From: Paenirhizobium naphthalenivorans
GTDB lineage: Bacteria > Pseudomonadota > Alphaproteobacteria > Rhizobiales > Rhizobiaceae
Direction of reading: 5' to 3'
NCBI RefSeq assembly: GCF_007992095.1
Contig: NZ_BJZP01000011.1
Coordinates: 62,001-126,000 of the forward strand
Length of the DNA: 64,000 nucleotides
In this document: positions 1 through 64,000 of the stretch, piece after piece
Layout: each line of letters begins with the position of its first letter
How positions within the stretch are numbered: the stretch's first letter is position 1
Program-made: the position numbers and the translations under genes
The notes under the pieces: model-generated
Databases searched by the model: none
Told to the model about the DNA's origin: nothing
Seen by the model: only the letters and a program-made list of their open reading frames with translations

Positions 1-515
1 GCAACGAGATGCGGCTCTCCGAACACCTCGCGCAGGATCTCCGCGACCGCCTGGATCACGGCATCGCCGACGCAATGCCCATGACTGTCGTTGACGGCCT
101 TGAAGCGGTCGAGATCGAGGATAGCCAGAGACCCTCCTGAATCCGTCTCAGCCAGAACCTCATTGAAGGCTCGCCGGTTGAACAGACCGGACAGCATGTC
201 GGTCCGGCTCAACCGCTCGAATTCGGCGCGTGAGAGCGACAGATCGCGAATCACCTGGCCAGTCACCAGCGCAAGCGCGCCGGACACGGCGCCGCCGAAC
301 AGCCAGGAACAGGCCACGGACAATTTGATCGCGTCGGCGAGCGACAGCGGCACAAGCCCCAAGGCATAGCCGAGCGGAAGAACAGCAAGATTGAACACAA
401 ATGCGAGCAGAACTGCCCGAAACGTCATCTTCAGCGCAAAATTATAAACAGACGCCTTGCTGTCGAAACTGCCAAGATCGACCTGAAGCAATACCCATCT
501 CTCAAGAAGATCCAC
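1..515 (-). CDS. Membrane-anchored GGDEF protein (diguanylate cyclase-like), 3' end cut by window
   Basis: Translating the minus strand gives about 171 residues that run off the left edge. The N-terminus holds two hydrophobic stretches (roughly residues 30-55 and 65-85). A short linker and the start of a GGDEF domain follow, recognisable from RTDMLSGLFNRRAF and LDLDRFKAVNDSHGH. The GGDEF signature itself lies outside the window, so cyclase activity cannot be judged. I chose the GTG at 515 because a clear AAGGAG sits about 8 nt upstream and no better in-frame ATG exists. Family knowledge: such proteins make cyclic-di-GMP at the inner membrane. The gene is monocistronic as far as visible. Confidence 0.85.
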   Translation of the reverse strand, partial: MDLLERWVLLQVDLGSFDSKASVYNFALKMTFRAVLLAFVFNLAVLPLGYALGLVPLSLADAIKLSVACSWLFGGAVSGALALVTGQVIRDLSLSRAEFERLSRTDMLSGLFNRRAFNEVLAETDSGGSLAILDLDRFKAVNDSHGHCVGDAVIQAVAEILREVFGEPHLV

Positions 516-845
516 CGCGCCGCTCCTTGTTCTTTGCAGCACTGATCGGAATAGGCTTGTTCTCTTGGCCAATTGCTAATGGAATCACTAGAATTCTAGC
601 AAAAGCCAAATAGAATTGAAGTTCTCCCGGCAAATCAAATATAACCTTTGATTGCATAAAAGGCAATATTCACGCATTCCTAAACTTGTGTATTAACCGT
701 TCAATTGTCCATAAATACTCCCATTCTGGTCGCTAAAGCGCCGAATCACAATTCTCGAGCCGCTGAGAGACCGGAAACCACGGATGCTACCTTCCAAAGG
801 CCGGACACCGGCGCCGAAGCGCCGATCGGACTGGCGGCGTTAACG
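516..845. other. Intergenic region, presumed promoter of the GGDEF gene
   Basis: No convincing gene. The stretch from about 590 to 720 is markedly AT-rich compared with its surroundings, as expected for a promoter driving the minus-strand GGDEF gene. Short open frames here lack ribosome-binding sites and family features. Confidence 0.5.
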
Positions 846-875
846 AAAACAGGCCCGGGTACATACCCGGGCCTG
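846..875 (-). terminator. Rho-independent terminator of the peroxiredoxin gene
   Basis: A perfect 11-bp stem (CAGGCCCGGGT, 850-860, paired with 865-875) with a 4-nt loop is followed on the minus strand by TTTT. It lies 28 nt past the peroxiredoxin stop codon. Confidence 0.85.
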
Positions 876-902
876 TTCAATAGATTTCGGTAGAAAACGG
901 CC

Positions 903-1442
903 TCAGGCGGCGACCTTGGCCTTCAGCTTTTCCATAATGTTCTGCGGCGAGGAAACGCCATAGGGGTCGCTCTCGCAATTGTCGGAATAGCCTTCTTCCT
1001 CGAACCACTGCTCGATCTGGCCATCGTTGATGATGGCGGCGTAGCGCCAGGAGCGCATGCCGAAGCCGAGATTGTCCTTGTGCACGAGCATGCCCATCTT
1101 GCGGGTAAACTCGCCCGAGCCGTCCGGGATCAGCTTGACGTTTTCAAGATTCTGCGACTTGCCCCAGGCATTCATCACGAACGCGTCGTTGACTGCGATG
1201 CAATAGATCTCATCGATTCCTTCAGCCTTGAACTCCGGATACATCTTTTCGAAGTCCGGCAGCTGGTAGGTCGAGCAAGTGGGGGTAAAGGCGCCCGGCA
1301 GCGAGAACAGAATGACCCTTTTGCCCTTGAAGTAGTCGTCCGAGGTCATGTCCTGCCAACGGAACGGATTGGGGCCGCCAATTGATTCGTCGCGAACGCG
1401 GGTGTGGAAGGTGACATCGGGAACTTTCTTGCCGATCAACAT
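903..1442 (-). CDS. Peroxiredoxin, Prx5/AhpE-like thioredoxin-fold family
   Basis: 179 residues. It reduces hydrogen peroxide or organic hydroperoxides with thiol donors in the cytoplasm (family knowledge). The peroxidatic cysteine is in PGAFTPTCS near residue 57, the classic Prx5 active-site motif. A second cysteine in NCESD near the C-terminus could act as resolving residue, but this is inference. The open frame extends 17 codons further upstream. I chose the ATG at 1442 because AAGGAG lies 6 nt before it and family members start MxIGxKVP. It ends in a strong terminator, so it is a single-gene unit although on the same strand as the urease genes upstream. Confidence 0.93.
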   Translation of the reverse strand: MLIGKKVPDVTFHTRVRDESIGGPNPFRWQDMTSDDYFKGKRVILFSLPGAFTPTCSTYQLPDFEKMYPEFKAEGIDEIYCIAVNDAFVMNAWGKSQNLENVKLIPDGSGEFTRKMGMLVHKDNLGFGMRSWRYAAIINDGQIEQWFEEEGYSDNCESDPYGVSSPQNIMEKLKAKVAA

Positions 1443-1651
1443 GGCAATCTCCTTGACTGTGAAACAATGCGGTCCATCACGCAAAAGCGGCATGAAGGGC
1501 TTTCAGATTAGAATTAAACCAAATTAGTTTGCGACGCAGCATAAAACCACCCCGCGAAGGAAAAGCATGGCAGCCATGCAAAGAACGCATAGCGACGCCA
1601 TAGCACGGCATCGCCTGGCAAACGATCGGCGGCCAAGTGTCGGCGATCGTC

Positions 1652-3364
1652 TCAGAACAGAAAGTACCGCTGCGCCATCGGCAGGACCGTGGCAGGTTCG
1701 CAGGTGAGCAATTCCCCGTCGGCGCGGACCTCGTAGGTTTCCGGGTCGACCTCGACATGCGGGGTCAGGTCATTGAGAATCATCGACTTCTTGGAAATGC
1801 CGCCACGGGTGTTTTTCACCGCCACCAATTGCTTGGCGACGCCCAGTCGACCGGCAAGGCCGGCATCGAGCGAGGCCTGGCTGACGAAGGTGACGGAGGA
1901 ATTGGTGAGCGCCTTGCCGAAGGCACCGAACATCGGCCGATAGTGCACCGGTTGCGGCGTCGGGATCGAGGCATTGGGATCGCCCATGGGAGCGGCCGCG
2001 ATCGAGCCGCCGAGCAGCACCATATCCGGCTTCACACCGAAAAAGGCGGGACTCCAGATCACCAGGTCGGCCCGCTTGCCGACCTCGATCGAACCGATCT
2101 CGTGGGAAAGCCCCTGCGCGATCGCCGGATTGATCGTGTATTTGGCAATGTAACGACGGACGCGGAAATTATCGTTGTCGCCGGTTTCCTGGGCAAGCCT
2201 GCCGCGCTGGCGCTTCATCTTGTCGGCGGTCTGCCAGGTGCGGATCGCCACCTCGCCGACGCGGCCCATGGCCTGGCTGTCGGACGAAATGATCGAAAAG
2301 GCGCCGATGTCATGCAGGATGTCTTCCGCCGCGATGGTTTCCTTGCGGATACGGCTTTCGGCAAAGGCAATGTCTTCGGGGATAGACGATGACAGGTGGT
2401 GGCAGACCATCAGCATGTCGAGATGTTCGGCAATCGTATTGACCGTGTAGGGCCGCGTCGGATTGGTCGATGACGGAATGACATTCATCTGGCCGCAGAT
2501 CTTGATGATGTCCGGCGCATGGCCACCACCCGCACCTTCGGTATGGAAGGCGTGAATGGTACGGCCGCGCATCGCGCCGATCGAATCCTCGACAAAGCCG
2601 GATTCGTTCAGCGTGTCGGTGTGGATCATCACCTGCACGTCGTACTGATCGGCGACGGTGAGGCAGCAGTCGATCGCCGCCGGCGTCGTGCCCCAGTCTT
2701 CATGCAGTTTGAGCGAGGATGCGCCGCCGAGCACCATTTCCTCAAGCGCACCGGGCAGCGAGGCATTGCCCTTGCCGGCAAAGGCGAGGTTCATCGGGAA
2801 GGCGTCGGCCGCCTCGATCATCCGGGCGATGTGCCACGGACCGGGCGTGCAGGTGGTCGCGAGCGTACCGTGGGCCGGGCCGGTGCCACCGCCGAGCATG
2901 GTGGTCAACCCGCTCATCAGCGCTTCTTCGATCTGCTGCGGGCAGATGAAATGAATGTGACTATCCATGCCGCCGGCGGTCACGATCTTACCCTCGCCGG
3001 CGATCACCTCGGTGCCCGGACCAACGATAATGTCGACACCGACCTGCGTGTCCGGATTGCCGGCCTTGCCGATCGCGTGGATGCGCCCGTCCTTCAACCC
3101 GATGTCAGCCTTGACGATACCCCAATGGTCGACGATCAGCGCATTGGTGATGACCGTATCGACGGCACCGTTGGCGCGCGTGACCTGACTCTGGCCCATG
3201 CCGTCACGGATGACCTTGCCGCCGCCGAACTTCACCTCGTCGCCATAGGTGGTGAAATCCTTCTCGACCTCGATGAAAAGTTCGGTATCGGCAAGCCGCA
3301 CCTTGTCACCGGTAGTCGGTCCGAACATAGAGGCATAGGCCTTGCGGGACATCTTGTAGGGCAT
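1652..3364 (-). CDS. ureC: Urease alpha subunit UreC
   Basis: 570 residues, the normal length of a three-subunit bacterial urease alpha chain. It is the catalytic subunit hydrolysing urea to ammonia and carbamate at a di-nickel centre. Visible metal and active-site elements, in order: HIH (nickel), the lysine in SLKLHEDWG that becomes carbamylated, the histidines in [11 protein letters not shown] and HTEGAGGGH, the mobile-flap motif VCHHLSSS, and the aspartate in SSDSQAMGR. All key residues are present. It is the last gene of the urea block. In most rhizobia ureE, ureF and ureG follow it, but here a 209-bp gap and an unrelated peroxiredoxin follow. Confidence 0.98.
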
Positions 3365-3368
3365 GGTA

Positions 3369-4010
3369 TCAGTCTCCTTGGGAGGGGGAAGACAGGTTTG
3401 GGGATTTGAGCCGCGCGAGCTTGCCGGCGGCTACGAAACTGTCGATCAGGCGCCGCTCGGCGGCAAAGGGATGGCCGTGCCATCCCTCGTGGGTGAAGCC
3501 GGCAAGAACGATCTCATCATCGACACAAGCGGGATCGGCGAGAATATCGGCAATCACGATCATGCCGCTGCTTGGTGAGACATAAGGGTCTGGATGAAAA
3601 CCCTGAAGCGCCTCATCCACCGCCTCATGCACATGACGCGACAGGATGCGATGACGCATGGACCGGGCCGCGGCCAGATCCGAAAAGCCGCGGCTATAGT
3701 CGTCGCAGAAGTCGTCGAGTTCCGGATGGCTGCGCTCAAGAGCTTCACGCATCTCGCGAAACTTGTCCGGATCGCGCACCGACCAGATCTCGGTGGCGGC
3801 CTGGACAGCCGGACTGCCGGACCAGTCTCCGGACAGCATCGCTTTGGCCGGACGGCCGGTGTTGCACACGGCGATCACATCGGTGCGGCTTCCGGCGGCT
3901 CCGAAATTGCCGCACTCGTTGAAACGGATCACACGGTCGGCGGCGTCGATCGTCGCCGCGGCGCCCTCCGGTAGGGATCCATTTCCCACGATCATGATGC
4001 GCTGTCCCAT
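3369..4010 (-). CDS. Urease-operon protein with GT29 sialyltransferase-like motifs
   Basis: 213 residues, 4 nt upstream of ureC. Homologues are often labelled urease operon accessory protein, with no proven role. What I see is a set of sialyltransferase (GT29)-type motifs. An L-motif-like segment starts at residue 5 ([12 protein letters not shown], then [13 protein letters not shown] and GSRTDV). An S-motif-like PSSGM appears near residue 146. A VS-like HPFAAE (H-x4-E) appears near residue 180. There is no signal peptide or membrane anchor, so it should be cytoplasmic. Whether it is an active glycosyltransferase, and why it sits between urease structural genes, is unknown. Close spacing implies co-transcription with ureC. 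Confidence 0.75.
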
Positions 4011-4023
4011 CTCCGTCCGATCG

Positions 4024-4452
4024 TCAGTTTCCGAAACCGTTGATGAGATCCTCCAGTTCCGCCGTCCGCTTGCGCGTCAGGTCCGCCAGGCAGAGCTCTA
4101 TGATCGCCGGCTCGAGGCTACCGCCGCGTACGGAAAAGCCCTGCACATCGCAATGCCCGTCGCGATACTGAATCCAGGCGCGCTGCGCCTTCATCAAGGC
4201 ATCGACCGCGCCCCTCTGTTCGGCATCCAGCCCGGCATCCCATTCGGCCACCGCCTTTTTGGTCTTGCCCCACTGCTCGTTGAGCTTCTTGTCTGCCGCC
4301 TCGTGCTCCTGCACGGCGCAGACGGTCATTTCCGTCTGGGTGACGGCGTCCTCGCACTTGATGATCGGCTCATCCTCAGCCGAGGCCGGTGCGACCACCA
4401 GGCAAAGCGCCAACGCGGCAAGTGCGCTGCTACTTCGGGCGAGCGGTGTCAT
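4024..4452 (-). CDS. LprI-like / DUF1311 periplasmic protein in the urease operon
   Basis: 142 residues from the ATG at 4452. The N-terminus is a typical Sec signal peptide with cleavage expected after PASA. The mature part has the DUF1311 (lysozyme inhibitor LprI) pattern: spaced cysteines (CEDA, MTVCA, HCDV, ELCL) and QRAWIQYRD. A GTG at 4482 overlaps the stop of the upstream GFA gene and is an alternative start. I prefer 4452 because the signal peptide begins properly there. Related proteins inhibit lysozyme or have unknown envelope functions. Any connection with urea use is unclear. Confidence 0.75.
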   Translation of the reverse strand: MTPLARSSSALAALALCLVVAPASAEDEPIIKCEDAVTQTEMTVCAVQEHEAADKKLNEQWGKTKKAVAEWDAGLDAEQRGAVDALMKAQRAWIQYRDGHCDVQGFSVRGGSLEPAIIELCLADLTRKRTAELEDLINGFGN

Positions 4453-4478
4453 CGACTTCAGCAGATTTCCCAGCCCCC

Positions 4479-4835
4479 TCACAGCGATGCTCCGTCGAAT
4501 GCCTGCGACGGCAGCGCGCGCGCATCGACTCCGTCGAGGCAATTGACATTAACCGCGACCATCTCCTTGCCGTCCGGCGTCGCTCCAAGCGAAAAACTCT
4601 CAATACCGCAGGTCTTGCAGAAGAGATGATGGATGACGTGCTTGTTGAACTGGTATTCGGCGAGGTTGTCCTCGCCTGAGTTTAGTTTGAACGCCTCCCG
4701 CGGCGCGAAGGCGAGTACTGAGCCCAACCGCCGGCAACGCGAACAATTGCATACGGCGGTATGACCGAGATCAACATCGATGTCGAAATCGACGGCACCG
4801 CACTGACAGCTGCCATGATAATGCGCGATAGTCAT
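4479..4835 (-). CDS. GFA / CENP-V domain zinc protein
   Basis: 118 residues, the size of a single GFA domain. Zinc-ligand cysteines are all visible: CQCG at residues 10-13, CNCSRC around 29-34, and FCKTCG around 72-77. The founder enzyme (Gfa) promotes glutathione-formaldehyde adduct formation, but most family members have no assigned reaction. Its start overlaps the ureB stop by one nucleotide (TGATG), so translational coupling within the urease operon is likely. A role in urease function is not established. Confidence 0.85.
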   Translation of the reverse strand: MTIAHYHGSCQCGAVDFDIDVDLGHTAVCNCSRCRRLGSVLAFAPREAFKLNSGEDNLAEYQFNKHVIHHLFCKTCGIESFSLGATPDGKEMVAVNVNCLDGVDARALPSQAFDGASL

Positions 4836-5140
4836 CAGAGCCTCCCCATGACCTTCTGCCTGAAACCATAGACCTCACGCTTGCCGGCAAGCGGAATGAG
4901 CGTCACCTGACGCATCTGGCCGGGCTCGAAGCGCACCGCCGAGCCGGCAGGAATGTCGAGCCGCATGCCCCGCGCCTTTTCTCGGTCGAAGTCGAGACCG
5001 GCATTGGTCTCGTAGAAATGGTAATGGCTGCCGACCTGCACCGGCCGATCGCCGGTGTTGGACACTTCGAGCGTCACCGTCTCGAAGCCGGCATTGAGTT
5101 CGATGTCGCCGCTTGCGGCAATGATTTCACCCGGGATCAT
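4835..5140 (-). CDS. ureB: Urease beta subunit UreB
   Basis: 101 residues, the usual size of a free-standing beta subunit. It starts MIPGEI, has the family segment [15 protein letters not shown] around residues 31-45, and shows FEPGQMRQV near 72. It is a structural subunit of the (UreABC)3 complex and helps form the active-site entrance. It is separated from ureA by the small DUF1272 gene, whose stop lies 19 nt upstream. Confidence 0.97.
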
Positions 5141-5159
5141 GAACTGCCCCTCTCCGTTA

Positions 5160-5414
5160 TCAGGCGGCCTTGACGGGCTGGCAGCCCTCGGCCTTGAAGA
5201 CGCGCCGGCTCGACGCTGGATTGTTTACGAGTTTCGCCGCCGGCCGGATCGGTCGACGCACCAGTTCGCCACCGCAATTGGGGCAGAGGCCGCCAAGCAC
5301 GGTGGCCGCGCAATCGCTGCAAAAGGTGCACTCGAAGCTGCACATCACGGCATCACGGCTTTCCGGCGGAAGGTCGCGGTCACAACATTCGCAATTGGGT
5401 CTGAGCTCGAGCAT
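5160..5414 (-). CDS. DUF1272 small cysteine-rich zinc-binding protein
   Basis: 84 residues. The first 60 carry the DUF1272 pattern: CECCDRDLP near the start, [11 protein letters not shown] in the middle, then CPNCGGEL. Eight or more cysteines can bind zinc. The family has no assigned biochemical function. It lies between ureA (9 nt upstream) and ureB (19 nt downstream), so it should be co-translated in step with the urease subunits. The C-terminal 25 residues are outside the conserved domain. Confidence 0.85.
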
Positions 5415-5423
5415 GGACGCGCC

Positions 5424-5726
5424 TCAACGGATCGGTTCGTGGACGGTGACAAGCTTGGTGCCGTCCGGGAAAGTGGCCTCTACCTGCACGTCGTGGATCA
5501 TCTCGGCGATCCCCTCCATCACCTGGTCGCGGGTGATGACATGGGCGCCGGCCTCCATCAGTTCGGCAACCGGACGACCGTCGCGGGCGCCTTCAACGAC
5601 GAAATCACTGATCAGCGCGATCGCTTCCGGATAGTTCAGCTTGACGCCCCGTTCCAGCCGACGCCGCGCCACCATGGCCGCCATGGCGATCAGCAGTTTG
5701 TCTTTTTCCCTCGGCGACAGGTTCAT
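5424..5726 (-). CDS. ureA: Urease gamma subunit UreA
   Basis: 100 residues, exactly the normal gamma-subunit length. The family start [11 protein letters not shown] and the segment [16 protein letters not shown] (about 27-42) are present. It is a structural subunit of the UreABC trimer of trimers. It follows ureD by 28 nt and precedes the DUF1272 gene by 9 nt in the same operon. Confidence 0.97.
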
Positions 5727-5754
5727 GACCGCTCCACTCGTTTATTGACTGATG

Positions 5755-6573
5755 TCACAGATTCCAGACTTTCGGCACTGACGCCCCGCCGCGCAAGACG
5801 GAAATCGCCGGGATCAGGCATTTTCTCAAAGTATACCCATCTTCGGCCGCAAGCCGGGCGACAAGCTTTCCATTCCATTGGCTGGCGCCACCCGCCGCAT
5901 CACCGAGCACAGCGCGCACCTTGGGCAGCAGCGCCTCGCAAAGGGGCCCGCTATAGAACACGGTGGCAAAGGCAACCTTGCCGGCCAGAACAGGACCAGA
6001 GGCCGTCAAGCCGGCCACGTCTCCGGCCATCAGCAATTCTTCGGCATGGATCAGGCTGCCGCCACGGCGGATGCGCCAGCGGTCACGCAACATGCCCTGT
6101 GCCATGGCCTCGCCCATGGCCTTGCGGCCGAGCAGGATCGCTTCGACGGCGACGAATTCGGCACTCTCGTCAAGATCGACCTCAAGGCGCCGCGTCAGCG
6201 AGGCATTGTCGAAAAGAATGCTCTCCTGCGGCAGCCAGTGAACCCGCGCACCGGGACCGGCGTCAATGCGCGTGGTCACCTCGGCCGTGCCGGCGGCTGC
6301 CTTGTAGACCTTCTCGCAGGCCTGGGTGGTGGCGGTGAGAAATGTGTCGGGGCCGGCGACAAACGACCAGTCCATCCGGTCACCGCCTGTCAGGCCGCCA
6401 GCGGTGTTGATGATCACCGCCTCCATCTCGTCGGTAAAGGTCTGCGGCAAGCGGATCTTGGCCGCGCCTTCCTGGTAGAGTTCGGCAATGCGCGTGCGCC
6501 CGCCGAATGGCTTCGTCACAAGCCTTCCGACGCCCCGGGCGCGCTGAGGTCTGATTGCACTGGCTGTCTGCAC
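5755..6573 (-). CDS. ureD: Urease accessory protein UreD
   Basis: 272 residues. UreD is the scaffold that docks UreF and UreG onto apo-urease for nickel insertion. Family motifs include [13 protein letters not shown] around residues 55-67 and [12 protein letters not shown] around 112-123. The frame is open for another 38 codons, but the GTG at 6573 has AGGGAA just upstream and gives the usual length and N-terminus. This start lies inside the 3' end of the upstream esterase gene, overlapping it by 58 nt, so the two are likely translationally linked. Its partners UreE, UreF and UreG are not in the window. Confidence 0.93.
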
Positions 6574-7664
6574 GCTGTTCCCTGCCCGCCCTTGTTGTTC
6601 GTGGCGGTTGTTGTCGTGTCGATGCAGGTCGCCTTGGCCGTCGATGTGGCCACAAGCTCCTTTCCCGCACTGCGAAAGAAGTCCCACATTCTGTCCGTCG
6701 CATCAACCTCCCGGATCGCCTCATCCCCGCCCATTGCGAGAGGAAAGTGGATGCTCTGCGCGGGCCAGTCATGCGTGGCGTCGGCGATCACATAGGACAT
6801 GACGCTCGTTCCGCCCCGGCAGCCGGAATAGGTCGACACGGAAAACCCGTCACCCTTGTCGGTGCTCTCACGGTCGTCGCAGCCATTGAGTTCGGCCCAG
6901 CGTTTCAGCGCGACCTCGCCGCCATATTGCCAATAGGGTTTGCCACCGCCAGCGAACGGATTGATGTGATCCTTGAGACCGGAAAACGCGATGATCGAGA
7001 TCGGCCGAGCCGGCTGGCAGCTTGCCTTGCGCGGCCGCCATACGCCATCCTCCTGTTCCGGATAGCCGGCGCGCAAGCCCATGACAAAGCCGGCGGCAGT
7101 GAAATCCCCATGCCCGTCGCAGATATATTGCGACAGCATACGCCCGCCGCCGGAATAGCCGGAGGCGTAGACGCGGGCCGGATCGACGCAGAACATCTGC
7201 TTGGCCTTGTCAACCGCGTCGCGGATGAACCTGCCTTCATCGAGACCGTTGCCGCGGCTGACGCCCGGCAGCGGATTCACGCCGGGAACATTCCAGGCAT
7301 AGGTGCCAGGCACAGCGCCGTCGAGACTGCCCTGTAACGCCATGACGATGAAGCCTTCCCGCTCGGCGACAGCATCCCAGTGGCTACGGTTCATCTGACC
7401 TTCGGGATGGCTGTTGGAACCGTGGAAGTCGAAGACAAGCGGCAGCTTGCGCTTTCCGCTGTAGGTCGAGGGAATGAAATAAACAGCCGAGCGCTCGACG
7501 CCGTCCGATTGGATCGCCAGCTCGTGCCGTCCGGCCGGCAATGACACACCGCAGCCCGAGGCCATGGCGCTTGCGCCCATGCCGGCGAGGATGAAAAGTG
7601 CCGTTGCAAGGAAGCCGACGGCCCCGCCGCCCCGCACACAGTGTCGAACCATGCTGGTTGTCAT
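6516..7664 (-). CDS. LpqC-type poly(3-hydroxybutyrate) depolymerase-family esterase, secreted
   Basis: 382 residues. The N-terminus is a signal peptide (hydrophobic core about residues 12-32, followed by ASG). The alpha/beta-hydrolase nucleophile is in [10 protein letters not shown], and a candidate catalytic histidine is in THDWP. PHB-depolymerase/feruloyl-esterase features such as PLVFDFHG are also present. Likely periplasmic or extracellular, with unknown ester substrate. Several upstream ATGs exist. 7664 has AAAGG nearby and keeps a normal signal peptide. The last 58 nt overlap ureD. The C-terminal 40 residues after the hydrolase domain are low-complexity Thr/Ala and may be an extension created by this overlap. 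Confidence 0.85.
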
Positions 7665-7759
7665 GGCTAAGCCTTTGTTTCGCAGACACGTGTCATTACC
7701 ACGCCGCCTTACAGCATCAACCATGCTTTACTAATAATTCATCAACCCCGCTTTCCGGT

Positions 7760-8461
7760 TCAAACGGTCAGATGGCGGCGCGCTTCCGCCGTGTCGAGCG
7801 TTTCAGCCGGCCCCTGATGCACGATCTCGCCGCGATCCATGATGTAGACATGGTCGGCAAGCTCGCGGCAGAAGTCGAGATATTGTTCGACCAGCAGGAT
7901 CGCCATGCCGGTCGAGTCCCGCAGGTAGCGGATCGCCCGGCCGATGTCCTTGATGATCGACGGTTGGATCCCTTCGGTCGGCTCGTCCAGCACAAGGATT
8001 TTGGGGCGAGTGACCATCGCCCGGCCGATGGCGAGTTGCTGCTGCTGGCCGCCCGACAAGTCACCGCCGCGCCTTGCGAGCATGGTTTGCAACACCGGGA
8101 AGAGGCTGAAGATCTCGTCGGGGATGAAGCGTTCCTTGCGCGGCAGTGGCGCATAGCCGGTTTCGAGGTTTTCCCTGACCGTCAGCAACGGAAAAATCTC
8201 GCGCCCCTGCGGCACATAGCCGATACCGGCGCGGGCTCGGTTGAACGGTGCCATGCCGTTGAGCGTCACCCCGTCAAAGGCGATCTTGCCGGCCGTCACG
8301 CCGTGCTGGCCAGTGACGGCGCGAAGCAACGACGACTTGCCGACCCCGTTTCGCCCGAGCACGCAGGTGATCTTGCCGGCACCAGCCCGGATGCTGACAC
8401 CGCGCAAGGCCTGAGCTGCGCCATAGTGGAGATTGACGTTGTCGACGACGAGATCGCTCAC
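7760..8461 (-). CDS. urtE: Urea ABC transporter ATP-binding protein UrtE
   Basis: 233 residues. It is one of two ATPases powering the urea importer UrtABCDE at the inner membrane. Walker A GRNGVGKSS (about residues 36-44), signature LSGGQQQQLAIGR (about 132-144) and Walker B ILVLDEPTEG are intact. The start is GTG at 8461. Its GTGA overlaps the ancestral stop of the frameshifted hydrolase upstream, so translation may be affected by that lesion. A 95-bp gap separates it from the esterase gene. Confidence 0.95.
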   Translation of the reverse strand: MSDLVVDNVNLHYGAAQALRGVSIRAGAGKITCVLGRNGVGKSSLLRAVTGQHGVTAGKIAFDGVTLNGMAPFNRARAGIGYVPQGREIFPLLTVRENLETGYAPLPRKERFIPDEIFSLFPVLQTMLARRGGDLSGGQQQQLAIGRAMVTRPKILVLDEPTEGIQPSIIKDIGRAIRYLRDSTGMAILLVEQYLDFCRELADHVYIMDRGEIVHQGPAETLDTAEARRHLTV

Positions 8462-9524
8462 GATATGGTCTCCTTGATGAAATCCTGGATGGCGGAAAAA
8501 GCATCGCCGTTGTGCCCAACCCAGAGATGGCCCCGCTGGGGTAGATGATCGAACGCGCCCCCGGCACGGTCGCCGCGATGTGCCGCGCCGCGTCGGCAGT
8601 CAGATAGCGGTCGTCTTCACACGAAATCGCCAGTGTGGGCGCAGTGATGCTGGCGATTGCCATCTCATCCGGGTTGCCGGCCAGACGCATGTCGTTGACC
8701 AGGCCCCGTGCGCGTGCGCTCACTGGCAATATTGCCTGCAGTATCGATTGTACGCGCAGGCGTTCGTCTGGACCCACCGCTTCCAGCAGCGCGGGGTCTG
8801 TGGCAAGAACCGAACCGATCAGCATGTCGGAAGCGGTCCCGGTCAGGGTCCAGTAGAGAAAGTCGGATTCCAGGGCAGATTTGACAATCCGCTGCATAAG
8901 CGGCGACCACGGCCGCGCGGCCGGCCGGTTCGGCGCATAGGTCGCAGGTACCAGCGCGACCAGCGCGGCGCAACGATCTGGATGACGGATGGCGAAAGCC
9001 TGCGCCGAGAGAGCCCCGGCCGAACCGCCCACGACCGCGATCTTGTCGATAGCCAATTGATCAAGCAGTTCGGCCAAGGCATCCGCTTGATTTTCGGATG
9101 ACGGGACTTCGGGGAAGTCTGTACCCAGATAGCCGAAGCGTGATGGCGCAATCACCCGCATCCCACGCTCGATCAACGGTTGGGCGAACAGCATGCCCTG
9201 GTCAAAGCCGCCCCCGCTCCCATGGACCATCAGCACTGAAGGTCCATGGCCGGCCTCGGCGTATTCGAGCCGGCCAAAACGGGTAACGATGGCATTCGGA
9301 CGATAAGAGGCGATGCGCGCCCGCGCGCTTTCCATCGCCCGGGAAAAGGAATGGCGCGCCCATCCGCTACCGGCTGCCGCGCCGACGGTCCCCGAGGCAA
9401 GCGCGAGTATCATCCGGCGCGTCATCATGCCCATGATCTCCGCGGACATTCCCACCATGCCCCGTGGCATCGTTTCGATCACCGGGATCATATCAGGGTG
9501 AGTCATCGGCGCATTGACAATCAT
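8458..9524 (-). pseudogene. Alpha/beta hydrolase inside the urt operon, frameshifted near its C-terminus
   Basis: The frame from the ATG at 9524 encodes a roughly 350-residue alpha/beta hydrolase. It has an arginine-pair N-terminal helix (MMTRRMILALA), oxyanion region VHGSGGG and nucleophile elbow VVGGSAGALS. At 8529-8534 the frame slips. Read as is, the protein continues as nonsense (SGAISGLGTT...) far into urtE. Adding one G to the G-run restores PSGGHLWVGHNGDAF...KETIS followed by a TGA that overlaps the urtE GTG in the usual 4-nt way. The lost part contains the expected catalytic histidine (GGHLWVGH). So this is a one-nucleotide deletion, either a real inactivation or a homopolymer sequencing error. 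Substrate unknown. Confidence 0.85.
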
Positions 9525-9528
9525 CAGG

Positions 9529-10281
9529 TCACCGCCCGAGGTAGTTTTCAATGACCTTGGGATCGGCCGATACGAAATCGATCGAGCCTTCGGCCAGCAC
9601 CGAACCTTCGGCAAGGCAGGTCACCTTGACGCCCAAGTCGCGGATGAAACCCATATCGTGCTCGACGACGACGACGGAACGGGTCTTGGCGATCTCCTTG
9701 AGCAGGATCGCCGTCTCCAATGTCTCCGCGTCGGTCATGCCGGCGACCGGCTCATCGACCAACAGCAGCCTCGGTTCCTGCGCAAGCAGCATGCCGATTT
9801 CCAGCCATTGCTTCTGGCCATGGGAAAGATTGGCGGCGAGATCCTCCTTGCGGCCGGTGAGCCGTACGGTTTCGAGGATCTCCTCTATGCGAGCCTTGTC
9901 CTGCGCCGTCAGCCGATAGAACAGCGTGCCGAACACCCCACGGCTGCGGTTAAGCGCCAGTTCAAGATTGTCCCAGACGGTGTGGCTCTCAAATACCGTC
10001 GGCTTCTGGAACTTGCGGCCGATGCCAAGCTGGGCGATTTCAGCCTCGTCCTTCTTGGTGAGGTCGACCTCGCCGTTGAAGAACACCTCGCCCTCGTCGG
10101 GCCGGGTCTTGCCGGTGATGATGTCCATCATCGTCGTTTTGCCGGCACCATTCGGGCCGATGATCGCGCGCAGCTCGCCCGGTTCGACGACGAAGGACAG
10201 CGCGTTCAGCGCCTTGAACCCGTCGAAGGAAACGGAGACGCCATCGAGATAGAGAATGCTCGTCGGTTTCTTGTTGTTCAT
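9529..10281 (-). CDS. urtD: Urea ABC transporter ATP-binding protein UrtD
   Basis: 250 residues. It is the second ATPase of the urea importer, related to LivG. Walker A GPNGAGKTT (about 42-50), signature LSHGQKQWLEIG (about 155-166) and Walker B LLLVDEPVAGM are present, and the C-terminus YLGR is typical of UrtD. It starts 5 nt after urtC and its stop precedes the hydrolase start by 4 nt. Confidence 0.96.
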   Translation of the reverse strand: MNNKKPTSILYLDGVSVSFDGFKALNALSFVVEPGELRAIIGPNGAGKTTMMDIITGKTRPDEGEVFFNGEVDLTKKDEAEIAQLGIGRKFQKPTVFESHTVWDNLELALNRSRGVFGTLFYRLTAQDKARIEEILETVRLTGRKEDLAANLSHGQKQWLEIGMLLAQEPRLLLVDEPVAGMTDAETLETAILLKEIAKTRSVVVVEHDMGFIRDLGVKVTCLAEGSVLAEGSIDFVSADPKVIENYLGR

Positions 10282-10286
10282 CTCGT

Positions 10287-11450
10287 TTACTCCGCGGCCT
10301 GGCCAAGCGGCACCGCCGCGTCCGTACCCTTTTCAGCCTCGACGGCCGCTTTGCGATCCCTGCCCGCCGCATAGCGCTGCTGGATCGTGCCGACGACGCC
10401 CCTCGGCAGGAACAACGTCACGCCGATGAACAGCCCGCCAAGGGCGAACAGCCAGAGTTCCGGGAAAGCGCCGGTGAAGTAGCTTTTGCCGGCATTGACG
10501 AGCAGGGCGCCGATAATCGGGCCGATCAGCGTGCCGCGCCCGCCGACGGCGGTCCACACCACCACTTCGATCGAGTTGGCCGGCGCGAATTCGCCGGGAT
10601 TGATGATGCCGACCTGCGGCACGAACAGCGCGCCGGCAATGCCCGCCATCATCGCCGAGACGACGAAAGTGAAGAGCTTGATGTTCTCGACCCGGTAGCC
10701 AAGGAAGCGCACCCGGCTTTCGGCATCGCGTACGCCGACCAGCACCTTGCCGAACTTGGAGCGCACGATGGCCGAAGAGATCAGCAGGCAGAGAGACAGC
10801 ATGATCGCCGACAGGGCAAACAGCACCGCGCGGGTTCCGTCGGCCTGGACGTTGAAGCCGATGATCTCCTTGAAATCGGTCAGACCGTTATTGCCGCCAA
10901 AACCCATGTCGTTGCGGAAGAAGGCGAGCAGCAGCGCATAGGTCATCGCCTGGGTGATGATCGACAGATAGACACCGTTGACGCGGGAGCGGAAAGCGAA
11001 CCAACCGAAGACGAAGGCGAGCAGGCCCGGCACGACGAGGACCATCAGCATGGCGAACCAGAACATGTCCATGCCTTGCCAGAACCACGGCAGTTCCTTC
11101 CAGTTGAGGAAGACCATGAAGTCGGGCAGCAACGGATTGCCATAGACACCGCGCGAACCGATCTGGCGCATCAGATACATGCCCATGGCATAGCCGCCGA
11201 GCGCGAAGAAGGCGCCGTGACCGAGCGAAAGGATGCCGCAATAACCCCAGACGAGATCGAGCGCGAGCGCGAGCAGCGCATAGCAGAGATATTTGCCCAT
11301 CAACGAGACGGCATAGGTCGGGATGTGGAAAAAGCTGTCCGGCGAAGTCAAGAGATTGAGTGCCGGCACCAGCATCGCGACGCCCAGCAGCATGGCGATG
11401 GCGACGACGATCTTTCCTTCGAGTGCCCTGAAGATGAAGCCCGTGATCAT
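10287..11450 (-). CDS. urtC: Urea ABC transporter permease UrtC
   Basis: 387 residues, a multi-span LivM-type permease. The hallmark GYCGILSLGHGAFFALGG lies around residues 69-86, and about ten hydrophobic segments span the rest. It pairs with UrtB to form the urea channel. The start overlaps the urtB stop by 4 nt (ATGA), which indicates translational coupling. The hydrophilic alanine-rich tail of about 25 residues is normal for rhizobial members. Confidence 0.95.
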   Translation of the reverse strand: MITGFIFRALEGKIVVAIAMLLGVAMLVPALNLLTSPDSFFHIPTYAVSLMGKYLCYALLALALDLVWGYCGILSLGHGAFFALGGYAMGMYLMRQIGSRGVYGNPLLPDFMVFLNWKELPWFWQGMDMFWFAMLMVLVVPGLLAFVFGWFAFRSRVNGVYLSIITQAMTYALLLAFFRNDMGFGGNNGLTDFKEIIGFNVQADGTRAVLFALSAIMLSLCLLISSAIVRSKFGKVLVGVRDAESRVRFLGYRVENIKLFTFVVSAMMAGIAGALFVPQVGIINPGEFAPANSIEVVVWTAVGGRGTLIGPIIGALLVNAGKSYFTGAFPELWLFALGGLFIGVTLFLPRGVVGTIQQRYAAGRDRKAAVEAEKGTDAAVPLGQAAE

Positions 11451-13051
11451 GCTTCCACCGCCCTTCCCTTGAGCGCGAAAAGCCCGCGCGGTCGTTTCTG
11501 GATGAAGAGGATGATCAGCACCAGCACGAGGATCTTGCCCAGCACCGCGCCGACCGAGGGTTCGAGGAACTTGTTGAGAATGCCGAGCGACAAGGCGCCG
11601 ACCAGCGTGCCCCAGAGATTACCCACCCCGCCGAACACCACGACCATGAAGCTGTCGATGATGTAGGCCTGACCGAGGTTGGGCGAGACATTGTCGATCT
11701 GCGAAAGCGCCACCCCGGCAATCCCGGCGACGCCGGAACCGAGCGCGAAGGTGAACGCGTCGACCCAAGGGGTGCGGATGCCCATGGAAGAGGCCATACG
11801 GCGGTTCTGGGTGACGGCGCGCATCTGCAAACCGAAGGCCGAGCGCTTCATCAGGGCCAGCAGCGCGAAGAAGATCGACAGCGAGAAGATCACGATCCAC
11901 AAGCGGTTCCAGGTGATGGTCAACCCGCCAAGCGCGAACGAACCCGACATCCACGACGGATTGCCGACCTCCTGATTGGTCGGACCGAAGATCGTGCGGA
12001 TCGACTGCTGCAGAATGAGCGAGATGCCCCAGGTGGCGAGCAGCGTTTCCAGCGGTCGGCCATAGAGGAAACGGATAATACCGCGCTCGATCACCAGGCC
12101 GATAACGGCAGTGACCAGAAATGCGACCGGAAGCGCAATAGCCAGCGACCAGTCGAACAGTTGCGGATAGCCGGTGCGGATCACCTGCTGGACCATGAAG
12201 GTGGAATAGGCGCCGATCATCACCATCTCGCCATGCGCCATGTTGATGATGCCCATGACGCCGAAGGTGATGGCAAGACCGATGGCGGCAAGCAAGAGGA
12301 CAGAACCGAGCGACAGGCCATACCAGACGTTCTGCAGGCCATCCCAGAGCGCGAGATTGCCTTCTATGCCGGCAATCGCCTTGTCGAGATCGGGCTTGAG
12401 ACTTTCGTCAAGGGTTCCGGAAACCGACATCAGGATACCGATCGCCTCACGTCCGCCAAGCGAGGCAACCGTCTCGATCGCGGCACGCTTGTCCTCAATC
12501 GAGCGATCGGAAGCAAGAAGGGAGACGGCGCGCGCCTCTTCCATCCGCGCCTTGACCTCAGTGTCGGTCTCCTTGGCCAATGCCGTTTCGACGAGCTCGA
12601 GGTTTTCCGCGCTCGGCGACTGGAGAACCGATTGCGCCGCCTGGAGACGAACGGTCCTGTCGGGGCTGAGAAGTGTCAGACCGCCGAGCGCGGAGCGGAT
12701 GGCACGGCGCAGGCTGTTGTTGACCTTGATCTTGGTGAAGGCCGCCTTCGGCGCTTCGCCGGCGGCCTCGCCCGTCAGGACCTCGGTGGCAGCCAGATTG
12801 GCGCCGGCAGTCTTGGTGATCACCACGGCACCATCCGATTTACGGACATAGAGATCGCCTTCGGCAAAGGCCTCAAGCGCCGGCACGACGCGGGCATCAC
12901 CGGTCGCGGCGATCTGCATCAGCAGATCTTCGGCCTGCTTGAAGTTGGCCGTGCCAAGCGCATTGATCAGATCCCTCGGATCGCTCTGCGCAAACGATGG
13001 CGCGGCGAACGCGAAAAACAGGAAGAGGATTGTGAGAAGTCGATTGATCAT
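11447..13051 (-). CDS. urtB: Urea ABC transporter permease UrtB with periplasmic N-terminal extension
   Basis: 534 residues. The first 20 form a signal peptide (LFLFFAFAAPSFAQ). Residues about 25-230 are an alpha-helical, HEAT-like extension characteristic of UrtB. The rest is a LivH-type permease with FGVMGIINMAHGEMVM near residues 263-278 and about eight membrane segments. It is separated from urtA by 175 bp holding a RIME-like palindrome, then runs directly into urtC. Confidence 0.95.
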   Translation of the reverse strand: MINRLLTILFLFFAFAAPSFAQSDPRDLINALGTANFKQAEDLLMQIAATGDARVVPALEAFAEGDLYVRKSDGAVVITKTAGANLAATEVLTGEAAGEAPKAAFTKIKVNNSLRRAIRSALGGLTLLSPDRTVRLQAAQSVLQSPSAENLELVETALAKETDTEVKARMEEARAVSLLASDRSIEDKRAAIETVASLGGREAIGILMSVSGTLDESLKPDLDKAIAGIEGNLALWDGLQNVWYGLSLGSVLLLAAIGLAITFGVMGIINMAHGEMVMIGAYSTFMVQQVIRTGYPQLFDWSLAIALPVAFLVTAVIGLVIERGIIRFLYGRPLETLLATWGISLILQQSIRTIFGPTNQEVGNPSWMSGSFALGGLTITWNRLWIVIFSLSIFFALLALMKRSAFGLQMRAVTQNRRMASSMGIRTPWVDAFTFALGSGVAGIAGVALSQIDNVSPNLGQAYIIDSFMVVVFGGVGNLWGTLVGALSLGILNKFLEPSVGAVLGKILVLVLIILFIQKRPRGLFALKGRAVEA

Positions 13052-13137
13052 TGTGGCAGTCCCCGTCGCCCACCGTTGTCAGAGGCGATTGCGGCTTGCT
13101 CCCATTTTTCCCGCAAGACGAAATGAGAGCGGATGCG

Positions 13138-13222
13138 AGGCGATAAGGGGAAAGCCGCAAGGCTTCGCCTCCCCCCTCATCCGGTCCTTCGGCCCCCTTC
13201 TCCCCGTCGGGGAGAAGGGGAG
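13138..13222. repeat. RIME-like rhizobial intergenic palindrome between urtA and urtB
   Basis: A GC-rich block with two imperfect arms and a near-perfect hairpin: CCCCTTCTCCCCG at 13194-13206 pairs with CGGGGAGAAGGGG at 13208-13220. It resembles the rhizobial intergenic mosaic elements. In the urt mRNA it lies right after the urtA stop, so it could protect or attenuate the transcript and allow more binding protein than permease (inference). A related block is at 47573-47625. Confidence 0.7.
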
Positions 13223-13226
13223 ACGA

Positions 13227-14516
13227 TCAGCTGCCCTTGCCGCCGCACTTGCCGGTTGCAACGTTGAAGTTGCCGCATTCCATCGGCTTGCGCCAATCGG
13301 AGATCAGGTCCTTGGAATCGGGCAGGTAGTCCGACCATTCGTCACCGACGACGGCAGGCGTCTGCTGCACGATTTCGAACTGGCCGTCAGCCTGGATTTC
13401 ACCGATCAGCACCGGCTTGGTGATATGGTGGTTCGGCATGACGGTCGAATAGCCACCCGAGAGGTTGGGAACAGCAACGCCGATGATCGAGTCGAGCACC
13501 GCATCCGTGTCGGTCGTCCCGGCCGCCTCGACGGCCTTCACCCAAGCGTTGAAGCCGATATAGGCGGCCTCCATCGGGTCGTTGGTCACGCGCTTGTCGT
13601 TCTTGGTAAAGGCATGCCAGGTCTTGATGAACTCGGCATTGGCCGGGGCATCGACGGACTCGAAATAGTTCCAGGCCGCCAAATGGCCAACCAGAGGCGT
13701 AGTATCGAGACCAGCCAGTTCCTCTTCGCCGACCGAGAAGGCGACGACCGGAATGTCTTCGGCCTTGATGCCCTGGTTGCCCAGTTCCTTGTAGAAGGGA
13801 ACATTGGCATCGCCGTTGATGGTGGAGACGACGGCGGTCTTCTTGCCAGCGGAGCCGAACTTCTTGATGTCGGAGACGATCGTCTGCCAGTCGGAATGAC
13901 CGAATGGCGTGTAGTTGATCATGATGTCCTCTTCGGCGACACCCTTCGACATCAGGTAAGCCTTGAGGATCTTGTTGGTCGTCTGCGGATAGACGTAGTC
14001 GGTGCCGGCGAGCACCCAGCGCTCGACGCCTTCTTCATTGGCCAGATAATCAACGGCCGGGATCGCCTGTTGGTTCGGAGCGGCCCCCGTGTAGAAGATG
14101 TTGCGCGAGGATTCCTCACCCTCGTACTGCACCGGATAGAACAGGATCGAATTCAGCTCCTCGAAAACCGGCAGGACCGACTTGCGCGACGACGAGGTCC
14201 AGCAACCGAAAACGGCGGCGACCTTGTCCTGGGAAATCAGCTGGCGGGCCTTTTCGGCAAACAGCGGCCAGTCTGAGGCCGGGTCGACGACGACGGCCTC
14301 GAGCTTCTTGCCGAGAACGCCACCCTTCTTGTTCTGCTCCTCCACCATCATCAACATGGCGTCCTTGAGCGTCGTCTCGGAGATCGCCATGGTGCCGGAC
14401 AGCGAGTGCAGCACGCCGATCTTGATCGTATCGTCGGCGGCAAAGGCGCCGTGAAATGCCGTCGTCGACAGCATGGCGCCCATCAACGCGCCGGTGAGCT
14501 TCATCTTCAAAGTCAT
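13227..14516 (-). CDS. urtA: Urea ABC transporter substrate-binding protein UrtA
   Basis: 429 residues. A Sec signal peptide (about residues 1-27, cleavage near AFAA) is followed by the ligand domain starting DTIKIGVLHSLSGTMAISE, typical of urea-binding UrtA. Later motifs include FGCWTSSSRKSVLP and the C-terminal cysteine pair in ECGNFNVATGKCGG. It captures urea in the periplasm and delivers it to UrtBC. It is the first gene of the urea block, and its promoter must lie in 14517-14906 facing the sensor-kinase gene. Confidence 0.97.
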   Translation of the reverse strand: MTLKMKLTGALMGAMLSTTAFHGAFAADDTIKIGVLHSLSGTMAISETTLKDAMLMMVEEQNKKGGVLGKKLEAVVVDPASDWPLFAEKARQLISQDKVAAVFGCWTSSSRKSVLPVFEELNSILFYPVQYEGEESSRNIFYTGAAPNQQAIPAVDYLANEEGVERWVLAGTDYVYPQTTNKILKAYLMSKGVAEEDIMINYTPFGHSDWQTIVSDIKKFGSAGKKTAVVSTINGDANVPFYKELGNQGIKAEDIPVVAFSVGEEELAGLDTTPLVGHLAAWNYFESVDAPANAEFIKTWHAFTKNDKRVTNDPMEAAYIGFNAWVKAVEAAGTTDTDAVLDSIIGVAVPNLSGGYSTVMPNHHITKPVLIGEIQADGQFEIVQQTPAVVGDEWSDYLPDSKDLISDWRKPMECGNFNVATGKCGGKGS

Positions 14517-14549
14517 TGCCGTGAACCCCTCTTCTTGTTCGCAACCGGT

Positions 14550-14569
14550 CGGTTAATGAAATTTAACCG
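14550..14569. promoter_or_regulatory. Inverted repeat upstream of urtA
   Basis: CGGTTAA (14550-14556), a 6-nt spacer, then TTAACCG (14563-14569). It lies 34-53 bp upstream of the urtA start, a position suitable for an operator or activator site. The binding protein is unknown. Confidence 0.4.
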
Positions 14570-14610
14570 TTGCTGAAGGGGACTATCCGACGCTGCAGTG
14601 CAAAACGTTA

Positions 14611-14626
14611 TACGTCATATGACGTA
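14611..14626. promoter_or_regulatory. 16-bp perfect palindrome, candidate operator of the urea regulon
   Basis: TACGTCATATGACGTA is a perfect palindrome about 95 bp upstream of urtA and 280 bp upstream of the kinase gene. Such a dyad would fit a dimeric HTH protein such as the LuxR-type regulator encoded next door. That link is inference. Confidence 0.5.
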
Positions 14627-14906
14627 GGTCGGGGGGAAAGGTGGCCAGTCCCGCCGCGGCAAACAAGAGGTGCGCGCGCGTTGACAGCGCCCAAGGCCCG
14701 CCATTGCGGCATACCGACGGCCCTGCCGGCGGACTTGCTGAGCGTTGCGGTGGGCGCAAACCGTGTGACGCAGAGTGCTGCGCAAGGCGATCTGGGGAAG
14801 GCGCATGACCGGAGCAATAAGCGCGCCGGTGGCTTGCATTTCGGCGAGATGCCGTGAAGATTGCCCAATTCTCACCCCCTCACTCCGAAGAGGCTATTAA
14901 TTAGGC

Positions 14907-17900
14907 ATGGCCGCACGGCAACGCATCATCCCGGTCCGGCGCGCGTATAACCGCTGGGTCGCCAACCAGACGCTGGAAGACTACGCCCTTCGCTTCACCG
15001 CCAAGAGTGCCCGACAGTTCTCCTCCAGCCGAATTTCCCAGACGGCGATCGGCGCGATCTCCTTCCTGGCGCTGGAGGCGATCGGCGGGACGATCACTCT
15101 CTCCTACGGCACGACCAACGCTTGTCTCGCCATCATCGCCGCGGCGATTCTGATGCTGTTCGTCGGCCTGCCGATCAGCCGCTATGCGATCCGCCACGGC
15201 GTCGACATCGACCTTCTGACCCGCGGCGCCGGATTCGGCTATATCGGCTCGACGGTCACCTCGCTGATCTACGCGAGCTTCACCTTCATGCTGTTCGCGA
15301 TCGAAGCCTCGATCATGACGGGCGCCCTGGAGCTGGCCTTCGGCATCCCGTTGTGGATCGGCTACATCGTCTCGGCCATGGTGGTGATCCCGCTCGTCAC
15401 CTATGGCGTACGTCTGATCTCGAAGTTCCAGCTGATAACCCAGCCCATCTGGATCGTCCTCAACATTCTACCTTTCATCTTCATCGCCTTTCTCGACTGG
15501 GAGAAGATCGACCTGTGGCGCGCCTTTGCCGGCATCGGCCACTCCAACGCGCAGGCCGGCGCTGCCGCTCCCTTCAATCTGATCGAATTCGGGGCCGCGT
15601 CCGCCGTGATCCTGGCGCTGATGCCGCAGATCGGCGAGCAGGTCGACTTCCTGCGCTTCCTGCCGCCGGAGGGTGGCCGAAAGCTGCACCATCGCTTCGC
15701 GGTCTTCCTCGCCGGCTCCGGCTGGGTGCTGCTCGGCGTGCCCAAACTGCTCGCCGGCTCGTTCCTCGCCGTGCTGACACTATCGACGGGCGTCCCCATC
15801 CGCGAGGCGGCCGATCCGGCTCATATGTATCTGGCAGCCTTCGGCTACATGATCCCGAACGAGACGGCGGCCATGCTGCTGATGGCGTGCTTCGTGGTGA
15901 TCTCGCAGCTGAAGATCAACGTGATGAACGCCTATGCCGGATCGCTCGCCTGGTCGAACTTCTTCTCCCGCCTCACCCACAGTCATCCCGGCCGCGTGGT
16001 CTGGCTGGTGTTCAACGTGGCAATCGCCCTGCTCCTGATGGAGCTCGGCATCTACCGGCTCCTGGAAGAGACGCTTGGCATCTTCTCGATCATCGCCATG
16101 GCCTGGCTTTGTACCATCTCGGCCGACCTCTTCGTCAACAAGGCACTGGGCCTTGCTCCCCCCGGCATCGAGTTCAAGCGCGCCCATCTCTACGACATCA
16201 ATCCGGTCGGCTGCGGCACGCTGCTGCTGTCGGCCGGCATCGCGCTTGCGGCCCATTTCGGCCTGTTCGGCCCCTTGATGGCCTCGCTTGCCACCTATGT
16301 CACGCTGATCGCCTTCCTGATCTCGCCGCTGATCGCCTGGGCCACGGACGGCAAGTTCTACCTCGCCCGCAAGCCGCGCCAGAGCTGGAAGAACCTCAGC
16401 TCGATCACCTGCTCGATCTGCGAGCATCCCTTCGAGCCGGAGGATATGGCGTGGTGCCCGGCCTATGCCGCGCCGATCTGCTCGCTCTGCTGCTCGCTCG
16501 ACAGCCGATGCCATGACATGTGCAAACCACAGGCGAAGCTCAACGCCCAAACCGCCTTTGTCGCCGCCCGTATCCTACCCGAACAGGCCATCACATGGCT
16601 TTCCACCCGCCTTGGTCGTTACGCCGTCACCGCCGTCATCGCCGTCTCGCTGATTGGCGCCATCCTGGCTCTGATCGCCCACCAGGTCGCGACAGCCTCG
16701 CCGGTGACGGCGGAAGTCGTCAACCGGACCGTCCTGATCGTCTTCATCGTCTCCGCCGTGATCTCCGGTGTCGCCAGCTGGTTCTACGTCCTGGCCCATG
16801 ACAGCCGGGTCGTGGCGGAGGAGGAATCCTCGCGTCAAAACACCCTGCTGCTCAAAGAAATCGCCGCGCACCGCAAGACCGACGCCGCCCTACAGGCCGC
16901 CAAGGAAACGGCGGAGGCCGCCAATCGGGCCAAGAGCCGCTACGTCGTCGGCCTTTCCCATGAACTGCGGACACCGCTCAACGCCGTGCTCGGTTATGCC
17001 CAGATCCTCGAACGCGATGAAACCATCCCGCCGGCGCGCCAGTCGGCGATCAAGGTCATCCGTCGTTCCGCCGACCACCTGTCCGGCCTGATCGACGGAC
17101 TGCTCGACATATCGAAGATCGAGGCGGGTCGCCTTCAGGTCTTTTCCAACGAGGTGAACATTCAGGACTTCCTCGACCAATTGGTCGACATGTTCACCCC
17201 TCAGGCAACCGCCAAGGGACTGACCTTCGTGCACGAGCGTGCGCGCAGCCTTCCGCAATATGTCCGCACCGACGAGAGGCGACTGCGGCAGATCCTCGTC
17301 AACCTCCTTTCCAACGCCATCAAGTTCACCGACCAGGGCACGGTACGCTTCGAGGTTGGCTACCGCAGTCAGGTCGCGACCTTCACCGTGTCCGACACCG
17401 GGCGCGGCATATCGGAGAACGACCTGAAACGGATCTACGAGCCCTTCCAGCGCGGCGAGGCGGATAATATCCGGCCGATGCCGGGTCTCGGGCTGGGATT
17501 GACCATCACCAAGCTCCTCACCAATACGCTCGGTGGCGAGATCGCGGTGACAAGCGAGAAGGACAAGGGCTCTATCTTCAAGGTGAGACTGATGCTCTCG
17601 ACGATCGACCGGCCGAGCACCGCCCCCGCCCCGGAGCGCAAAATCATCTCCTACACCGGCCCGCGCCGCACCCTTGTCGTCGTCGATGACAATGAGGACC
17701 ATAGAGACCTGATGCGCGAGGTTCTGGCGCCGCTCGACTTTGTCGTGCTCACCGCCGCAAGCGGGCCGGAATGTCTCACGCTGATTGAGGGAGTCAGACC
17801 GGATCTATTTCTGGTCGACATCCAGATGCCGGGCATGAATGGTTGGCAGCTGGTCGAAAAACTGCGGAATGCAGGCCAAAGTGCACCGATCGTCATGCTC

Positions 17901-18293
17901 TCGGCCAATATCGGCGATGCGCCCGGACCCGGTGGAGAGGGCCATGACGATGCGATCGCCAAACCGGTCGACGTCCGGCGGCTGCGCGACAAACTCGCCA
18001 TGTATCTGGGCCTCGAGTGGATCTATGCCGACGAACAGCCGCACCCGGCGGTGACCACCTCCCCCCCGGATCGGCCCCCATCACCTGGCACGGCGCATAT
18101 CGCCGAACTGTCGCGCCTAAGCGAGATCGGCTATGTCCGCGGCATAGAGGCCAAGCTTGCGGACCTGTCGAAAATCGAGGAAAACAGCGCCTTCGTCGAC
18201 GCCTCGCGCGGTTTCGTGCAGGCCTTCGACATGGCCGGCTTTGCAACGTTCCTCAAGGAAGTCGATGGCCGGGGGGAGAAGAACCATGGCTGA
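14907..18293 (+). CDS. NCS1-permease-like transporter fused to a hybrid histidine kinase
   Basis: 1128 residues. Residues about 20-490 resemble an NCS1 (purine/cytosine/allantoin-type) permease with some twelve membrane segments. Residues about 498-540 form a cysteine-rich patch (CSICEHPF, CPAY, CSLCC, CHDMC) that may bind metal. Two more membrane helices (about 568-590 and 605-628) lead to a kinase core with His685 in LSHELRTP, an ATPase domain (NLLSNAIKF, GLGLGLTI) and a receiver with Asp971 in LVDIQMPG. A roughly 60-residue helical tail ends the protein. Architecture suggests sensing through a transporter domain. The ligand is unknown, but its place opposite urtA suggests urea or a related nitrogen compound. 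It overlaps the next regulator gene by 8 nt. Confidence 0.9.
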   Translation: MAARQRIIPVRRAYNRWVANQTLEDYALRFTAKSARQFSSSRISQTAIGAISFLALEAIGGTITLSYGTTNACLAIIAAAILMLFVGLPISRYAIRHGVDIDLLTRGAGFGYIGSTVTSLIYASFTFMLFAIEASIMTGALELAFGIPLWIGYIVSAMVVIPLVTYGVRLISKFQLITQPIWIVLNILPFIFIAFLDWEKIDLWRAFAGIGHSNAQAGAAAPFNLIEFGAASAVILALMPQIGEQVDFLRFLPPEGGRKLHHRFAVFLAGSGWVLLGVPKLLAGSFLAVLTLSTGVPIREAADPAHMYLAAFGYMIPNETAAMLLMACFVVISQLKINVMNAYAGSLAWSNFFSRLTHSHPGRVVWLVFNVAIALLLMELGIYRLLEETLGIFSIIAMAWLCTISADLFVNKALGLAPPGIEFKRAHLYDINPVGCGTLLLSAGIALAAHFGLFGPLMASLATYVTLIAFLISPLIAWATDGKFYLARKPRQSWKNLSSITCSICEHPFEPEDMAWCPAYAAPICSLCCSLDSRCHDMCKPQAKLNAQTAFVAARILPEQAITWLSTRLGRYAVTAVIAVSLIGAILALIAHQVATASPVTAEVVNRTVLIVFIVSAVISGVASWFYVLAHDSRVVAEEESSRQNTLLLKEIAAHRKTDAALQAAKETAEAANRAKSRYVVGLSHELRTPLNAVLGYAQILERDETIPPARQSAIKVIRRSADHLSGLIDGLLDISKIEAGRLQVFSNEVNIQDFLDQLVDMFTPQATAKGLTFVHERARSLPQYVRTDERRLRQILVNLLSNAIKFTDQGTVRFEVGYRSQVATFTVSDTGRGISENDLKRIYEPFQRGEADNIRPMPGLGLGLTITKLLTNTLGGEIAVTSEKDKGSIFKVRLMLSTIDRPSTAPAPERKIISYTGPRRTLVVVDDNEDHRDLMREVLAPLDFVVLTAASGPECLTLIEGVRPDLFLVDIQMPGMNGWQLVEKLRNAGQSAPIVMLSANIGDAPGPGGEGHDDAIAKPVDVRRLRDKLAMYLGLEWIYADEQPHPAVTTSPPDRPPSPGTAHIAELSRLSEIGYVRGIEAKLADLSKIEENSAFVDASRGFVQAFDMAGFATFLKEVDGRGEKNHG

Positions 18294-19209
18294 GGCAAAC
18301 CGTCCGCGCGATATCGTGCTGCTCGTCGACGACAGCCCGGAGGCACTCGGCTTTTTGACGGAAGCCCTGGAGCAAGCCGGCTTTTCCGTGCTGATCGCCA
18401 CCTCCGGTCAGGCCGCATTGTCGATCGTCGACAAGATCAGCCCGGATCTCATCCTGCTCGACGCGGTCATGCCCGGCATGGACGGCTTCGAGACCTGCCG
18501 CAGGCTAAAGGCCGATCCGGTCGTCGCCCAGGTGCCGGTGATCTTCATGACCGGGCTGACCGAGACGGAGCATGTCGTCCATGCACTCGATTCCGGCGGT
18601 GTCGACTACCTGACCAAGCCAATCAACATCGACGAGTTGCGAGCACGCATCCGCGTGCACCTGTCAAACGCCCGCTCTGCCCAGAGCGCCCGCGTGGCGC
18701 TCGATGCCGCCGGGCGGCACCTGCTGGCCGTTCGCGGTAACGGCACGGTCCACTGGTCGACCCCCCAGGCAACCCGGCTCGTCGACAGCGCCACCGGCAG
18801 CACGAGCGGTCTCGATGTCGTCGCCGACGCCATCGCAAGCTGGATGGCGCAGCGAGGGACACATGCAGCAGAGAACAATACGACCTTCTCGTTCTGTCAC
18901 GACGGCGAGACAGAATTGCAGCTCGGCTTCCTAGGTGGACTCGGCCCGGACGAATATCTGTTCCGGCTGACGGCCGCCAATCGCAAGCGCGACGACGAAG
19001 TGTTGCGCGGCCAGTTCGGCCTGACGCAGCGGGAAGCCGAAGTGCTGCTGTGGATCGCCAAGGGCAAGGCAAACCGCGACATCGCCGATATTCTCGGGCT
19101 ATCGGCGCGCACGGTGAACAAGCACCTCGAGCAGATCTACGTGAAGCTCGGCGTTGAAAACCGCGCCTCTGCCGCGGTCAAGGCGGCACACGCGCTGCAT
19201 GTGGATTGA
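18286..19209 (+). CDS. LuxR/NarL-type response regulator, partner of the permease-kinase
   Basis: 307 residues. The N-terminal receiver has acidic pair Asp15-Asp16, phosphoacceptor Asp59 (LILLDAVMPG) and the conserved lysine in YLTKPIN. An uncharacterised middle region (about 130-230) follows. A LuxR helix-turn-helix closes the protein (LTQREAEVLLWIAKGKANR, SARTVNKHLEQIYVKL). The start at 18286 overlaps the kinase stop, so the two are translated as a pair. The open frame extends upstream inside the kinase gene, but that part is not homologous. Likely target: the divergent urtA promoter (inference). Confidence 0.92.
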   Translation: MAEANRPRDIVLLVDDSPEALGFLTEALEQAGFSVLIATSGQAALSIVDKISPDLILLDAVMPGMDGFETCRRLKADPVVAQVPVIFMTGLTETEHVVHALDSGGVDYLTKPINIDELRARIRVHLSNARSAQSARVALDAAGRHLLAVRGNGTVHWSTPQATRLVDSATGSTSGLDVVADAIASWMAQRGTHAAENNTTFSFCHDGETELQLGFLGGLGPDEYLFRLTAANRKRDDEVLRGQFGLTQREAEVLLWIAKGKANRDIADILGLSARTVNKHLEQIYVKLGVENRASAAVKAAHALHVD

Positions 19210-19244
19210 GCGCCGGCCGCCGCTATTCGCGCATCGGCCGGCGC
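19210..19244. terminator. Hairpin between convergent genes, possible bidirectional terminator
   Basis: A 10-bp stem (GCGCCGGCCG at 19210-19219 with CGGCCGGCGC at 19235-19244) immediately follows the regulator stop and lies downstream of the convergent acyl-CoA synthetase. There is no clear T-run, so its strength is uncertain. Confidence 0.45.
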
Positions 19245-19257
19245 CCATCGTAGGCTG

Positions 19258-20904
19258 TCAGAGCGCCTTGGCCTTCTCGCGCAATACGTATTTCTGGATC
19301 TTGCCCGTCGAGGTCTTGGGCAGAGGTCCGAACACAACGGTCTTCGGTGCCTTGAAGTGCGCCATGTTGGCGCGGCAGAAGGCGATCAAATCCCGCTCCG
19401 TCACCGTCGCCCCGGCCTTCAGGTCGATGAAGGCGCACGGTGTCTCGCCCCACTTCTCGTCCGGCCGCGCGACAATCGCCGCCTCCATGACGGCCGGATG
19501 GCGATAGAGTACGCCCTCGACCTCGATTGACGAGATGTTCTCACCGCCGGAGATGATGATGTCCTTGGAGCGGTCCTTGATCTCGATATAGCCGTCCGCA
19601 TGGCAGACCGCGAGGTCGCCGGAATGGAACCATCCGCCGGCAAACGCCTTGGCAGAGGAGGACGGGTTCTTGAGATAGCCGCGCATGACATTATTGCCAC
19701 GGAAGAAGATCTCTCCCATCGTCTCACCGTCGCTGGGCACAGGTTCAAGCGTCTCAGGGTCGCCGACCATCAGGCCGTCGAGCACCGAATAACGCACGCC
19801 CTGGCGAGCCTTGAGTCGGGCCTTCTCGGAAATACCGAGCGCGTTCCACTCGTCATGCCAGGCGCAAACGACAGCCGGTCCATAGGTCTCGGTCAGACCG
19901 TAGGCATGGGTGACGTCGAAACCGAGAGCCTCCATCGATTCGATCACCGCAGCCGGCGGCGCCGCACCCGCAGTCATCACACTGACCTTGTGCTCGATGC
20001 CCATCTTCAATTCGTCTGGCGCGTGAGCGATAAGGTTGAGGATGATCGGCGCCCCGCAGAAATGCGTCACTCCCTCGCTTTTGATCAATTCGTAGATCGG
20101 CTCGACGCGCACGGCACGCAGGCACACGGAAACGCCGGCGGCGGCGGCGATGGTCCAGGGGAAGCACCAGCCATTGCAATGGAACATCGGTAGGGTCCAG
20201 AGATAGACCGGGTGGTTGGCCATGTTCCAGGTGAGGATGTTGCCGATGGCATTCAGATAGGCACCGCGGTGATGGTAGACGACCCCCTTCGGATCGCCGG
20301 TCGTGCCAGACGTGTAGTTCAGGCTGATCGCGTCCCATTCGTCCGCCGGCCGCTCCCACTCGAAGTCGGCATTGCCGCCCGCGAGCAATTCGTCATAGGT
20401 CAGGGCCCCGACGCGGTGCCCGCCCTCGAAACTCGGATCAACGATATCGATCATCTCGATCGGCCGGCCGGCGATGTGTACCGCCCGCTCGGCCACGTCG
20501 GCGAATTCCGGATCGACGATCAGCATGCGGGCTTCACCATGATTGAGGATGAAGCCGATCGCCTCGGCGTCGAGCCGAGTGTTGATGGCATTCAATACCG
20601 CGCCGACCATCGGCACAGCGAAGTGGCACTCGAACATTTCCGGAATATTGGCCGCGATCACCGCCACTGTGTCACCCTTGCCGATACCACGCGCGGCCAG
20701 CGCACTGGCCAGACGGCGGACACGATCATAGGTCTGTGCCCAGTTGCGGCGGATCTCACCATAAACGACCGCCGGTCGCCGAGGATAGACGGCTGCGGCA
20801 CGCTCGATGAAGCTCAACGGCGTCATCTGGGAAAAGTTTGCGATGTTCCTGTCCAGTTCGCGATCGTAAATTCCATCGCCGGGCGTGGTTGCGGTGCCGT
20901 GCAT
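19258..20904 (-). CDS. Acyl-CoA synthetase (AMP-forming), medium-chain type
   Basis: 548 residues. It activates a carboxylic acid to its CoA thioester through an acyl-adenylate in the cytoplasm. Core motifs of the ANL superfamily are all visible: YTSGTTGDPKGV, the YGLTETYGP segment, DRSKDIIISGGENISS and the C-terminal lysine in TSTGKIQKY. The substrate could be a medium-chain or methylated short-chain acid. Sequence alone does not decide this. I chose the ATG at 20904 because GGGAGGAAC sits 8 nt upstream. It follows the amino-acid transporter binding protein on the same strand but after a strong terminator, so it is a separate unit. Confidence 0.9.
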   Translation of the reverse strand: MHGTATTPGDGIYDRELDRNIANFSQMTPLSFIERAAAVYPRRPAVVYGEIRRNWAQTYDRVRRLASALAARGIGKGDTVAVIAANIPEMFECHFAVPMVGAVLNAINTRLDAEAIGFILNHGEARMLIVDPEFADVAERAVHIAGRPIEMIDIVDPSFEGGHRVGALTYDELLAGGNADFEWERPADEWDAISLNYTSGTTGDPKGVVYHHRGAYLNAIGNILTWNMANHPVYLWTLPMFHCNGWCFPWTIAAAAGVSVCLRAVRVEPIYELIKSEGVTHFCGAPIILNLIAHAPDELKMGIEHKVSVMTAGAAPPAAVIESMEALGFDVTHAYGLTETYGPAVVCAWHDEWNALGISEKARLKARQGVRYSVLDGLMVGDPETLEPVPSDGETMGEIFFRGNNVMRGYLKNPSSSAKAFAGGWFHSGDLAVCHADGYIEIKDRSKDIIISGGENISSIEVEGVLYRHPAVMEAAIVARPDEKWGETPCAFIDLKAGATVTERDLIAFCRANMAHFKAPKTVVFGPLPKTSTGKIQKYVLREKAKAL

Positions 20905-21016
20905 TTCGAATGTTCCTCCCACTCTCACTAGAGGAAGGCAGTATTACCGAAACGGTCCCGACCGCAATCTCATAATTCCGCACCTGCGACGAAGGACGAA
21001 TGTAAAAGTCCATCGT

Positions 21017-21051
21017 GAAAAACAGATGGCCCGGTACAAGACCGGGCCATC
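21017..21051 (-). terminator. Rho-independent terminator after the amino-acid binding protein gene
   Basis: An 11-bp stem (GATGGCCCGGT at 21025-21035 with 21041-21051), a 5-nt loop and TTTTT on the minus strand. It lies 44 nt beyond the stop codon of the binding-protein gene. Confidence 0.85.
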
Positions 21052-21094
21052 CTCAGCATTTCAAGCCGTCAGGTCGGATTTCCGACCCGCACGA

Positions 21095-22213
21095 TTATTT
21101 GTTCTGCAGGTAGGTGTACTTGCCGTCGGCACCCTTCTGCCAGGTGTACATGACGTAGTCCGGACGGGTGATGTCGCCCTTGGCGTCGAAGCCGAGCTCA
21201 CCGATAACGGTCGTGTACGGACCCTTTTCCTTCAGCGCGGTGGCAACGGCTTCCGGATCATTGGAACCGGCGGCCTTGGCGGCGTCGGCAATAACCTGGA
21301 GAGCTGCGTAGGAGTACAGCGTGTAGGCTTCCGGCTCGAAGCCAGCGTCGCGGAACTTCTTGACGGCGTCGGCAGCGTTCGGGTTCAAGCGCGGATCCGG
21401 CGGGAAGGTCATCAGGGTGCCGTTGACTGCGTCGCCAGCGATCGAAGCCAGTTCGTTCGAGGTGATACCGTCGCCCGACATCATCACGGCCTTGAGACCG
21501 CCGTCAGCCATCTGGCGCAGAATCAGGCCAGCTTCGGTGTGCAGACCGCCGAAGTAGACAACGGTTACGCCGGCTTCCTTCATCTTGGAGATCAGGGCCG
21601 AGTAGTCCTTGTCGCCGGCGGTGATGCCTTCGTACATGACTTCGGTGACGCCGAGCGCGTTCATCGCCTTCTTGGTTTCGTCAGCAAGACCCTGGCCGTA
21701 CGGGGTTTTGTCGTGAATGACGGCAACCTTGCCATCCTTGAAGTTGTCAAAGATGTACTTGCCGGCAACCGCACCCTGCTGGTCGTCACGACCGCAGACG
21801 CGGAAGGTGTTCCACATGCCGCGCTCGGTGAAGACCGGGTTCGTTGCAGCCGGGGTCACTTCGAGCATGCCGTTTTCGGCGTATACTTCCGAAGCCGGGA
21901 TCGAGACGCCCGAGTTGAAGTGACCAACAACAAACTTGACGCCGTCAGCAGCAAATTTGTTGGCAACCGAAACACCCTGCTTGGCGTCGGAAACGTCGTC
22001 GCCGAGGACGATCTTGACCATTTCACCGTTGATGCCACCAGCTGCGTTGATGTCGGCAGCAGCCTGTTCAGCACCCTTCTGAAGCTGAGCACCGAAAGCG
22101 GCGTTCGGGCCGGTCATCGGACCGCCAACGCCGACCAGCAGGTCAGCCCAGGCATTGCCGCTGAAGGCAACCATTGCCGTCAGCGCCACGGCCGAAAGAA
22201 GAGACTTCTTCAT
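21095..22213 (-). CDS. Branched-chain amino-acid ABC transporter substrate-binding protein (LivK/BraC)
   Basis: 372 residues. The signal peptide (residues 1-23, cleavage after AWA) is followed by [19 protein letters not shown] and the LIV-binding fold. It is the periplasmic binding protein of the importer encoded by the genes just upstream on the same strand. The GGGAGT ribosome-binding site 8 nt before the ATG is strong. It comes last in the cluster, separated from the DUF6867 gene by 141 bp, matching the braDEFGC order of rhizobia. A promoter of its own in that gap is likely. Confidence 0.93.
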
Positions 22214-22354
22214 ATTGTTACTCCCAATTTCTTGAGTGGGTTAGGTTTCGAAAAACCCGGCACAATACCCACCATGACTGCACCGGAAAAGCTGTTCCAC
22301 TCTTTTGAAAGCTCATGCTCTTATTGCCAGTCTGCGACAATAAAAACGCGGCTG

Positions 22355-22708
22355 TCAATCTTTCTTCTTCCACGAGAAGACCGAAGTCCGCTCGTATAGC
22401 CAATAGTAGTTATCGACCATCTGGGTTGTCCGCCGCGACCGAAAACCGGCCGTGGAAAACACAAGCAAAACCAGCACATCGATGCCGTAAAGCAGCGGGC
22501 TGATCATAGGTCCCTGGAACAGCGCGAAATGTAGGAAGCGCATCACAACGCCGAGCAGGAGGGTGTAAATCACGACCGTCGCGTAGCCCTGCCACCCCTC
22601 GGCTGTCGCCCTGCCGGCCCGCCAGGCGGTCCAGAAACCCAGGAGAAGGACCAGGACGCGCAGAACGTAGCGGACACCGGTATCGCTTTCGAAAAACAAG
22701 CCTTGCAT
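22355..22708 (-). CDS. DUF6867-type small membrane protein of the liv/bra cluster
   Basis: 117 residues with three likely membrane helices (about 14-30, 42-62 and 70-88) and a charged C-terminus ending WKKKD. Homologues occur next to branched-chain amino-acid transporter genes in alphaproteobacteria. No biochemical role is known. It starts 20 nt after livF, so it is probably part of the same transcript. A stabilising or auxiliary role for the transporter is inference. Confidence 0.75.
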   Translation of the reverse strand: MQGLFFESDTGVRYVLRVLVLLLGFWTAWRAGRATAEGWQGYATVVIYTLLLGVVMRFLHFALFQGPMISPLLYGIDVLVLLVFSTAGFRSRRTTQMVDNYYWLYERTSVFSWKKKD

Positions 22709-22728
22709 AGTTTATTCCCCCTGCCCGC

Positions 22729-23457
22729 TCAGTGGTGGCCGCCTTCGAGATAGGCCGCACGAACCTGCGGATCGGCGAGCAGTTCCTTGCCGGTTCCGCT
22801 CATGGTGACCAAGCCGTTGACCATGACATAGGCACGGTCGGAGAGTTTCAGCGCCGCGAACGCATTCTGCTCGACGAGAAAGACGGTCAGCCCCTCTTCC
22901 TTGTTGAGCTTCTTGATCGATTCAAAGATGCCCTTGACGATCAATGGTGCGAGACCGAGCGACGGCTCGTCGAGAAGCAGCAACTTCGGACGGGACATCA
23001 GCGCGCGGCCGATGGAGAGCATCTGCTGTTCGCCGCCGGAAAGCGTGCCGCCTCGCTGGCTCTGGCGCTCTTTCAGACGCGGGAAGAGCGTAAAGATCTT
23101 CTCCACATCCTCATTGAAATATTTCAGGTTGTCGAGACCGGCACCCATCTGGAGGTTTTCCATGACCGTCATGCGCGGGAAGATACGACGACCTTCCGGC
23201 GACTGCGCGATGCGGCGGCGTGCGATCAGGTGCGTCGGCATCTTGGTGATGTCGGTCCCATCGAAGGTGATCGTTCCGGCACGCGCCTGCGGGCTGCCGC
23301 AGATCGTCATCATCAGCGTCGACTTGCCGGCGCCGTTGGCACCGATCAGACTGACGATCTCGCCCTGGCGAACCTCGACATCCACACCACCGAGGGCGCG
23401 GATGTTGCCGTAATAGGTTTCAACACCCTGTACCTTGAGAAGCGGTTCAGAAGACAT
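22729..23457 (-). CDS. livF: Branched-chain amino-acid ABC transporter ATP-binding protein LivF (BraG)
   Basis: 242 residues. ATPase of the importer. Walker A GANGAGKST (about 38-46), signature LSGGEQQMLSIGR (about 139-151) and Walker B LLLLDEPSLGLAP are intact. The start overlaps the livG stop by one nucleotide, showing tight coupling. The length is normal for LivF. Confidence 0.96.
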   Translation of the reverse strand: MSSEPLLKVQGVETYYGNIRALGGVDVEVRQGEIVSLIGANGAGKSTLMMTICGSPQARAGTITFDGTDITKMPTHLIARRRIAQSPEGRRIFPRMTVMENLQMGAGLDNLKYFNEDVEKIFTLFPRLKERQSQRGGTLSGGEQQMLSIGRALMSRPKLLLLDEPSLGLAPLIVKGIFESIKKLNKEEGLTVFLVEQNAFAALKLSDRAYVMVNGLVTMSGTGKELLADPQVRAAYLEGGHH

Positions 23458-24329
23458 CAGTTCTTCCCTCCCGAAACGGCTTCGACTTCATGGATCGCAT
23501 CGTCCAATTCTTCGTCCTCGACACCCAGATAGGCGGCAATCACCTTCGGGTCATTCTTCACATGATCCGGCGTGCCGTCGGAGATCTTCTGCCCGTATTC
23601 AAGCACGACGACGTGGTCGGAAATTTCCATGACGACGGACATGTCGTGCTCGATCAGAAGCAGCGAGGTCCCCTCATCGCGAATGCTGCGCAAAAGCGTA
23701 TTGAGCGCCAACGATTCCTTCGGATTGAGGCCGGCCGCCGGTTCATCGAGGCAAAGCAGTTCAGGTCCGGTGCACATGGCACGGGCAATTTCCAGGCGCC
23801 GCTGCGCACCGTAGGGAAGATCACCAGCCGGGTCGTCGGCACGATCGATAAGATCGGCCTTTTCGAGCCAGTATTTTGCCTTCTCGATCGCCGCTTCAGC
23901 CGCGCGCTTGTAGGCGGGCAGGCCGAGAAGACCGAGAATGGTGTAGCCCGAAGCCTTCATAAGCGCGTTGTGCTGCGCGACCAGAAGGTTTTCCAGGACG
24001 GTCAGACCCGAGAACAGCCGAATGTTCTGGAAAGTACGGGCGACCTTCGCCTTCTTGGTGATCTCGAAGTCGGGCAAGCGCTCCAGCAGATGCTGTCTGC
24101 CATTCTTCTGGAACATGGTGATCATACCCATCGTCGGCTTGTAAAAGCCGGTGATGCAGTTGAACACCGTGGTCTTGCCAGCGCCGTTCGGCCCGATCAA
24201 CGCGGTGATTTCCCCGCGCTTGGCTTCGAACGAGAAGTCGTTGATGGCCATGAGCCCGCCGAACTTCATCGAGAGATGTTCGACCTTGAGGAGCGTGTCG
24301 TTCGTCATCGTATTGTTTCCGGAAGTCAT
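23457..24329 (-). CDS. livG: Branched-chain amino-acid ABC transporter ATP-binding protein LivG (BraF)
   Basis: 290 residues. Walker A GPNGAGKTT, a LivG-type signature in the reduced form LPYGAQRRLEIARA, and Walker B LLCLDEPAAGLNP are visible. The ATG at 24329 overlaps the livM stop (TGATG). The ATG at 24308 with GGAAAC upstream is an equally good start and would trim seven residues. The acidic C-terminal 40 residues (DEELDDAIHEVEAV) exceed the typical LivG end but are seen in rhizobial BraF. Confidence 0.94.
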   Translation of the reverse strand: MTSGNNTMTNDTLLKVEHLSMKFGGLMAINDFSFEAKRGEITALIGPNGAGKTTVFNCITGFYKPTMGMITMFQKNGRQHLLERLPDFEITKKAKVARTFQNIRLFSGLTVLENLLVAQHNALMKASGYTILGLLGLPAYKRAAEAAIEKAKYWLEKADLIDRADDPAGDLPYGAQRRLEIARAMCTGPELLCLDEPAAGLNPKESLALNTLLRSIRDEGTSLLLIEHDMSVVMEISDHVVVLEYGQKISDGTPDHVKNDPKVIAAYLGVEDEELDDAIHEVEAVSGGKN

Positions 24330-25726
24330 CAGCCGTGACCTTCCTTGGTAAAGCTTCCCGAGACAGCCTTGCTCTCCTTGAGGAAGGCTGTCGGTTGACG
24401 CGTGCCGACGAAACCGCGCGGCTTGAACAGCATGACCACGACCATGGCAAGGCCGAACAGCAGCATGCGGTAGAGTTCCGGCGTGAAGTCAGGCCCGAAG
24501 ACAACCTTCAGGAACTCCATTTCGCGCAGCAGTTCCGTACCACCGACCATGACCATCGCAGCGATCGCGATACCGGTCAGCGACCCCATGCCGCCGAGAA
24601 CGACGATGGCGAGGATAACGGCCGATTCCAGGAAGACGAAGCTCTCCGGCGAAACGAAGCCCTGGCGGGCGGCGAAGAAGGAGCCGGCAAAGCCACCGAA
24701 CATCGCACCGATGGCAAAGGCCGTCAGCTTGGTCGTCACGGTGTTGATGCCGAGCGAACGACAGGCAATCTCGTCTTCACGCAGCGCTTCCCAGGCGCGA
24801 CCGATCGGCATACGACGCAGGCGGATCGTCACATAGGCGGTGAGCAGGCACAGCGCCAGGATGAGATAGAAGAGGAAGATCTTGTAATAGCCGGAGGACA
24901 TCGGTAGGTCGAACATCTTGGCGAAGCCGTTTGGCGAGGCGTCGAACTTGATGCCGAACAGCGTCGCCTTCGGAATGCCGGAAATGCCGAAGGTGCCCTT
25001 GGTGACGTCGGTCCAGTTGATCAATACGAGGCGGATGATTTCCCCGAAAGCCAGCGTCACGATCGCCAGGTAGTCGCCGCGCAGTCGCAGCACCGGGAAG
25101 CCGAGGATAATGCCCCAGAAAGCGGCCAGAATACCCGACAGCGGCAGGAGCACCCAGAAGGACAGGCCGAACTGCTGGGACAGCAGCGCATAGGAATAGG
25201 CGCCAACCGCATAGAAGGCGACATAACCGAGGTCGAGCAGACCGGCGAGGCCGACGACAATGTTCAACCCCCAGGCAAGCATGACATAGATCAGGATCTG
25301 GATGCCGAAATTGTCGACATATTTCAGCGCGCCTTGCATGCCAGTGAGCGCAACGATCACCGGCGGATAGAGGAACAGCGCCACCAGGGCGATCTTCAGG
25401 AAGTGCCTGTGAAAGAACGAGAGCTTGGCCTCGATCTCATGCACTGGCACCTGAGCCTGGGCCTGACGCTCCCTCCGCTGATGTTTCCACGGATGGTAGA
25501 AACCGACGATCAGGAAGCGGCCGACGGCGGCGACGGCGACGAAGATCGCCAGCAATCCCCAGCGCGGATACCAGACCAGCTCATTGCTCATGTTCTGGTC
25601 GGTCTTGATGCCGACATAGAGAATGAACAGGCCGAGCGACACGACGCCGGCAAAGACGCCTTCCTTGAGCGCACGCGCAAGGGTACCGGATTGAGACGTG
25701 CCGGCCACGTTTGCAGAATTCGTCAT
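24329..25726 (-). CDS. livM: Branched-chain amino-acid ABC transporter permease LivM (BraE)
   Basis: 465 residues, longer than E. coli LivM because of an N-terminal extension of about 100 residues with two extra hydrophobic segments and a charged stretch. The permease core has NIVVGLAGLLDLGYVAFYA and a run of about eight helices. I chose the ATG at 25726 (AAGGTC upstream, 4 nt after the livH stop) over an upstream start that would overlap livH. Confidence 0.93.
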   Translation of the reverse strand: MTNSANVAGTSQSGTLARALKEGVFAGVVSLGLFILYVGIKTDQNMSNELVWYPRWGLLAIFVAVAAVGRFLIVGFYHPWKHQRRERQAQAQVPVHEIEAKLSFFHRHFLKIALVALFLYPPVIVALTGMQGALKYVDNFGIQILIYVMLAWGLNIVVGLAGLLDLGYVAFYAVGAYSYALLSQQFGLSFWVLLPLSGILAAFWGIILGFPVLRLRGDYLAIVTLAFGEIIRLVLINWTDVTKGTFGISGIPKATLFGIKFDASPNGFAKMFDLPMSSGYYKIFLFYLILALCLLTAYVTIRLRRMPIGRAWEALREDEIACRSLGINTVTTKLTAFAIGAMFGGFAGSFFAARQGFVSPESFVFLESAVILAIVVLGGMGSLTGIAIAAMVMVGGTELLREMEFLKVVFGPDFTPELYRMLLFGLAMVVVMLFKPRGFVGTRQPTAFLKESKAVSGSFTKEGHG

Positions 25727-25730
25727 GGGA

Positions 25731-26633
<903 letters not shown>

Positions 26634-27400
26634 TACCAATCCCCCGGGCGCGAGCTTAAGTTGCGCGTCCCTTTTTATGTTGTCCCCTAACGGGGTTCTT
26701 AACATGCCCAGATTTGATAGCGTTTTCGACAAAAATGTGAAGTCCAAAAACTAGGCAGCGCGCATTTTATCGCCAATCACGCGCAATTTGGTTTTTTATT
26801 CGGCATATTAACCAAAAATACGGCACAAACTGCCGATTTTTTAGAGTGCACCGTGTTTTTCACTGTTGGGAATTTGCCTTCATTTGGGCTTTTTTCCGCC
26901 CACATCTCAATGAACGCATAAACGCTCTGCAACCAGCGAGAAAGCATCGCCAGCCCCGAAATGCCGGACTTTGTGCCAGCATAGCCGCCAAACCACCGAC
27001 AGGCTAATCACAAAGCGACACCACGAGATACTGAATCCGTCGCAGGCGTTCGATGGGAGCGGCTCAGGCTTCGGCGTCGCGACGGCCCCGATCAGACAGC
27101 CGACCTGTCGGCCAGACAGGATCACGTATAGGATCAAACGCTGATCGCCGACGAAGCCGTCGCCCGACGGTTCGCGCCAGCGTCACTTCCAAGCCATGAA
27201 CAAACAGCCAGACGCGCGCGTGCGCCACCTGGCCATTCGCCTCATAAACACGCGACAGCGTTCGGTGCAGTGCCGGAAAACGGGGAAATAGATCGAGGAA
27301 AGGCCAATCTTTTCAAGGCTCCGCCCCGCAAATGTCCCCATAGCCGAATTTGTCGGCGAGACTTGTCCGCATCGAACCCGTCGAAGCGGAGAACAAGGCC
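26634..27400. other. Long intergenic region upstream of livH
   Basis: 767 bp without a supported gene. The half next to livH (26640-26900) is AT-rich with runs of A and T, as expected for the livH promoter and a possible Lrp-type control region. A small hairpin followed by ATTTTTT on the plus strand (CGGCA at 26821-26825 with TGCCG at 26831-26835) resembles a weak terminator. The half near 27000-27400 is GC-rich and featureless. An unrecognised small RNA is possible but not shown. Confidence 0.5.
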
Positions 27401-28426
27401 ATGTCGGATACCACCGTAAATCTCGCCCTGCCCTACATCAAACCGGCCCAGGCACAGAAACACGTCACCCACAATGAAGCCTTGCAGGCCCTTGATGCGG
27501 CTGTCCAGCTGGTGCTTGCGGCACGCCTCACCGCACCACCCGCCTCACCGGCCGAGGGCCAGTGTTTCTGGATCTTGCCGGGCGCGACGGAGGACTGGGC
27601 CGGCCGCGAGGGCCGCCTGGCCGTTCGGCAGGATGGCGCCTGGATCTTCATTGCGCCGCGCACCGGCTGGCTTTGCTACGATCGCACCGATCAGAGATTG
27701 AAGGTCTTCACCGGACCGGAATGGACAGACATCCCCCTGCCCGCGCAACCGCAAGTGTCGGCCCTCGGTATCGCCATGACACCCAACGCGACCAATCGCC
27801 TTGCCGTGTCGGCCCCAGCCAGCCTCTTCACCCATGCCGGCACCGACCATCGGCTGAAGATCAACAAGGCAACCGCCTCGGACACGGCATCCCTCTTGTT
27901 CCAGTCGGACTGGCAGGGCAAGGCGGAGCTGGGTCTCGCCGGCGACGACCGCTTCGCCATCAAGGTCAGCGGCGACGGCGGGCTTTGGACGACGGCGCTG
28001 GCGATTACGCCGGAGGGCCGAGTGCTGATGGACCAACGCCCAAGGGTACGAGCTGCACGGACATCAGGCAGCCTCTCGCCGGCAGCCGGTCTGCTGACAG
28101 GCTTTGACGATCTCTTTTTCGTGGGCGGGGGATTTTCGCTCGGCGCGGCATTGGCGTCCGGCCACGGACATGAACTGGTGGTGCCAGCGGCAGGAACCTA
28201 CCTCCTCGCGCTTAATGTCAGGGCACAGACGTCATCGGGCCATGGCGTGACGCTTCAGGCGAACGGAACAAGCGATATTGCTGCGGTGAACGGCGCGGCC
28301 GGCACGCAATCGGCAACCGCCATAGCCTCGCTTGCTCAAGGCGACGTTCTCACCCTTGCTCATTCAGGAACCGCGCAATTGCTGTTCGGCTATGGTCACA
28401 CGGAGATCAACGTCGTGATGCTTTAG
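27401..28426 (+). CDS. DUF2793 protein with C1q-like C-terminal domain
   Basis: 341 residues. The N-terminal 100 carry the DUF2793 signature (NLALPYIKPAQAQKHVTHNE at residues 6-25). This family is often found in phage-like or gene-transfer-agent tail regions of alphaproteobacteria. The C-terminal 130 residues look like a C1q/TNF-type beta sandwich (DDLFFVGGGFSL, VPAAGTYLLALNV, FGYGHTEINVVML). No other phage gene is near. GGAG before the ATG at 27401 sets the start. A surface or particle-associated role is plausible, but no function can be assigned. Confidence 0.75.
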   Translation: MSDTTVNLALPYIKPAQAQKHVTHNEALQALDAAVQLVLAARLTAPPASPAEGQCFWILPGATEDWAGREGRLAVRQDGAWIFIAPRTGWLCYDRTDQRLKVFTGPEWTDIPLPAQPQVSALGIAMTPNATNRLAVSAPASLFTHAGTDHRLKINKATASDTASLLFQSDWQGKAELGLAGDDRFAIKVSGDGGLWTTALAITPEGRVLMDQRPRVRAARTSGSLSPAAGLLTGFDDLFFVGGGFSLGAALASGHGHELVVPAAGTYLLALNVRAQTSSGHGVTLQANGTSDIAAVNGAAGTQSATAIASLAQGDVLTLAHSGTAQLLFGYGHTEINVVML

Positions 28427-28487
28427 CACTGCCCTTTGGAAGCGAGAGATTCGCCCGCGTCCCAGCAAAAGGAAAGCCGCCAGCCCA

Positions 28488-29228
28488 TCAGAGCAAGCGG
28501 AAACGGCAGGCGCGGGCAACCGCCTGCATGCGGTTGACCGAGTCGAGCTTGCGCATCGCGCTCTTCAGATAGCTGACGACGGTATGACTCGAGATCGAAA
28601 GGATGATAGCGATCTCGTCGCTGCTCTTGCCGGCGGCCGACCAGCGCAGGCACTCGATCTCACGCGCCGACAGCTTCTCGCGCGGCCCGTCCTTCTGGGC
28701 GATCAGGCTCGAGCAATTGTCCAGCAATTCAACGCTTTCGAGATAGAGATCGGCGATCTCCGATCGCTCCAACGCCGCCCGCTGGCCGGAAAAGACGAAC
28801 AGATAATGTGCAAGGCTGCAATCATGGACGGCGTAAGCGAGACTGGAGCTCATGCCGCGATCCTCGAAGGCGCCGGCGAGGCTTCGCTGAGCATCCCGGT
28901 CCCGGCCATCGACGAAAACGCACTCGCTGGCCTGGAAGGGCACAATGCTCTGCTTCAGGCGCTGAACCAGGAGGCTCGCCGAAAACTGGTCCTCCAGCCG
29001 ATAACGCTCCCGCAATTCGGCCGGCCAGTTGCAAAACAAGATGTTCGCTGCGAATTCCGGCTTGTCAGCCTTCGGGAAGGTGGAAACAAGAACATGGTCG
29101 AAGCCAAAACGCTGCCCCAGCGCGACATATTGCCGGCCGATCGGGCAAATGCCCTCCTCATCAAGGGGCAAACCCGAGGCACCATGGCCTTCATCCTGAC
29201 AAAGGATCGACTCGGTCATCCTGAACAT
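28488..29228 (-). CDS. LuxR-type transcriptional regulator with autoinducer-binding-like N-terminus
   Basis: 246 residues. The C-terminal helix-turn-helix is clear (KLSAREIECLRWSAAGKSSD, SSHTVVSYLKSAMRKL, about 178-235). The first 160 residues have the size of an autoinducer-binding domain, with scattered aromatic residues such as FGFDHVLV and CNWPAELRERY. No LuxI-type synthase gene is visible, so it is a solo regulator. AAAGGAG lies 5 nt before the ATG at 29228. The target is unknown. It is divergent from sciP and convergent with the DUF2793 gene. Confidence 0.85.
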   Translation of the reverse strand: MFRMTESILCQDEGHGASGLPLDEEGICPIGRQYVALGQRFGFDHVLVSTFPKADKPEFAANILFCNWPAELRERYRLEDQFSASLLVQRLKQSIVPFQASECVFVDGRDRDAQRSLAGAFEDRGMSSSLAYAVHDCSLAHYLFVFSGQRAALERSEIADLYLESVELLDNCSSLIAQKDGPREKLSAREIECLRWSAAGKSSDEIAIILSISSHTVVSYLKSAMRKLDSVNRMQAVARACRFRLL

Positions 29229-29636
29229 TTAGCTCCTTTCGGCCGAATTCGTCCGGCCGCATATTCGATTCACGCATCGAACGAACATTAACTGAACGGT
29301 AGAGAACGGAACTGGTGCCGATCTTTCGGTCCCGCCCGGACCGCGTCAAATTCGTGCGCCCTGAGCTTACAGCGCCGAGACATAGCCATACGAATTATAG
29401 CTGGCTGGCTTCTACTACATTTTCATTCCTAGAAAATTTCTAAATCAGCATAACTCCTATGCAGTTGCCACAAGTTTACGCAGCGGCAGGCAAGATTCTT
29501 GCGCCGTCTCCCGCCCTTGCCCCCCTCAGGCCGATCGCGAAAATAATTATCAAATGCTTACAATGCGCTTAGGCAAATTTTAAAGGTGGCCCGCTAGGAT
29601 GCCCTCGAGTGGTCTTGAGTATGTGTAGAGAGTCCA
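29229..29636. other. Divergent intergenic region between the LuxR gene and sciP
   Basis: 408 bp without a gene. AT-rich around 29395-29450 and 29540-29585. GANTC methylation sites are visible near 29270 and just before sciP (GAGTC at about 29629), consistent with cell-cycle-timed promoters, but there are too few to argue enrichment. Confidence 0.5.
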
Positions 29637-29912
29637 ATGACCGAAATGATCCGCCCCAGAGTTAAATATGTCATCGGTCCTGATGGCAGCCCGCTGACCG
29701 TTGCCGATCTGCCGCCGGCCAATACACGCCGTTGGGTGATCCGTCGGAAAGCCGAGGTTGTCGCAGCGGTCCGCGGCGGTCTGCTGAGCCTGGAAGAGGC
29801 CTGCGAGCGCTACACCCTGACGGTTGAGGAGTTCCTCTCCTGGCAGTCGTCGATCAATGATCACGGACTGCCGGGCCTGCGCACCACGCGCATCCAGCAA
29901 TACCGCCACTGA
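29637..29912 (+). CDS. sciP: CtrA inhibitor SciP (DUF1153)
   Basis: 91 residues and highly typical of the family: it starts MTEMIRPRVKYVIGPDGSPL, followed by NTRRWVIRRKAEVVAAV and SLEEACERYTLTVEEFLSW, a helix-turn-helix. SciP restrains CtrA-dependent transcription in G1 cells by binding CtrA and DNA (known from Caulobacter). Its location about 2 kb from ctrA and close to chpT matches the rhizobial cell-cycle neighbourhood. The start is set by the conserved N-terminus. Confidence 0.95.
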   Translation: MTEMIRPRVKYVIGPDGSPLTVADLPPANTRRWVIRRKAEVVAAVRGGLLSLEEACERYTLTVEEFLSWQSSINDHGLPGLRTTRIQQYRH

Positions 29913-29994
29913 CAAGGCGTCGGGCCGGCTTACGCCGCCCACTCCCAGATGGATTTTTCGTGCGCGCAGGACACGTTCCTTGCGCGCACGCTGT

Positions 29995-30468
29995 CTATTG
30001 AGACCGCCGCCGCTCCAGCAGATGATGCAGCAACCCGGCAAGCAGCGACGAGGCCGCGTAGAACCATAAGCCCGGCTGCGTAAAGGCCTCGGCCAGACCG
30101 CTGGTTTTGGCGGCAAAGATGACGATCGCCACTAACAGCACATCCATCATAGACCATTTCGACAGGATCGGGACCAGAAAGACCATAAGTCCCCTACGTG
30201 CTTGCGGACCGGGTGGCATGAAGGCCTCGGCCGTGAGCCCGACCATCTTGACGACCGGAAAAACGACAGACAGCAGGCCCACCACGGTCGCCAATCCTCC
30301 ATTGCCGTCCCGCCAGAGCGCCGCGACGATCTCGATCAGCGACGGATTTTCAGTAAAAAAATAGAGTTTTTCAAACCGCACCAGCGGCAGAACGATCCCG
30401 AGTGCGAGCCACATGGGAGCCAACACCACCATCGCTGCGATAATCCAAACCATCCCCGTGGCCCTCAC
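29995..30468 (-). CDS. PqiA-family (paraquat-inducible protein A) membrane protein
   Basis: 157 residues with four likely membrane helices. It shows the single PqiA unit pattern LPLVRFEKLYFFTENPSLIE, VFPVVKM and ILSKWSMMDVLLVAI. E. coli PqiA is part of an envelope lipid-transport system with MCE proteins, but no MCE gene is nearby, so the role here is uncertain. The start is GTG at 30468 or ATG at 30453. Neither has a clear ribosome-binding site. It converges on sciP. Confidence 0.8.
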   Translation of the reverse strand: MRATGMVWIIAAMVVLAPMWLALGIVLPLVRFEKLYFFTENPSLIEIVAALWRDGNGGLATVVGLLSVVFPVVKMVGLTAEAFMPPGPQARRGLMVFLVPILSKWSMMDVLLVAIVIFAAKTSGLAEAFTQPGLWFYAASSLLAGLLHHLLERRRSQ

Positions 30469-30566
30469 CCGAATCGCGGTCGCCTTCGCGACCTTACACG
30501 GCGCGTCATTGCCGCGAAAACCTGGGGATGTTACGTCAGATCCAAATCGAATGCGAAGGTGAACCG

Positions 30567-30854
30567 ATGGAAATCAGCAAAGAGGAATCCGGCTCGGGCG
30601 GCCGATACTTGGGGCACATACTCCCCGACGACACACCAGCGATCATGACCTATTCGCGTGCCTCGCCACGACTGATCATCATTGATCATACGGAAGTACC
30701 CGACAATATGCGCGGCAAGGGCGCAGGTCAGGCTCTGGCGCTTCACGCAGTCGAAGACGCCCGGCGCGGTGGCTGGAAAATCATCCCGCTCTGCCCGTTT
30801 TTCAAGGCGCAGGCGCAGCGAAACCCGGAATGGCGCGACGTCATCCAATCATGA
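30567..30854 (+). CDS. Small GNAT-fold acetyltransferase (YjdJ/NATD1-type)
   Basis: 95 residues, the size of the compact CG-type acetyltransferase family. The acetyl-CoA binding loop is visible as RGKGAGQALALHAVEDARR (about 49-67), and IIPLCPFFKAQAQRNPEW follows, typical of this group. The substrate is unknown. GAAGGTGA lies just before the ATG at 30567. An upstream in-frame ATG at 30528 has no support. It stands alone between divergent neighbours in the cell-cycle island. Confidence 0.85.
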   Translation: MEISKEESGSGGRYLGHILPDDTPAIMTYSRASPRLIIIDHTEVPDNMRGKGAGQALALHAVEDARRGGWKIIPLCPFFKAQAQRNPEWRDVIQS

Positions 30855-30968
30855 CTCTGTCCGGCCGGAAAATTTCCGCCCGGACAGGTTTCGTCGAAAC
30901 GGCTCAACGACGCCACGGATCCGCTCCGCGCCGCCGCTGGTCCCGTTCCGGTCTCTAGCGATCCCGGT

Positions 30969-31319
30969 TCAGGCCCGGATACGCATCTGACCATCACGCT
31001 CTTCGAGCGCTGACGCCTTGGCAAATTCAGCCTCGGCCTCCTCAAGCGAAAATTCGGCCGCTTCCTGCTGGACCTTCAACTCGCGGATCGACACTTGGAG
31101 ATTGTCGGCCCGCTGGCGGGCCGCCTTGGCAAAAGTTGGATAGGCGAAATGGTTCGGATCAGAGATCCCGGACTTCTTCTCTTCGATGGCGATCTGGTTT
31201 TCCAGTTCCTTCGCCATTCGTTCGAACTCCGCCATCATTGACTGCAACTGTTGCAATTGCCGACGTTTTTCGGTGACCTGAAATCCTTTCAGGCGCACTA
31301 GGCTCTCACGCGACTTCAT
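30969..31319 (-). CDS. FliJ-like flagellar export chaperone
   Basis: 116 residues, almost entirely charged coiled coil (about 10-110) beginning MKSRESLVRLKGFQVTEKRRQ. FliJ proteins act as stalk and chaperone of the flagellar export ATPase. Homologues sit next to ctrA in rhizobia and are annotated as FliJ, although sequence conservation is weak. AGGAG lies 9 nt before the ATG at 31319. It is divergent from ctrA and shares its upstream region, so CtrA control is likely (inference). Confidence 0.75.
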   Translation of the reverse strand: MKSRESLVRLKGFQVTEKRRQLQQLQSMMAEFERMAKELENQIAIEEKKSGISDPNHFAYPTFAKAARQRADNLQVSIRELKVQQEAAEFSLEEAEAEFAKASALEERDGQMRIRA

Positions 31320-31389
31320 ACGCAATACTCCTGTGATGCGAGACCTCCCGCCACACATACTGACAAAATGCCAAGACCGATTTCCCGAC

Positions 31390-31673
31390 GAATCATTCTC
31401 GAAAAAAACGGCGGCGTTAACAAAAACCTACCTTTGGTAACCTTTCGTTTACGGGCATCGTTAATGATAGGTGAGATCATTTAAGGGTCAGTAAATGCCA
31501 GGGCCTTAAAAGGCCTATGACAATGATGAGTCAAATGAATCGGTTAGAGGGAATTTCTCGCATTCTGATTCAACTATGGCGATGCCGAAAACAGATGAAA
31601 AATCAGGAGACTGCTATCTTTGTTTAATAAATTCGATACACCTTGCCATAAGGAATCAGAATTTGTTAACCAT
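31390..31673. promoter_or_regulatory. ctrA/fliJ control region with five GANTC sites and a CtrA half-site
   Basis: GANTC (the CcrM methylation site) occurs at 31390, 31528, 31537, 31567 and 31653. A CtrA half-site TTAACCAT lies at 31666-31673, about 90 bp before the ctrA start. Methylation-state control and CtrA autoregulation are known for ctrA promoters in this class. The whole gap is 31320-31763 and holds no gene. Confidence 0.65.
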
Positions 31674-31763
31674 TTGGTGGCAGCCTTCAAATCAGGCAAC
31701 GACTGGATCCGTATCGCGTAGGGGGCCAAGTACGACCTGTCGGCGGCGGTAAAGGGGATAATT

Positions 31764-32465
31764 ATGCGGGTTCTACTCATCGAAGACGATAGCGCCACGG
31801 CGCAGAGCATCGAGCTGATGCTTAAATCGGAAAGTTTCAACGTCTACACGACCGATCTTGGCGAAGAAGGCGTGGACCTTGGAAAACTCTACGACTACGA
31901 CATCATTCTGCTCGACCTGAACCTGCCGGATATGTCCGGCTACGAAGTGCTGCGCACGCTGCGGCTTTCCAAGGTCAAGACACCTATCCTTATCCTCTCC
32001 GGTATGGCCGGCATCGAGGACAAGGTTCGCGGCCTCGGTTTCGGCGCTGACGACTACATGACCAAGCCGTTCCACAAAGATGAGCTGGTCGCGCGTATCC
32101 ATGCCATCGTCCGTCGGTCAAAGGGCCATGCCCAGTCGATCATCATCACCGGCGAACTGATCGTGAACCTGGATGCCAAAACCGTCGAAGTCGGCGGCCA
32201 GCGCGTTCATCTGACCGGCAAGGAATACCAGATGCTGGAGCTGCTTTCGCTCCGCAAGGGTACGACTCTGACCAAGGAAATGTTCCTGAACCACCTTTAT
32301 GGCGGCATGGACGAGCCTGAATTGAAGATCATCGACGTCTTCATCTGCAAGCTGCGCAAAAAGCTTGCCAATGCCGCAGGCGGCGAGAACTATATCGAGA
32401 CGGTCTGGGGTCGCGGCTATGTGCTGCGTGAGCCGGACAGTGCCGAATACATGGAAACCGCCTGA
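31764..32465 (+). CDS. ctrA: Cell-cycle master response regulator CtrA
   Basis: 233 residues, the family length. OmpR-type: receiver with Glu7-Asp8-Asp9, phosphoacceptor Asp51 ([13 protein letters not shown]) and lysine in [22 protein letters not shown] winged-helix DNA-binding domain follows ([36 protein letters not shown]). It controls division, flagellar and envelope genes and is essential in alphaproteobacteria. AAAGGGG precedes the ATG. It is phosphorylated through ChpT, whose gene lies just downstream on the other strand. The C-terminus ends META rather than the AA of Caulobacter. Confidence 0.98.
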
Positions 32466-32498
32466 CACCCGCTCAGGCGCCTCCCCGCGCTGCATTCG

Positions 32499-32526
32499 AC
32501 CTGCCCCTCACCCGGGCAGGTTTTTT
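32499..32526 (+). terminator. Rho-independent terminator of ctrA
   Basis: An 8-bp stem (ACCTGCCC at 32499-32506 with GGGCAGGT at 32514-32521), a 7-nt loop and a six-T run. It is 34 nt after the ctrA stop. Confidence 0.9.
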
Positions 32527-32573
32527 GTTTTTGCATGGAGCCACCTTCCTCCTTCCATGGGGTTGCCCGACAC

Positions 32574-32599
32574 AAAAACGCCCCGGCGGTGCGGGGCGT
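32574..32599 (-). terminator. Rho-independent terminator of the receiver gene
   Basis: An 8-bp stem (ACGCCCCG at 32578-32585 with CGGGGCGT at 32592-32599) and TTTTT on the minus strand, 33 nt after the stop of the receiver gene. Confidence 0.85.
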
Positions 32600-32631
32600 G
32601 TGATCGGTAACGCTGTGGGAGCAGAGCCTTG

Positions 32632-32994
32632 TCAGGCGGCGATCGCCTTATCGGTGAACATCTGCGTGAGGATCTTCCGATCGAACGGTTTCAGCAGGAA
32701 GTCGTTTGCTCCTGCACGCTTGCCGGCCATCATCGTCTTCAGGTCCGCCTCGACGACGCAATAATAGATCAGGACGCTCTTGCCTTCCGGCAGTGCGCGG
32801 ATGTTGGCGATCAGGTCGATTGCGCCTTCGAGCCCGGCATCGACAATGATGATGTTCGGCAATTCCACTTCACAGCGCATCAGCGCTTCGCGAGCGGAAG
32901 CTGCCTCAAGCACCAGGAAGCCAATCTCAGAGAGAATCTTCTTGCCGACCTTGCGAACCACATCAGAACCGTCCGCGATCATCATGCGCTGCAT
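32632..32994 (-). CDS. Single-domain receiver protein between chpT and ctrA, atypical active site
   Basis: 120 residues, one receiver domain and no output domain. Asp52 is in the phosphoacceptor position (IIIVDAGLEG) and the lysine is kept in FLLKPFDRK. Two standard features are altered. The acidic pair reads Asp8-Gly9 (IADGSDVV) instead of two acids. The Thr/Ser after strand 4 is replaced by tyrosine and cysteine (VLIYYCVVE). It resembles neither DivK nor CpdR closely. GGGAG before the ATG at 32994 sets the start. Sitting between ctrA and chpT, it may modulate the CtrA phosphorelay, which is inference. Confidence 0.85.
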   Translation of the reverse strand: MQRMMIADGSDVVRKVGKKILSEIGFLVLEAASAREALMRCEVELPNIIIVDAGLEGAIDLIANIRALPEGKSVLIYYCVVEADLKTMMAGKRAGANDFLLKPFDRKILTQMFTDKAIAA

Positions 32995-33166
32995 CGTCAA
33001 CTCCCGTGTCTCGCTCCATCCCCTCATGGATGTGCGGTACCTGACAGTGATGTTAGATGCTTTCAACTAATGAAACGTTACCGTGCCGGAGGGACAACAG
33101 GCGAAGTGAAGAAACACACCCCAGAGGGCGTGTCTCTCAACGGCACAGTGATAACGGCTCAAATGC

Positions 33167-33817
33167 TCAGGCGCTGCCCACGGTCTCGGCGGTGAAGACG
33201 ATCTCGTCCTCGGTGACCGTATATTTCAGCTCCATGCCACATTCATCAGCCAACAGAACCGTATAGTAGGGCTGAATCGAATGGGCGTCGATCGCCTCCT
33301 CGTTCGCGCCGCTGCAAATCTCGGCGAACTTCGGCGGTACACGCATCATCCGCCCCTTGGCCGTGATCTTGAACTTGGCGTCGGTTTCCGGATCTTCCAG
33401 CGTGATGTCCAACTGGCCACCACGCGGGATGGCGCTATAGGCCACGAGGAACAGGTTGAGCAGCATCTTCACCCGGTTCTTGGCGATGATGGCACGCGGG
33501 CCGGTCCAGCTGACCTCCGTCTTCTTCTCGGCGGCGGCGAAGTCCTTGGCCGCCTTTTCGGCCTCGCCGGTGTCGATCGATGCGCCGACGGAACCGGAAG
33601 CGCCGAAGGCGAGGCGAGCGAACTTCAGTCGGACAGAGGCGTTGAGCGCGCTGGTACGGATCAGGTCCATCGCATCGGCATCTGCACCGCCCTCATCAAG
33701 CAGTTCCAGACCGTTGTTGATCGCGCCGACCGGCGAGATGACGTCATGGCAAACACGACTGCACAAAAGCGCGGCGAGGTCGGGACCGGCTAGGGTCAGG
33801 GTGGGATTTTTCGGCAT
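33167..33817 (-). CDS. chpT: Histidine phosphotransferase ChpT
   Basis: 216 residues. It carries phosphate from CckA to CtrA and CpdR. The dimerisation/phosphotransfer helix holds His24 in SRVCHDVISPVGAINNGLELL, the typical ChpT motif. A degenerate kinase-like domain (KMLLNLFLVAYSAIPRGGQ) follows without ATP-binding motifs. The start at 33817 is fixed by CAGGAG 7 nt upstream and by the conserved N-terminus. An extended open frame upstream is not part of the gene. It is on the minus strand, downstream of the ctrA region, followed by the atypical receiver. Confidence 0.93.
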   Translation of the reverse strand: MPKNPTLTLAGPDLAALLCSRVCHDVISPVGAINNGLELLDEGGADADAMDLIRTSALNASVRLKFARLAFGASGSVGASIDTGEAEKAAKDFAAAEKKTEVSWTGPRAIIAKNRVKMLLNLFLVAYSAIPRGGQLDITLEDPETDAKFKITAKGRMMRVPPKFAEICSGANEEAIDAHSIQPYYTVLLADECGMELKYTVTEDEIVFTAETVGSA

Positions 33818-34004
33818 CGGTCTCTCCTGAAGATCTGTCCCCACGGAAGGGCCGGATGCGCGTGACTTTGCGTCCGGTGTGGTCGGATTTCTCACGGCCA
33901 TAATGACACCATATTTGGTAAACCGATTATTAATAGGATGCTCTCTAAATAGCTTTACCCGCATTGGAGATGCCAATTGCACCGAATACCGATGGAGGAG
34001 CCCC

Positions 34005-34595
34005 ATGCGACTTTTGACAACCCGCGATTTCGCCGCCCTGCGGATGCTTATGGTAGCCACGCTTTTCACACTTTGCGGCCTTGCGCTGGCAACGCGCGAG
34101 GCGAATGCCCAAGGTGAATATAGCGCCCAGGAAATCATCGATGCCGGACACGGCTTCTTCGGCGAAACCAGCGGCGCGCTTGCCAAGGTGATCGAACAAG
34201 CCTTCCAGCAGCACGGCTTGCCGAACGGCTACATCCTGGGCCAGGAAGGGTCCGGCGCGTTTGTCGCCGGCCTCACCTATGGCGAAGGCCAGCTCAACAC
34301 CAAGAACGCCGGCCAGCACGACGTCTTCTGGCAAGGCCCCTCGCTCGGCATCGATTATGGCGGCAACGGCACACGGGTGATGATGCTGGTCTATGACCTG
34401 CCGTCGGTCGACAGCCTCTTTACCCGCTATGGCGGCATCAGCGGCTCGGCCTATGTGGTTGCCGGCGTCGGCATGACCGTGATGAAGAGCCGGAATGTTG
34501 TGCTTGTACCTATTCGCACCGGCCTGGGCGCCCGCCTCGGCATCAATGTCGGCTATCTCAAGCTGACTCCCTCGCCGACCTGGAATCCCTTCTGA
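34005..34595 (+). CDS. eipA: EipA-like periplasmic protein (DUF1134)
   Basis: 196 residues. The signal peptide ends near EANAQG (residue about 34). The DUF1134 body follows, with GQEGSGAFVAGLTYGEG, QGPSLGIDYGGNG and LGARLGINVGYLK. In Brucella the homologue EipA is a CtrA-regulated periplasmic protein required for envelope integrity and virulence. Its position next to chpT and ctrA fits that link. GGAGGAG lies 4 nt before the ATG at 34005. The symbol rests on family membership, not on direct evidence in this organism. Confidence 0.88.
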   Translation: MRLLTTRDFAALRMLMVATLFTLCGLALATREANAQGEYSAQEIIDAGHGFFGETSGALAKVIEQAFQQHGLPNGYILGQEGSGAFVAGLTYGEGQLNTKNAGQHDVFWQGPSLGIDYGGNGTRVMMLVYDLPSVDSLFTRYGGISGSAYVVAGVGMTVMKSRNVVLVPIRTGLGARLGINVGYLKLTPSPTWNPF

Positions 34596-34668
34596 CCCTG
34601 CGTTCGCGGGGCCACACCAGGTCGTGCCGTTCCAGTCGGGACGGAGAAATTCATCAACCGTACACCGT

Positions 34669-34703
34669 TGCGCCGCTTGTCCTCACAGGCGGCGCATGTT
34701 TAT
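34669..34703 (+). terminator. Weak terminator-like hairpin after eipA
   Basis: TGCGCCGC (34669-34676) pairs with GCGGCGCA (34689-34696) and is followed by TGTTTAT. The T-rich tail is short, so efficiency is uncertain. Confidence 0.4.
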
Positions 34704-34741
34704 TGGTTGATACGTCAGAATAAAATAAAAATGGCACACCC

Positions 34742-35926
34742 GTGATCGAATACGCTCTGCTTTTTGGATTGGGTTTCCTCGCCGCAGCGCTCATCGCGAT
34801 GCTGGTTGCGCCAGCCGTTCACAGGCGCATCGTCCTCTATACGGAAAACCGCCTGAAAGCGACGATGCCGTTGAGCCCGCAGGAGATCAGGGCGCAGAAG
34901 GACATGGCCCGTGCCGTCTATGCCGCGGAAAACGCCAGGACGATGCAGGAACTGCTGCGCGAGCGCGAGGCTTCGGTCTCGTTGCAGATCTCCAATGGAA
35001 CACTGGTCAAGGAAGCCAGCCGCCTGCTTGGTGAAAACCAGGATCTCAAGGCCCAGATTCATGACATGAGCGTCGAGGCCGCGGATTCCCGCTCCAAGTT
35101 TCGCCGGACCGAAATCGACGCCACCAATCTCAAGGAGGCCCTGCGCCGAACCGAAGAATCCGCCGTTGCCAAGGATCTCGAGATCACCGCGCTCGTCAAA
35201 CGCATCGAACGTATGCTGTCCGACATCGACAACCTGAAGATCGAGAGAACGACGCGGGAGACCGAGATCGAGAACCTCAAGATGCGCGTGCAGGCCCTGC
35301 GCGACGAACGTGAGGAACTGCGTCGGGAGACCCGGCTGGTCACCAAGCGCGCCAAGGACGCGGAAATCCGGCTCGCCCAGGAGGAACACAAGGTCCTAAG
35401 GCTCGATGATCGCCTGGCCCAGGCGATGGCCGAAGGCGTCGACAAGGAGGCACTGCTCGAACGGCGCACCAGGGAGATTGCCCGTCTCAAGACGGGAGTG
35501 AAGTCTGCGAACGCGCAGGTACGTGCCGCAGTCAAGGCTTTGCGCGCGGCAAACCTTCCCGTGCCTGACTTCAAGGAGATCGCCGTCGCCGAACAGGAGG
35601 AAGCAAGCCCCGCCCCTATCGCGGCAGCCGTGACTGCGGATCTGGCCGAGGAACTGCGCCACCGCCATACGGCGCTGACGGAACGGCTGATCAAGGCCAA
35701 GACCGGAGCGAACGATAAGGCGCTGCGCGAGGAAATCGCCGACATCGCCGCAAAGATGATTGTCCTGACAGCCGCCAATGAAGGCGAAAAGTCGCCGATT
35801 CCGGAATTGCTGCGGGCCAATTCGACCCGGGGAGCCGGCAAGGAACTGACGCTGGCCGAGCGCGTGCTGGCAATCGAGCCGTCGCTAGCCGGACCTCAGG
35901 TTTCTCAGTCTCCACGGCCTGAGTAA
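34742..35926 (+). CDS. Membrane-anchored coiled-coil protein of unknown function
   Basis: 394 residues. One N-terminal membrane helix (about 3-25), then a long highly charged coiled coil (about 45-270) and a less ordered C-terminal region. Rhizobial homologues are hypothetical proteins. Shape suggests a scaffold or envelope-organising role, but nothing in the sequence assigns one. The start is GTG at 34742 with no strong ribosome-binding site. An ATG slightly upstream is out of frame. It is monocistronic. Confidence 0.8.
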   Translation: MIEYALLFGLGFLAAALIAMLVAPAVHRRIVLYTENRLKATMPLSPQEIRAQKDMARAVYAAENARTMQELLREREASVSLQISNGTLVKEASRLLGENQDLKAQIHDMSVEAADSRSKFRRTEIDATNLKEALRRTEESAVAKDLEITALVKRIERMLSDIDNLKIERTTRETEIENLKMRVQALRDEREELRRETRLVTKRAKDAEIRLAQEEHKVLRLDDRLAQAMAEGVDKEALLERRTREIARLKTGVKSANAQVRAAVKALRAANLPVPDFKEIAVAEQEEASPAPIAAAVTADLAEELRHRHTALTERLIKAKTGANDKALREEIADIAAKMIVLTAANEGEKSPIPELLRANSTRGAGKELTLAERVLAIEPSLAGPQVSQSPRPE

Positions 35927-35962
35927 TCGTAACCGCCAGAATCGACAAATGACAAGGTCAGC

Positions 35963-36799
35963 CTACCCCTGCAAGCGGCCCATTGCCTTTGCCATACTGT
36001 AGAGAGCGATCCCGCTCGCTGTTCCGACATTCAGGCTGTCGAGCCCCGGAGACTGGGCGATCCGCGCTGTGTGAAAACGATCGAGGATCGCCTTCGGCAA
36101 ACCCTCGCCTTCCGTGCCCATGACCAGCGCCATGCGCGCCTGCGGCACGATTTCGCCAATTTCCACCTCCCCTGCGGGGGAAAGCGCCCAGATGGCAAAA
36201 CCCTTCTCCGAAAGGCCGCCGAGCAACGCCTGGCTCGAACCGGAGCGCGCATAGGGCGTGGTCAGCACCGAGCCGACCGACACGCGCAGCGCTTTGCGGT
36301 ACAACGGATCGCAACAGGTCTCGTCGAGCAGCACCGCGTCCGCTCCGAAGGCGGCGGCGTTGCGGAACAGGGCCCCGACATTGTCGTGGTTGGAAATGCC
36401 GCAGCCGACCAGAACGAGTGATTCCTGCGGTAGCGCGGCGATCAACGTGTCGGTAGAGTCGCCGACGTCCCGCCGGCCAAGGGCCAGCACGCCTCGGTGA
36501 AGGTGAAATCCGGCGATCGCATCGAGCACCGGAGCTTCGGCAACATAGACCGGCACGTCGCCGGGAAAGGCCGCGAGCAGATCGGCCACGCCGTCCACCC
36601 GGTTGCGCAGAAGCAGCAGCTTCTCGGCGCGAATGCCCCGGCCGGCCCGGTTCGCGGCAGCGAGCATCCGCAGCACCACCGTTCCTTCGGCGATGAACTG
36701 GCCGGCGCGCCCGGTGAGATCGCGCTCGCGGATCTGCGAAAACTCGACGATCCGTGGATCGGCCGGGTCCTCGATGGCAATCAGCGTGCGTTCGGTCAT
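35963..36799 (-). CDS. TrmH/SpoU-family RNA 2'-O-methyltransferase
   Basis: 278 residues. It transfers a methyl group from S-adenosylmethionine to a ribose in rRNA or tRNA. An N-terminal substrate-binding part (about 1-110) precedes the knotted SPOUT domain with its three motifs: ISNHDNVGALFRNAAAFGAD, LVMGTEGEGLP and SLNVGTASGIALY. The exact RNA target cannot be told from sequence. The ATG at 36799 is preferred over the GTG nine nucleotides upstream. It follows the DUF6476 gene by 15 nt. Confidence 0.9.
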   Translation of the reverse strand: MTERTLIAIEDPADPRIVEFSQIRERDLTGRAGQFIAEGTVVLRMLAAANRAGRGIRAEKLLLLRNRVDGVADLLAAFPGDVPVYVAEAPVLDAIAGFHLHRGVLALGRRDVGDSTDTLIAALPQESLVLVGCGISNHDNVGALFRNAAAFGADAVLLDETCCDPLYRKALRVSVGSVLTTPYARSGSSQALLGGLSEKGFAIWALSPAGEVEIGEIVPQARMALVMGTEGEGLPKAILDRFHTARIAQSPGLDSLNVGTASGIALYSMAKAMGRLQG

Positions 36800-36814
36800 C
36801 GCCGGCACTTGCGA

Positions 36815-37201
36815 TCAGTTGGCGGAGACGGTGACGTCGGCGATGATCCGGCCGACCGACAGATCGAATACCAGCGCCTTTTTCACGCCGTCAGCAGTCG
36901 TGCCGTAAAACAGGATCTGGTTGCTCGACAGATCCGTCGAAGTCACCGAGAAGCCGGCCGGCAGCGACGCGTTGAGGTTGAGCGGCTGATCTGCCGGGAT
37001 GGCAAGGCCGGACGATGCAACGGGCTTTTCCGTGCCGTCCGGGCGCGTGACCTTGTAGACAATTGCCGCGAGCACGGCCATGAACATCAACAGCATGATG
37101 CCGCCGGAGACCAGCTGGAGTTTCACCATCTTGCGGCGGACATTCTCCATCGCCGGATCAAGCGGCTTGTCGTCCTGTTCGTCGTCGTCGAGATGGGCCA
37201 T
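36815..37201 (-). CDS. Small bitopic membrane protein, DUF6476-like
   Basis: 128 residues. An acidic cytoplasmic N-terminus (MAHLDDDEQDDKPLDP), one membrane helix (about 31-50), then a small periplasmic domain with SLPAGFSVTSTDLSS and QILFYGTTADG. The family has no known function. It is 15 nt upstream of the methyltransferase gene and divergent from the pseudouridine synthase gene. Confidence 0.75.
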   Translation of the reverse strand: MAHLDDDEQDDKPLDPAMENVRRKMVKLQLVSGGIMLLMFMAVLAAIVYKVTRPDGTEKPVASSGLAIPADQPLNLNASLPAGFSVTSTDLSSNQILFYGTTADGVKKALVFDLSVGRIIADVTVSAN

Positions 37202-37380
37202 GGTTTAAGGTCTCTGTTCCTAGAGTCCGCAAGGTCTGGTCTTTTTCCCCGATGCGAACCATTGTTCAGGGAAAAACAGCCACGAAACATGGCTTGCGAT
37301 TGTCGAAGGCGGCAGTCTGTGCCAAGTGGCAGCGAAACCTATGAGCCGCGCCACCGGTGGTTCATCACATGGGATGACAG

Positions 37381-38406
37381 ATGACCGACCCCTTTAACGA
37401 AGCCGAGGCGGCAAGAAAAGACCTGATTGCCGGAGAAGATGCCGAAGGTCGCCTTGACGCCTGGCTGGCCGGAGCCCTTGAAGGCGAGTTTTCGCGTAAC
37501 CGCGTCAAGGCGCTCATAGAACAGGGGGCCGTGACCATCAACGATGCGGCCGTCACCGAACCGAAGCGCAAGGTCCGGCCGGGCGACCGCCTGACGATCA
37601 TCCTACCCGAGCCGGAGGACCCGGAACCCAAAGGCGAGGATATTCCGCTTGAGGTGCTCTACGAAGACGCCGACCTGATCGTCATCGCCAAGCCGCCCGG
37701 TCTCGTCGTCCATCCAGGCGCCGGCAATTGGACCGGCACGCTGGTCAATGCCCTGATCCACCATTGCGGCGACAGTCTTTCGGGGATCGGCGGCGTAAAG
37801 CGCCCCGGCATCGTACACCGCCTCGACAAGGATACGTCCGGCGTCATGGTCGTCGCCAAGAACGACCTCGCCCATCGCCATCTCGCCGACCAGTTCGCCG
37901 ACCATGGTCGCACAGGCCCCCTGGAGCGCGCCTATCAGGCGATCGTCTGGGGCCGCCCGCGTGGCCTTACCGGCACGATCGACGCCCCGCTCGGCCGTGC
38001 CGGTGACCGCACCAAGCGCACCGTCAAGAAGGAGGATACCGACGATGCCCGTGAGGCGATCACCCATTACCAGGTGCTCGAGCGCTATGGCGAGAAACCG
38101 GATGCCACCTGCATCGCCTCTTTGGTCGAATGCCGGCTGGAGACCGGCCGTACGCATCAGATCCGCGTTCACATGGCCCATATCGGCCATCCGCTGATCG
38201 GCGACCAGGATTACGGCGCCGCCTTCAAGACCAAGGTAAACCTCCTGCCGGAACCGGCCTGCACGACGGTCAAGGCCTTCCCCCGCCAGGCGCTGCATGC
38301 CTATCTGCTCGCCTTCGAGCATCCGACCGCCGGCGAGACCATGCGCTTCACCGCGCCGATCCCCGCCGATATGCAGGAAATCATCGACGCGCTGCGGGCG
38401 ATCTGA
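37381..38406 (+). CDS. RluA/RluD-family 23S rRNA pseudouridine synthase
   Basis: 341 residues. An N-terminal S4 RNA-binding domain (about 20-75) is followed by the catalytic domain with Asp149 in PGIVHRLDKDTSG and ETGRTHQIRVH further on. RluD-type enzymes modify three uridines in helix 69 of 23S rRNA. The start at 37381 follows conserved spacing. An inserted acidic stretch after the S4 domain (PEPEDPEPKGED) is common in the family. It sits just upstream of rpoH, as in other rhizobia. Confidence 0.93.
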   Translation: MTDPFNEAEAARKDLIAGEDAEGRLDAWLAGALEGEFSRNRVKALIEQGAVTINDAAVTEPKRKVRPGDRLTIILPEPEDPEPKGEDIPLEVLYEDADLIVIAKPPGLVVHPGAGNWTGTLVNALIHHCGDSLSGIGGVKRPGIVHRLDKDTSGVMVVAKNDLAHRHLADQFADHGRTGPLERAYQAIVWGRPRGLTGTIDAPLGRAGDRTKRTVKKEDTDDAREAITHYQVLERYGEKPDATCIASLVECRLETGRTHQIRVHMAHIGHPLIGDQDYGAAFKTKVNLLPEPACTTVKAFPRQALHAYLLAFEHPTAGETMRFTAPIPADMQEIIDALRAI

Positions 38407-38500
38407 GCGGCTTTCTCGATCGTATTGCGAGACAAGGTGGGGCGGCTGAATGTCACGCTTGTGGCGCGCACCCCTCACACGGTCGTGATCCGCGACGCCC

Positions 38501-38529
38501 CTTGTATCCGGGTTTGGCCACACTTATCT
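38501..38529 (+). promoter_or_regulatory. Sigma-32-type promoter upstream of rpoH
   Basis: CTTG (38501-38504), an 18-nt spacer, then CTTATCT (38523-38529). This matches the alphaproteobacterial RpoH consensus of a CTTG box and a CYTATNT box. It lies about 90 bp before the rpoH start and suggests autoregulation. Confidence 0.6.
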
Positions 38530-38618
38530 GTTAGCTGGGTTTCTGTGGGATTTTGAGAAATCCACGGAGATCAGGCCCGCCGACTTACCAGGGGGCCGAA
38601 GATAGAAGGGGGTGCTTT

Positions 38619-39521
38619 ATGGCCCGCAATAATTTGCCTAGCATTACCGCCGGTGAAGGCGGTCTCAATCGTTATCTTGACGAGATCCGCAAGTTCCCCA
38701 TGCTGGAACCGCAGGAAGAATACATGCTCGCCAAGCGTTACGCCGAGCACGGTGATCGTGACGCGGCCCACAAGCTCGTCACCAGCCACCTGCGTCTCGT
38801 CGCCAAAATCGCCATGGGTTACCGTGGCTACGGCCTGCCGATCGGCGAAGTCGTTTCCGAGGGCAATGTCGGCCTGATGCAGGCGGTCAAGAAATTCGAC
38901 CCGGAGCGCGGCTTCCGCCTGGCGACCTATGCCATGTGGTGGATCAAGGCGTCGATCCAGGAGTATATCCTGCGGTCCTGGTCGCTGGTGAAGATGGGCA
39001 CGACCGCCAACCAGAAGCGGCTGTTCTTCAACCTGCGCCGTCTCAAGGGCAAGATCCAGGCGATCGAGGAAGGCGACCTGAAGCCGGAGCAGGTGGCTGA
39101 AATCGCCACCAAGCTCAAGGTGTCGGAGGAAGAGGTCATTTCGATGAACCGCCGCCTCTCGGGCGACGCCTCTCTCAACGCGCCGATCCGTGCCGCCGAG
39201 GGCGAATCCGGCCAGTGGCAGGATTGGCTGGTCGATGACCATGAGAGCCAGGAAACGGTTCTGATCCAGCAGGACGAACTCGAAACCCGTCGTCACATGC
39301 TGGCGAAGGCCATGAGCGTGCTGAACGACCGCGAGCGCCGCATTTTCCAGGCGCGGCGCCTGTCCGAAGATCCGGTGACACTTGAAGAGCTGTCCGCAGA
39401 GTTCGACATCAGCCGCGAACGCGTGCGCCAGATCGAGGTTCGCGCCTTCGAAAAAGTGCAGGAAGCGGTGCAGAAGGAAGCTCTTGAGCGCGCCTCGGCC
39501 CTTCGCGTCGTCGAGGCCTAA
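38619..39521 (+). CDS. rpoH: RNA polymerase sigma factor RpoH (sigma-32)
   Basis: 300 residues, the usual length. Region 2 is visible as HLRLVAKIAMGYRGYGLPIGEVVSEG (split by the conserved GYG) and FRLATYAMWWIKASIQEYILRSWSLVK. The RpoH box is NQKRLFFNLRRLKGKI. Region 4 has LEELSAEFDISRERVRQIE. It directs heat-shock gene transcription. The ATG at 38619 has AGAAGGGGG upstream and gives the conserved MARNNLPSI start. An upstream extension of the frame is discarded. This is the RpoH1-type copy by neighbourhood. Confidence 0.97.
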   Translation: MARNNLPSITAGEGGLNRYLDEIRKFPMLEPQEEYMLAKRYAEHGDRDAAHKLVTSHLRLVAKIAMGYRGYGLPIGEVVSEGNVGLMQAVKKFDPERGFRLATYAMWWIKASIQEYILRSWSLVKMGTTANQKRLFFNLRRLKGKIQAIEEGDLKPEQVAEIATKLKVSEEEVISMNRRLSGDASLNAPIRAAEGESGQWQDWLVDDHESQETVLIQQDELETRRHMLAKAMSVLNDRERRIFQARRLSEDPVTLEELSAEFDISRERVRQIEVRAFEKVQEAVQKEALERASALRVVEA

Positions 39522-39550
39522 GCGTCCGAACGCCCATTCATGCGAACATC

Positions 39551-39584
39551 AAAAAACCCGGGTCTTGGCCACCCGGGTTTTCAT
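39551..39584. terminator. Bidirectional terminator between rpoH and the convergent gene
   Basis: AAACCCGGGT (39554-39563) pairs with ACCCGGGTTT (39571-39580) around a 7-nt loop. A run of six A on one side and TTTT on the other allow termination in both directions. Confidence 0.9.
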
Positions 39585-39608
39585 TTGCGGATCGTGACGG
39601 CGTAGCGA

Positions 39609-41948
39609 TCAGTTGCCAGGCGTACCGAGGGCCGCCCATTCCTTCATGACCTGATCGAAGACAGCCGCACCTGCGGCTCCCTTGTCGAGCGTCAAAAGAG
39701 CACGACGGCCGTTGCGATAGCTGATCGGTATGTCGATCCAGCCGCGATTGGCCAGGAGATCGAGATTGGACTTCGCCACGTCCGCGAAGTCGTTGAGCGC
39801 CACCAGATAGGTATCGTCGGTAATCTTTGCCGACACCGCGACGAGATTGTCGCCGCGATCCTGCTCCGTCCGCTTCATGGAGATCCGCTCCAGCTTGTCG
39901 ATCGCCCCACCTTCGAAATCCGCCGGGAGGGAGAAGACGACCTCGATCAGATGGCTGGCAGGCAATGAGCTGTCGGAATTGCGTTTTATGGTCATCAGCG
40001 CGGTCAGGCCGCGATCGGGAAAGGTAATTTTGCCCTGGATCTCGGGATTGGGCTTGCCGTCCTCACCTGTCTCGCGCACGGCCGTCCATGCGATCGTGCC
40101 CGGGATCGCGGTGGGCGTCGTCTGTCCCAGCCGCTCCTCATAGAGAAAAGCACGCTCGCCGTCGACGGCCGCGGCAACGCCCGATGCCGGCGCCGTGCCC
40201 GAGGGTGCCACTGCCTGCGGCACGCCGGCATTGGTGCCGACGGCTGGCTGATCGGTCGGTTCGACGGCCGAGGCGACATTTTGCTGGGAAACGGACTTGC
40301 CTTCGGTCGCAGGCCCGCCCGGCGCCGTTGTACCAGCCCCTTCGTCAACCTCCGTCCCATCCGCCTTCAGACGCTGGGTAAACTTCTGGCCACTGGTGGC
40401 GCCATCGTCCGCCGCTTCCTTGGCAGGGGCCTTGCCGCCATCAGCCATCGCCGGCTGGCCCGTCGCAGTCTCCGCACCGGTCGAAGCGCCGGGTTGCGTT
40501 TCCGGCGTCTGTGCCGTTTCGGTGGCCGGGCTCGACCCAGTCAACCCGGCGATAAATTGTGAAACCTGGTCCCTATAGCTCCAGGCAGCAAAACCGCCAC
40601 CGGCAATCAGCGCCGCCCCAAGAATCCCAAGCACGACCGGCGCGTAGTTGCGCCGTTGCTTCGGTTCAATCCGATAGACGCGCTGCTGGGTTTCCGCAAG
40701 AAAGGCATCGACATCCTCTCCATCCCGTGGCGGCACCTCGGCCTCAGGAGCGACTCCCGGCTGTATCGGCGCTGGCTCCACAGCCGGAACCTCGCCCTCA
40801 ACCGCACCCGTCGTTTGCGACGGGCTCGGCTTGTCGTATTCGGCGAACCAGTCGGAGAAATCCTCGGCGGCCGGCAGATCGCGCGATGCACTGTCAACCG
40901 CCGTCGCCGACGGCTGGGCGTAGGTGGAACTGTCCCAATCGGGAAGATCGAGTGCGGCGGACTGCGAAGCCTCGGGCGCGGCGGCAGCGGGCTCGACCGG
41001 CAGTTCCCACGGCTCGTATTCAACCGGCTGAGCAACGTCAGGCTGCGGCTCTACAGGCCCCGCCTGATCGACATCAGCATTCGCCGGGCCCCTAGGACTC
41101 CAATCACTGCCACCTGTTATCGGGACTTCCATCACACGATTATAGGCAGGAACGACCGGCGCCGGCTCAAAGACAGAGGGTTCGGGCGCGACCGACTCGA
41201 TCTCAGCGATTTCCGCCTCGGCCTCGTCCGCCCTTACACTCGCGCGGTGCTCTTCCGGCTCCTCTTCCAAGGTCGGCGAGGCATAGACCTGTTCCTGCTC
41301 GACAGGCGGCAACGCGGAATGGTCGACGTCCTCATAGGCCGGCACTGCCGGCACCACGGTTTCCTCTACCGGCTCCTCTACGGTTTGCACTGGCTCGTCG
41401 GCCCATTGGACCGGAGCTTCCTGCTCGGCTTCCGGCTCGCGCGCCTGCTCCGCCTCCTCGGCATAGGCCGCCTCGGCATGCTCTTCAGGCTCCGCGTACT
41501 CTTGATGCTCGGCAATAGCCTCCGGTTCCGAATGGTATTCCGGCTCAGCCGGGGCAGCCCAATCCTCGGCTGGCCGGGCGACCGGCTCTTCCTGGACAGG
41601 CTCCTCGACCACGACAGGCTGAGCTTCGGCCTCACGTTCTTCGGCGGACGAAGACTGCTCAGCCCACTCGTCTTCCGCAGTGGGCTGAGGCGTCATCGCC
41701 TCCTCGAAGGTCGCGACGGCTTCCTCCTCCGGCATGGCCTCGGCGTGCTCGGCCTCGACCTCCTCTATCGCGACATCCAGCTTGGTCAGCTGGCGCTGGA
41801 TCATGGCCTCCGGCGGCCGCGGGTTCATGTTCTCCAGCTGCCGCAGCACGGCGCTGCGTGCCTTGTCATAGACCTTGGCACGCATCTCTGGTGTATTGTT
41901 CGACAGGCCGTCCACGGCACGCCGGATAACCGCTATGAAGTCAGCCAT
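39609..41948 (-). CDS. Large acidic single-pass membrane protein of unknown function
   Basis: 779 residues. An N-terminal helical segment (about 1-70, ADFIAVIRRAVDGLSNN) leads into a very long Glu/Pro/Ala-rich region (about 70-430) with many VEEPVEE-type repeats. One membrane helix (about 438-460, YAPVVLGILGAALIAGG) follows, then an Ala/Thr-rich linker. A folded C-terminal domain occupies about 590-779 (GTIAWTAVRE, ITFPDRGLTALMTIKRN, WIDIPISYRNGRRALLTLDKG). It occurs at this place between rpoH and purA in rhizobia as a hypothetical protein. The architecture suggests a cytoplasmic disordered arm and a periplasmic domain. No function is known. Start ATG at 41948. Confidence 0.82.
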   Translation of the reverse strand: MADFIAVIRRAVDGLSNNTPEMRAKVYDKARSAVLRQLENMNPRPPEAMIQRQLTKLDVAIEEVEAEHAEAMPEEEAVATFEEAMTPQPTAEDEWAEQSSSAEEREAEAQPVVVEEPVQEEPVARPAEDWAAPAEPEYHSEPEAIAEHQEYAEPEEHAEAAYAEEAEQAREPEAEQEAPVQWADEPVQTVEEPVEETVVPAVPAYEDVDHSALPPVEQEQVYASPTLEEEPEEHRASVRADEAEAEIAEIESVAPEPSVFEPAPVVPAYNRVMEVPITGGSDWSPRGPANADVDQAGPVEPQPDVAQPVEYEPWELPVEPAAAAPEASQSAALDLPDWDSSTYAQPSATAVDSASRDLPAAEDFSDWFAEYDKPSPSQTTGAVEGEVPAVEPAPIQPGVAPEAEVPPRDGEDVDAFLAETQQRVYRIEPKQRRNYAPVVLGILGAALIAGGGFAAWSYRDQVSQFIAGLTGSSPATETAQTPETQPGASTGAETATGQPAMADGGKAPAKEAADDGATSGQKFTQRLKADGTEVDEGAGTTAPGGPATEGKSVSQQNVASAVEPTDQPAVGTNAGVPQAVAPSGTAPASGVAAAVDGERAFLYEERLGQTTPTAIPGTIAWTAVRETGEDGKPNPEIQGKITFPDRGLTALMTIKRNSDSSLPASHLIEVVFSLPADFEGGAIDKLERISMKRTEQDRGDNLVAVSAKITDDTYLVALNDFADVAKSNLDLLANRGWIDIPISYRNGRRALLTLDKGAAGAAVFDQVMKEWAALGTPGN

Positions 41949-42008
41949 CAGCACTTTCTCGTTGTCGCCGGCACCGGCCGGCTGGCAAAAGCTTAACGAA
42001 AACTAAGC

Positions 42009-43307
<1,299 letters not shown>

Positions 43308-43504
43308 TTCGAAATCCTGTCTATCGCGCAACAGTCTGCGCCTTATCCAAACCCGCGCATCTATACTGTGTTGTTTTTATGAAATCGACTCGTTATGCGC
43401 GCCAAATCGGCTTTTTGCGTGACAAAACGCGGCCCCTCGCCTATCCGATGCGGTGACTAACGCCCTAACGCCCCACTCCCAACCAACCTTGCTGGTGAAA
43501 TCCC

Positions 43505-44395
43505 TTGCTTCTCAGAGCCTACCTATTTCTGACCGTCGCAACGCTTTTTTGGGGCGGCAACACCGTTGTCGGCAAGCTTGCCGTCGGCCACGTCAGCCCG
43601 ATGGTGCTCAATTTCTCCCGCTGGGCCGTCGCGCTGGTCATCATCTGCTCGATCTCCGTTCCGCAGTTGAAGAAGGACTGGCCGGCACTGAAACGCCACT
43701 GGTGGCTGCTGCTTGGCTATGGCGCGATCGGTTATACAGCCTTCAACGGCTTTCTTTATACGGCGCTCAAATACACAACCGCAGTCAACGGCGCGATCGA
43801 GCAGGGCGGCATTCCGGTGCTCATCTTTATTCTCAACTTCCTGCTGTTTCGCATACCTGTCTCCTTCATCCAGATCATCGGCTTCGCCATCAGCTTCGTC
43901 GGCGTCGCGCTGACCGCGACCCGCGGCGACATCCATGTCCTCCTGTCGCTGGCGCTGAACTTTGGCGACGCGCTGCTGCTGCTCGCCGTCGCAGCCTATG
44001 CCGTCTATACGATCGCGCTGCGCTGGAAGCCGGCGATCCACTGGAAAAGCCTGATGGCCGCTTCCGCGCTCGGCGGCGCGTTGACGGGCCTGCCGCTCGT
44101 GATCTGGGAGGCGGCGAACGGCTCGATGATCCTGCCGGATGTCGCCGGTCTCGGCATGATCGCCTATGCAGCGCTTCTCCCCTCGCTGATCTCGCAGGTC
44201 TTTTATGTGCTCGGCGTCGAAGGAATTGGCGCCAACCGGGCTGGCCTTTTCATCAACCTGGTCCCCGTCTTCGGCACTCTGCTGTCGCTCGTTATTCTCG
44301 GGGAGGCTCTCCGTCCGTTACATCTCATCGCGCTGGTGCTCGTCCTCGGTGGCATTGCGATTGCCGAATGGGGCAAACCCAAACAGCCGGCCTGA
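43505..44395 (+). CDS. EamA-family (DMT superfamily) membrane transporter
   Basis: 296 residues and ten predicted membrane helices in two EamA repeats (about 5-135 and 150-290). The conserved FWGGNTVVGK is at the first helix. Members export metabolites or amino acids, and the substrate cannot be predicted. The start appears to be TTG at 43505 with GGTGA 8 nt upstream, since no in-frame ATG or GTG precedes the first helix. A strong hairpin follows the stop. Confidence 0.85.
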   Translation: MLLRAYLFLTVATLFWGGNTVVGKLAVGHVSPMVLNFSRWAVALVIICSISVPQLKKDWPALKRHWWLLLGYGAIGYTAFNGFLYTALKYTTAVNGAIEQGGIPVLIFILNFLLFRIPVSFIQIIGFAISFVGVALTATRGDIHVLLSLALNFGDALLLLAVAAYAVYTIALRWKPAIHWKSLMAASALGGALTGLPLVIWEAANGSMILPDVAGLGMIAYAALLPSLISQVFYVLGVEGIGANRAGLFINLVPVFGTLLSLVILGEALRPLHLIALVLVLGGIAIAEWGKPKQPA

Positions 44396-44401
44396 TGTTG
44401 C

Positions 44402-44430
44402 GCGCGCGACGAACTCAAGCCGTCGCGCGC
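44402..44430 (+). terminator. Hairpin downstream of the EamA gene
   Basis: GCGCGCGACG (44402-44411) pairs with CGTCGCGCGC (44421-44430) around a 9-nt loop, 6 nt after the stop. There is no T-run, so it may act with Rho or as mRNA end protection. Confidence 0.5.
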
Positions 44431-44469
44431 CTGGGGCGCTCGCTTTAAGGCAGCACCCTGCACGCAATA

Positions 44470-44485
44470 TGATGCTTTTCCAAGC
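44470..44485 (+). promoter_or_regulatory. Motif shared by the creatininase and binding-protein promoters (copy 1)
   Basis: TGATGCTTTTCCAAGC lies 50 bp before the creatininase start. A copy differing at one position is at 46403-46418, 74 bp before the ABC binding-protein gene. It probably marks common regulation, perhaps by the LysR protein encoded between them. Confidence 0.5.
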
Positions 44486-44535
44486 CCGCTTTATTGCCTA
44501 ATCGATTCCCTGAGAAACCTACGAGGGAAGCAGCC

Positions 44536-45333
44536 ATGGCAAAGCCATTTTTCTGGAACGAACTGAACACCGCGGATTTCGCCGGGCTTTCCCCCGAGAC
44601 GACGATCGCCATTCTGCCGATCGCCTCGACCGAACAGCACGGTCCGCACCTGCCGATCGCGACCGACGTCGCGATCGCCAACGGCATGCTGGCGGAACTG
44701 AAGAACCAGCGCCCCGACGATCTCGACTTCCTCGTCCTGCCAACCCAGGAGATCGGCAAGGCCAACGAACATATCCACGGCCCCGGCACACTCTCCTTCG
44801 GCCCGGAAATCCTGATACCCGCCTGGACCGCCATCGGCACCAAGGTCGCCGAGGCCGGCATCCGCAAGATGGTGATCGTCAATTCTCACGGCGGCAATGT
44901 CGACGTGATGAGCATCGTCGCCCGCGAACTGCGCGTCCGCCACCAGATGGCTGTGGTCTCCACCCAGTGGGGTCGGTTCGGCAATCCAGACGGCATGATC
45001 TCCGAGCACGAGAGCCGCTATGGCATCCATGGCGGCGAGGTCGAGACCTCGTTGATGCTCTATTTCCGCCCGGAACTGGTGCGCATGGAAAACGCACAGA
45101 ATTTTGTCTCCAAGGCAGAGGAGATGCGGTCCAACTCCAAGTTCCTGACCCCGCTGCCGCCGCATTCGCTGGCCTGGATCGCCCATGACCTCAACCCGAA
45201 CGGCGTCGTCGGCGATGCCTCCAAGGGGACGGAGGAAAAGGGCGAAGCGATCTGCAAACATCAGATCGCAGGCTTCGTCGAACTGCTGCGCGACCTCACC
45301 CGCTATCCGTTGTCAAACCTCTATTCGCGCTGA
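44536..45333 (+). CDS. Creatininase-family amidohydrolase
   Basis: 265 residues. Metal-binding residues of the creatininase fold are visible: the Glu/His in STEQHGPHLP (about 31-40), the aspartate in ATDVAIANG, the histidine in NSHGGNVD (about 115-122) and the glutamate in HGGEVETSLM. The family includes creatinine amidohydrolase, but also enzymes acting on other cyclic amides, so the substrate is open. The ATG at 44536 has GAGGGAAG upstream. It runs toward the LysR gene and overlaps its 3' end by 13 nt. A shared promoter motif ties it to the ABC/deaminase/oxidase operon beyond. Confidence 0.88.
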   Translation: MAKPFFWNELNTADFAGLSPETTIAILPIASTEQHGPHLPIATDVAIANGMLAELKNQRPDDLDFLVLPTQEIGKANEHIHGPGTLSFGPEILIPAWTAIGTKVAEAGIRKMVIVNSHGGNVDVMSIVARELRVRHQMAVVSTQWGRFGNPDGMISEHESRYGIHGGEVETSLMLYFRPELVRMENAQNFVSKAEEMRSNSKFLTPLPPHSLAWIAHDLNPNGVVGDASKGTEEKGEAICKHQIAGFVELLRDLTRYPLSNLYSR

Positions 45334-46310
45334 TCCTCCTCTCGGGACGCAAGGGCCCGATCACCCGGTTTATCACCCGCCGGGATGTGGCCCTTGCCCT
45401 GCAATTCCTGCACAAGATCCAGAAGCTCCTGCATCAGATACTCGACAAACAGGCTGGTCGTCGCGTCGAGCGGGGCACGGGCACGGGCGAAGAGCTTCAT
45501 CGGCTGATGCCGCAACTGGGCTTCGAGCAAGGGTCGGAAAACCAGTTCGCCGGCCCGGCATTCGCTGATCACGTCGAGCGGATTGAGCAGCGTCAGCCCG
45601 ACGCCACACCTGACCAACTGCTTCATCAACTCGGACGAATTGGTCTCGAGCACCGGTTCAACAGGAAGCGGCACAGGCGCGAGCGCAAGATCGATGATAT
45701 TGCGCAGGCTGGTGCCGGGTTGTGCCAGCACCAGCTTTTCCTGCACCACGTCGGCCAGATCGATCGGCCCCGTCTCATGGGAAAGCGGATGACCGGGCGG
45801 CAAGACAACGCCGACCGGCACGTCGAAATTGGCCAGCGTCCGGATGCCGGGCGTCGCCGGAATATTGAAGCCGAGCCCGATGTCGACCTCGCCCGTCAGC
45901 ACCGGATTGATGGTGGTCGAGCCACCATCGTTGCGCAATTTGATTCGCACGCGGGGATGTGCGTCAAGAAAGCGAGCCAGGATCTGCGGCAAGGGTCCGG
46001 ACGCGAGCCCGACCGTCGTGACCAGCGTTACCCTGCCCGCTTGTGGCATTCTCAGGCCACGGATACGCGCTTCGAGCTTCTCATAGTTCTTGAGGACGTC
46101 GCGGATATGCTCGACGCAAAGCTCGCCGGCCGCCGTCAGACGCAGCCCGCGCGGCAACCGCTCGAAGATCGGCGCGCCGAGCTCCTCCTCAAGCGCCAGG
46201 ATCTGGCGGTTGACCGCCGACGAGGCGACATTGAGGCGCGCCGCGGCCTTGCGGATCGACCCGCAACGCACGATTTCGTTAATGTATTGCAGCTTTCGGG
46301 AATGAAGCAC
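45321..46310 (-). CDS. LysR-type regulator of the neighbouring catabolic cluster
   Basis: 329 residues. The N-terminal winged helix-turn-helix (about 4-62, LQYINEIVRCGSIRKAAARLNVASSAV split by the turn) and the inducer-binding domain (about 92-300) are typical LysR. The C-terminus has an unusually charged tail of about 25 residues. The start is GTG at 46310 without a clear ribosome-binding site. It is divergent from the ABC binding-protein gene and convergent with the creatininase gene, the classic arrangement for a local regulator of both. Confidence 0.92.
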   Translation of the reverse strand: MLHSRKLQYINEIVRCGSIRKAAARLNVASSAVNRQILALEEELGAPIFERLPRGLRLTAAGELCVEHIRDVLKNYEKLEARIRGLRMPQAGRVTLVTTVGLASGPLPQILARFLDAHPRVRIKLRNDGGSTTINPVLTGEVDIGLGFNIPATPGIRTLANFDVPVGVVLPPGHPLSHETGPIDLADVVQEKLVLAQPGTSLRNIIDLALAPVPLPVEPVLETNSSELMKQLVRCGVGLTLLNPLDVISECRAGELVFRPLLEAQLRHQPMKLFARARAPLDATTSLFVEYLMQELLDLVQELQGKGHIPAGDKPGDRALASREEDQRE

Positions 46311-46353
46311 GGGAACACCATTGCATATTTTTTAGCCACACAGCATTATTTAA

Positions 46354-46418
46354 GCATCAGTCTGCACAGCAGTGCAAAAAAGGCATCAATGCGGACGAAT
46401 TTTGATGCTTTTCAAAGC
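46354..46418. promoter_or_regulatory. Putative LysR control region with GCATCA repeats and TGCAC dyad
   Basis: GCATCA occurs at 46354 and 46383 and inverted (TGATGC) at 46403. A dyad TGCAC-N4-GTGCA lies at 46363-46376. TGATGCTTTTCAAAGC (46403-46418) is the second copy of the motif at 44470. It lies between divergent lysR and the binding-protein gene. Confidence 0.5.
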
Positions 46419-46492
46419 GCAAGGCAACCGCTCAAATGAGAAAAACAGGCACTCTCACGATGCCGAAAGGCTTAACAGGGGAACAAAAACGC

Positions 46493-47509
46493 ATGCATAG
46501 CTCTTTGAAAATCAAGGCTTTCGCAGTCACTCTCGGGGTATCCGCCGCATTTTCGGCCACCACCCAGGCCTACGCCCTCGATGAAGTGAGCTATGGCACC
46601 AACTGGCTGGCTCAGGCCGAGCACGGCGGCTTTTACCAGGCCGTTGCCGACGGCACCTATGAAAAGTATGGACTGAAGGTCACCATCGTCCAGGGCGGAC
46701 CAAACGCCGCCAATCGCTCGCTGCTGATCGCCGGAAAAGTCGATTTCTACATGGGCAGCCCGCTCAGCGAGATGGATGCCGTCAAGGAAGGCATTCCGCT
46801 GGTCGATGTCGCAGCGATCTTCCAGAAGGACCCGCAAGTCCTGCTCGCCCATCCAGACCAGGGCATCGACACCTTCGCCGACCTTGCCAAGCTCGACACG
46901 ATCTTCATGGGTAAGGACGGCTACGTCACCTATTTCGAGTGGATGAAGAAGAACTACGAAGGCTTCAAGGACGAGCAGTACAAGCCCTACACCTTCAACC
47001 CGGCCCCCTTCATCGCCGACCCGAAGTCCGCTCAGCAGGGCTATCTGACTTCGGAACCCTTTGAGATCGAAAAGCAGGCCGGCTGGGCCCCGAAGGTCTT
47101 CCTGCTCGCCGACAACGGCTACAATCCCTATTCCACCATGATCACCACCACCGCCACGATGGTCGAGACCAAGTCCGACGTCGTCCAACGGTTCGTCGAT
47201 GCCTCGGTCGAGGGCTGGTACAACTACCTCTACGGCGACAACAAGGCGGCCAATGACCTGATCAAAAAGGACAATCCGGAGATCACGGATGGCCAGATCG
47301 AGTACTCGATCGCCAAGATGAAAGAATACGGCATCGTCGAATCGGGCGAGGCGCTCGACAAGGGCATCGGCTGCATGACAGAGGAACGCTACAAGAAGTT
47401 CTTCGACGACATGGTTTCGATTGGCGTCCAGTCGGCCGACCTCGACTACACCAAGGCCTTCACCACCAAATACGTCTGCAAGGGCGTCGGCATGGCGCTG
47501 AAGAAGTAA
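46493..47509 (+). CDS. ABC transporter substrate-binding protein, NMT1/THI5-like
   Basis: 338 residues. The signal peptide ends near QAYA (about residue 29). The mature protein begins LDEVSYGTNWLAQAEHGGFYQAVADG when read through, typical of the NMT1/THI5 family, which binds pyrimidine, riboflavin or sulfonate-type ligands. The nearby ATPase and permease complete the importer. The ATG at 46493 follows AGGGG by about 11 nt. An earlier ATG would give a longer, less signal-like start. A heterocyclic ligand is the best guess given the enzymes downstream. Confidence 0.9.
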   Translation: MHSSLKIKAFAVTLGVSAAFSATTQAYALDEVSYGTNWLAQAEHGGFYQAVADGTYEKYGLKVTIVQGGPNAANRSLLIAGKVDFYMGSPLSEMDAVKEGIPLVDVAAIFQKDPQVLLAHPDQGIDTFADLAKLDTIFMGKDGYVTYFEWMKKNYEGFKDEQYKPYTFNPAPFIADPKSAQQGYLTSEPFEIEKQAGWAPKVFLLADNGYNPYSTMITTTATMVETKSDVVQRFVDASVEGWYNYLYGDNKAANDLIKKDNPEITDGQIEYSIAKMKEYGIVESGEALDKGIGCMTEERYKKFFDDMVSIGVQSADLDYTKAFTTKYVCKGVGMALKK

Positions 47510-47572
47510 AGTCTGGGCTGTCCCGCCCGACGGGTGGAACAGCCAGGCAAAACGAAACAATGAGGGGAACGA

Positions 47573-47625
47573 AGCCTCGCCCCCTCATCCGGTCCTCCGG
47601 ACCACCTTCTCCCGGCCGGGCGAAG
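47573..47625. repeat. RIME-like palindromic element after the binding-protein gene
   Basis: It shares the sequence CCCTCATCCGGTCC and a downstream CTTCTCCC arm with the element at 13138-13222. It also lies between an ABC binding-protein gene and the next transporter gene. Confidence 0.65.
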
Positions 47626-47671
47626 ACGGAGCCAGCCGCTCCGACATTCCAAGACCTGACAAAGGCCCGCA

Positions 47672-48514
47672 ATGACTGCTTCAGACGCCGAGATGGCACC
47701 GTCCTCCGCATCGCCAGCTGCCCCCAACCAGCAGCGACGGCCACTCGTCGTCATGCGCGGCGTATCGAAGATGTTCTCGAGCGGCACAGTGGCGCTGTCC
47801 GACATGTCGCTCACCGTCAACGGCGGCGAATTCGTCAGTCTCCTTGGCCCCTCCGGCTGCGGCAAATCGACCGCGCTGAGGATTATGGCCGGTCTGGGCG
47901 ACGTATCGAGCGGAACGATCGACTGGCCAAGCTCGCGCATCAATTCCAAGGGACTGCCCGAAGGTGACATCTCCTTCGTCTTCCAGGAGCCCACACTGAT
48001 GCCTTGGCAGACCGTGTTCGGCAATGTCCATCTGCCACTCAAGCTCAAGGGCGTGTCGAAAGCCGCCGCCCGCGACGAGATCATGGCGACGCTTGCGACC
48101 GTCGGCCTCAAGGATTTCGCCGACGCCTATCCGCGCGAGCTTTCCGGCGGCATGAAGATGCGCGTCTCGATCGCCCGAGCGCTGGTAACCAAGCCCAAGC
48201 TGCTGCTGATGGATGAACCTTTCGCGGCACTCGACGAGATCACCCGCCAGAAGCTCAACGACGACGTCCTGCGGCTGTGGAAAGAGACCGGCATCACCGT
48301 CATCTTCGTCACCCATTCGGTTTTCGAGAGCGCCTATCTGTCGAGCCGCATCGTGGTGATGAGAGCGAGACCAGGCCGCGTCCATGCCGACTTCCCGCTG
48401 CACACCAGCCTGGAACGGGACGCCCATTACCGCACCTCGGAAGAATATCGCCAGGCCTGCGAAACCGTATCGGAAACACTGCTGGAAGCCATGGGCGGAG
48501 AGGACACGCACTGA
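47672..48514 (+). CDS. ABC transporter ATP-binding protein, nitrate/sulfonate/taurine type
   Basis: 280 residues. Walker A GPSGCGKST, signature LSGGMKMRVSIARAL and Walker B LLLMDEPFAALDE are intact, together with the Q-loop FVFQEPTLMPW. The first 28 residues are low-complexity and outside the domain. There is no strong ribosome-binding site before the ATG at 47672, so translation may depend on the preceding RIME-containing leader. The stop overlaps the permease start (TGATG). Confidence 0.93.
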   Translation: MTASDAEMAPSSASPAAPNQQRRPLVVMRGVSKMFSSGTVALSDMSLTVNGGEFVSLLGPSGCGKSTALRIMAGLGDVSSGTIDWPSSRINSKGLPEGDISFVFQEPTLMPWQTVFGNVHLPLKLKGVSKAAARDEIMATLATVGLKDFADAYPRELSGGMKMRVSIARALVTKPKLLLMDEPFAALDEITRQKLNDDVLRLWKETGITVIFVTHSVFESAYLSSRIVVMRARPGRVHADFPLHTSLERDAHYRTSEEYRQACETVSETLLEAMGGEDTH

Positions 48515-49353
48515 TGATAATGCCCCCCTCCTCTCCTGTGGCGATCAAGCCGACGGCGCCATCTCGATCGCACGAAATGCTGCTGAAAATCGTCGTGCCG
48601 ATCCTCGTAGTCTTCGTCCTGCTCGCGGCATGGCAAATCGGCGTCGTCGTTTCGGGCGTTCCGCAATACATCCTGCCGAGCCCGGTGGCAGCGGGGGCCG
48701 CGCTCATCAAGGACTGGGGCACGCTTGCCCCCGCGCTTTGGGTGACGACCAAGATCACGCTCGCCTCGCTCGCGCTCGCGCTGATCGGCGGTGTCGGCAT
48801 CGCTGTTTTCCTCGTCCAGTCGCGCTGGATCGAACTGGCCTTCTATCCGATCACCGTCATCCTACAGGTGACGCCGATCGTCGCCATCGCCCCGCTGATC
48901 CTGATCTATGCGCCGTCCACCCAGGTCGCGCTTCTGATCTGCGCCTTCCTCGTCGCCTTCTTCCCGATCCTGTCAAACATGGTCCAGGGATTGAAGAGCG
49001 TCGACCACAACCTGTTGAACCTCTTCGACCTTTACGGCGCATCGAGGCTCCAGACACTGCTTTATCTCAAGCTCCCGGCCTCGCTGCCCTACTTCATGAC
49101 GGGCCTGAGGATCGGCGGCGGGCTCGCCCTGATCGCGGCCGTGGTGGCAGAATTCGCCGCGGGCTCGGCGGGTGCTGGCTCCGGTCTCGCCTTCCGCCTG
49201 CTCGAGGCGCAATACCGTCTCAACATCCCGCGCCTCTTCGCCGCCCTCTTCCTGCTGTCTTGCCTTGGCGTCCTGATCTTCGCGATCACCTCGTTCATTT
49301 CCTGGCTGGCTCTGCATCGCTGGCATGAAAGCAGCATCAAGAGAGAGAACTGA
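48514..49353 (+). CDS. ABC transporter permease, SsuC/TauC-like
   Basis: 279 residues with about six membrane helices and the permease EAA-type loop around GASRLQTLLYLKLPASLPYF. Its start at 48514 and stop at 49353 each overlap a neighbouring gene by one nucleotide, so ATPase, permease and amidohydrolase are translationally coupled. It forms the channel of the importer. Confidence 0.93.
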   Translation: MIMPPSSPVAIKPTAPSRSHEMLLKIVVPILVVFVLLAAWQIGVVVSGVPQYILPSPVAAGAALIKDWGTLAPALWVTTKITLASLALALIGGVGIAVFLVQSRWIELAFYPITVILQVTPIVAIAPLILIYAPSTQVALLICAFLVAFFPILSNMVQGLKSVDHNLLNLFDLYGASRLQTLLYLKLPASLPYFMTGLRIGGGLALIAAVVAEFAAGSAGAGSGLAFRLLEAQYRLNIPRLFAALFLLSCLGVLIFAITSFISWLALHRWHESSIKREN

Positions 49354-50669
49354 TGTCTAATCCCGCATCTACACTGCCCGATGCCGCGCGCTATGTGCTG
49401 ACCAATGCCACCCTGCCGGCCATTGCCGTTGACGGTTTTGCTGGTACGGCCGGTTCTGAAGGTCTGATCCATGCCGATCTCGTCATCGCCGACGGCAAGA
49501 TCGAGGCCGTATTGCCCGCCGGCACCGCGCCCGGCGATCTGCCGGCGGCCGATCTCGATCAGGGCATGGTGTGGCCGTGCTTCGCCGACATGCACACGCA
49601 TCTCGACAAGGGTCACATCTGGGACCGCCGTCCCAACCCGACGGGCGATTTTACCGGCGCCCTCGACGCCGTGCGCAACGACCGCGAGGCCCGCTGGTCG
49701 GCCGACGATGTGCGGACGCGCATGGAGTTCTCGCTGAAGACGGCCTATGCCCATGGCACCAGCCTGATCCGCACCCATCTCGACAGCCTTCCGCCGCAGC
49801 ACCGCATTTCCTTCGAAGTTTTCTCCGAGATCCGCGATGCGTGGAAGGACAGGATCGCCCTTCAGGCCGTCGCCCTCTTCCCGCTCGACATGATCACCGA
49901 CGACGCCTATTTCCACGACCTGACCGATGTCATCGCCGGCCATGGTGGCCTGCTCGGCGGCGTCACCTACCTGATGCCGGACCTAGAGACCCGGCTTGAC
50001 CTGCTGTTCCGCACAGCCTCCGACCGCAGCCTCGACATCGATCTCCACGTCGACGAGACCCAGGATCAGGAAGTCCTGACGCTGAAGACCATTGCCGAAG
50101 CGAAAATCCGTAACGGCTATCAGGGGGCGGTCACCGTCGGCCACTGCTGCTCGCTTGCCCGCCAGAACGACGATCTCGCCAAGGCGACGATCGACGTGGT
50201 GGCCAAGGCTGGGCTGTCGGTCGTGTCCCTGCCGATGTGCAACATGTACCTGCAAGATCGCACCACCGGCCGCACCCCGCGCTATCGCGGCGTGACCCTG
50301 TTCCACGAGCTTGCCGCCGCCGGCGTCGCCACCGCGATTTCCTCCGACAACACCCGCGACCCGTTTTACGCCTATGGCGATCTCGACCCGGTCGAGGTCT
50401 TCCGCGAGGGCGTGCGCATCCTTCATCTCGACCATCCGCTCGATGAGGCCGCCCGCGTCGTCACACGCACGCCGGCCGACATCCTCGGACGCGCCGACCG
50501 TGGCCGCATCGCCGCCGGCCTCCCCGCCGACCTCGTGCTGTTTACGGCACGGCGCTGGAGCGAATTTCTTTCCCGTCCGCAGGCCGACCGCATCGTGATG
50601 CGGAATGGCAAGGGCATCGACCGCAGCCTGCCGGATTATCGTGATCTTGACCCGCTGATGAAAGACTGA
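49353..50669 (+). CDS. Cytosine deaminase-like amidohydrolase
   Basis: 438 residues. Metal-dependent hydrolase of the CodA group: the HxH pair in DMHTHLDKGH (about 77-86), HVDETQD (about 231), the histidine in VGHCCSL and the aspartate in SSDNTRDPFYAYGD. CodA-type enzymes deaminate cytosine, isocytosine, creatinine or related rings. The exact substrate is not readable. It is coupled by a 1-nt overlap to the permease and precedes the FAD oxidase by 2 nt, so uptake, deamination and oxidation look like one pathway. Confidence 0.9.
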   Translation: MSNPASTLPDAARYVLTNATLPAIAVDGFAGTAGSEGLIHADLVIADGKIEAVLPAGTAPGDLPAADLDQGMVWPCFADMHTHLDKGHIWDRRPNPTGDFTGALDAVRNDREARWSADDVRTRMEFSLKTAYAHGTSLIRTHLDSLPPQHRISFEVFSEIRDAWKDRIALQAVALFPLDMITDDAYFHDLTDVIAGHGGLLGGVTYLMPDLETRLDLLFRTASDRSLDIDLHVDETQDQEVLTLKTIAEAKIRNGYQGAVTVGHCCSLARQNDDLAKATIDVVAKAGLSVVSLPMCNMYLQDRTTGRTPRYRGVTLFHELAAAGVATAISSDNTRDPFYAYGDLDPVEVFREGVRILHLDHPLDEAARVVTRTPADILGRADRGRIAAGLPADLVLFTARRWSEFLSRPQADRIVMRNGKGIDRSLPDYRDLDPLMKD

Positions 50670-50671
50670 CC

Positions 50672-52078
50672 ATGGCCGACTACCAGCAGATCAAAAGCGA
50701 ACTCGAAGGTATCGCCGTCGAGGACAATCCCGCACTCGTCAAGCAGAAGAGCCGCGACTTCTATTGGTATTCACCGATCCTCAAGGCGCAGCTCGACAAC
50801 GTCGTGGGGGATCTCGTCGTCTCGCCGACGACGGAAGAAGAAGTGATCCGCGTACTGAAGGTCGCCTATGCCCACGGCGTCCCAGTCACCCCGCGCGGTG
50901 GCGGCACCGGCAATTACGGCCAGGCCATGCCGCTCTCCGGCGGGATCGTGCTCAACCTGATGAATATGAACAAGATCAAAGCGATCCACCCAGGTCGCGT
51001 CGTCTGTGAGCCCGGCATCATCATCTCCCAGCTCGACAAGGAGCTGAAGGAAAAATCCGGACAGGAGTTGCGCTTCCATCCTTCGACCGCCCAGACGGCA
51101 ACCGTCGCCGGCTTCATCGCCGGCGGCTCCGGCGGCGTCGGCTCGATCACCTGGGGCGGGCTGCGCGACCTTGGCAACATCCTGCGCCTGCGCGTCGTCA
51201 CCATGGAAGCCGAACCGCGGGTGCTCGAACTTTCGGCCTGGGACCTGCAGAAGGTCTCTCACGCCTACGGCACCAACGGCATCATCACCGAAGTCGAAAT
51301 GCCGCTGGCGCCTGCCTACGACTGGGTCGACGTCATCGTCGGCTATGACGACTTCATGGATGCGGTGCGCTTCGCCGATGCCCTGACCCATCGCAACGGC
51401 ATCCTCCTCAAGGAAGTGGCGCCGATCGCGGCCCCCGTTCCGTACGAGTATTTCACGCGCCACAAGCCTTGGCTGAAGGAAGGCCAGTCGGTCGTCGTCC
51501 TGATGGTTGCACCCCACTCGATGGAGCCCTTCGCCGCCTATGTCGAGAAGATGAAGGGCGAGATCCGCTTCCGCTCCGACAAGGTCGAAAGCATGAAGGG
51601 TATTCCCCATGCCTATGAACTGGCATGGAACCACACGACCTTGCGCGCCCTGAAGATCGATCCGAATTTCACCTATCTGCAGGTCCAGTATCCGAGCCCG
51701 GACCATGTGGCCAAGGTTGGCAAAATGGTCGAGATCTTCGGCGACGAGGTGATCGGCCATCTCGAGTTCATCAAATTCGACGGCGCGATCCAGTGCTCTG
51801 GCTTGCCGCTGGTGCGTTATACGACCCCGGAACGGCTCGAAGAGATCATCAGGATCCACGAGGACAACGGCTGCCCGATCTTCAATCCTCACCGTTATAC
51901 GCTGGAGGAAGGCGGCATGAAACAGACGGACACCATCCAATTGGCGTTCAAGAAGGAGACCGATCCGAAGGGCTTGCTCAACCCGGGCAAGATGATCGCC
52001 TGGGACAATCCCGATTTCGACTTCACGGCCGGCAAGAACTACCTTTTCCCCGGCCTCCAGGCATTCCAGGAGGCTTGA
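50672..52078 (+). CDS. FAD-linked oxidase (GlcD/FAD_binding_4 type)
   Basis: 468 residues. The PCMH-type FAD domain is visible as VTPRGGGTGNYGQAMPLSGGIVL when joined (about 70-92), with HPSTAQTATVAGFIAGGSGG further on (about 131-150). The C-terminal region ends in the typical LLNPGKMIAWD. Such enzymes oxidise 2-hydroxy acids or other alcohol/amine carbons. No cysteine or histidine for bicovalent FAD is obvious. It is the last tightly packed gene of the cluster, 2 nt after the amidohydrolase. Confidence 0.9.
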   Translation: MADYQQIKSELEGIAVEDNPALVKQKSRDFYWYSPILKAQLDNVVGDLVVSPTTEEEVIRVLKVAYAHGVPVTPRGGGTGNYGQAMPLSGGIVLNLMNMNKIKAIHPGRVVCEPGIIISQLDKELKEKSGQELRFHPSTAQTATVAGFIAGGSGGVGSITWGGLRDLGNILRLRVVTMEAEPRVLELSAWDLQKVSHAYGTNGIITEVEMPLAPAYDWVDVIVGYDDFMDAVRFADALTHRNGILLKEVAPIAAPVPYEYFTRHKPWLKEGQSVVVLMVAPHSMEPFAAYVEKMKGEIRFRSDKVESMKGIPHAYELAWNHTTLRALKIDPNFTYLQVQYPSPDHVAKVGKMVEIFGDEVIGHLEFIKFDGAIQCSGLPLVRYTTPERLEEIIRIHEDNGCPIFNPHRYTLEEGGMKQTDTIQLAFKKETDPKGLLNPGKMIAWDNPDFDFTAGKNYLFPGLQAFQEA

Positions 52079-52279
52079 TACCGCCACGACAGACTGAACT
52101 TCCGAAGGTACTCCCGATCGGGGGCGGCACACCGGCCCCGACGCATGGAAACGACCATGGTGATGGCAGGCTCGGCTATGGCGGCGAGCCTCTCTTCATC
52201 GGGACAAACGGCGCGGAAAATTTTCACTCAACGCCCAGCGGCAATCCGCCATGGGCTACGATATGGAGTTTTTCTCACC

Positions 52280-52861
52280 ATGCGCGTACTTGTTTTGCAC
52301 TCCCACCCCCTAGACGAAAGCTACGGTCGGGCGCTCTATCGCCAAACCTGTGAAAGCCTGATCAAAGCCGGTCACGAGGTCGACGGCTGCAATCTCTACG
52401 AAGAAGGCTTCGATCCGGTCCTTTCCGCGCATGACCGGACGATCTATCACGACTACCCCGACAACACCGTGCTGGTGAAATCCTATGTCGAGCGACTGAA
52501 GGCGGCAGAGGGCCTGGTCATCGTCACTCCGGTGTGGAATTTCGGTTTCCCGGCCATGCTCAAGGGTTATTTTGACCGCGTCTGGGTAAAAGGCGTCTCC
52601 TTCGACCTCGAAGACGGCAAGCTGACGCCGACGCTGCGCCACATCAGAAAGCTCTCCGCAGTCATGACCTATGGCGCGACGCCCTGGCGCGCCTTCCTGG
52701 TCGGCAATCCGCCGAAAAAGATTGTCACCCGCGTGCTACGCGCCCAGATCAAGATCGGCGCCCCGGTCAAATACATGGCGCACTACGACATGAACAACTG
52801 CACCGATGAAACGCGCGCCGCTTTCCTCGCCAAGGTGAAGCACGAGATGGAACGGTTCTGA
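52280..52861 (+). CDS. NAD(P)H:quinone oxidoreductase-like flavoprotein (flavodoxin fold)
   Basis: 193 residues. MRVLVLHSHPLDESYGRALY is the FMN-binding start of the KefF/MdaB/NQO family, and TPVWNFGFPAMLKGYFDRVW is the second FMN loop. It reduces quinones or similar electrophiles with NAD(P)H. It lies 201 bp after the FAD oxidase and may be a late member of the operon or independent. An upstream in-frame ATG at 52145 has no homology support. Confidence 0.88.
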   Translation: MRVLVLHSHPLDESYGRALYRQTCESLIKAGHEVDGCNLYEEGFDPVLSAHDRTIYHDYPDNTVLVKSYVERLKAAEGLVIVTPVWNFGFPAMLKGYFDRVWVKGVSFDLEDGKLTPTLRHIRKLSAVMTYGATPWRAFLVGNPPKKIVTRVLRAQIKIGAPVKYMAHYDMNNCTDETRAAFLAKVKHEMERF

Positions 52862-52925
52862 TCCATCTCGCCCCTTGTCGGGCATCTCGTTTTCCTGCAC
52901 AAAAGTTGCGGTTTATCAAAGCGAG

Positions 52926-54128
52926 ATGCCCATGGCTGCCCTGATCCCTGCCCTTCAGAACTTCATGCCGCCGCTTAGACCGCGCGATCCGGAGGAACAT
53001 CATCGGGCTGCGACCCCGCTCGAACTGCTGTTCGACCTGGTGTCAGTGATCGCGGTCGCGTCTGCCGCCGCCGGCCTGCATCACGGACTGTCGGAGGGGC
53101 ACGCTCTCGAGGCAACACTTACGTTCGGCATGGCGTTCTTTGCCATCTGGTGGGCCTGGATGAACTTCACATGGTTCGCATCCGCCTATGACAACGACGA
53201 CACCACCTACCGGCTGCTGACAATGGTGATCATGGCCGGTTCCCTGATCATGGCCGAGGGAATTCCAAGCCTTTTCTCCGCTACGCCCGACTTCACCACG
53301 GTGATCATCGGCTACGTGCTGATGCGTATCGCCATGGTGGTACTTTGGCTCCGCGCCGGCTGCGCCGATACCGCCCACCGCAAAACCGCCATCGCCTATG
53401 CGATCGGCATCGCGCTGGTTCAGCTCTACTGGGTATCCTTCATGCTGTTTCAGCCGCTCTCCAGCGGCATATCCTATGGCATGTGGGCAATCGGGGTTCT
53501 GCTTGAGATCTCCGTTCCCGCCATTGCAGAATCGCTCACCTCAAGCACGCCCTGGCATCGCCACCACATCATGGAGCGCTACGGGCTGCTCAACATCATC
53601 GTACTGGGTGAAACGCTCCTGGCAGGAACACTGGCATTGCGCGAGACGGTCGAGCATTTCGACATCATGCTGGTCCACACGGCGCTCTCCGCGCTTGTGA
53701 TCGTCTTCTCCCTGTGGTGGGTGTATTTCCTGCCAGAAGAACATCTGCCAACGCGATCACTGCGTCGGGCTCTCATCTGGGGCTATGGGCACTTCTTCAT
53801 CTTCGCTTCGGGCGCGGCGATCGGCGCCGGTTTCGCGGCGCTGGTCGACATCATCACCCATCATTCCGAAATCTCGGTCCTTGCGGGAGACTATGCCGTC
53901 GCCATTCCGGTCGCTGCCTATTTCCTCAGCCTCTGGATGGTCCGGGACCGCTATATCTGCAAGGGGATTTCGATCGGCGTCCTGCCCGGTTTTGCTTTGC
54001 TGGCTCTCCTTGCTCCCGCTCTGGGCCTCGGCCTGGAAGGCGTCGCCGGAGCCGCGGCCCTGGCCGCGATTGCGCGTAGTCGCCTGCAGGCAGTGCCGGC
54101 AGGCCACTCAATACCCCAGAACAATTAG
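52926..54128 (+). CDS. LtrA-family membrane protein (low temperature requirement A)
   Basis: 400 residues with about ten hydrophobic helices. The N-terminal signature ATPLELLFDLVSVIAVA is typical of LtrA, with WWAWMNFTWFASAYDNDD following and GETLLAG later. The Listeria founder gene supports growth in the cold, but the biochemical role is unknown. Start at 52926 or 52932; both ATGs are close and no strong ribosome-binding site decides. Confidence 0.87.
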   Translation: MPMAALIPALQNFMPPLRPRDPEEHHRAATPLELLFDLVSVIAVASAAAGLHHGLSEGHALEATLTFGMAFFAIWWAWMNFTWFASAYDNDDTTYRLLTMVIMAGSLIMAEGIPSLFSATPDFTTVIIGYVLMRIAMVVLWLRAGCADTAHRKTAIAYAIGIALVQLYWVSFMLFQPLSSGISYGMWAIGVLLEISVPAIAESLTSSTPWHRHHIMERYGLLNIIVLGETLLAGTLALRETVEHFDIMLVHTALSALVIVFSLWWVYFLPEEHLPTRSLRRALIWGYGHFFIFASGAAIGAGFAALVDIITHHSEISVLAGDYAVAIPVAAYFLSLWMVRDRYICKGISIGVLPGFALLALLAPALGLGLEGVAGAAALAAIARSRLQAVPAGHSIPQNN

Positions 54129-54215
54129 AGCGTGGCAGTAGCAGCCGCGCGATCGTCTCGCCCGCTTGAGAGATTCAGCCCGGCGTGATCATCAAAGGAG
54201 CAGACGCCAGCGTAG

Positions 54216-54605
54216 TCAAAATACCTTCGCCGCCGTCACCTCGACCTCCACGAGGAAGTCCGCACGGGTGAAGCCTCCGACCACGATCAGCGTCGACACT
54301 GGCTTTGGCTCGAGCGTGTAGCGATCCCGCACCGCCATGTAGGCGGAGAAATCCTCGCGTCTGGTGACGAAGCCGGAGATGCGGACGACGTCGGCAAAGC
54401 TCATGCCCGCCTCGCCGAGGATCGCCTTGATCGCCTCGAAACATAACTCCGCCTGACCGGTCACGTCCGGCGGGATGCTGTCGTCGGGGCGGATACCGAG
54501 TTGTCCCGAGGTGACCAGCAGGCTGGCCCCAGGCGGCACGAGCAGCCCATGATTATACTGGCCGAAGGGCGGCCTGACAGATGGCGGATTGAAGACGCGT
54601 TTCAT
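54216..54605 (-). CDS. RidA/YjgF-family imine deaminase-like protein
   Basis: 129 residues, the normal size. Family features are LLVTSGQLGIRPDD, QAELCFEAIKAILGEAG and a C-terminal VEVEVTAAKVF. The arginine that binds the substrate carboxylate in true RidA proteins would sit in the C-terminal VEV-A region and is not evident here, so it may belong to another subgroup. The ATG at 54605 is chosen because it matches family N-termini. Confidence 0.85.
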   Translation of the reverse strand: MKRVFNPPSVRPPFGQYNHGLLVPPGASLLVTSGQLGIRPDDSIPPDVTGQAELCFEAIKAILGEAGMSFADVVRISGFVTRREDFSAYMAVRDRYTLEPKPVSTLIVVGGFTRADFLVEVEVTAAKVF

Positions 54606-54786
54606 GGCAGGAGGTCTTTTTCTTGCGGAGGGGGCAAAGGAAGGCAAGCGCCAGTTAACCGGCTTTTAGCGCCTGTTTCAAGACCGTGGAATGACCACGC
54701 CCAGCTCTTGTACGTCTCAAGCAGAATCCGATTGCCTTGCCCAGGTTTTCCCATAGGCTTGCTATACGCAGAATGGAGGGCTTTCC

Positions 54787-55827
54787 GTGTCGCAAGATAC
54801 CGTTCCGTGGTGGCGCTATCCGGCCTACGCCCTCGGCGTGTTCGGAAGCGAGAAGTCTTTCCGCAATAATCCCCTGCTAGGAAACCCGCGCCTCAACCAG
54901 CTCGGACTGCATCGCGAACGCGTTCGCCTTGCTGCCGCCATGACCGATTACCGTCGGCGCTTCCTCGGCCTTTCGGTCTCCGCCGAGGAACGCGCCGCCT
55001 TCGAGCGAGACGGATTCGTCATCCGCGAAAATGCGCTTCCCCGAGATATATTCGAGCGGATTCGCGATTTCCTCAAGAACGAGCCACTGCATGCCCGCGA
55101 GATGCGACAGGGACAGACGGTCACGCGGATGATCCCGATCAATCCAGGCGTACTCGCAAAGACGCCGGAGATCGCCCACTTCAGCCGCGAACCGTCGATC
55201 ACGAACCTCATCCGCTATGTCGGTGGCTTCGGCGGCGACCCGATCTATTTCGTTCAGACCATCATCGCGGAGCCGTCCATCAGGAAAATCGACCCGCAGA
55301 CGGCCCTGCACGCAGATACCTTTCATTCCAGCTCCAAGGCCTGGCTGTTTCTCGAGGATGTAGGTCCCGACGACGGACCTTTCGTTTTCGTGCCCGGCAG
55401 CCACAAGCTGACTGACAAACGGCTCGGCTGGGAATACCGCCAGAGCCTGAGCGCCGTTGGCGACAAGCGTTCTCACCATGCGGCCGGCTCCTTCCGGATT
55501 ATGCCGGAGAACTTGTCAGAACTCGGCGACTTCACACCAAGAAAGGTAGTGGTGCCGGCCAACACGCTCGTGGTGGCCGACACCTACGCCTTCCACTCAC
55601 GCGCCGTCAGCGACCGGCGCACGCTGCGCGTGGAACTACATGCCTATCATCGCGCCAATCCCTTCGCGCCCCTGCCCTTCTCAATCCTCCCGCTCTTTCC
55701 AGGTTTGCGCGATCGGCGCCTCGATCTCTTTCTTAGCCATGCAGACAGGCAGGCGAGACGGACCGGAAAACCGCCGGTCTGGAGCGATGTCGGCGCCTGC
55801 ACCGCCTATTCCGAGGCGCACATATAA
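54787..55827 (+). CDS. Phytanoyl-CoA dioxygenase (PhyH)-family protein
   Basis: 346 residues. Fe(II)/2-oxoglutarate oxygenase fold: the metal-binding HxD in LHADTFHS (about 176-180) and a second histidine in AFHSRAVSDRRTLRVEL, with the arginine that can bind 2-oxoglutarate. The N-terminal 55 residues and the C-terminal tail extend beyond the domain. The substrate is unknown. The start is GTG at 54787 with GGAGGG 6 nt upstream. Confidence 0.82.
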   Translation: MSQDTVPWWRYPAYALGVFGSEKSFRNNPLLGNPRLNQLGLHRERVRLAAAMTDYRRRFLGLSVSAEERAAFERDGFVIRENALPRDIFERIRDFLKNEPLHAREMRQGQTVTRMIPINPGVLAKTPEIAHFSREPSITNLIRYVGGFGGDPIYFVQTIIAEPSIRKIDPQTALHADTFHSSSKAWLFLEDVGPDDGPFVFVPGSHKLTDKRLGWEYRQSLSAVGDKRSHHAAGSFRIMPENLSELGDFTPRKVVVPANTLVVADTYAFHSRAVSDRRTLRVELHAYHRANPFAPLPFSILPLFPGLRDRRLDLFLSHADRQARRTGKPPVWSDVGACTAYSEAHI

Positions 55828-55870
55828 CAATATGCGTGAAGGATGCTTCTCCCGTGCAGGACCCCGGAGC

Positions 55871-57157
55871 CTAGCCTTCCAGGCTATCGAGCATGCGATA
55901 CCAAGCCACCATGGCCCCGACACCGATCTGGCGTAGTGCATGGAGTGGGATCGTCCGGATCGGCGACAGGGGAAAGGGTAGCGCCGATGGATCGCCGCTC
56001 TCGAAATAGTCGGCCAGGCGGGGTCCCAGTGCCGCCATCAACGCAATGCCTCGCCCCTGGCAGCCCGCGGCGACAACAAGCCCCTTTTCCGGCTCGTGCA
56101 AGTGCGGCAAGTGGTCGGTCGTCATGGCGACGCGACCGAACCAGCGATGCTCGATCGCCACCCCTTCGAGTTGCGGAAAAAGCCGGAGCATGGCCACCTG
56201 CAGGTGTTGCCAGTCCTTCTCACTCCTCGGCTCGCCCATCCGCCCTCGCCCACCCAGCACCAGCCGGCCGTCGGCGCTCTTGCGATAGTAAACTAGGATG
56301 CGACGGCTGTCGGAGACGGCCTGTCCATGCGGCAGAACGGTTTCCTGTAAATCGGGGGGCAAAGGCGCGGTCGCGATCTGGAAAGAGTGCAGCGGAACCA
56401 GGCTCCTGGCCAGCCCCGGCACCAAAGCATCGGAATAGGCATTGGTGGCGACGAGCACAGAGCGCGCCATAACCGGATGCCCGGCACTGGTCTCGACGCG
56501 CCACTCCCCCCCCTCTCGCCGCAGCCCGGTTGCCCCGACGCCGGTGGCGATCTGCGCCCCGGCTTCAGTCGCCAGACGCGCCAGCCCGAAAACGAAGGCA
56601 AGCGGGTTGATCGTCCCGGCCCGGCGATCGAGCCAGCCTCCCAGATAGCCGGTCGCGCCGGTGAGAAGCGCGATCTCCGCTCCATTCAGCAGCATCGCGT
56701 CCGCGCCGCGGACCTGCCATTGCCGGCTGCGCTGCGTGATCGCAGCCATGGCCGCATCCGTATGCGCGGCCTGAATCCAGCCGGACCGGACATGCTCGAC
56801 ATCAAGCCCTTCGGTGTCGATCAGTTTGAAGACCGTGTCCGCCGCGCCTGCCGCAAAATCGATCAGTACCTCGCCCTGGCGATCACCGAAAATCTCGAGC
56901 AAGCGCTCCGGGTCGAACTTGAGACCGGGAATGACCTGCCCGCCATTCAGCCCCGACGCTCCCTCGCCCAGACCACGCGCCTCCATGACACGCACAGAAA
57001 GGCCCCGTAACGCCGCCGCATAGGCGGTCGAGAGGCCTTGAAAACCACCGCCGACCACCGCCAGATCGACACGCTCCGGGCCTGTAATTGGCAAATCCGA
57101 AAAGGCCGAGCGGTCGGGCAGACGCCAGACGGGCTTCGAGAAATGCGACGGGTTCAT
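55871..57157 (-). CDS. FAD-dependent amine/D-amino-acid oxidase (DadA/PuuB-like)
   Basis: 428 residues. The dinucleotide-binding start VDLAVVGGGFQGLSTAYAAA is at about residues 30-49, and GASGLNGGQVIPG and a C-terminal GCQGRGIALMAALG follow. The architecture matches gamma-glutamylputrescine oxidase and related enzymes that oxidise an amine to aldehyde or keto acid with hydrogen peroxide production. The ATG at 57157 is chosen because AGGA lies about 10 nt upstream. It is monocistronic and convergent with the PhyH gene. Confidence 0.87.
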   Translation of the reverse strand: MNPSHFSKPVWRLPDRSAFSDLPITGPERVDLAVVGGGFQGLSTAYAAALRGLSVRVMEARGLGEGASGLNGGQVIPGLKFDPERLLEIFGDRQGEVLIDFAAGAADTVFKLIDTEGLDVEHVRSGWIQAAHTDAAMAAITQRSRQWQVRGADAMLLNGAEIALLTGATGYLGGWLDRRAGTINPLAFVFGLARLATEAGAQIATGVGATGLRREGGEWRVETSAGHPVMARSVLVATNAYSDALVPGLARSLVPLHSFQIATAPLPPDLQETVLPHGQAVSDSRRILVYYRKSADGRLVLGGRGRMGEPRSEKDWQHLQVAMLRLFPQLEGVAIEHRWFGRVAMTTDHLPHLHEPEKGLVVAAGCQGRGIALMAALGPRLADYFESGDPSALPFPLSPIRTIPLHALRQIGVGAMVAWYRMLDSLEG

Positions 57158-57257
57158 GCAAATACGTCCTGGAAAATGCCTTGAAAAAATCAAGGTGCAT
57201 GCTGGACGCGGCCCTTCTGAAAATCAATAGAATTTTAGGGAGTATGCTGCGCCGCCC

Positions 57258-57971
57258 TCAACCCTGGTGACTGGAGCGCAATGGCTTTTCCGGCAGGCGC
57301 CAATCGATCGGATCCAGCCCGCGCGAGACGAGAAAATCATTCGCCTTGGAGAAATGCCGACAACCGAAAAAACCGTTATGAGCAGACAGCGGCGACGGAT
57401 GCGGCGCCGTCAGGACGAGATGCCGCTGACGATCGACGAACGCAGCCTTCTTCTGCGCATAGGCGCCCCACAGCATGAAGACGACATTGTCGCATTCGTC
57501 ATTGACCACGCGGATGACGGCATCGGTGAAACGCTCCCAGCCTCGCCCCTGATGGGCGCCAGCGCGCGCTTCCTCCACCGTCAACACGCTGTTCAGCAGC
57601 AGCACACCCTGCTGCGCCCAGCTTTCCAGAAAGCCGTGAGCGGCGGGCGGAATGCCGAGATCGCTCTGCAGTTCCTTGTAGATATTGACCAGCGACGGGG
57701 GAACGCGCACGCCGGGTTGCACGCTGAAGCACAACCCATGCGCCTGCCCCGCGCCATGGTAAGGATCCTGGCCGAGAATGACGACACGCACCCGATCGAG
57801 TGGCGTCAGGTCGAGGGCGCGGAAATAATCCGCTCCCTTGGGAAAGATGCGTTTGCCGGCGTGCTTTTCCGCGACGAGGAATTCCCGCAACTGCTGCATG
57901 TAAGGACTGGCGAATTCCGGCCCGAGAACTCTTTTCCAACTCTCCTCGAGACGAACATCTGACCCGCTCAT
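57258..57971 (-). CDS. ung: Uracil-DNA glycosylase Ung
   Basis: 237 residues. Family 1 motifs are complete: catalytic Asp69 in [31 protein letters not shown], and the C-terminal [13 protein letters not shown]. It removes uracil from DNA to start base-excision repair. There is no strong ribosome-binding site before the ATG at 57971, but homologues start here. Confidence 0.97.
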
Positions 57972-58080
57972 TGCCGCAACATACCTTTTTTGTTTAGATG
58001 GTCAGGCCGATTGAACGGCAGCAGTCGGGACTGTCAACCCCGGCGGCGTTTGTTGCAGAGAATTCGGTGAGGAACGACGG

Positions 58081-58446
58081 GTGAAGGCACTTGCAATTCT
58101 GTGGCAACGCCATCGCCTGCTGCTCGGCGCTTTCCTCGTGACGACCCTGATCACACTCTTCTTCGCCACTCGCTTCCTTCTTTCCATTCTCTATTGGAGC
58201 GATCCGGCCCACCGAAATCAGCCACTCGAAGGCTGGATGACAATCGGCTATGTGGCCCATTCCTACGACGTCCCGCGCGACCGCTTGATGGAGATCCTCA
58301 ACCTTCAACCATCGGACAATCAGAACAAGAGGGCGCGGCCGACGCTGGAGCGGATCGCCCGCGACCAAGGCCAGTCGCTCGACGCATTCGAAATCGACGT
58401 CAAGGCGGCAATCGCCCTGCTGCGGGCGCAAGAGCCGAGCCGATGA
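58081..58446 (+). CDS. Small membrane protein upstream of dedA, unknown function
   Basis: 121 residues. One N-terminal membrane helix (about 14-40), then a soluble domain of about 75 residues (WMTIGYVAHSYDVPRDRLME, IARDQGQSLDAFEIDV) that resembles a small helical adaptor. No family assignment. GTG start at 58081 with GAGGAAC upstream. Its stop overlaps the start of the DedA gene by 4 nt, so the pair is co-translated. Confidence 0.75.
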   Translation: MKALAILWQRHRLLLGAFLVTTLITLFFATRFLLSILYWSDPAHRNQPLEGWMTIGYVAHSYDVPRDRLMEILNLQPSDNQNKRARPTLERIARDQGQSLDAFEIDVKAAIALLRAQEPSR

Positions 58447-59045
58447 CGGAGCAGTTGCTGGCACTCCTGCCGACTTACGGCCTGCCGCTGCTGGCAGCGG
58501 TCACGGGATTGAGCTGCCTCGGTCTACCTCTCCCCGCCTCGATCGTCATGATGCTGATGGGCGCCTTTGCCGCCGCCGGCGACTTCAACCTCGTCGCAGT
58601 CTTTGTCACGGCGCTTGCCGCGGCCGTGCTCGGCGACCAGACCGGTTTTGCCATCGGGCGAGTGAGCGGAGCGACCATCATGGCGCGGATCGCTAAGACC
58701 CCCTCGCGACAGGAGGCGCTCGCCCGGGCCGAGGCGCGCATCAACAGCCGTGGCGCGGTCGCCGTCTTTCTCACGCGCTGGCTGCTCGCACCGCTCGGTC
58801 CCTACGTCAATCTGATCGCGGGTGCCACGGCGTTTTCCTGGACACGCTTCACGCTCTGCGGCGTGGCCGGGGAGGTGTTCTGGGTCGGCGGCTATACCGG
58901 CCTTGGCGTGACCTTCAGCAATAATGTCACAAGCATCGCGGGAATCGTCGGGGACCTGAGCGGTTTCCTCGCCGCCGGCGCCGTAGCACTCTATCTCGGC
59001 TGGCGGATCGTCAAAATCCTGCGGCGGAAGGACGTGAAAGTCTAA
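58443..59045 (+). CDS. DedA-family membrane protein
   Basis: 200 residues with four to six helices. Family motifs are LPLPASIVMMLMGAFAA, the glycine/aspartate motif LGDQTGFAIGR, and RWLLAPLGPYVNLIAGA with the conserved arginine. DedA proteins are linked to phospholipid flipping, proton-motive force and antibiotic tolerance. The ATG at 58443 overlaps the upstream gene by 4 nt. Confidence 0.9.
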   Translation: MTEQLLALLPTYGLPLLAAVTGLSCLGLPLPASIVMMLMGAFAAAGDFNLVAVFVTALAAAVLGDQTGFAIGRVSGATIMARIAKTPSRQEALARAEARINSRGAVAVFLTRWLLAPLGPYVNLIAGATAFSWTRFTLCGVAGEVFWVGGYTGLGVTFSNNVTSIAGIVGDLSGFLAAGAVALYLGWRIVKILRRKDVKV

Positions 59046-59158
59046 CTACGCCGTGCAACCACAACTTACCGGCTTGGCCCTCTATTCCCGAAAGGATATG
59101 GTTGCCGAACTGTCATATGTCGATGCTATGCGGGGATACCCCGCAACGAGGATGTCTC

Positions 59159-60352
59159 ATGACTGTTTTGTTCTGGATCTGCGCGCTTGCCCTTTCCGTT
59201 CATCTCCTCAGCATCCTGATCGTGCTGGCTCACAAGAAGCGTGCCGAACCGGGCGCGCCGGCAAAGGTCCGCCCCTCCGTCACCATCCTTCGGCCCATAT
59301 GCGGTCTGGAGAACAACCTTGCCGAAACGCTTGCCTCGGCCTTCCGCCTCGATTGGCCGAACTACGAGATCGTGTTCTGCGTTGCCTCGCCAGCCGATCC
59401 CGCCATCGCGGTGGCTCGCCGGGTAATGGAGGCGTACCCGGATGCCAACACCCGCCTGCTGGTCGGCGAGGACGTCTTCAGCCCCAATCCGAAAATGAAC
59501 AACCTGATCAAAGGCTGGCGTTCCGCCGAGCATGACTGGATCGTCATCGCCGACAGCAATGTGCGCTTGCCACGCGACTATCTACAGCGTCTGTTTGCCC
59601 GGTGGACCCCGGGCACCGGGCTCGTCTGCGCGCCGCCGGTCGGCGCCGACCCCGCAGGTTTCGCCGCGGAACTTGAATGCGCCTGGCTGAACAGCTTTCA
59701 GGCCCGCTGGCAATTGCTGGCCGACGCCGTGGGCCTTGGCTTCGCGCAAGGGAAATCGATGTTGCTCAACCGCCAGGTCATGGCACGCGCCGGCGGTTTT
59801 GAACGACTGGGCGAAGAGATCGCCGAGGATGCCGCCGCGACCCATTTGATCCGCGCGACCGGGCTCAAGGTCCGGCTGGTGACGGAGCCCTTCGACCAGC
59901 CGCTCGGCCACCGTTCCCTCAATGCGGTCTGGCGGCGGCAATTGCGCTGGGCACGCCTGCGCCGCACCTCCTTCCCGCTCTTTTTCGCGCCGGAACTCTT
60001 TGCCGGCGGTGCGTTGCCAATTGCCGCTCTTGCCGGTCTGACGGCCACTGGTCTCTGCTCGCCGCTAACCTTCGCGCTCTATGTGCTTGCCTGGTACGGC
60101 GGTGAAATGCTGCTGAGCCGGGCTTTTCACTGGCACATGGGACGCATGACTCCGGTCATGATGGTCCTGCGTGATCTCGTCCTGCCCGCCCTTTGGATCG
60201 TCGCATGGTTCGGCGATGGCTTCGTCTGGCGAGGCAATGCGATGTCGGTCACGAGGGAGGCGTCGGCGAAAGCGGCCGCCACCGCCCGAATCCGCCGCAT
60301 CGTCGACAAGACGAAGGAACGCGCAAAGGCACTGGCGACACTTCGGCATTAG
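59159..60352 (+). CDS. Ceramide glucosyltransferase-like GT21 enzyme (glycosyltransferase)
   Basis: 397 residues. N-terminal membrane helix (about 2-22), GT-A catalytic domain with VTILRPICGLENNLAETL, DSN (in VIADSNVRLP), a second acidic motif in EIAEDAAATH, and the membrane-processive motif RRQLRWARLRR. Further hydrophobic helices end the protein. These are features of ceramide glucosyltransferases and HpnI-type enzymes. In rhizobia such enzymes make glucosylceramide or related glycolipids. The exact acceptor is uncertain. GAGGATG before the ATG at 59159 sets the start. Confidence 0.85.
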   Translation: MTVLFWICALALSVHLLSILIVLAHKKRAEPGAPAKVRPSVTILRPICGLENNLAETLASAFRLDWPNYEIVFCVASPADPAIAVARRVMEAYPDANTRLLVGEDVFSPNPKMNNLIKGWRSAEHDWIVIADSNVRLPRDYLQRLFARWTPGTGLVCAPPVGADPAGFAAELECAWLNSFQARWQLLADAVGLGFAQGKSMLLNRQVMARAGGFERLGEEIAEDAAATHLIRATGLKVRLVTEPFDQPLGHRSLNAVWRRQLRWARLRRTSFPLFFAPELFAGGALPIAALAGLTATGLCSPLTFALYVLAWYGGEMLLSRAFHWHMGRMTPVMMVLRDLVLPALWIVAWFGDGFVWRGNAMSVTREASAKAAATARIRRIVDKTKERAKALATLRH

Positions 60353-60541
60353 GAATGTTCTTCTCTACAGGCATCAAGCGACCGACTTGAAGAAAACCGA
60401 CCTTGATGTCCACATTTTCGACAAGGCAATGATGATATCGCGGGGCCTTACCGATCACTGATCCTTAAGGGACTTGCTCCGAGCAGCTCGAAAGCGAAAC
60501 GGGAACGGCGCCTTCGCGCCGCCCCGCCCGCAGGGAGGGTC

Positions 60542-62113
60542 TCAGATCGAACCCGCGCCCATCTGTTCCGCGATGTAGTCGGCCTGGCGGATCGCCAGCG
60601 TCACGATGGTGAGTGTCGGGTTTTCCGCCGCCCCCGTGGTGAACTGACTGCCGTCGGAGACGAACAGGTTCTTGATGTCGTGCGTCTGACCGTGCTTGTT
60701 GACGACACCATCCCTGGCCTTCTCGCTCATGCGATTGGTGCCAAGGTTGTGTGTCGACGGATAGGGCGGCGTCGGGAACGAGCGGGTCGCCCCGACCGCC
60801 TCATAGATCGCCATGCCCTGTTTGTAGGCGTGGTTGCGCATCGCCTCGTCGTTCGGATGGTCGGTGAACGAGACATCGGGGATCGGCATGCCGTGCTTGT
60901 CCTTGAGCTCCTTATGCAGGGTCACCCGGTTGGTCTCCTGCGGCATGTCCTCGCCGACGATCCACAGACCCGCCATATTGGCATATTGGTCCATCGCCGA
61001 GGCGAACGACCGGCCCCAGCCGCCCGGATCGAGGAAGGCCGCCATGAACGGCACGCCGAGCGACAGCGTCTCCAACTCGTAGCCACCGACGAAGCCGCGC
61101 GACGGATCATGACGCGCTTCGTCGCGGACGATGCCCGCCATGGTCGTACCACGATACATGTGCACCGGCTTTTCAAACACCGCATAGACCGAGCCGGTGG
61201 TATGGCGCATGTAGTTTTTGCCCACCTGTCCGGAGGAATTGGCAAGACCATCGGGGAACATCGAAGAGGCCGAGTTGAGCAGCAGCCGCGGGCTTTCGAT
61301 CGAATTGCCGGCGACGCAGACGATGCGGGCCTTCTGGCTCTTCAGGTTGCCGTCCTTGTCCGCATAGACGACGGCCGTCACCTTGCCGGACTTGTCATGC
61401 TCGATCTTGACGACATGCGAGTTCGGCCGCACTTCCAGCTTGCCGGTCGCCTCACCCTTGGGGATCTCGGTGTAGAGCGTTGACCACTTGGCACCCCACT
61501 TGCAGCCCTGGAAACAAAAGCCGGTCTGCTGACAGCTGTTGCGATCGTCGCGCGGCGCCGAGTTGATCGCCATATTGCCGGTATGGCATTCCTTGTAGCC
61601 CAGCTTGTCGGCGCCGGCTTTGAGGATCTTGAAATTGTTGTTGCCGGGCAGCCCCTCGATGCCGTTGGTGCGGGTAACGCCCATCTTGTCCTCGGCCTTG
61701 GCATAATAAGGCTCGAGATCTGCAAGGGTGATCGGCCAGTCCAGCAGGTTGGCGCCCTCGATCTTGCCGTAGGTCGTCAGGTCCTTGAACTCATGCTCCT
61801 GGAAGCGCAGCGAGGCGCCCGCCCAGTGGGTCGTGGTGCCGCCGACTGCCTTGACGATCCAGGCCGGCAAGTTGGGGAAGTCCTTCGACACGCGCCAGCC
61901 GCCGCCTGTGGTGCGGTTGTCGAGCCAGGCGAGCTGGGCAAAGCTGTCCCATTCGTCATTGATGAAGTCTTCATATTCGTGCCGGCTACCGGCTTCGAGA
62001 ATGACGACGTCGATGCCCTTCTGGGCGAGTTCGTTGCCGAGCGTTCCGCCGCCCGCACCAGAACCGATGATGACGACTACACTATCGTCGTTGAGATCAT
62101 AAGGCGCTGCCAT
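60542..62113 (-). CDS. GMC-family FAD dehydrogenase, gluconate dehydrogenase-like large subunit
   Basis: 523 residues. The FAD-binding start VVVIIGSGAGGGTLGNELA is at about residues 12-30. GGTTTHWAGASLRF, the cysteine-rich stretch SCQQTGFCFQGCKWG (about 195-209) and the C-terminal TGAAENPTLTIVTLA follow, as in membrane-bound gluconate or keto-gluconate dehydrogenases. It oxidises a sugar acid or alcohol in the periplasm. It has no signal of its own and is likely co-exported with the Tat-signal subunit encoded 116 nt upstream. No cytochrome subunit gene is present nearby. Confidence 0.9.
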   Translation of the reverse strand: MAAPYDLNDDSVVVIIGSGAGGGTLGNELAQKGIDVVILEAGSRHEYEDFINDEWDSFAQLAWLDNRTTGGGWRVSKDFPNLPAWIVKAVGGTTTHWAGASLRFQEHEFKDLTTYGKIEGANLLDWPITLADLEPYYAKAEDKMGVTRTNGIEGLPGNNNFKILKAGADKLGYKECHTGNMAINSAPRDDRNSCQQTGFCFQGCKWGAKWSTLYTEIPKGEATGKLEVRPNSHVVKIEHDKSGKVTAVVYADKDGNLKSQKARIVCVAGNSIESPRLLLNSASSMFPDGLANSSGQVGKNYMRHTTGSVYAVFEKPVHMYRGTTMAGIVRDEARHDPSRGFVGGYELETLSLGVPFMAAFLDPGGWGRSFASAMDQYANMAGLWIVGEDMPQETNRVTLHKELKDKHGMPIPDVSFTDHPNDEAMRNHAYKQGMAIYEAVGATRSFPTPPYPSTHNLGTNRMSEKARDGVVNKHGQTHDIKNLFVSDGSQFTTGAAENPTLTIVTLAIRQADYIAEQMGAGSI

Positions 62114-62229
62114 GATTTCCTCCCAGGAATGTCAAATCGGCATTTTTGAGAATGCGCCGCCGCGCCCATCCGCGATGGGCCTCCTCAGGCGGCGATGCTG
62201 TTCGCTTGCACATTGCAGAAACCGGCGAC

Positions 62230-62763
62230 TTACAGCCACTCGATGTCGTTGAAGCCGCGCTCGATGTAACCGCCCTTGGAATAGGACTCGCCCTCGTAGC
62301 CGAAGATCGGCCAGAGTTCTTTCTGGTTATAGAGACTGACGACGAGGTCGCCGCGCACCGCCTGGAAGAAAGGCGTCGTCTCGATGTCGCGCAGGATGGC
62401 GACCCGATCGTCCTCCCAGCCAAGGCCGCGATAGCCACCGGCACCGGCACGACTGTCGAGATCGGCTATGCCATCCTCGATCAGTTTCTTGTGCGCCTCA
62501 TCCTTGGCAGCGCGGTCATCCTGGCCCTTGACGGCGATCGCATAGAAACGGTCGGCAAGTTGATCGTGCGGATAGATGTCTCGGGCAAGCTTAATCAGCG
62601 TCGCCAGGGTCTCCGGCTTGAGCGCTTTGGCTTCAAGTGCCCAGGCGGCCTGCGGACAGATCACCGCCGAACCGCTGATCACCAGCAGGGCGCCCACGGT
62701 GCCACCGCGCTTGAGCAATTCGCGGCGGGAAATCCCATTCGATTTTTCGTAAAGCGTAACCAC
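62230..62763 (-). CDS. Gluconate 2-dehydrogenase subunit 3-like protein with Tat signal
   Basis: 177 residues. The N-terminus has a clear twin-arginine signal (SRRELLKRGG, about 12-21) followed by a hydrophobic core ending AWALE. The mature part is of the gluconate_2-dh3 family, with ARDIYPHDQLADRFYAIAV and a C-terminal LWPIFGYEGESYSKGGYIERG run. It should escort the FAD subunit through the Tat system. It is the upstream gene of the pair. Confidence 0.9.
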   Translation of the reverse strand: MVTLYEKSNGISRRELLKRGGTVGALLVISGSAVICPQAAWALEAKALKPETLATLIKLARDIYPHDQLADRFYAIAVKGQDDRAAKDEAHKKLIEDGIADLDSRAGAGGYRGLGWEDDRVAILRDIETTPFFQAVRGDLVVSLYNQKELWPIFGYEGESYSKGGYIERGFNDIEWL

Positions 62764-62905
62764 GTCAGTCTCCTCCCAGGGTCATGTGGCATGGTCGAGG
62801 GGCCGGTCTCCTTCCGGTCCGTCGTCGGGCGGCGCGATAACCGCGCCCTACCCCTGTCGAAAAAACCGAAGCCCGCGGATCCTCCGGCCCGCGAACCTCC
62901 GGTTC

Positions 62906-63301
62906 CTACTTGTAGCGCCCGTGGCGCTGAAGAACCTCGATTTTGTAGCCATCGGGGTCCGTCATGAAAAAGAAGCGGGCGAGCAACGCCCCGTCGCGGT
63001 TGAACTCGACAATCTTGCCCGGATTGAGCCCGAGAGCGGTCACACGGCTGTGCTCGATATCGAGGTCGGCGACGCTGACGGCGAGATGGCCATAGCCTGC
63101 ACCGAGATCATAGGCCTCTTCACGGCCCTTGTTGACGGTCAGTTCAAGTTCGAACTCGCTCTCTTCATTGCTGAGATAGATCAGCGTGAAGGTGTCGAAA
63201 TCCAGCCGTTCGGCAATGTCGAGACCAAAGGCCTTCTGGTAGAAATCGACGGAACGGGTTTCTTCCATCACCCGGATCATCGAATGGATCATCTTCGCCA
63301 A
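62906..63301 (-). CDS. Glyoxalase I-like (VOC family) protein
   Basis: 131 residues if it starts at the TTG at 63301, which has GAGGAG 7 nt upstream and yields the MAKMIHSMIRV start. The ATG at 63292 is an alternative. The four metal ligands of glyoxalase I are in place: His in IHSMIRV, Glu in FELELT, His in YGHLAV and Glu in KIEVLQRH. It isomerises the methylglyoxal-glutathione adduct or a related substrate. Confidence 0.88.
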   Translation of the reverse strand: MAKMIHSMIRVMEETRSVDFYQKAFGLDIAERLDFDTFTLIYLSNEESEFELELTVNKGREEAYDLGAGYGHLAVSVADLDIEHSRVTALGLNPGKIVEFNRDGALLARFFFMTDPDGYKIEVLQRHGRYK

Positions 63302-63515
63302 GGGATACTCCTCGTTCAGGCAAATCATCGAATGATGAGAGTTTCCAATACCGGTGGCAAATCGGGTAGCAGCGGGCTACCGCACTGACGATATTTCCAG
63401 TGAAGACGCGGCATCCGCCCAGATCCCGCGCCAAAACCGCCACGTTTTGGGAAATTGACCGACCAACCGTCGGGCCGCATAATAGGCGTCAAAAGAAAAG
63501 CCGGAGGAGCATGCC

Positions 63516-63824
63516 ATGTGTGAAGTCTTTGCGGGACAGGACCCCGCCCGTTACCGGGCGGTCAACCGATCGGTCCGGATCGGTGGCCATTCGACCAGCA
63601 TCCAGATCGAGGCGGCCTTCTGGGACCTGATCGACGAGATCGCCGCCAGTCAGGCGATGTCGACCTCACGCTTCCTGTCGACACTTTATGACGAGGCCCT
63701 GGAGATCAACGGCGCGGTTTCCAACTTCGCCTCGCTCTTGCGCACCAGCTGTCTGATCTACCTGATGAGCAAGGCGCAGCACCCGGAAGTCCAGCATGAG
63801 TTTCACATCATCGCGGCGGAATGA
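63516..63824 (+). CDS. Ribbon-helix-helix domain protein (RHH_4 type)
   Basis: 102 residues. It begins MCEVFAGQDPARYRAVNRSV and has the RHH_4 pattern SVRIGGHSTSIQIEAAFWDLIDE when read through. It is conserved among alphaproteobacteria as a probable DNA-binding protein of unknown target. GGAGGAG lies 5 nt before the ATG. Confidence 0.85.
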   Translation: MCEVFAGQDPARYRAVNRSVRIGGHSTSIQIEAAFWDLIDEIAASQAMSTSRFLSTLYDEALEINGAVSNFASLLRTSCLIYLMSKAQHPEVQHEFHIIAAE

Positions 63825-63836
63825 CCTGCGCCCCTT

Positions 63837-64000
63837 TCACCGGACGGTGCGTACGGCATTGATCACATAACCGTCGACGTTGATACCGACGTTCAGGGTC
63901 ATGGCGTCCAGCGCCTGAACAGTGCGTCGGCAACCAGGCACATGACTTCGTCGACCGACAGCGCCATCCACTCAAGGGAAGAGGATGGCTATCGCGGCTC
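63837..64000 (-). pseudogene. Fragment of a frameshifted coding sequence at the right edge
   Basis: No full open frame exists, but the minus strand gives pieces in different frames that join sensibly. DSHPLPL leads to LEWMALSVDEVMCLVADALF, and then ALDAMTLNVGINVDGYV ends at a TGA (63837-63839). Adding one base near 63977 (GGG run) and one near 63914 (CC) fuses them. The product is not recognised. It is either a decayed gene or an error-affected one running off the window. Confidence 0.4.

Follow-up and report, generated by a model that had tools for sequence, protein, structure and literature searches.

Sensor kinases fused to a transporter are described as rare, and their worked examples include CbrA, CrbS, RpuS and Ks-Amt5. 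In CrbS/CrbR (MxtR/ErdR) and RpuS/RpuR, a transporter-like domain is carried on a HisKA-HATPase-REC kinase and the partner has a LuxR-type HTH, and in the case of CrbR, genes for uptake and utilisation are described as preceded by a repeat (PMC5715377, PMC9100948, PMC7918813). The CbrA/CbrB system is also built on a transporter-kinase fusion, which has been termed a transceptor (PMC13022988); CbrA is an SLC5-STAC-PAS kinase without REC, with histidine as substrate (PMC7918813). In Ks-Amt5, the domain of a nitrogen-compound transporter is the sensor of the fused kinase (PMC5764959). PMC13296017 mentions a two-component pair of the LuxR type adjacent to a urtABCDE operon, and no description of an NCS1-kinase fusion was found in open-licence PMC papers.

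In the present study, we analysed a window of 64,000 nucleotides from Paenirhizobium naphthalenivorans, by which the whole stretch of DNA is meant. An open reading frame of 1128 aa (14907..18293, + strand) encodes a hybrid sensor kinase, and a frame of 307 aa (18286..19209, +) encodes its partner response regulator of the LuxR type. The regulator ATG at 18286 precedes the kinase stop codon (18291-18293), which gives an overlap of 8 nt; among 157 hybrid loci, the two genes overlap in 132 and are at most 50 bp apart in 22 more. By Pfam domain search, the kinase contains HisKA at residues 676-741 (16932..17129, +), HATPase_c at residues 788-897 (17268..17597, +) and its own receiver domain at residues 924-1030 (17676..17996, +), with the phospho-accepting H685 (16959-16961) and D971 (17817-17819) assigned by position. 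The regulator has a REC domain at residues 11-123, with D59 at 18460-18462, and the LuxR-type HTH as a GerE match at residues 246-300 (19021-19185). The first-pass annotation had described these overlapping frames, a permease-like module, a cysteine-rich patch and urt genes on the opposite strand, all of which were borne out. It had also credited the kinase with a complete phosphorelay in one chain, and this part has to be withdrawn because no Hpt match was obtained in this one chain at Pfam E<=0.1; the only histidines beyond residue 1020 are 1046, 1064 and 1127.

The kinase shares with the SLC5/STAC kinases the HisKA, the HATPase, the optional REC and the partner regulator. It differs from CrbS and RpuS in that its transporter is probably NCS1-like instead of SLC5, an eight-cysteine module stands where these have STAC, and it likely acts on urea and amide genes. 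The candidate operator described below is also different from the ACTU motif as printed in PMC5715377. Ks-Amt5, in turn, has an Amt fold and 679 aa, lacks both REC and the cysteine module, and is described in the available text of PMC5764959 with its regulator unidentified.

The NCS1-like permease module comprises residues 1-490 of the kinase (14907..16376, +). The first-pass annotation had proposed a comparison of predicted structures with NCS1 transporters, and in the AF2 model residues about 30-490 indeed take an NCS1-like fold, with Mhp1 and CodB as the best solved matches. By Foldseek, Mhp1 occupied ranks 1-3 (E 4.4e-7, TMt 0.64) and CodB rank 4 (E 4.9e-6, TMt 0.66), followed below NCS1 by the SLC5 protein SGLT2 at rank 5 (E 5.8e-6, TMt 0.49). 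By VIA-align, CodB came first (Z 25.7), then Mhp1 (25.1) and MhsT (24.2), and the SLC5 chains CHT1 and DUR3 reached a Z of about 21 against 25 for NCS1. With SGLT2 near CodB in E-value and MhsT less than 1 Z from Mhp1, the modelled fold by itself does not fix the family of the module. LeuT-fold families related to NCS1 have much of the same fold. Mhp1 and CodB differ from the kinase in having neither kinase nor cysteine module, and their identity to it is 13-20% over the structural alignments. Their substrates, as given in part by the entry titles, are hydantoins and cytosine, and the substrate ranges of NCS1 transporters form the background of this comparison.

Pfam is silent on the kinase itself, in which no transporter family was matched at E<=0.1, PF02133 included. 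A stand-alone relative of the module (L051, 38-41% identical) passed PF02133 with 37.7 bits at a cut-off of 23.5; a further relative (L214) gave a full-length TIGR00800 match of 27.2 bits, far under the cut-off of 353.1, and PF02133/TIGR00800 were not matched by six other stand-alone or module sequences. When the module alone was compared by sequence with solved structures, only chance-like matches to G-protein chains came up, and a 13-sequence profile of the module family gave nothing at E<=1 against solved chains.

Between the permease module and the kinase core, in the place of STAC, lies an eight-cysteine module at residues 502-539 (16410..16523, +), delimited by conservation and a linker model and putatively zinc-binding. 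STAC itself gave no Pfam/NCBIfam match in the kinase, a result whose weight depends on those libraries holding a STAC model. The cysteines (residues 502, 505, 517, 525, 528, 529, 535 and 539) are all kept in 163/163 aligned kinase-fused relatives, while the stand-alone relatives end near this patch and have mostly lost cysteines 517, 529, 535 and 539. RING domains have a cross-brace geometry, with which such a module may be compared. With the linker model, Foldseek found nothing at E<=0.001, and RING, PHD and LIM chains were among the matches of E 1.2 and above. Two long helices follow at residues 568-659 (16608..16883, +) in the models, which may form a membrane pair and a coiled coil leading into HisKA. 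Eight invariant cysteines could bind metal or sense redox, and no substrate-specific pattern was found, as urea and amide contexts are not cleanly told apart by any residue and the best alignment columns are weak. This would suit a regulator that controls urt while the permease module anchors the protein in the membrane or responds to a general signal, such as membrane state, a cation/proton gradient, or metal or redox through the cysteines. We regard this as unlikely, because nine polar residues of the module (E133, Q241, E244, Q245, D247, Q334, K336, N338 and N341) are invariant in 173/173 fused and stand-alone proteins, beyond what an anchor needs, and because the stand-alone versions, which can act only as permeases, have the same gene neighbours.

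These neighbours are well defined in the window. On the strand opposite to the kinase, and separated from it by 390 bp, lies a complete urtABCDE, each protein being above its NCBIfam cut-off: urtA, for the urea ABC transporter binding protein (13227..14516, -; TIGR03407, 560.7 bits, cut-off 492.75) and the likely target, urtB (11447..13051, -; TIGR03409), urtC (10287..11450, -; TIGR03408), urtD (9529..10281, -; TIGR03411) and urtE (7760..8461, -; TIGR03410). Beyond them are a urease accessory frame which we take to be ureD from its matches beside other urease genes (reference frame 5755..6687, -; start uncertain) and ureC for urease alpha (1652..3364, -), whose assignment comes from similar genes in annotated urease loci. 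By the first-pass annotation, its reading would fail if most homologues of the pair were remote from urea or nitrogen genes, and this is clearly not what was found, since urt, urease or formamidase/amidase genes adjoin 63/63 hybrid kinases chosen without regard to adjacent genes, a set that left out contig-edge or partial matches (G259, G037 and G481) and additional species from genera that it covered already. The same linkage holds for 156/159 of all hybrids and in 78/80 named genomes. In the plant symbiont Sinorhizobium fredii, the module of strain NGR234 has 79.6% identity to that of the window, and strain USDA 205 (L164) carries urt genes together with kinase and regulator. Klebsiella plasmids carry the same cassette of urt genes, formamidase, kinase, regulator and palindrome. 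Because the loci of the family are of two kinds, urea-type and short-amide-type, allantoin, hydantoin and cytosine appear less likely as ligands of the kinase.

Ten stand-alone relatives were considered, all from a plasmid collection in which some records are chromosome-sized; 3/10 lie next to urease and 4/10 next to formamidase or aliphatic amidase. In a phylum sample of 398 genomes, with at most three candidates scored per genome, there was none except one 28% match. In the tree, the stand-alone proteins fall in one clade with shorter kinases (support 82), but the outgroup branch is very long, and the tree does not tell whether the fused or the stand-alone form came first. The proteins annotated as cytosine/allantoin permease in urease/formamidase loci of Klebsiella, Acinetobacter, Moraxella, Tsukamurella and Arthrobacter are about 38-43% identical over the module and, unlike the fused form, have no kinase; they are probably urea or amide permeases. 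Amides are also carried by ATP-driven FmdDEF-like systems. Since the stand-alone relatives beside urease or amidase genes are presumably transporters and the module has their conserved residues, it is possible, if doubtful, that the module carries urea or amide and that the kinase responds to transport instead of binding, as discussed for CbrA, which transports histidine (PMC7918813). The comparable fusion Ks-Amt5, however, binds ammonium and yet has lost transport (PMC5764959), and the present evidence does not separate flux from binding.

The urtA promoter had been proposed as the target, and it gained independent support from a palindrome, TACGTCATATGACGTA (TACGTC-N4-GACGTA, 14611..14626), with its centre about 100 bp before the urtA start codon and likely to be the regulator site. 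In one order sample, the palindrome was present in 20/21 urea-type urtA loci with the kinase versus 0/40 sampled urtA upstreams of genomes that lack the kinase; the co-occurrence could partly stem from shared ancestry. Allowing one mismatch, it was found upstream of urtA in 88/139 hybrids, against 0/139 for two control patterns. Where urtA and kinase are 1-8 kb apart, it lies on the urtA side in 29/38 and on the kinase side in 1/38, and some sister loci have it upstream of fmdA or amiF. With up to one mismatch it was absent from 18/48 urtA upstreams (neighbour-blind set and window), and it was seen neither at the 7 urease-linked hybrids nor in the beta loci L103, L107 and L108, all three of them urea-type, nor upstream of ureD or ureA (0/30 each), nor within two mismatches at the four loci of the shorter kinases.

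Genome-wide, six matches with up to one mismatch were obtained and the reversed control also gave six; hence only the urtA site was counted as meaningful. The other exact match in the genome lies inside an FtsK-like reading frame and was rejected as a regulator site. That further copy, and the fact that gene order can be inherited, might be taken to mean that the palindrome is the site of a different regulator and that the pair controls something else. We consider this very improbable, as the association is seen repeatedly, in several different arrangements, with urt, urease and amidase genes and the palindrome is missing from the 40 kinase-lacking urtA upstreams, among them some from families f16, f41 and f50, where other loci have both kinase and palindrome.

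Our best explanation, to which we assign a probability of roughly 0.7, is that the kinase is a transporter-derived receptor that recognises urea or, in sister loci, a short amide, and that works on urtA by way of its LuxR-type partner. Its mode of action would resemble that of CrbS and CbrA, with a different transporter family and linker. The NCS1-type module itself would be the sensor and would bind the ligand, with or without a remaining ability to transport. A ligand-dependent conformation would pass through the eight-cysteine module, the helix pair and the coiled coil to HisKA at H685, and phosphate would then move to the receiver of the kinase (D971), to D59 of the partner, or to both. 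The phosphorylated partner would bind the palindrome upstream of urtA and, in some of the sister loci, upstream of fmdA/amiF, and its effect on urea uptake would most likely be activation rather than repression. The earlier interpretation, a nitrogen-compound sensing pair that switches urea uptake, is supported.

At the level of the family, a sensor that joins a permease-like module to a histidine kinase by way of a cysteine-rich link probably switches urea uptake on through a DNA-binding partner. We would give even odds to the wider proposal of an undescribed and widespread receptor family. Its NCS1 permease would have turned into a sensor that responds directly to urea or short amides, with a two-metal cysteine module of RING-like kind, hardly present outside the kinase-fused proteins, as the link between the permease conformational cycle and the kinase. 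Urea and amide versions would have switched several times, many of them under a shared palindrome class. For the urea cluster of the Klebsiella plasmids, a benefit in the urinary tract has been suggested, and the kinase goes unmentioned in the available text of these reports (PMC13060141, PMC5506382). To the worked examples, the present analysis adds a common transporter-kinase family that uses a different transporter class and has a defined candidate target site; therefore, how permease conformation drives a kinase becomes directly testable. If true, the family would provide bacteria with a direct sensor for urea or small amides.

In the window, the hybrid sensor kinase (14907-18293, + strand; an open frame of 1128 aa) and its LuxR-type partner regulator (18286-19209, + strand; 307 aa) share 8 nt, and among relatives the two genes overlap or stand no more than 50 bp apart at 154 of the 157 hybrid loci. 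On the opposite side, 390 bp off, lie urtA to urtE, every one above its NCBIfam cut-off, with the urease genes farther out. Within this operon an alpha/beta-hydrolase frame (8274-9614, - strand) stands between urtD and urtE, matched among the loci searched in L058 only, and UrtB (11447-13051, - strand) carries about 240 residues ahead of its model-matched stretch (240-530 of 534). Pfam recognised HisKA, HATPase and REC in the kinase, and REC with a GerE/LuxR HTH in the regulator. The first-pass annotation, in which the pair faces urtA, holds in general; its claim of a complete phosphorelay in one chain does not, as no HPt domain was found in the kinase, and we therefore speak of a hybrid kinase plus partner. 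The expected phospho-sites, assigned by position, are H685 and D971 in the kinase and D59 in the regulator. In the regulator, about 120 residues (18658-19020) without a Pfam family above cut-off separate REC from the HTH.

The permease module was not recognised by Pfam in the kinase, and phmmer against solved chains gave noise only. An AF2 model of residues 1-660 was built from 36 sequences (pLDDT 76.3, pTM 0.77). With it, Foldseek placed Mhp1 first (E 4.4e-7); CodB came fourth (E 4.9e-6) and SGLT2 fifth (E 5.8e-6), the latter with a lower TMt, 0.49 against 0.64-0.67. VIA-align gave CodB (Z 25.7), Mhp1 (25.1) and then MhsT (24.2, which counts as a tie with Mhp1 under the rule of this tool), with SLC5 chains at about 21. 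The proposed likeness to NCS1 transporters is thus borne out by the predicted structure, and we call the module NCS1-like, its membership by sequence coming through a relative alone: a stand-alone permease encoded in a urease operon of Klebsiella (L051; 38-41% identity) scores above the PF02133 cut-off. The kinase is not classed as an SLC5/STAC kinase. Residues 1-636 had matches in 39 of the 60 near genomes, in 63 of the 249 from the order and in 59 of the 398 from the phylum, counts that each take in a few weak matches to ordinary permeases, and in 534 plasmid records, where some matches are stand-alone proteins of 535-565 aa ending close to the cysteine patch.

All eight cysteines of this patch (C502, 505, 517, 525, 528, 529, 535 and 539) are kept in 159/159 hybrids and in 4/4 shorter kinases. 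Among the ten stand-alone permeases, two of which (from Acinetobacter) are nearly identical, C502 is present in 10, C505, C525 and C528 in 8 each, C517 in 3, and C529 and C539 in 1 each. One four-cysteine site may belong to the permease, and the second may serve coupling to the kinase. A model of the linker (residues 488-664; pLDDT 84.9, pTM 0.58) folds the cysteine stretch into short strands and helices followed by two long helices; its Foldseek matches included RING, PHD and LIM chains, none of them significant.

For gene context, 67 places (L057-L123) were chosen from the order and phylum samples before their neighbours were seen, mostly one per genus, with a few genera twice or more. A tblastn search located the urt, urease and amidase genes nearby, with the FmdA, FmdB and AmiF references identified by Pfam. 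Homologues lying mostly away from urea or nitrogen genes had been named as the case against the proposal; in this blind set all 63 hybrids were linked to urt, urease or amidase genes. Thirty-two have urt with FmdA, AmiE or AmiF and a UrtA 35-42% identical to that of the window, 25 have urt with a UrtA at least 60% identical, and 6 have urease. The other four places (L083, L088, L092 and L123) hold a second architecture, an NCS1-Cys-kinase of 878-886 aa without REC, and every one has FmdA and FmdB in its vicinity; the adjacent gene in L088 encodes a REC-HisKA-HATPase protein. Among the best 80 matches in named genomes (L132-L211), 78 were linked, the exceptions being L173 and L143, whose contig starts 771 bp ahead of the match. 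All hybrids together gave 156/159, the third exception being L219, where a stand-alone permease adjoins; the blind set is the fairer figure, because this total takes in near relatives and same-genus loci (L124-L131). On a tree of 90 rows, of which 83 are labelled for urea or amide context, this context takes 6 changes to explain and the stand-alone form takes 1; contexts were clustered relative to shuffles, and no alignment column switches cleanly with context.

A shared palindrome was found upstream of urtA, TACGTC-N4-GACGTA (14611-14626 in the window). In 51 urtA-kinase gaps shorter than 800 bp (the window, L052, L055 and 48 of L057-L123), its core dyad TACG-N8-CGTA occurred in 38 and the full site in 26; in 30 shuffles the commonest dyad of the same length as the core reached at most 10, and for the full site the shuffles reached at most 2. 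With one mismatch allowed, the site lies within 300 bp upstream of urtA in 88 of 139 hybrid loci (reversed and permuted controls, 0 and 0), and in 30 of 48 for the blind set plus window. At the same tolerance it precedes FmdA in 7/58 and AmiF in 1/2, and was found in none of the AmiE (22), ureD (30) and ureA (30) upstreams. In 69 loci the core occurs at 61 sites, 58 of them no more than 400 bp ahead of urtA, kinase, FmdA or AmiF; for three control patterns, the sites placed like this before any mapped gene number 6/35, 1/8 and 3/33. As evidence on the other side, the core is missing from three beta loci of the urea type (L103, L107 and L108) and from all seven urease-linked loci. The genome of the window has two exact copies of the site, one at urtA and the other inside an FtsK-like frame. 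In many close relatives (L129-L149 and others) 1-8 kb of other genes separate urtA from the kinase, and the palindrome remains at urtA. Over 38 urea-type loci with a separation of 1.0-7.8 kb, a site within 300 bp lies on the urtA side in 29 and on the kinase side in 1 (36 and 1 with up to two mismatches), so by its position the palindrome is assigned to the urtA promoter.

UrtA was matched in 152 of the 249 order genomes. As controls for the sharpest test we took 40 of those without a hybrid kinase, chosen high on the list, with about 450 bp upstream of each (one stretch 319 bp; G156 and G283 have weak ordinary-permease matches). The site was found in 0/40 with up to two mismatches (3 with up to three), and the core in 0/40. 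The 21 hybrid loci of urea type fetched from the order sample, window included, had the site in 20 (up to one mismatch) and the core in 21. The Fisher p of 3e-15 is too good owing to relatedness; three families (f16, f41 and f50) have members both with and without the kinase.

The stand-alone permeases lie beside urease in Acinetobacter and Klebsiella, FmdA in Moraxella and Tsukamurella, and aliphatic amidase in Arthrobacter and Methylovirgula; for the two from Streptomyces no relevant neighbour genes were found. On the Methylovirgula plasmid (L218) a stand-alone permease adjoins a hybrid kinase of the same family, with FmdA, FmdB and aliphatic amidase, and looser palindrome copies precede FmdA and AmiE. 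As the same permease keeps the same gene company, alone or heading a kinase, the context suggests that the ligands are urea and small amides. Permeases whose annotations read cytosine, allantoin or hypothetical (L050, L051, L212, L213, L215 and L216) lie in urease, formamidase or amidase loci and probably carry urea or amides.

Klebsiella accounts for 342 of the 534 plasmid records, at least 2 of the 342 having a stand-alone permease instead. Its plasmids bear a urt-formamidase-kinase-regulator cassette (L052), with a regulator match and a site (TACGTCATTTAACGTA); the passages on this urea cluster in PMC13060141 and PMC5506382 do not mention the kinase. The cassette is also on a dog-urine E. 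coli plasmid (L271), and a short DNA match is common to 4 of 5426 E. coli genomes. In the amide-type locus L052, UrtA (10506-11678, - strand) scores 556 bits with the urea model TIGR03407, above its cut-off of 492.75, hence the name 'urea ABC transporter' may mislead in formamidase loci. A passage of PMC13209695 suggests that urt genes next to formamidase may import formamide.

Similar ways of working appear in passages on CrbS/CrbR and CbrA (PMC5715377, PMC7918813, PMC13022988, PMC9100948) and on Ks-Amt5 (PMC5764959). The permease module may transport, as CbrA does, or only bind, as Ks-Amt5 does. In passages of the review PMC8534201, Ks-Amt5 is named as a transporter fusion, and NCS1, urea and CbrA do not occur there; a passage of PMC11109136 terms transceptors apparent oddities. 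In searches of open-licence PMC papers, no description of NCS1-kinase fusions came up among the listings. Overall, the results support the earlier reading of the pair as a control of urea uptake and widen it by the amide branch and the palindrome. Since the partner is of the LuxR type, and from the example of CrbR, activation is suggested: the regulator would activate urea uptake.
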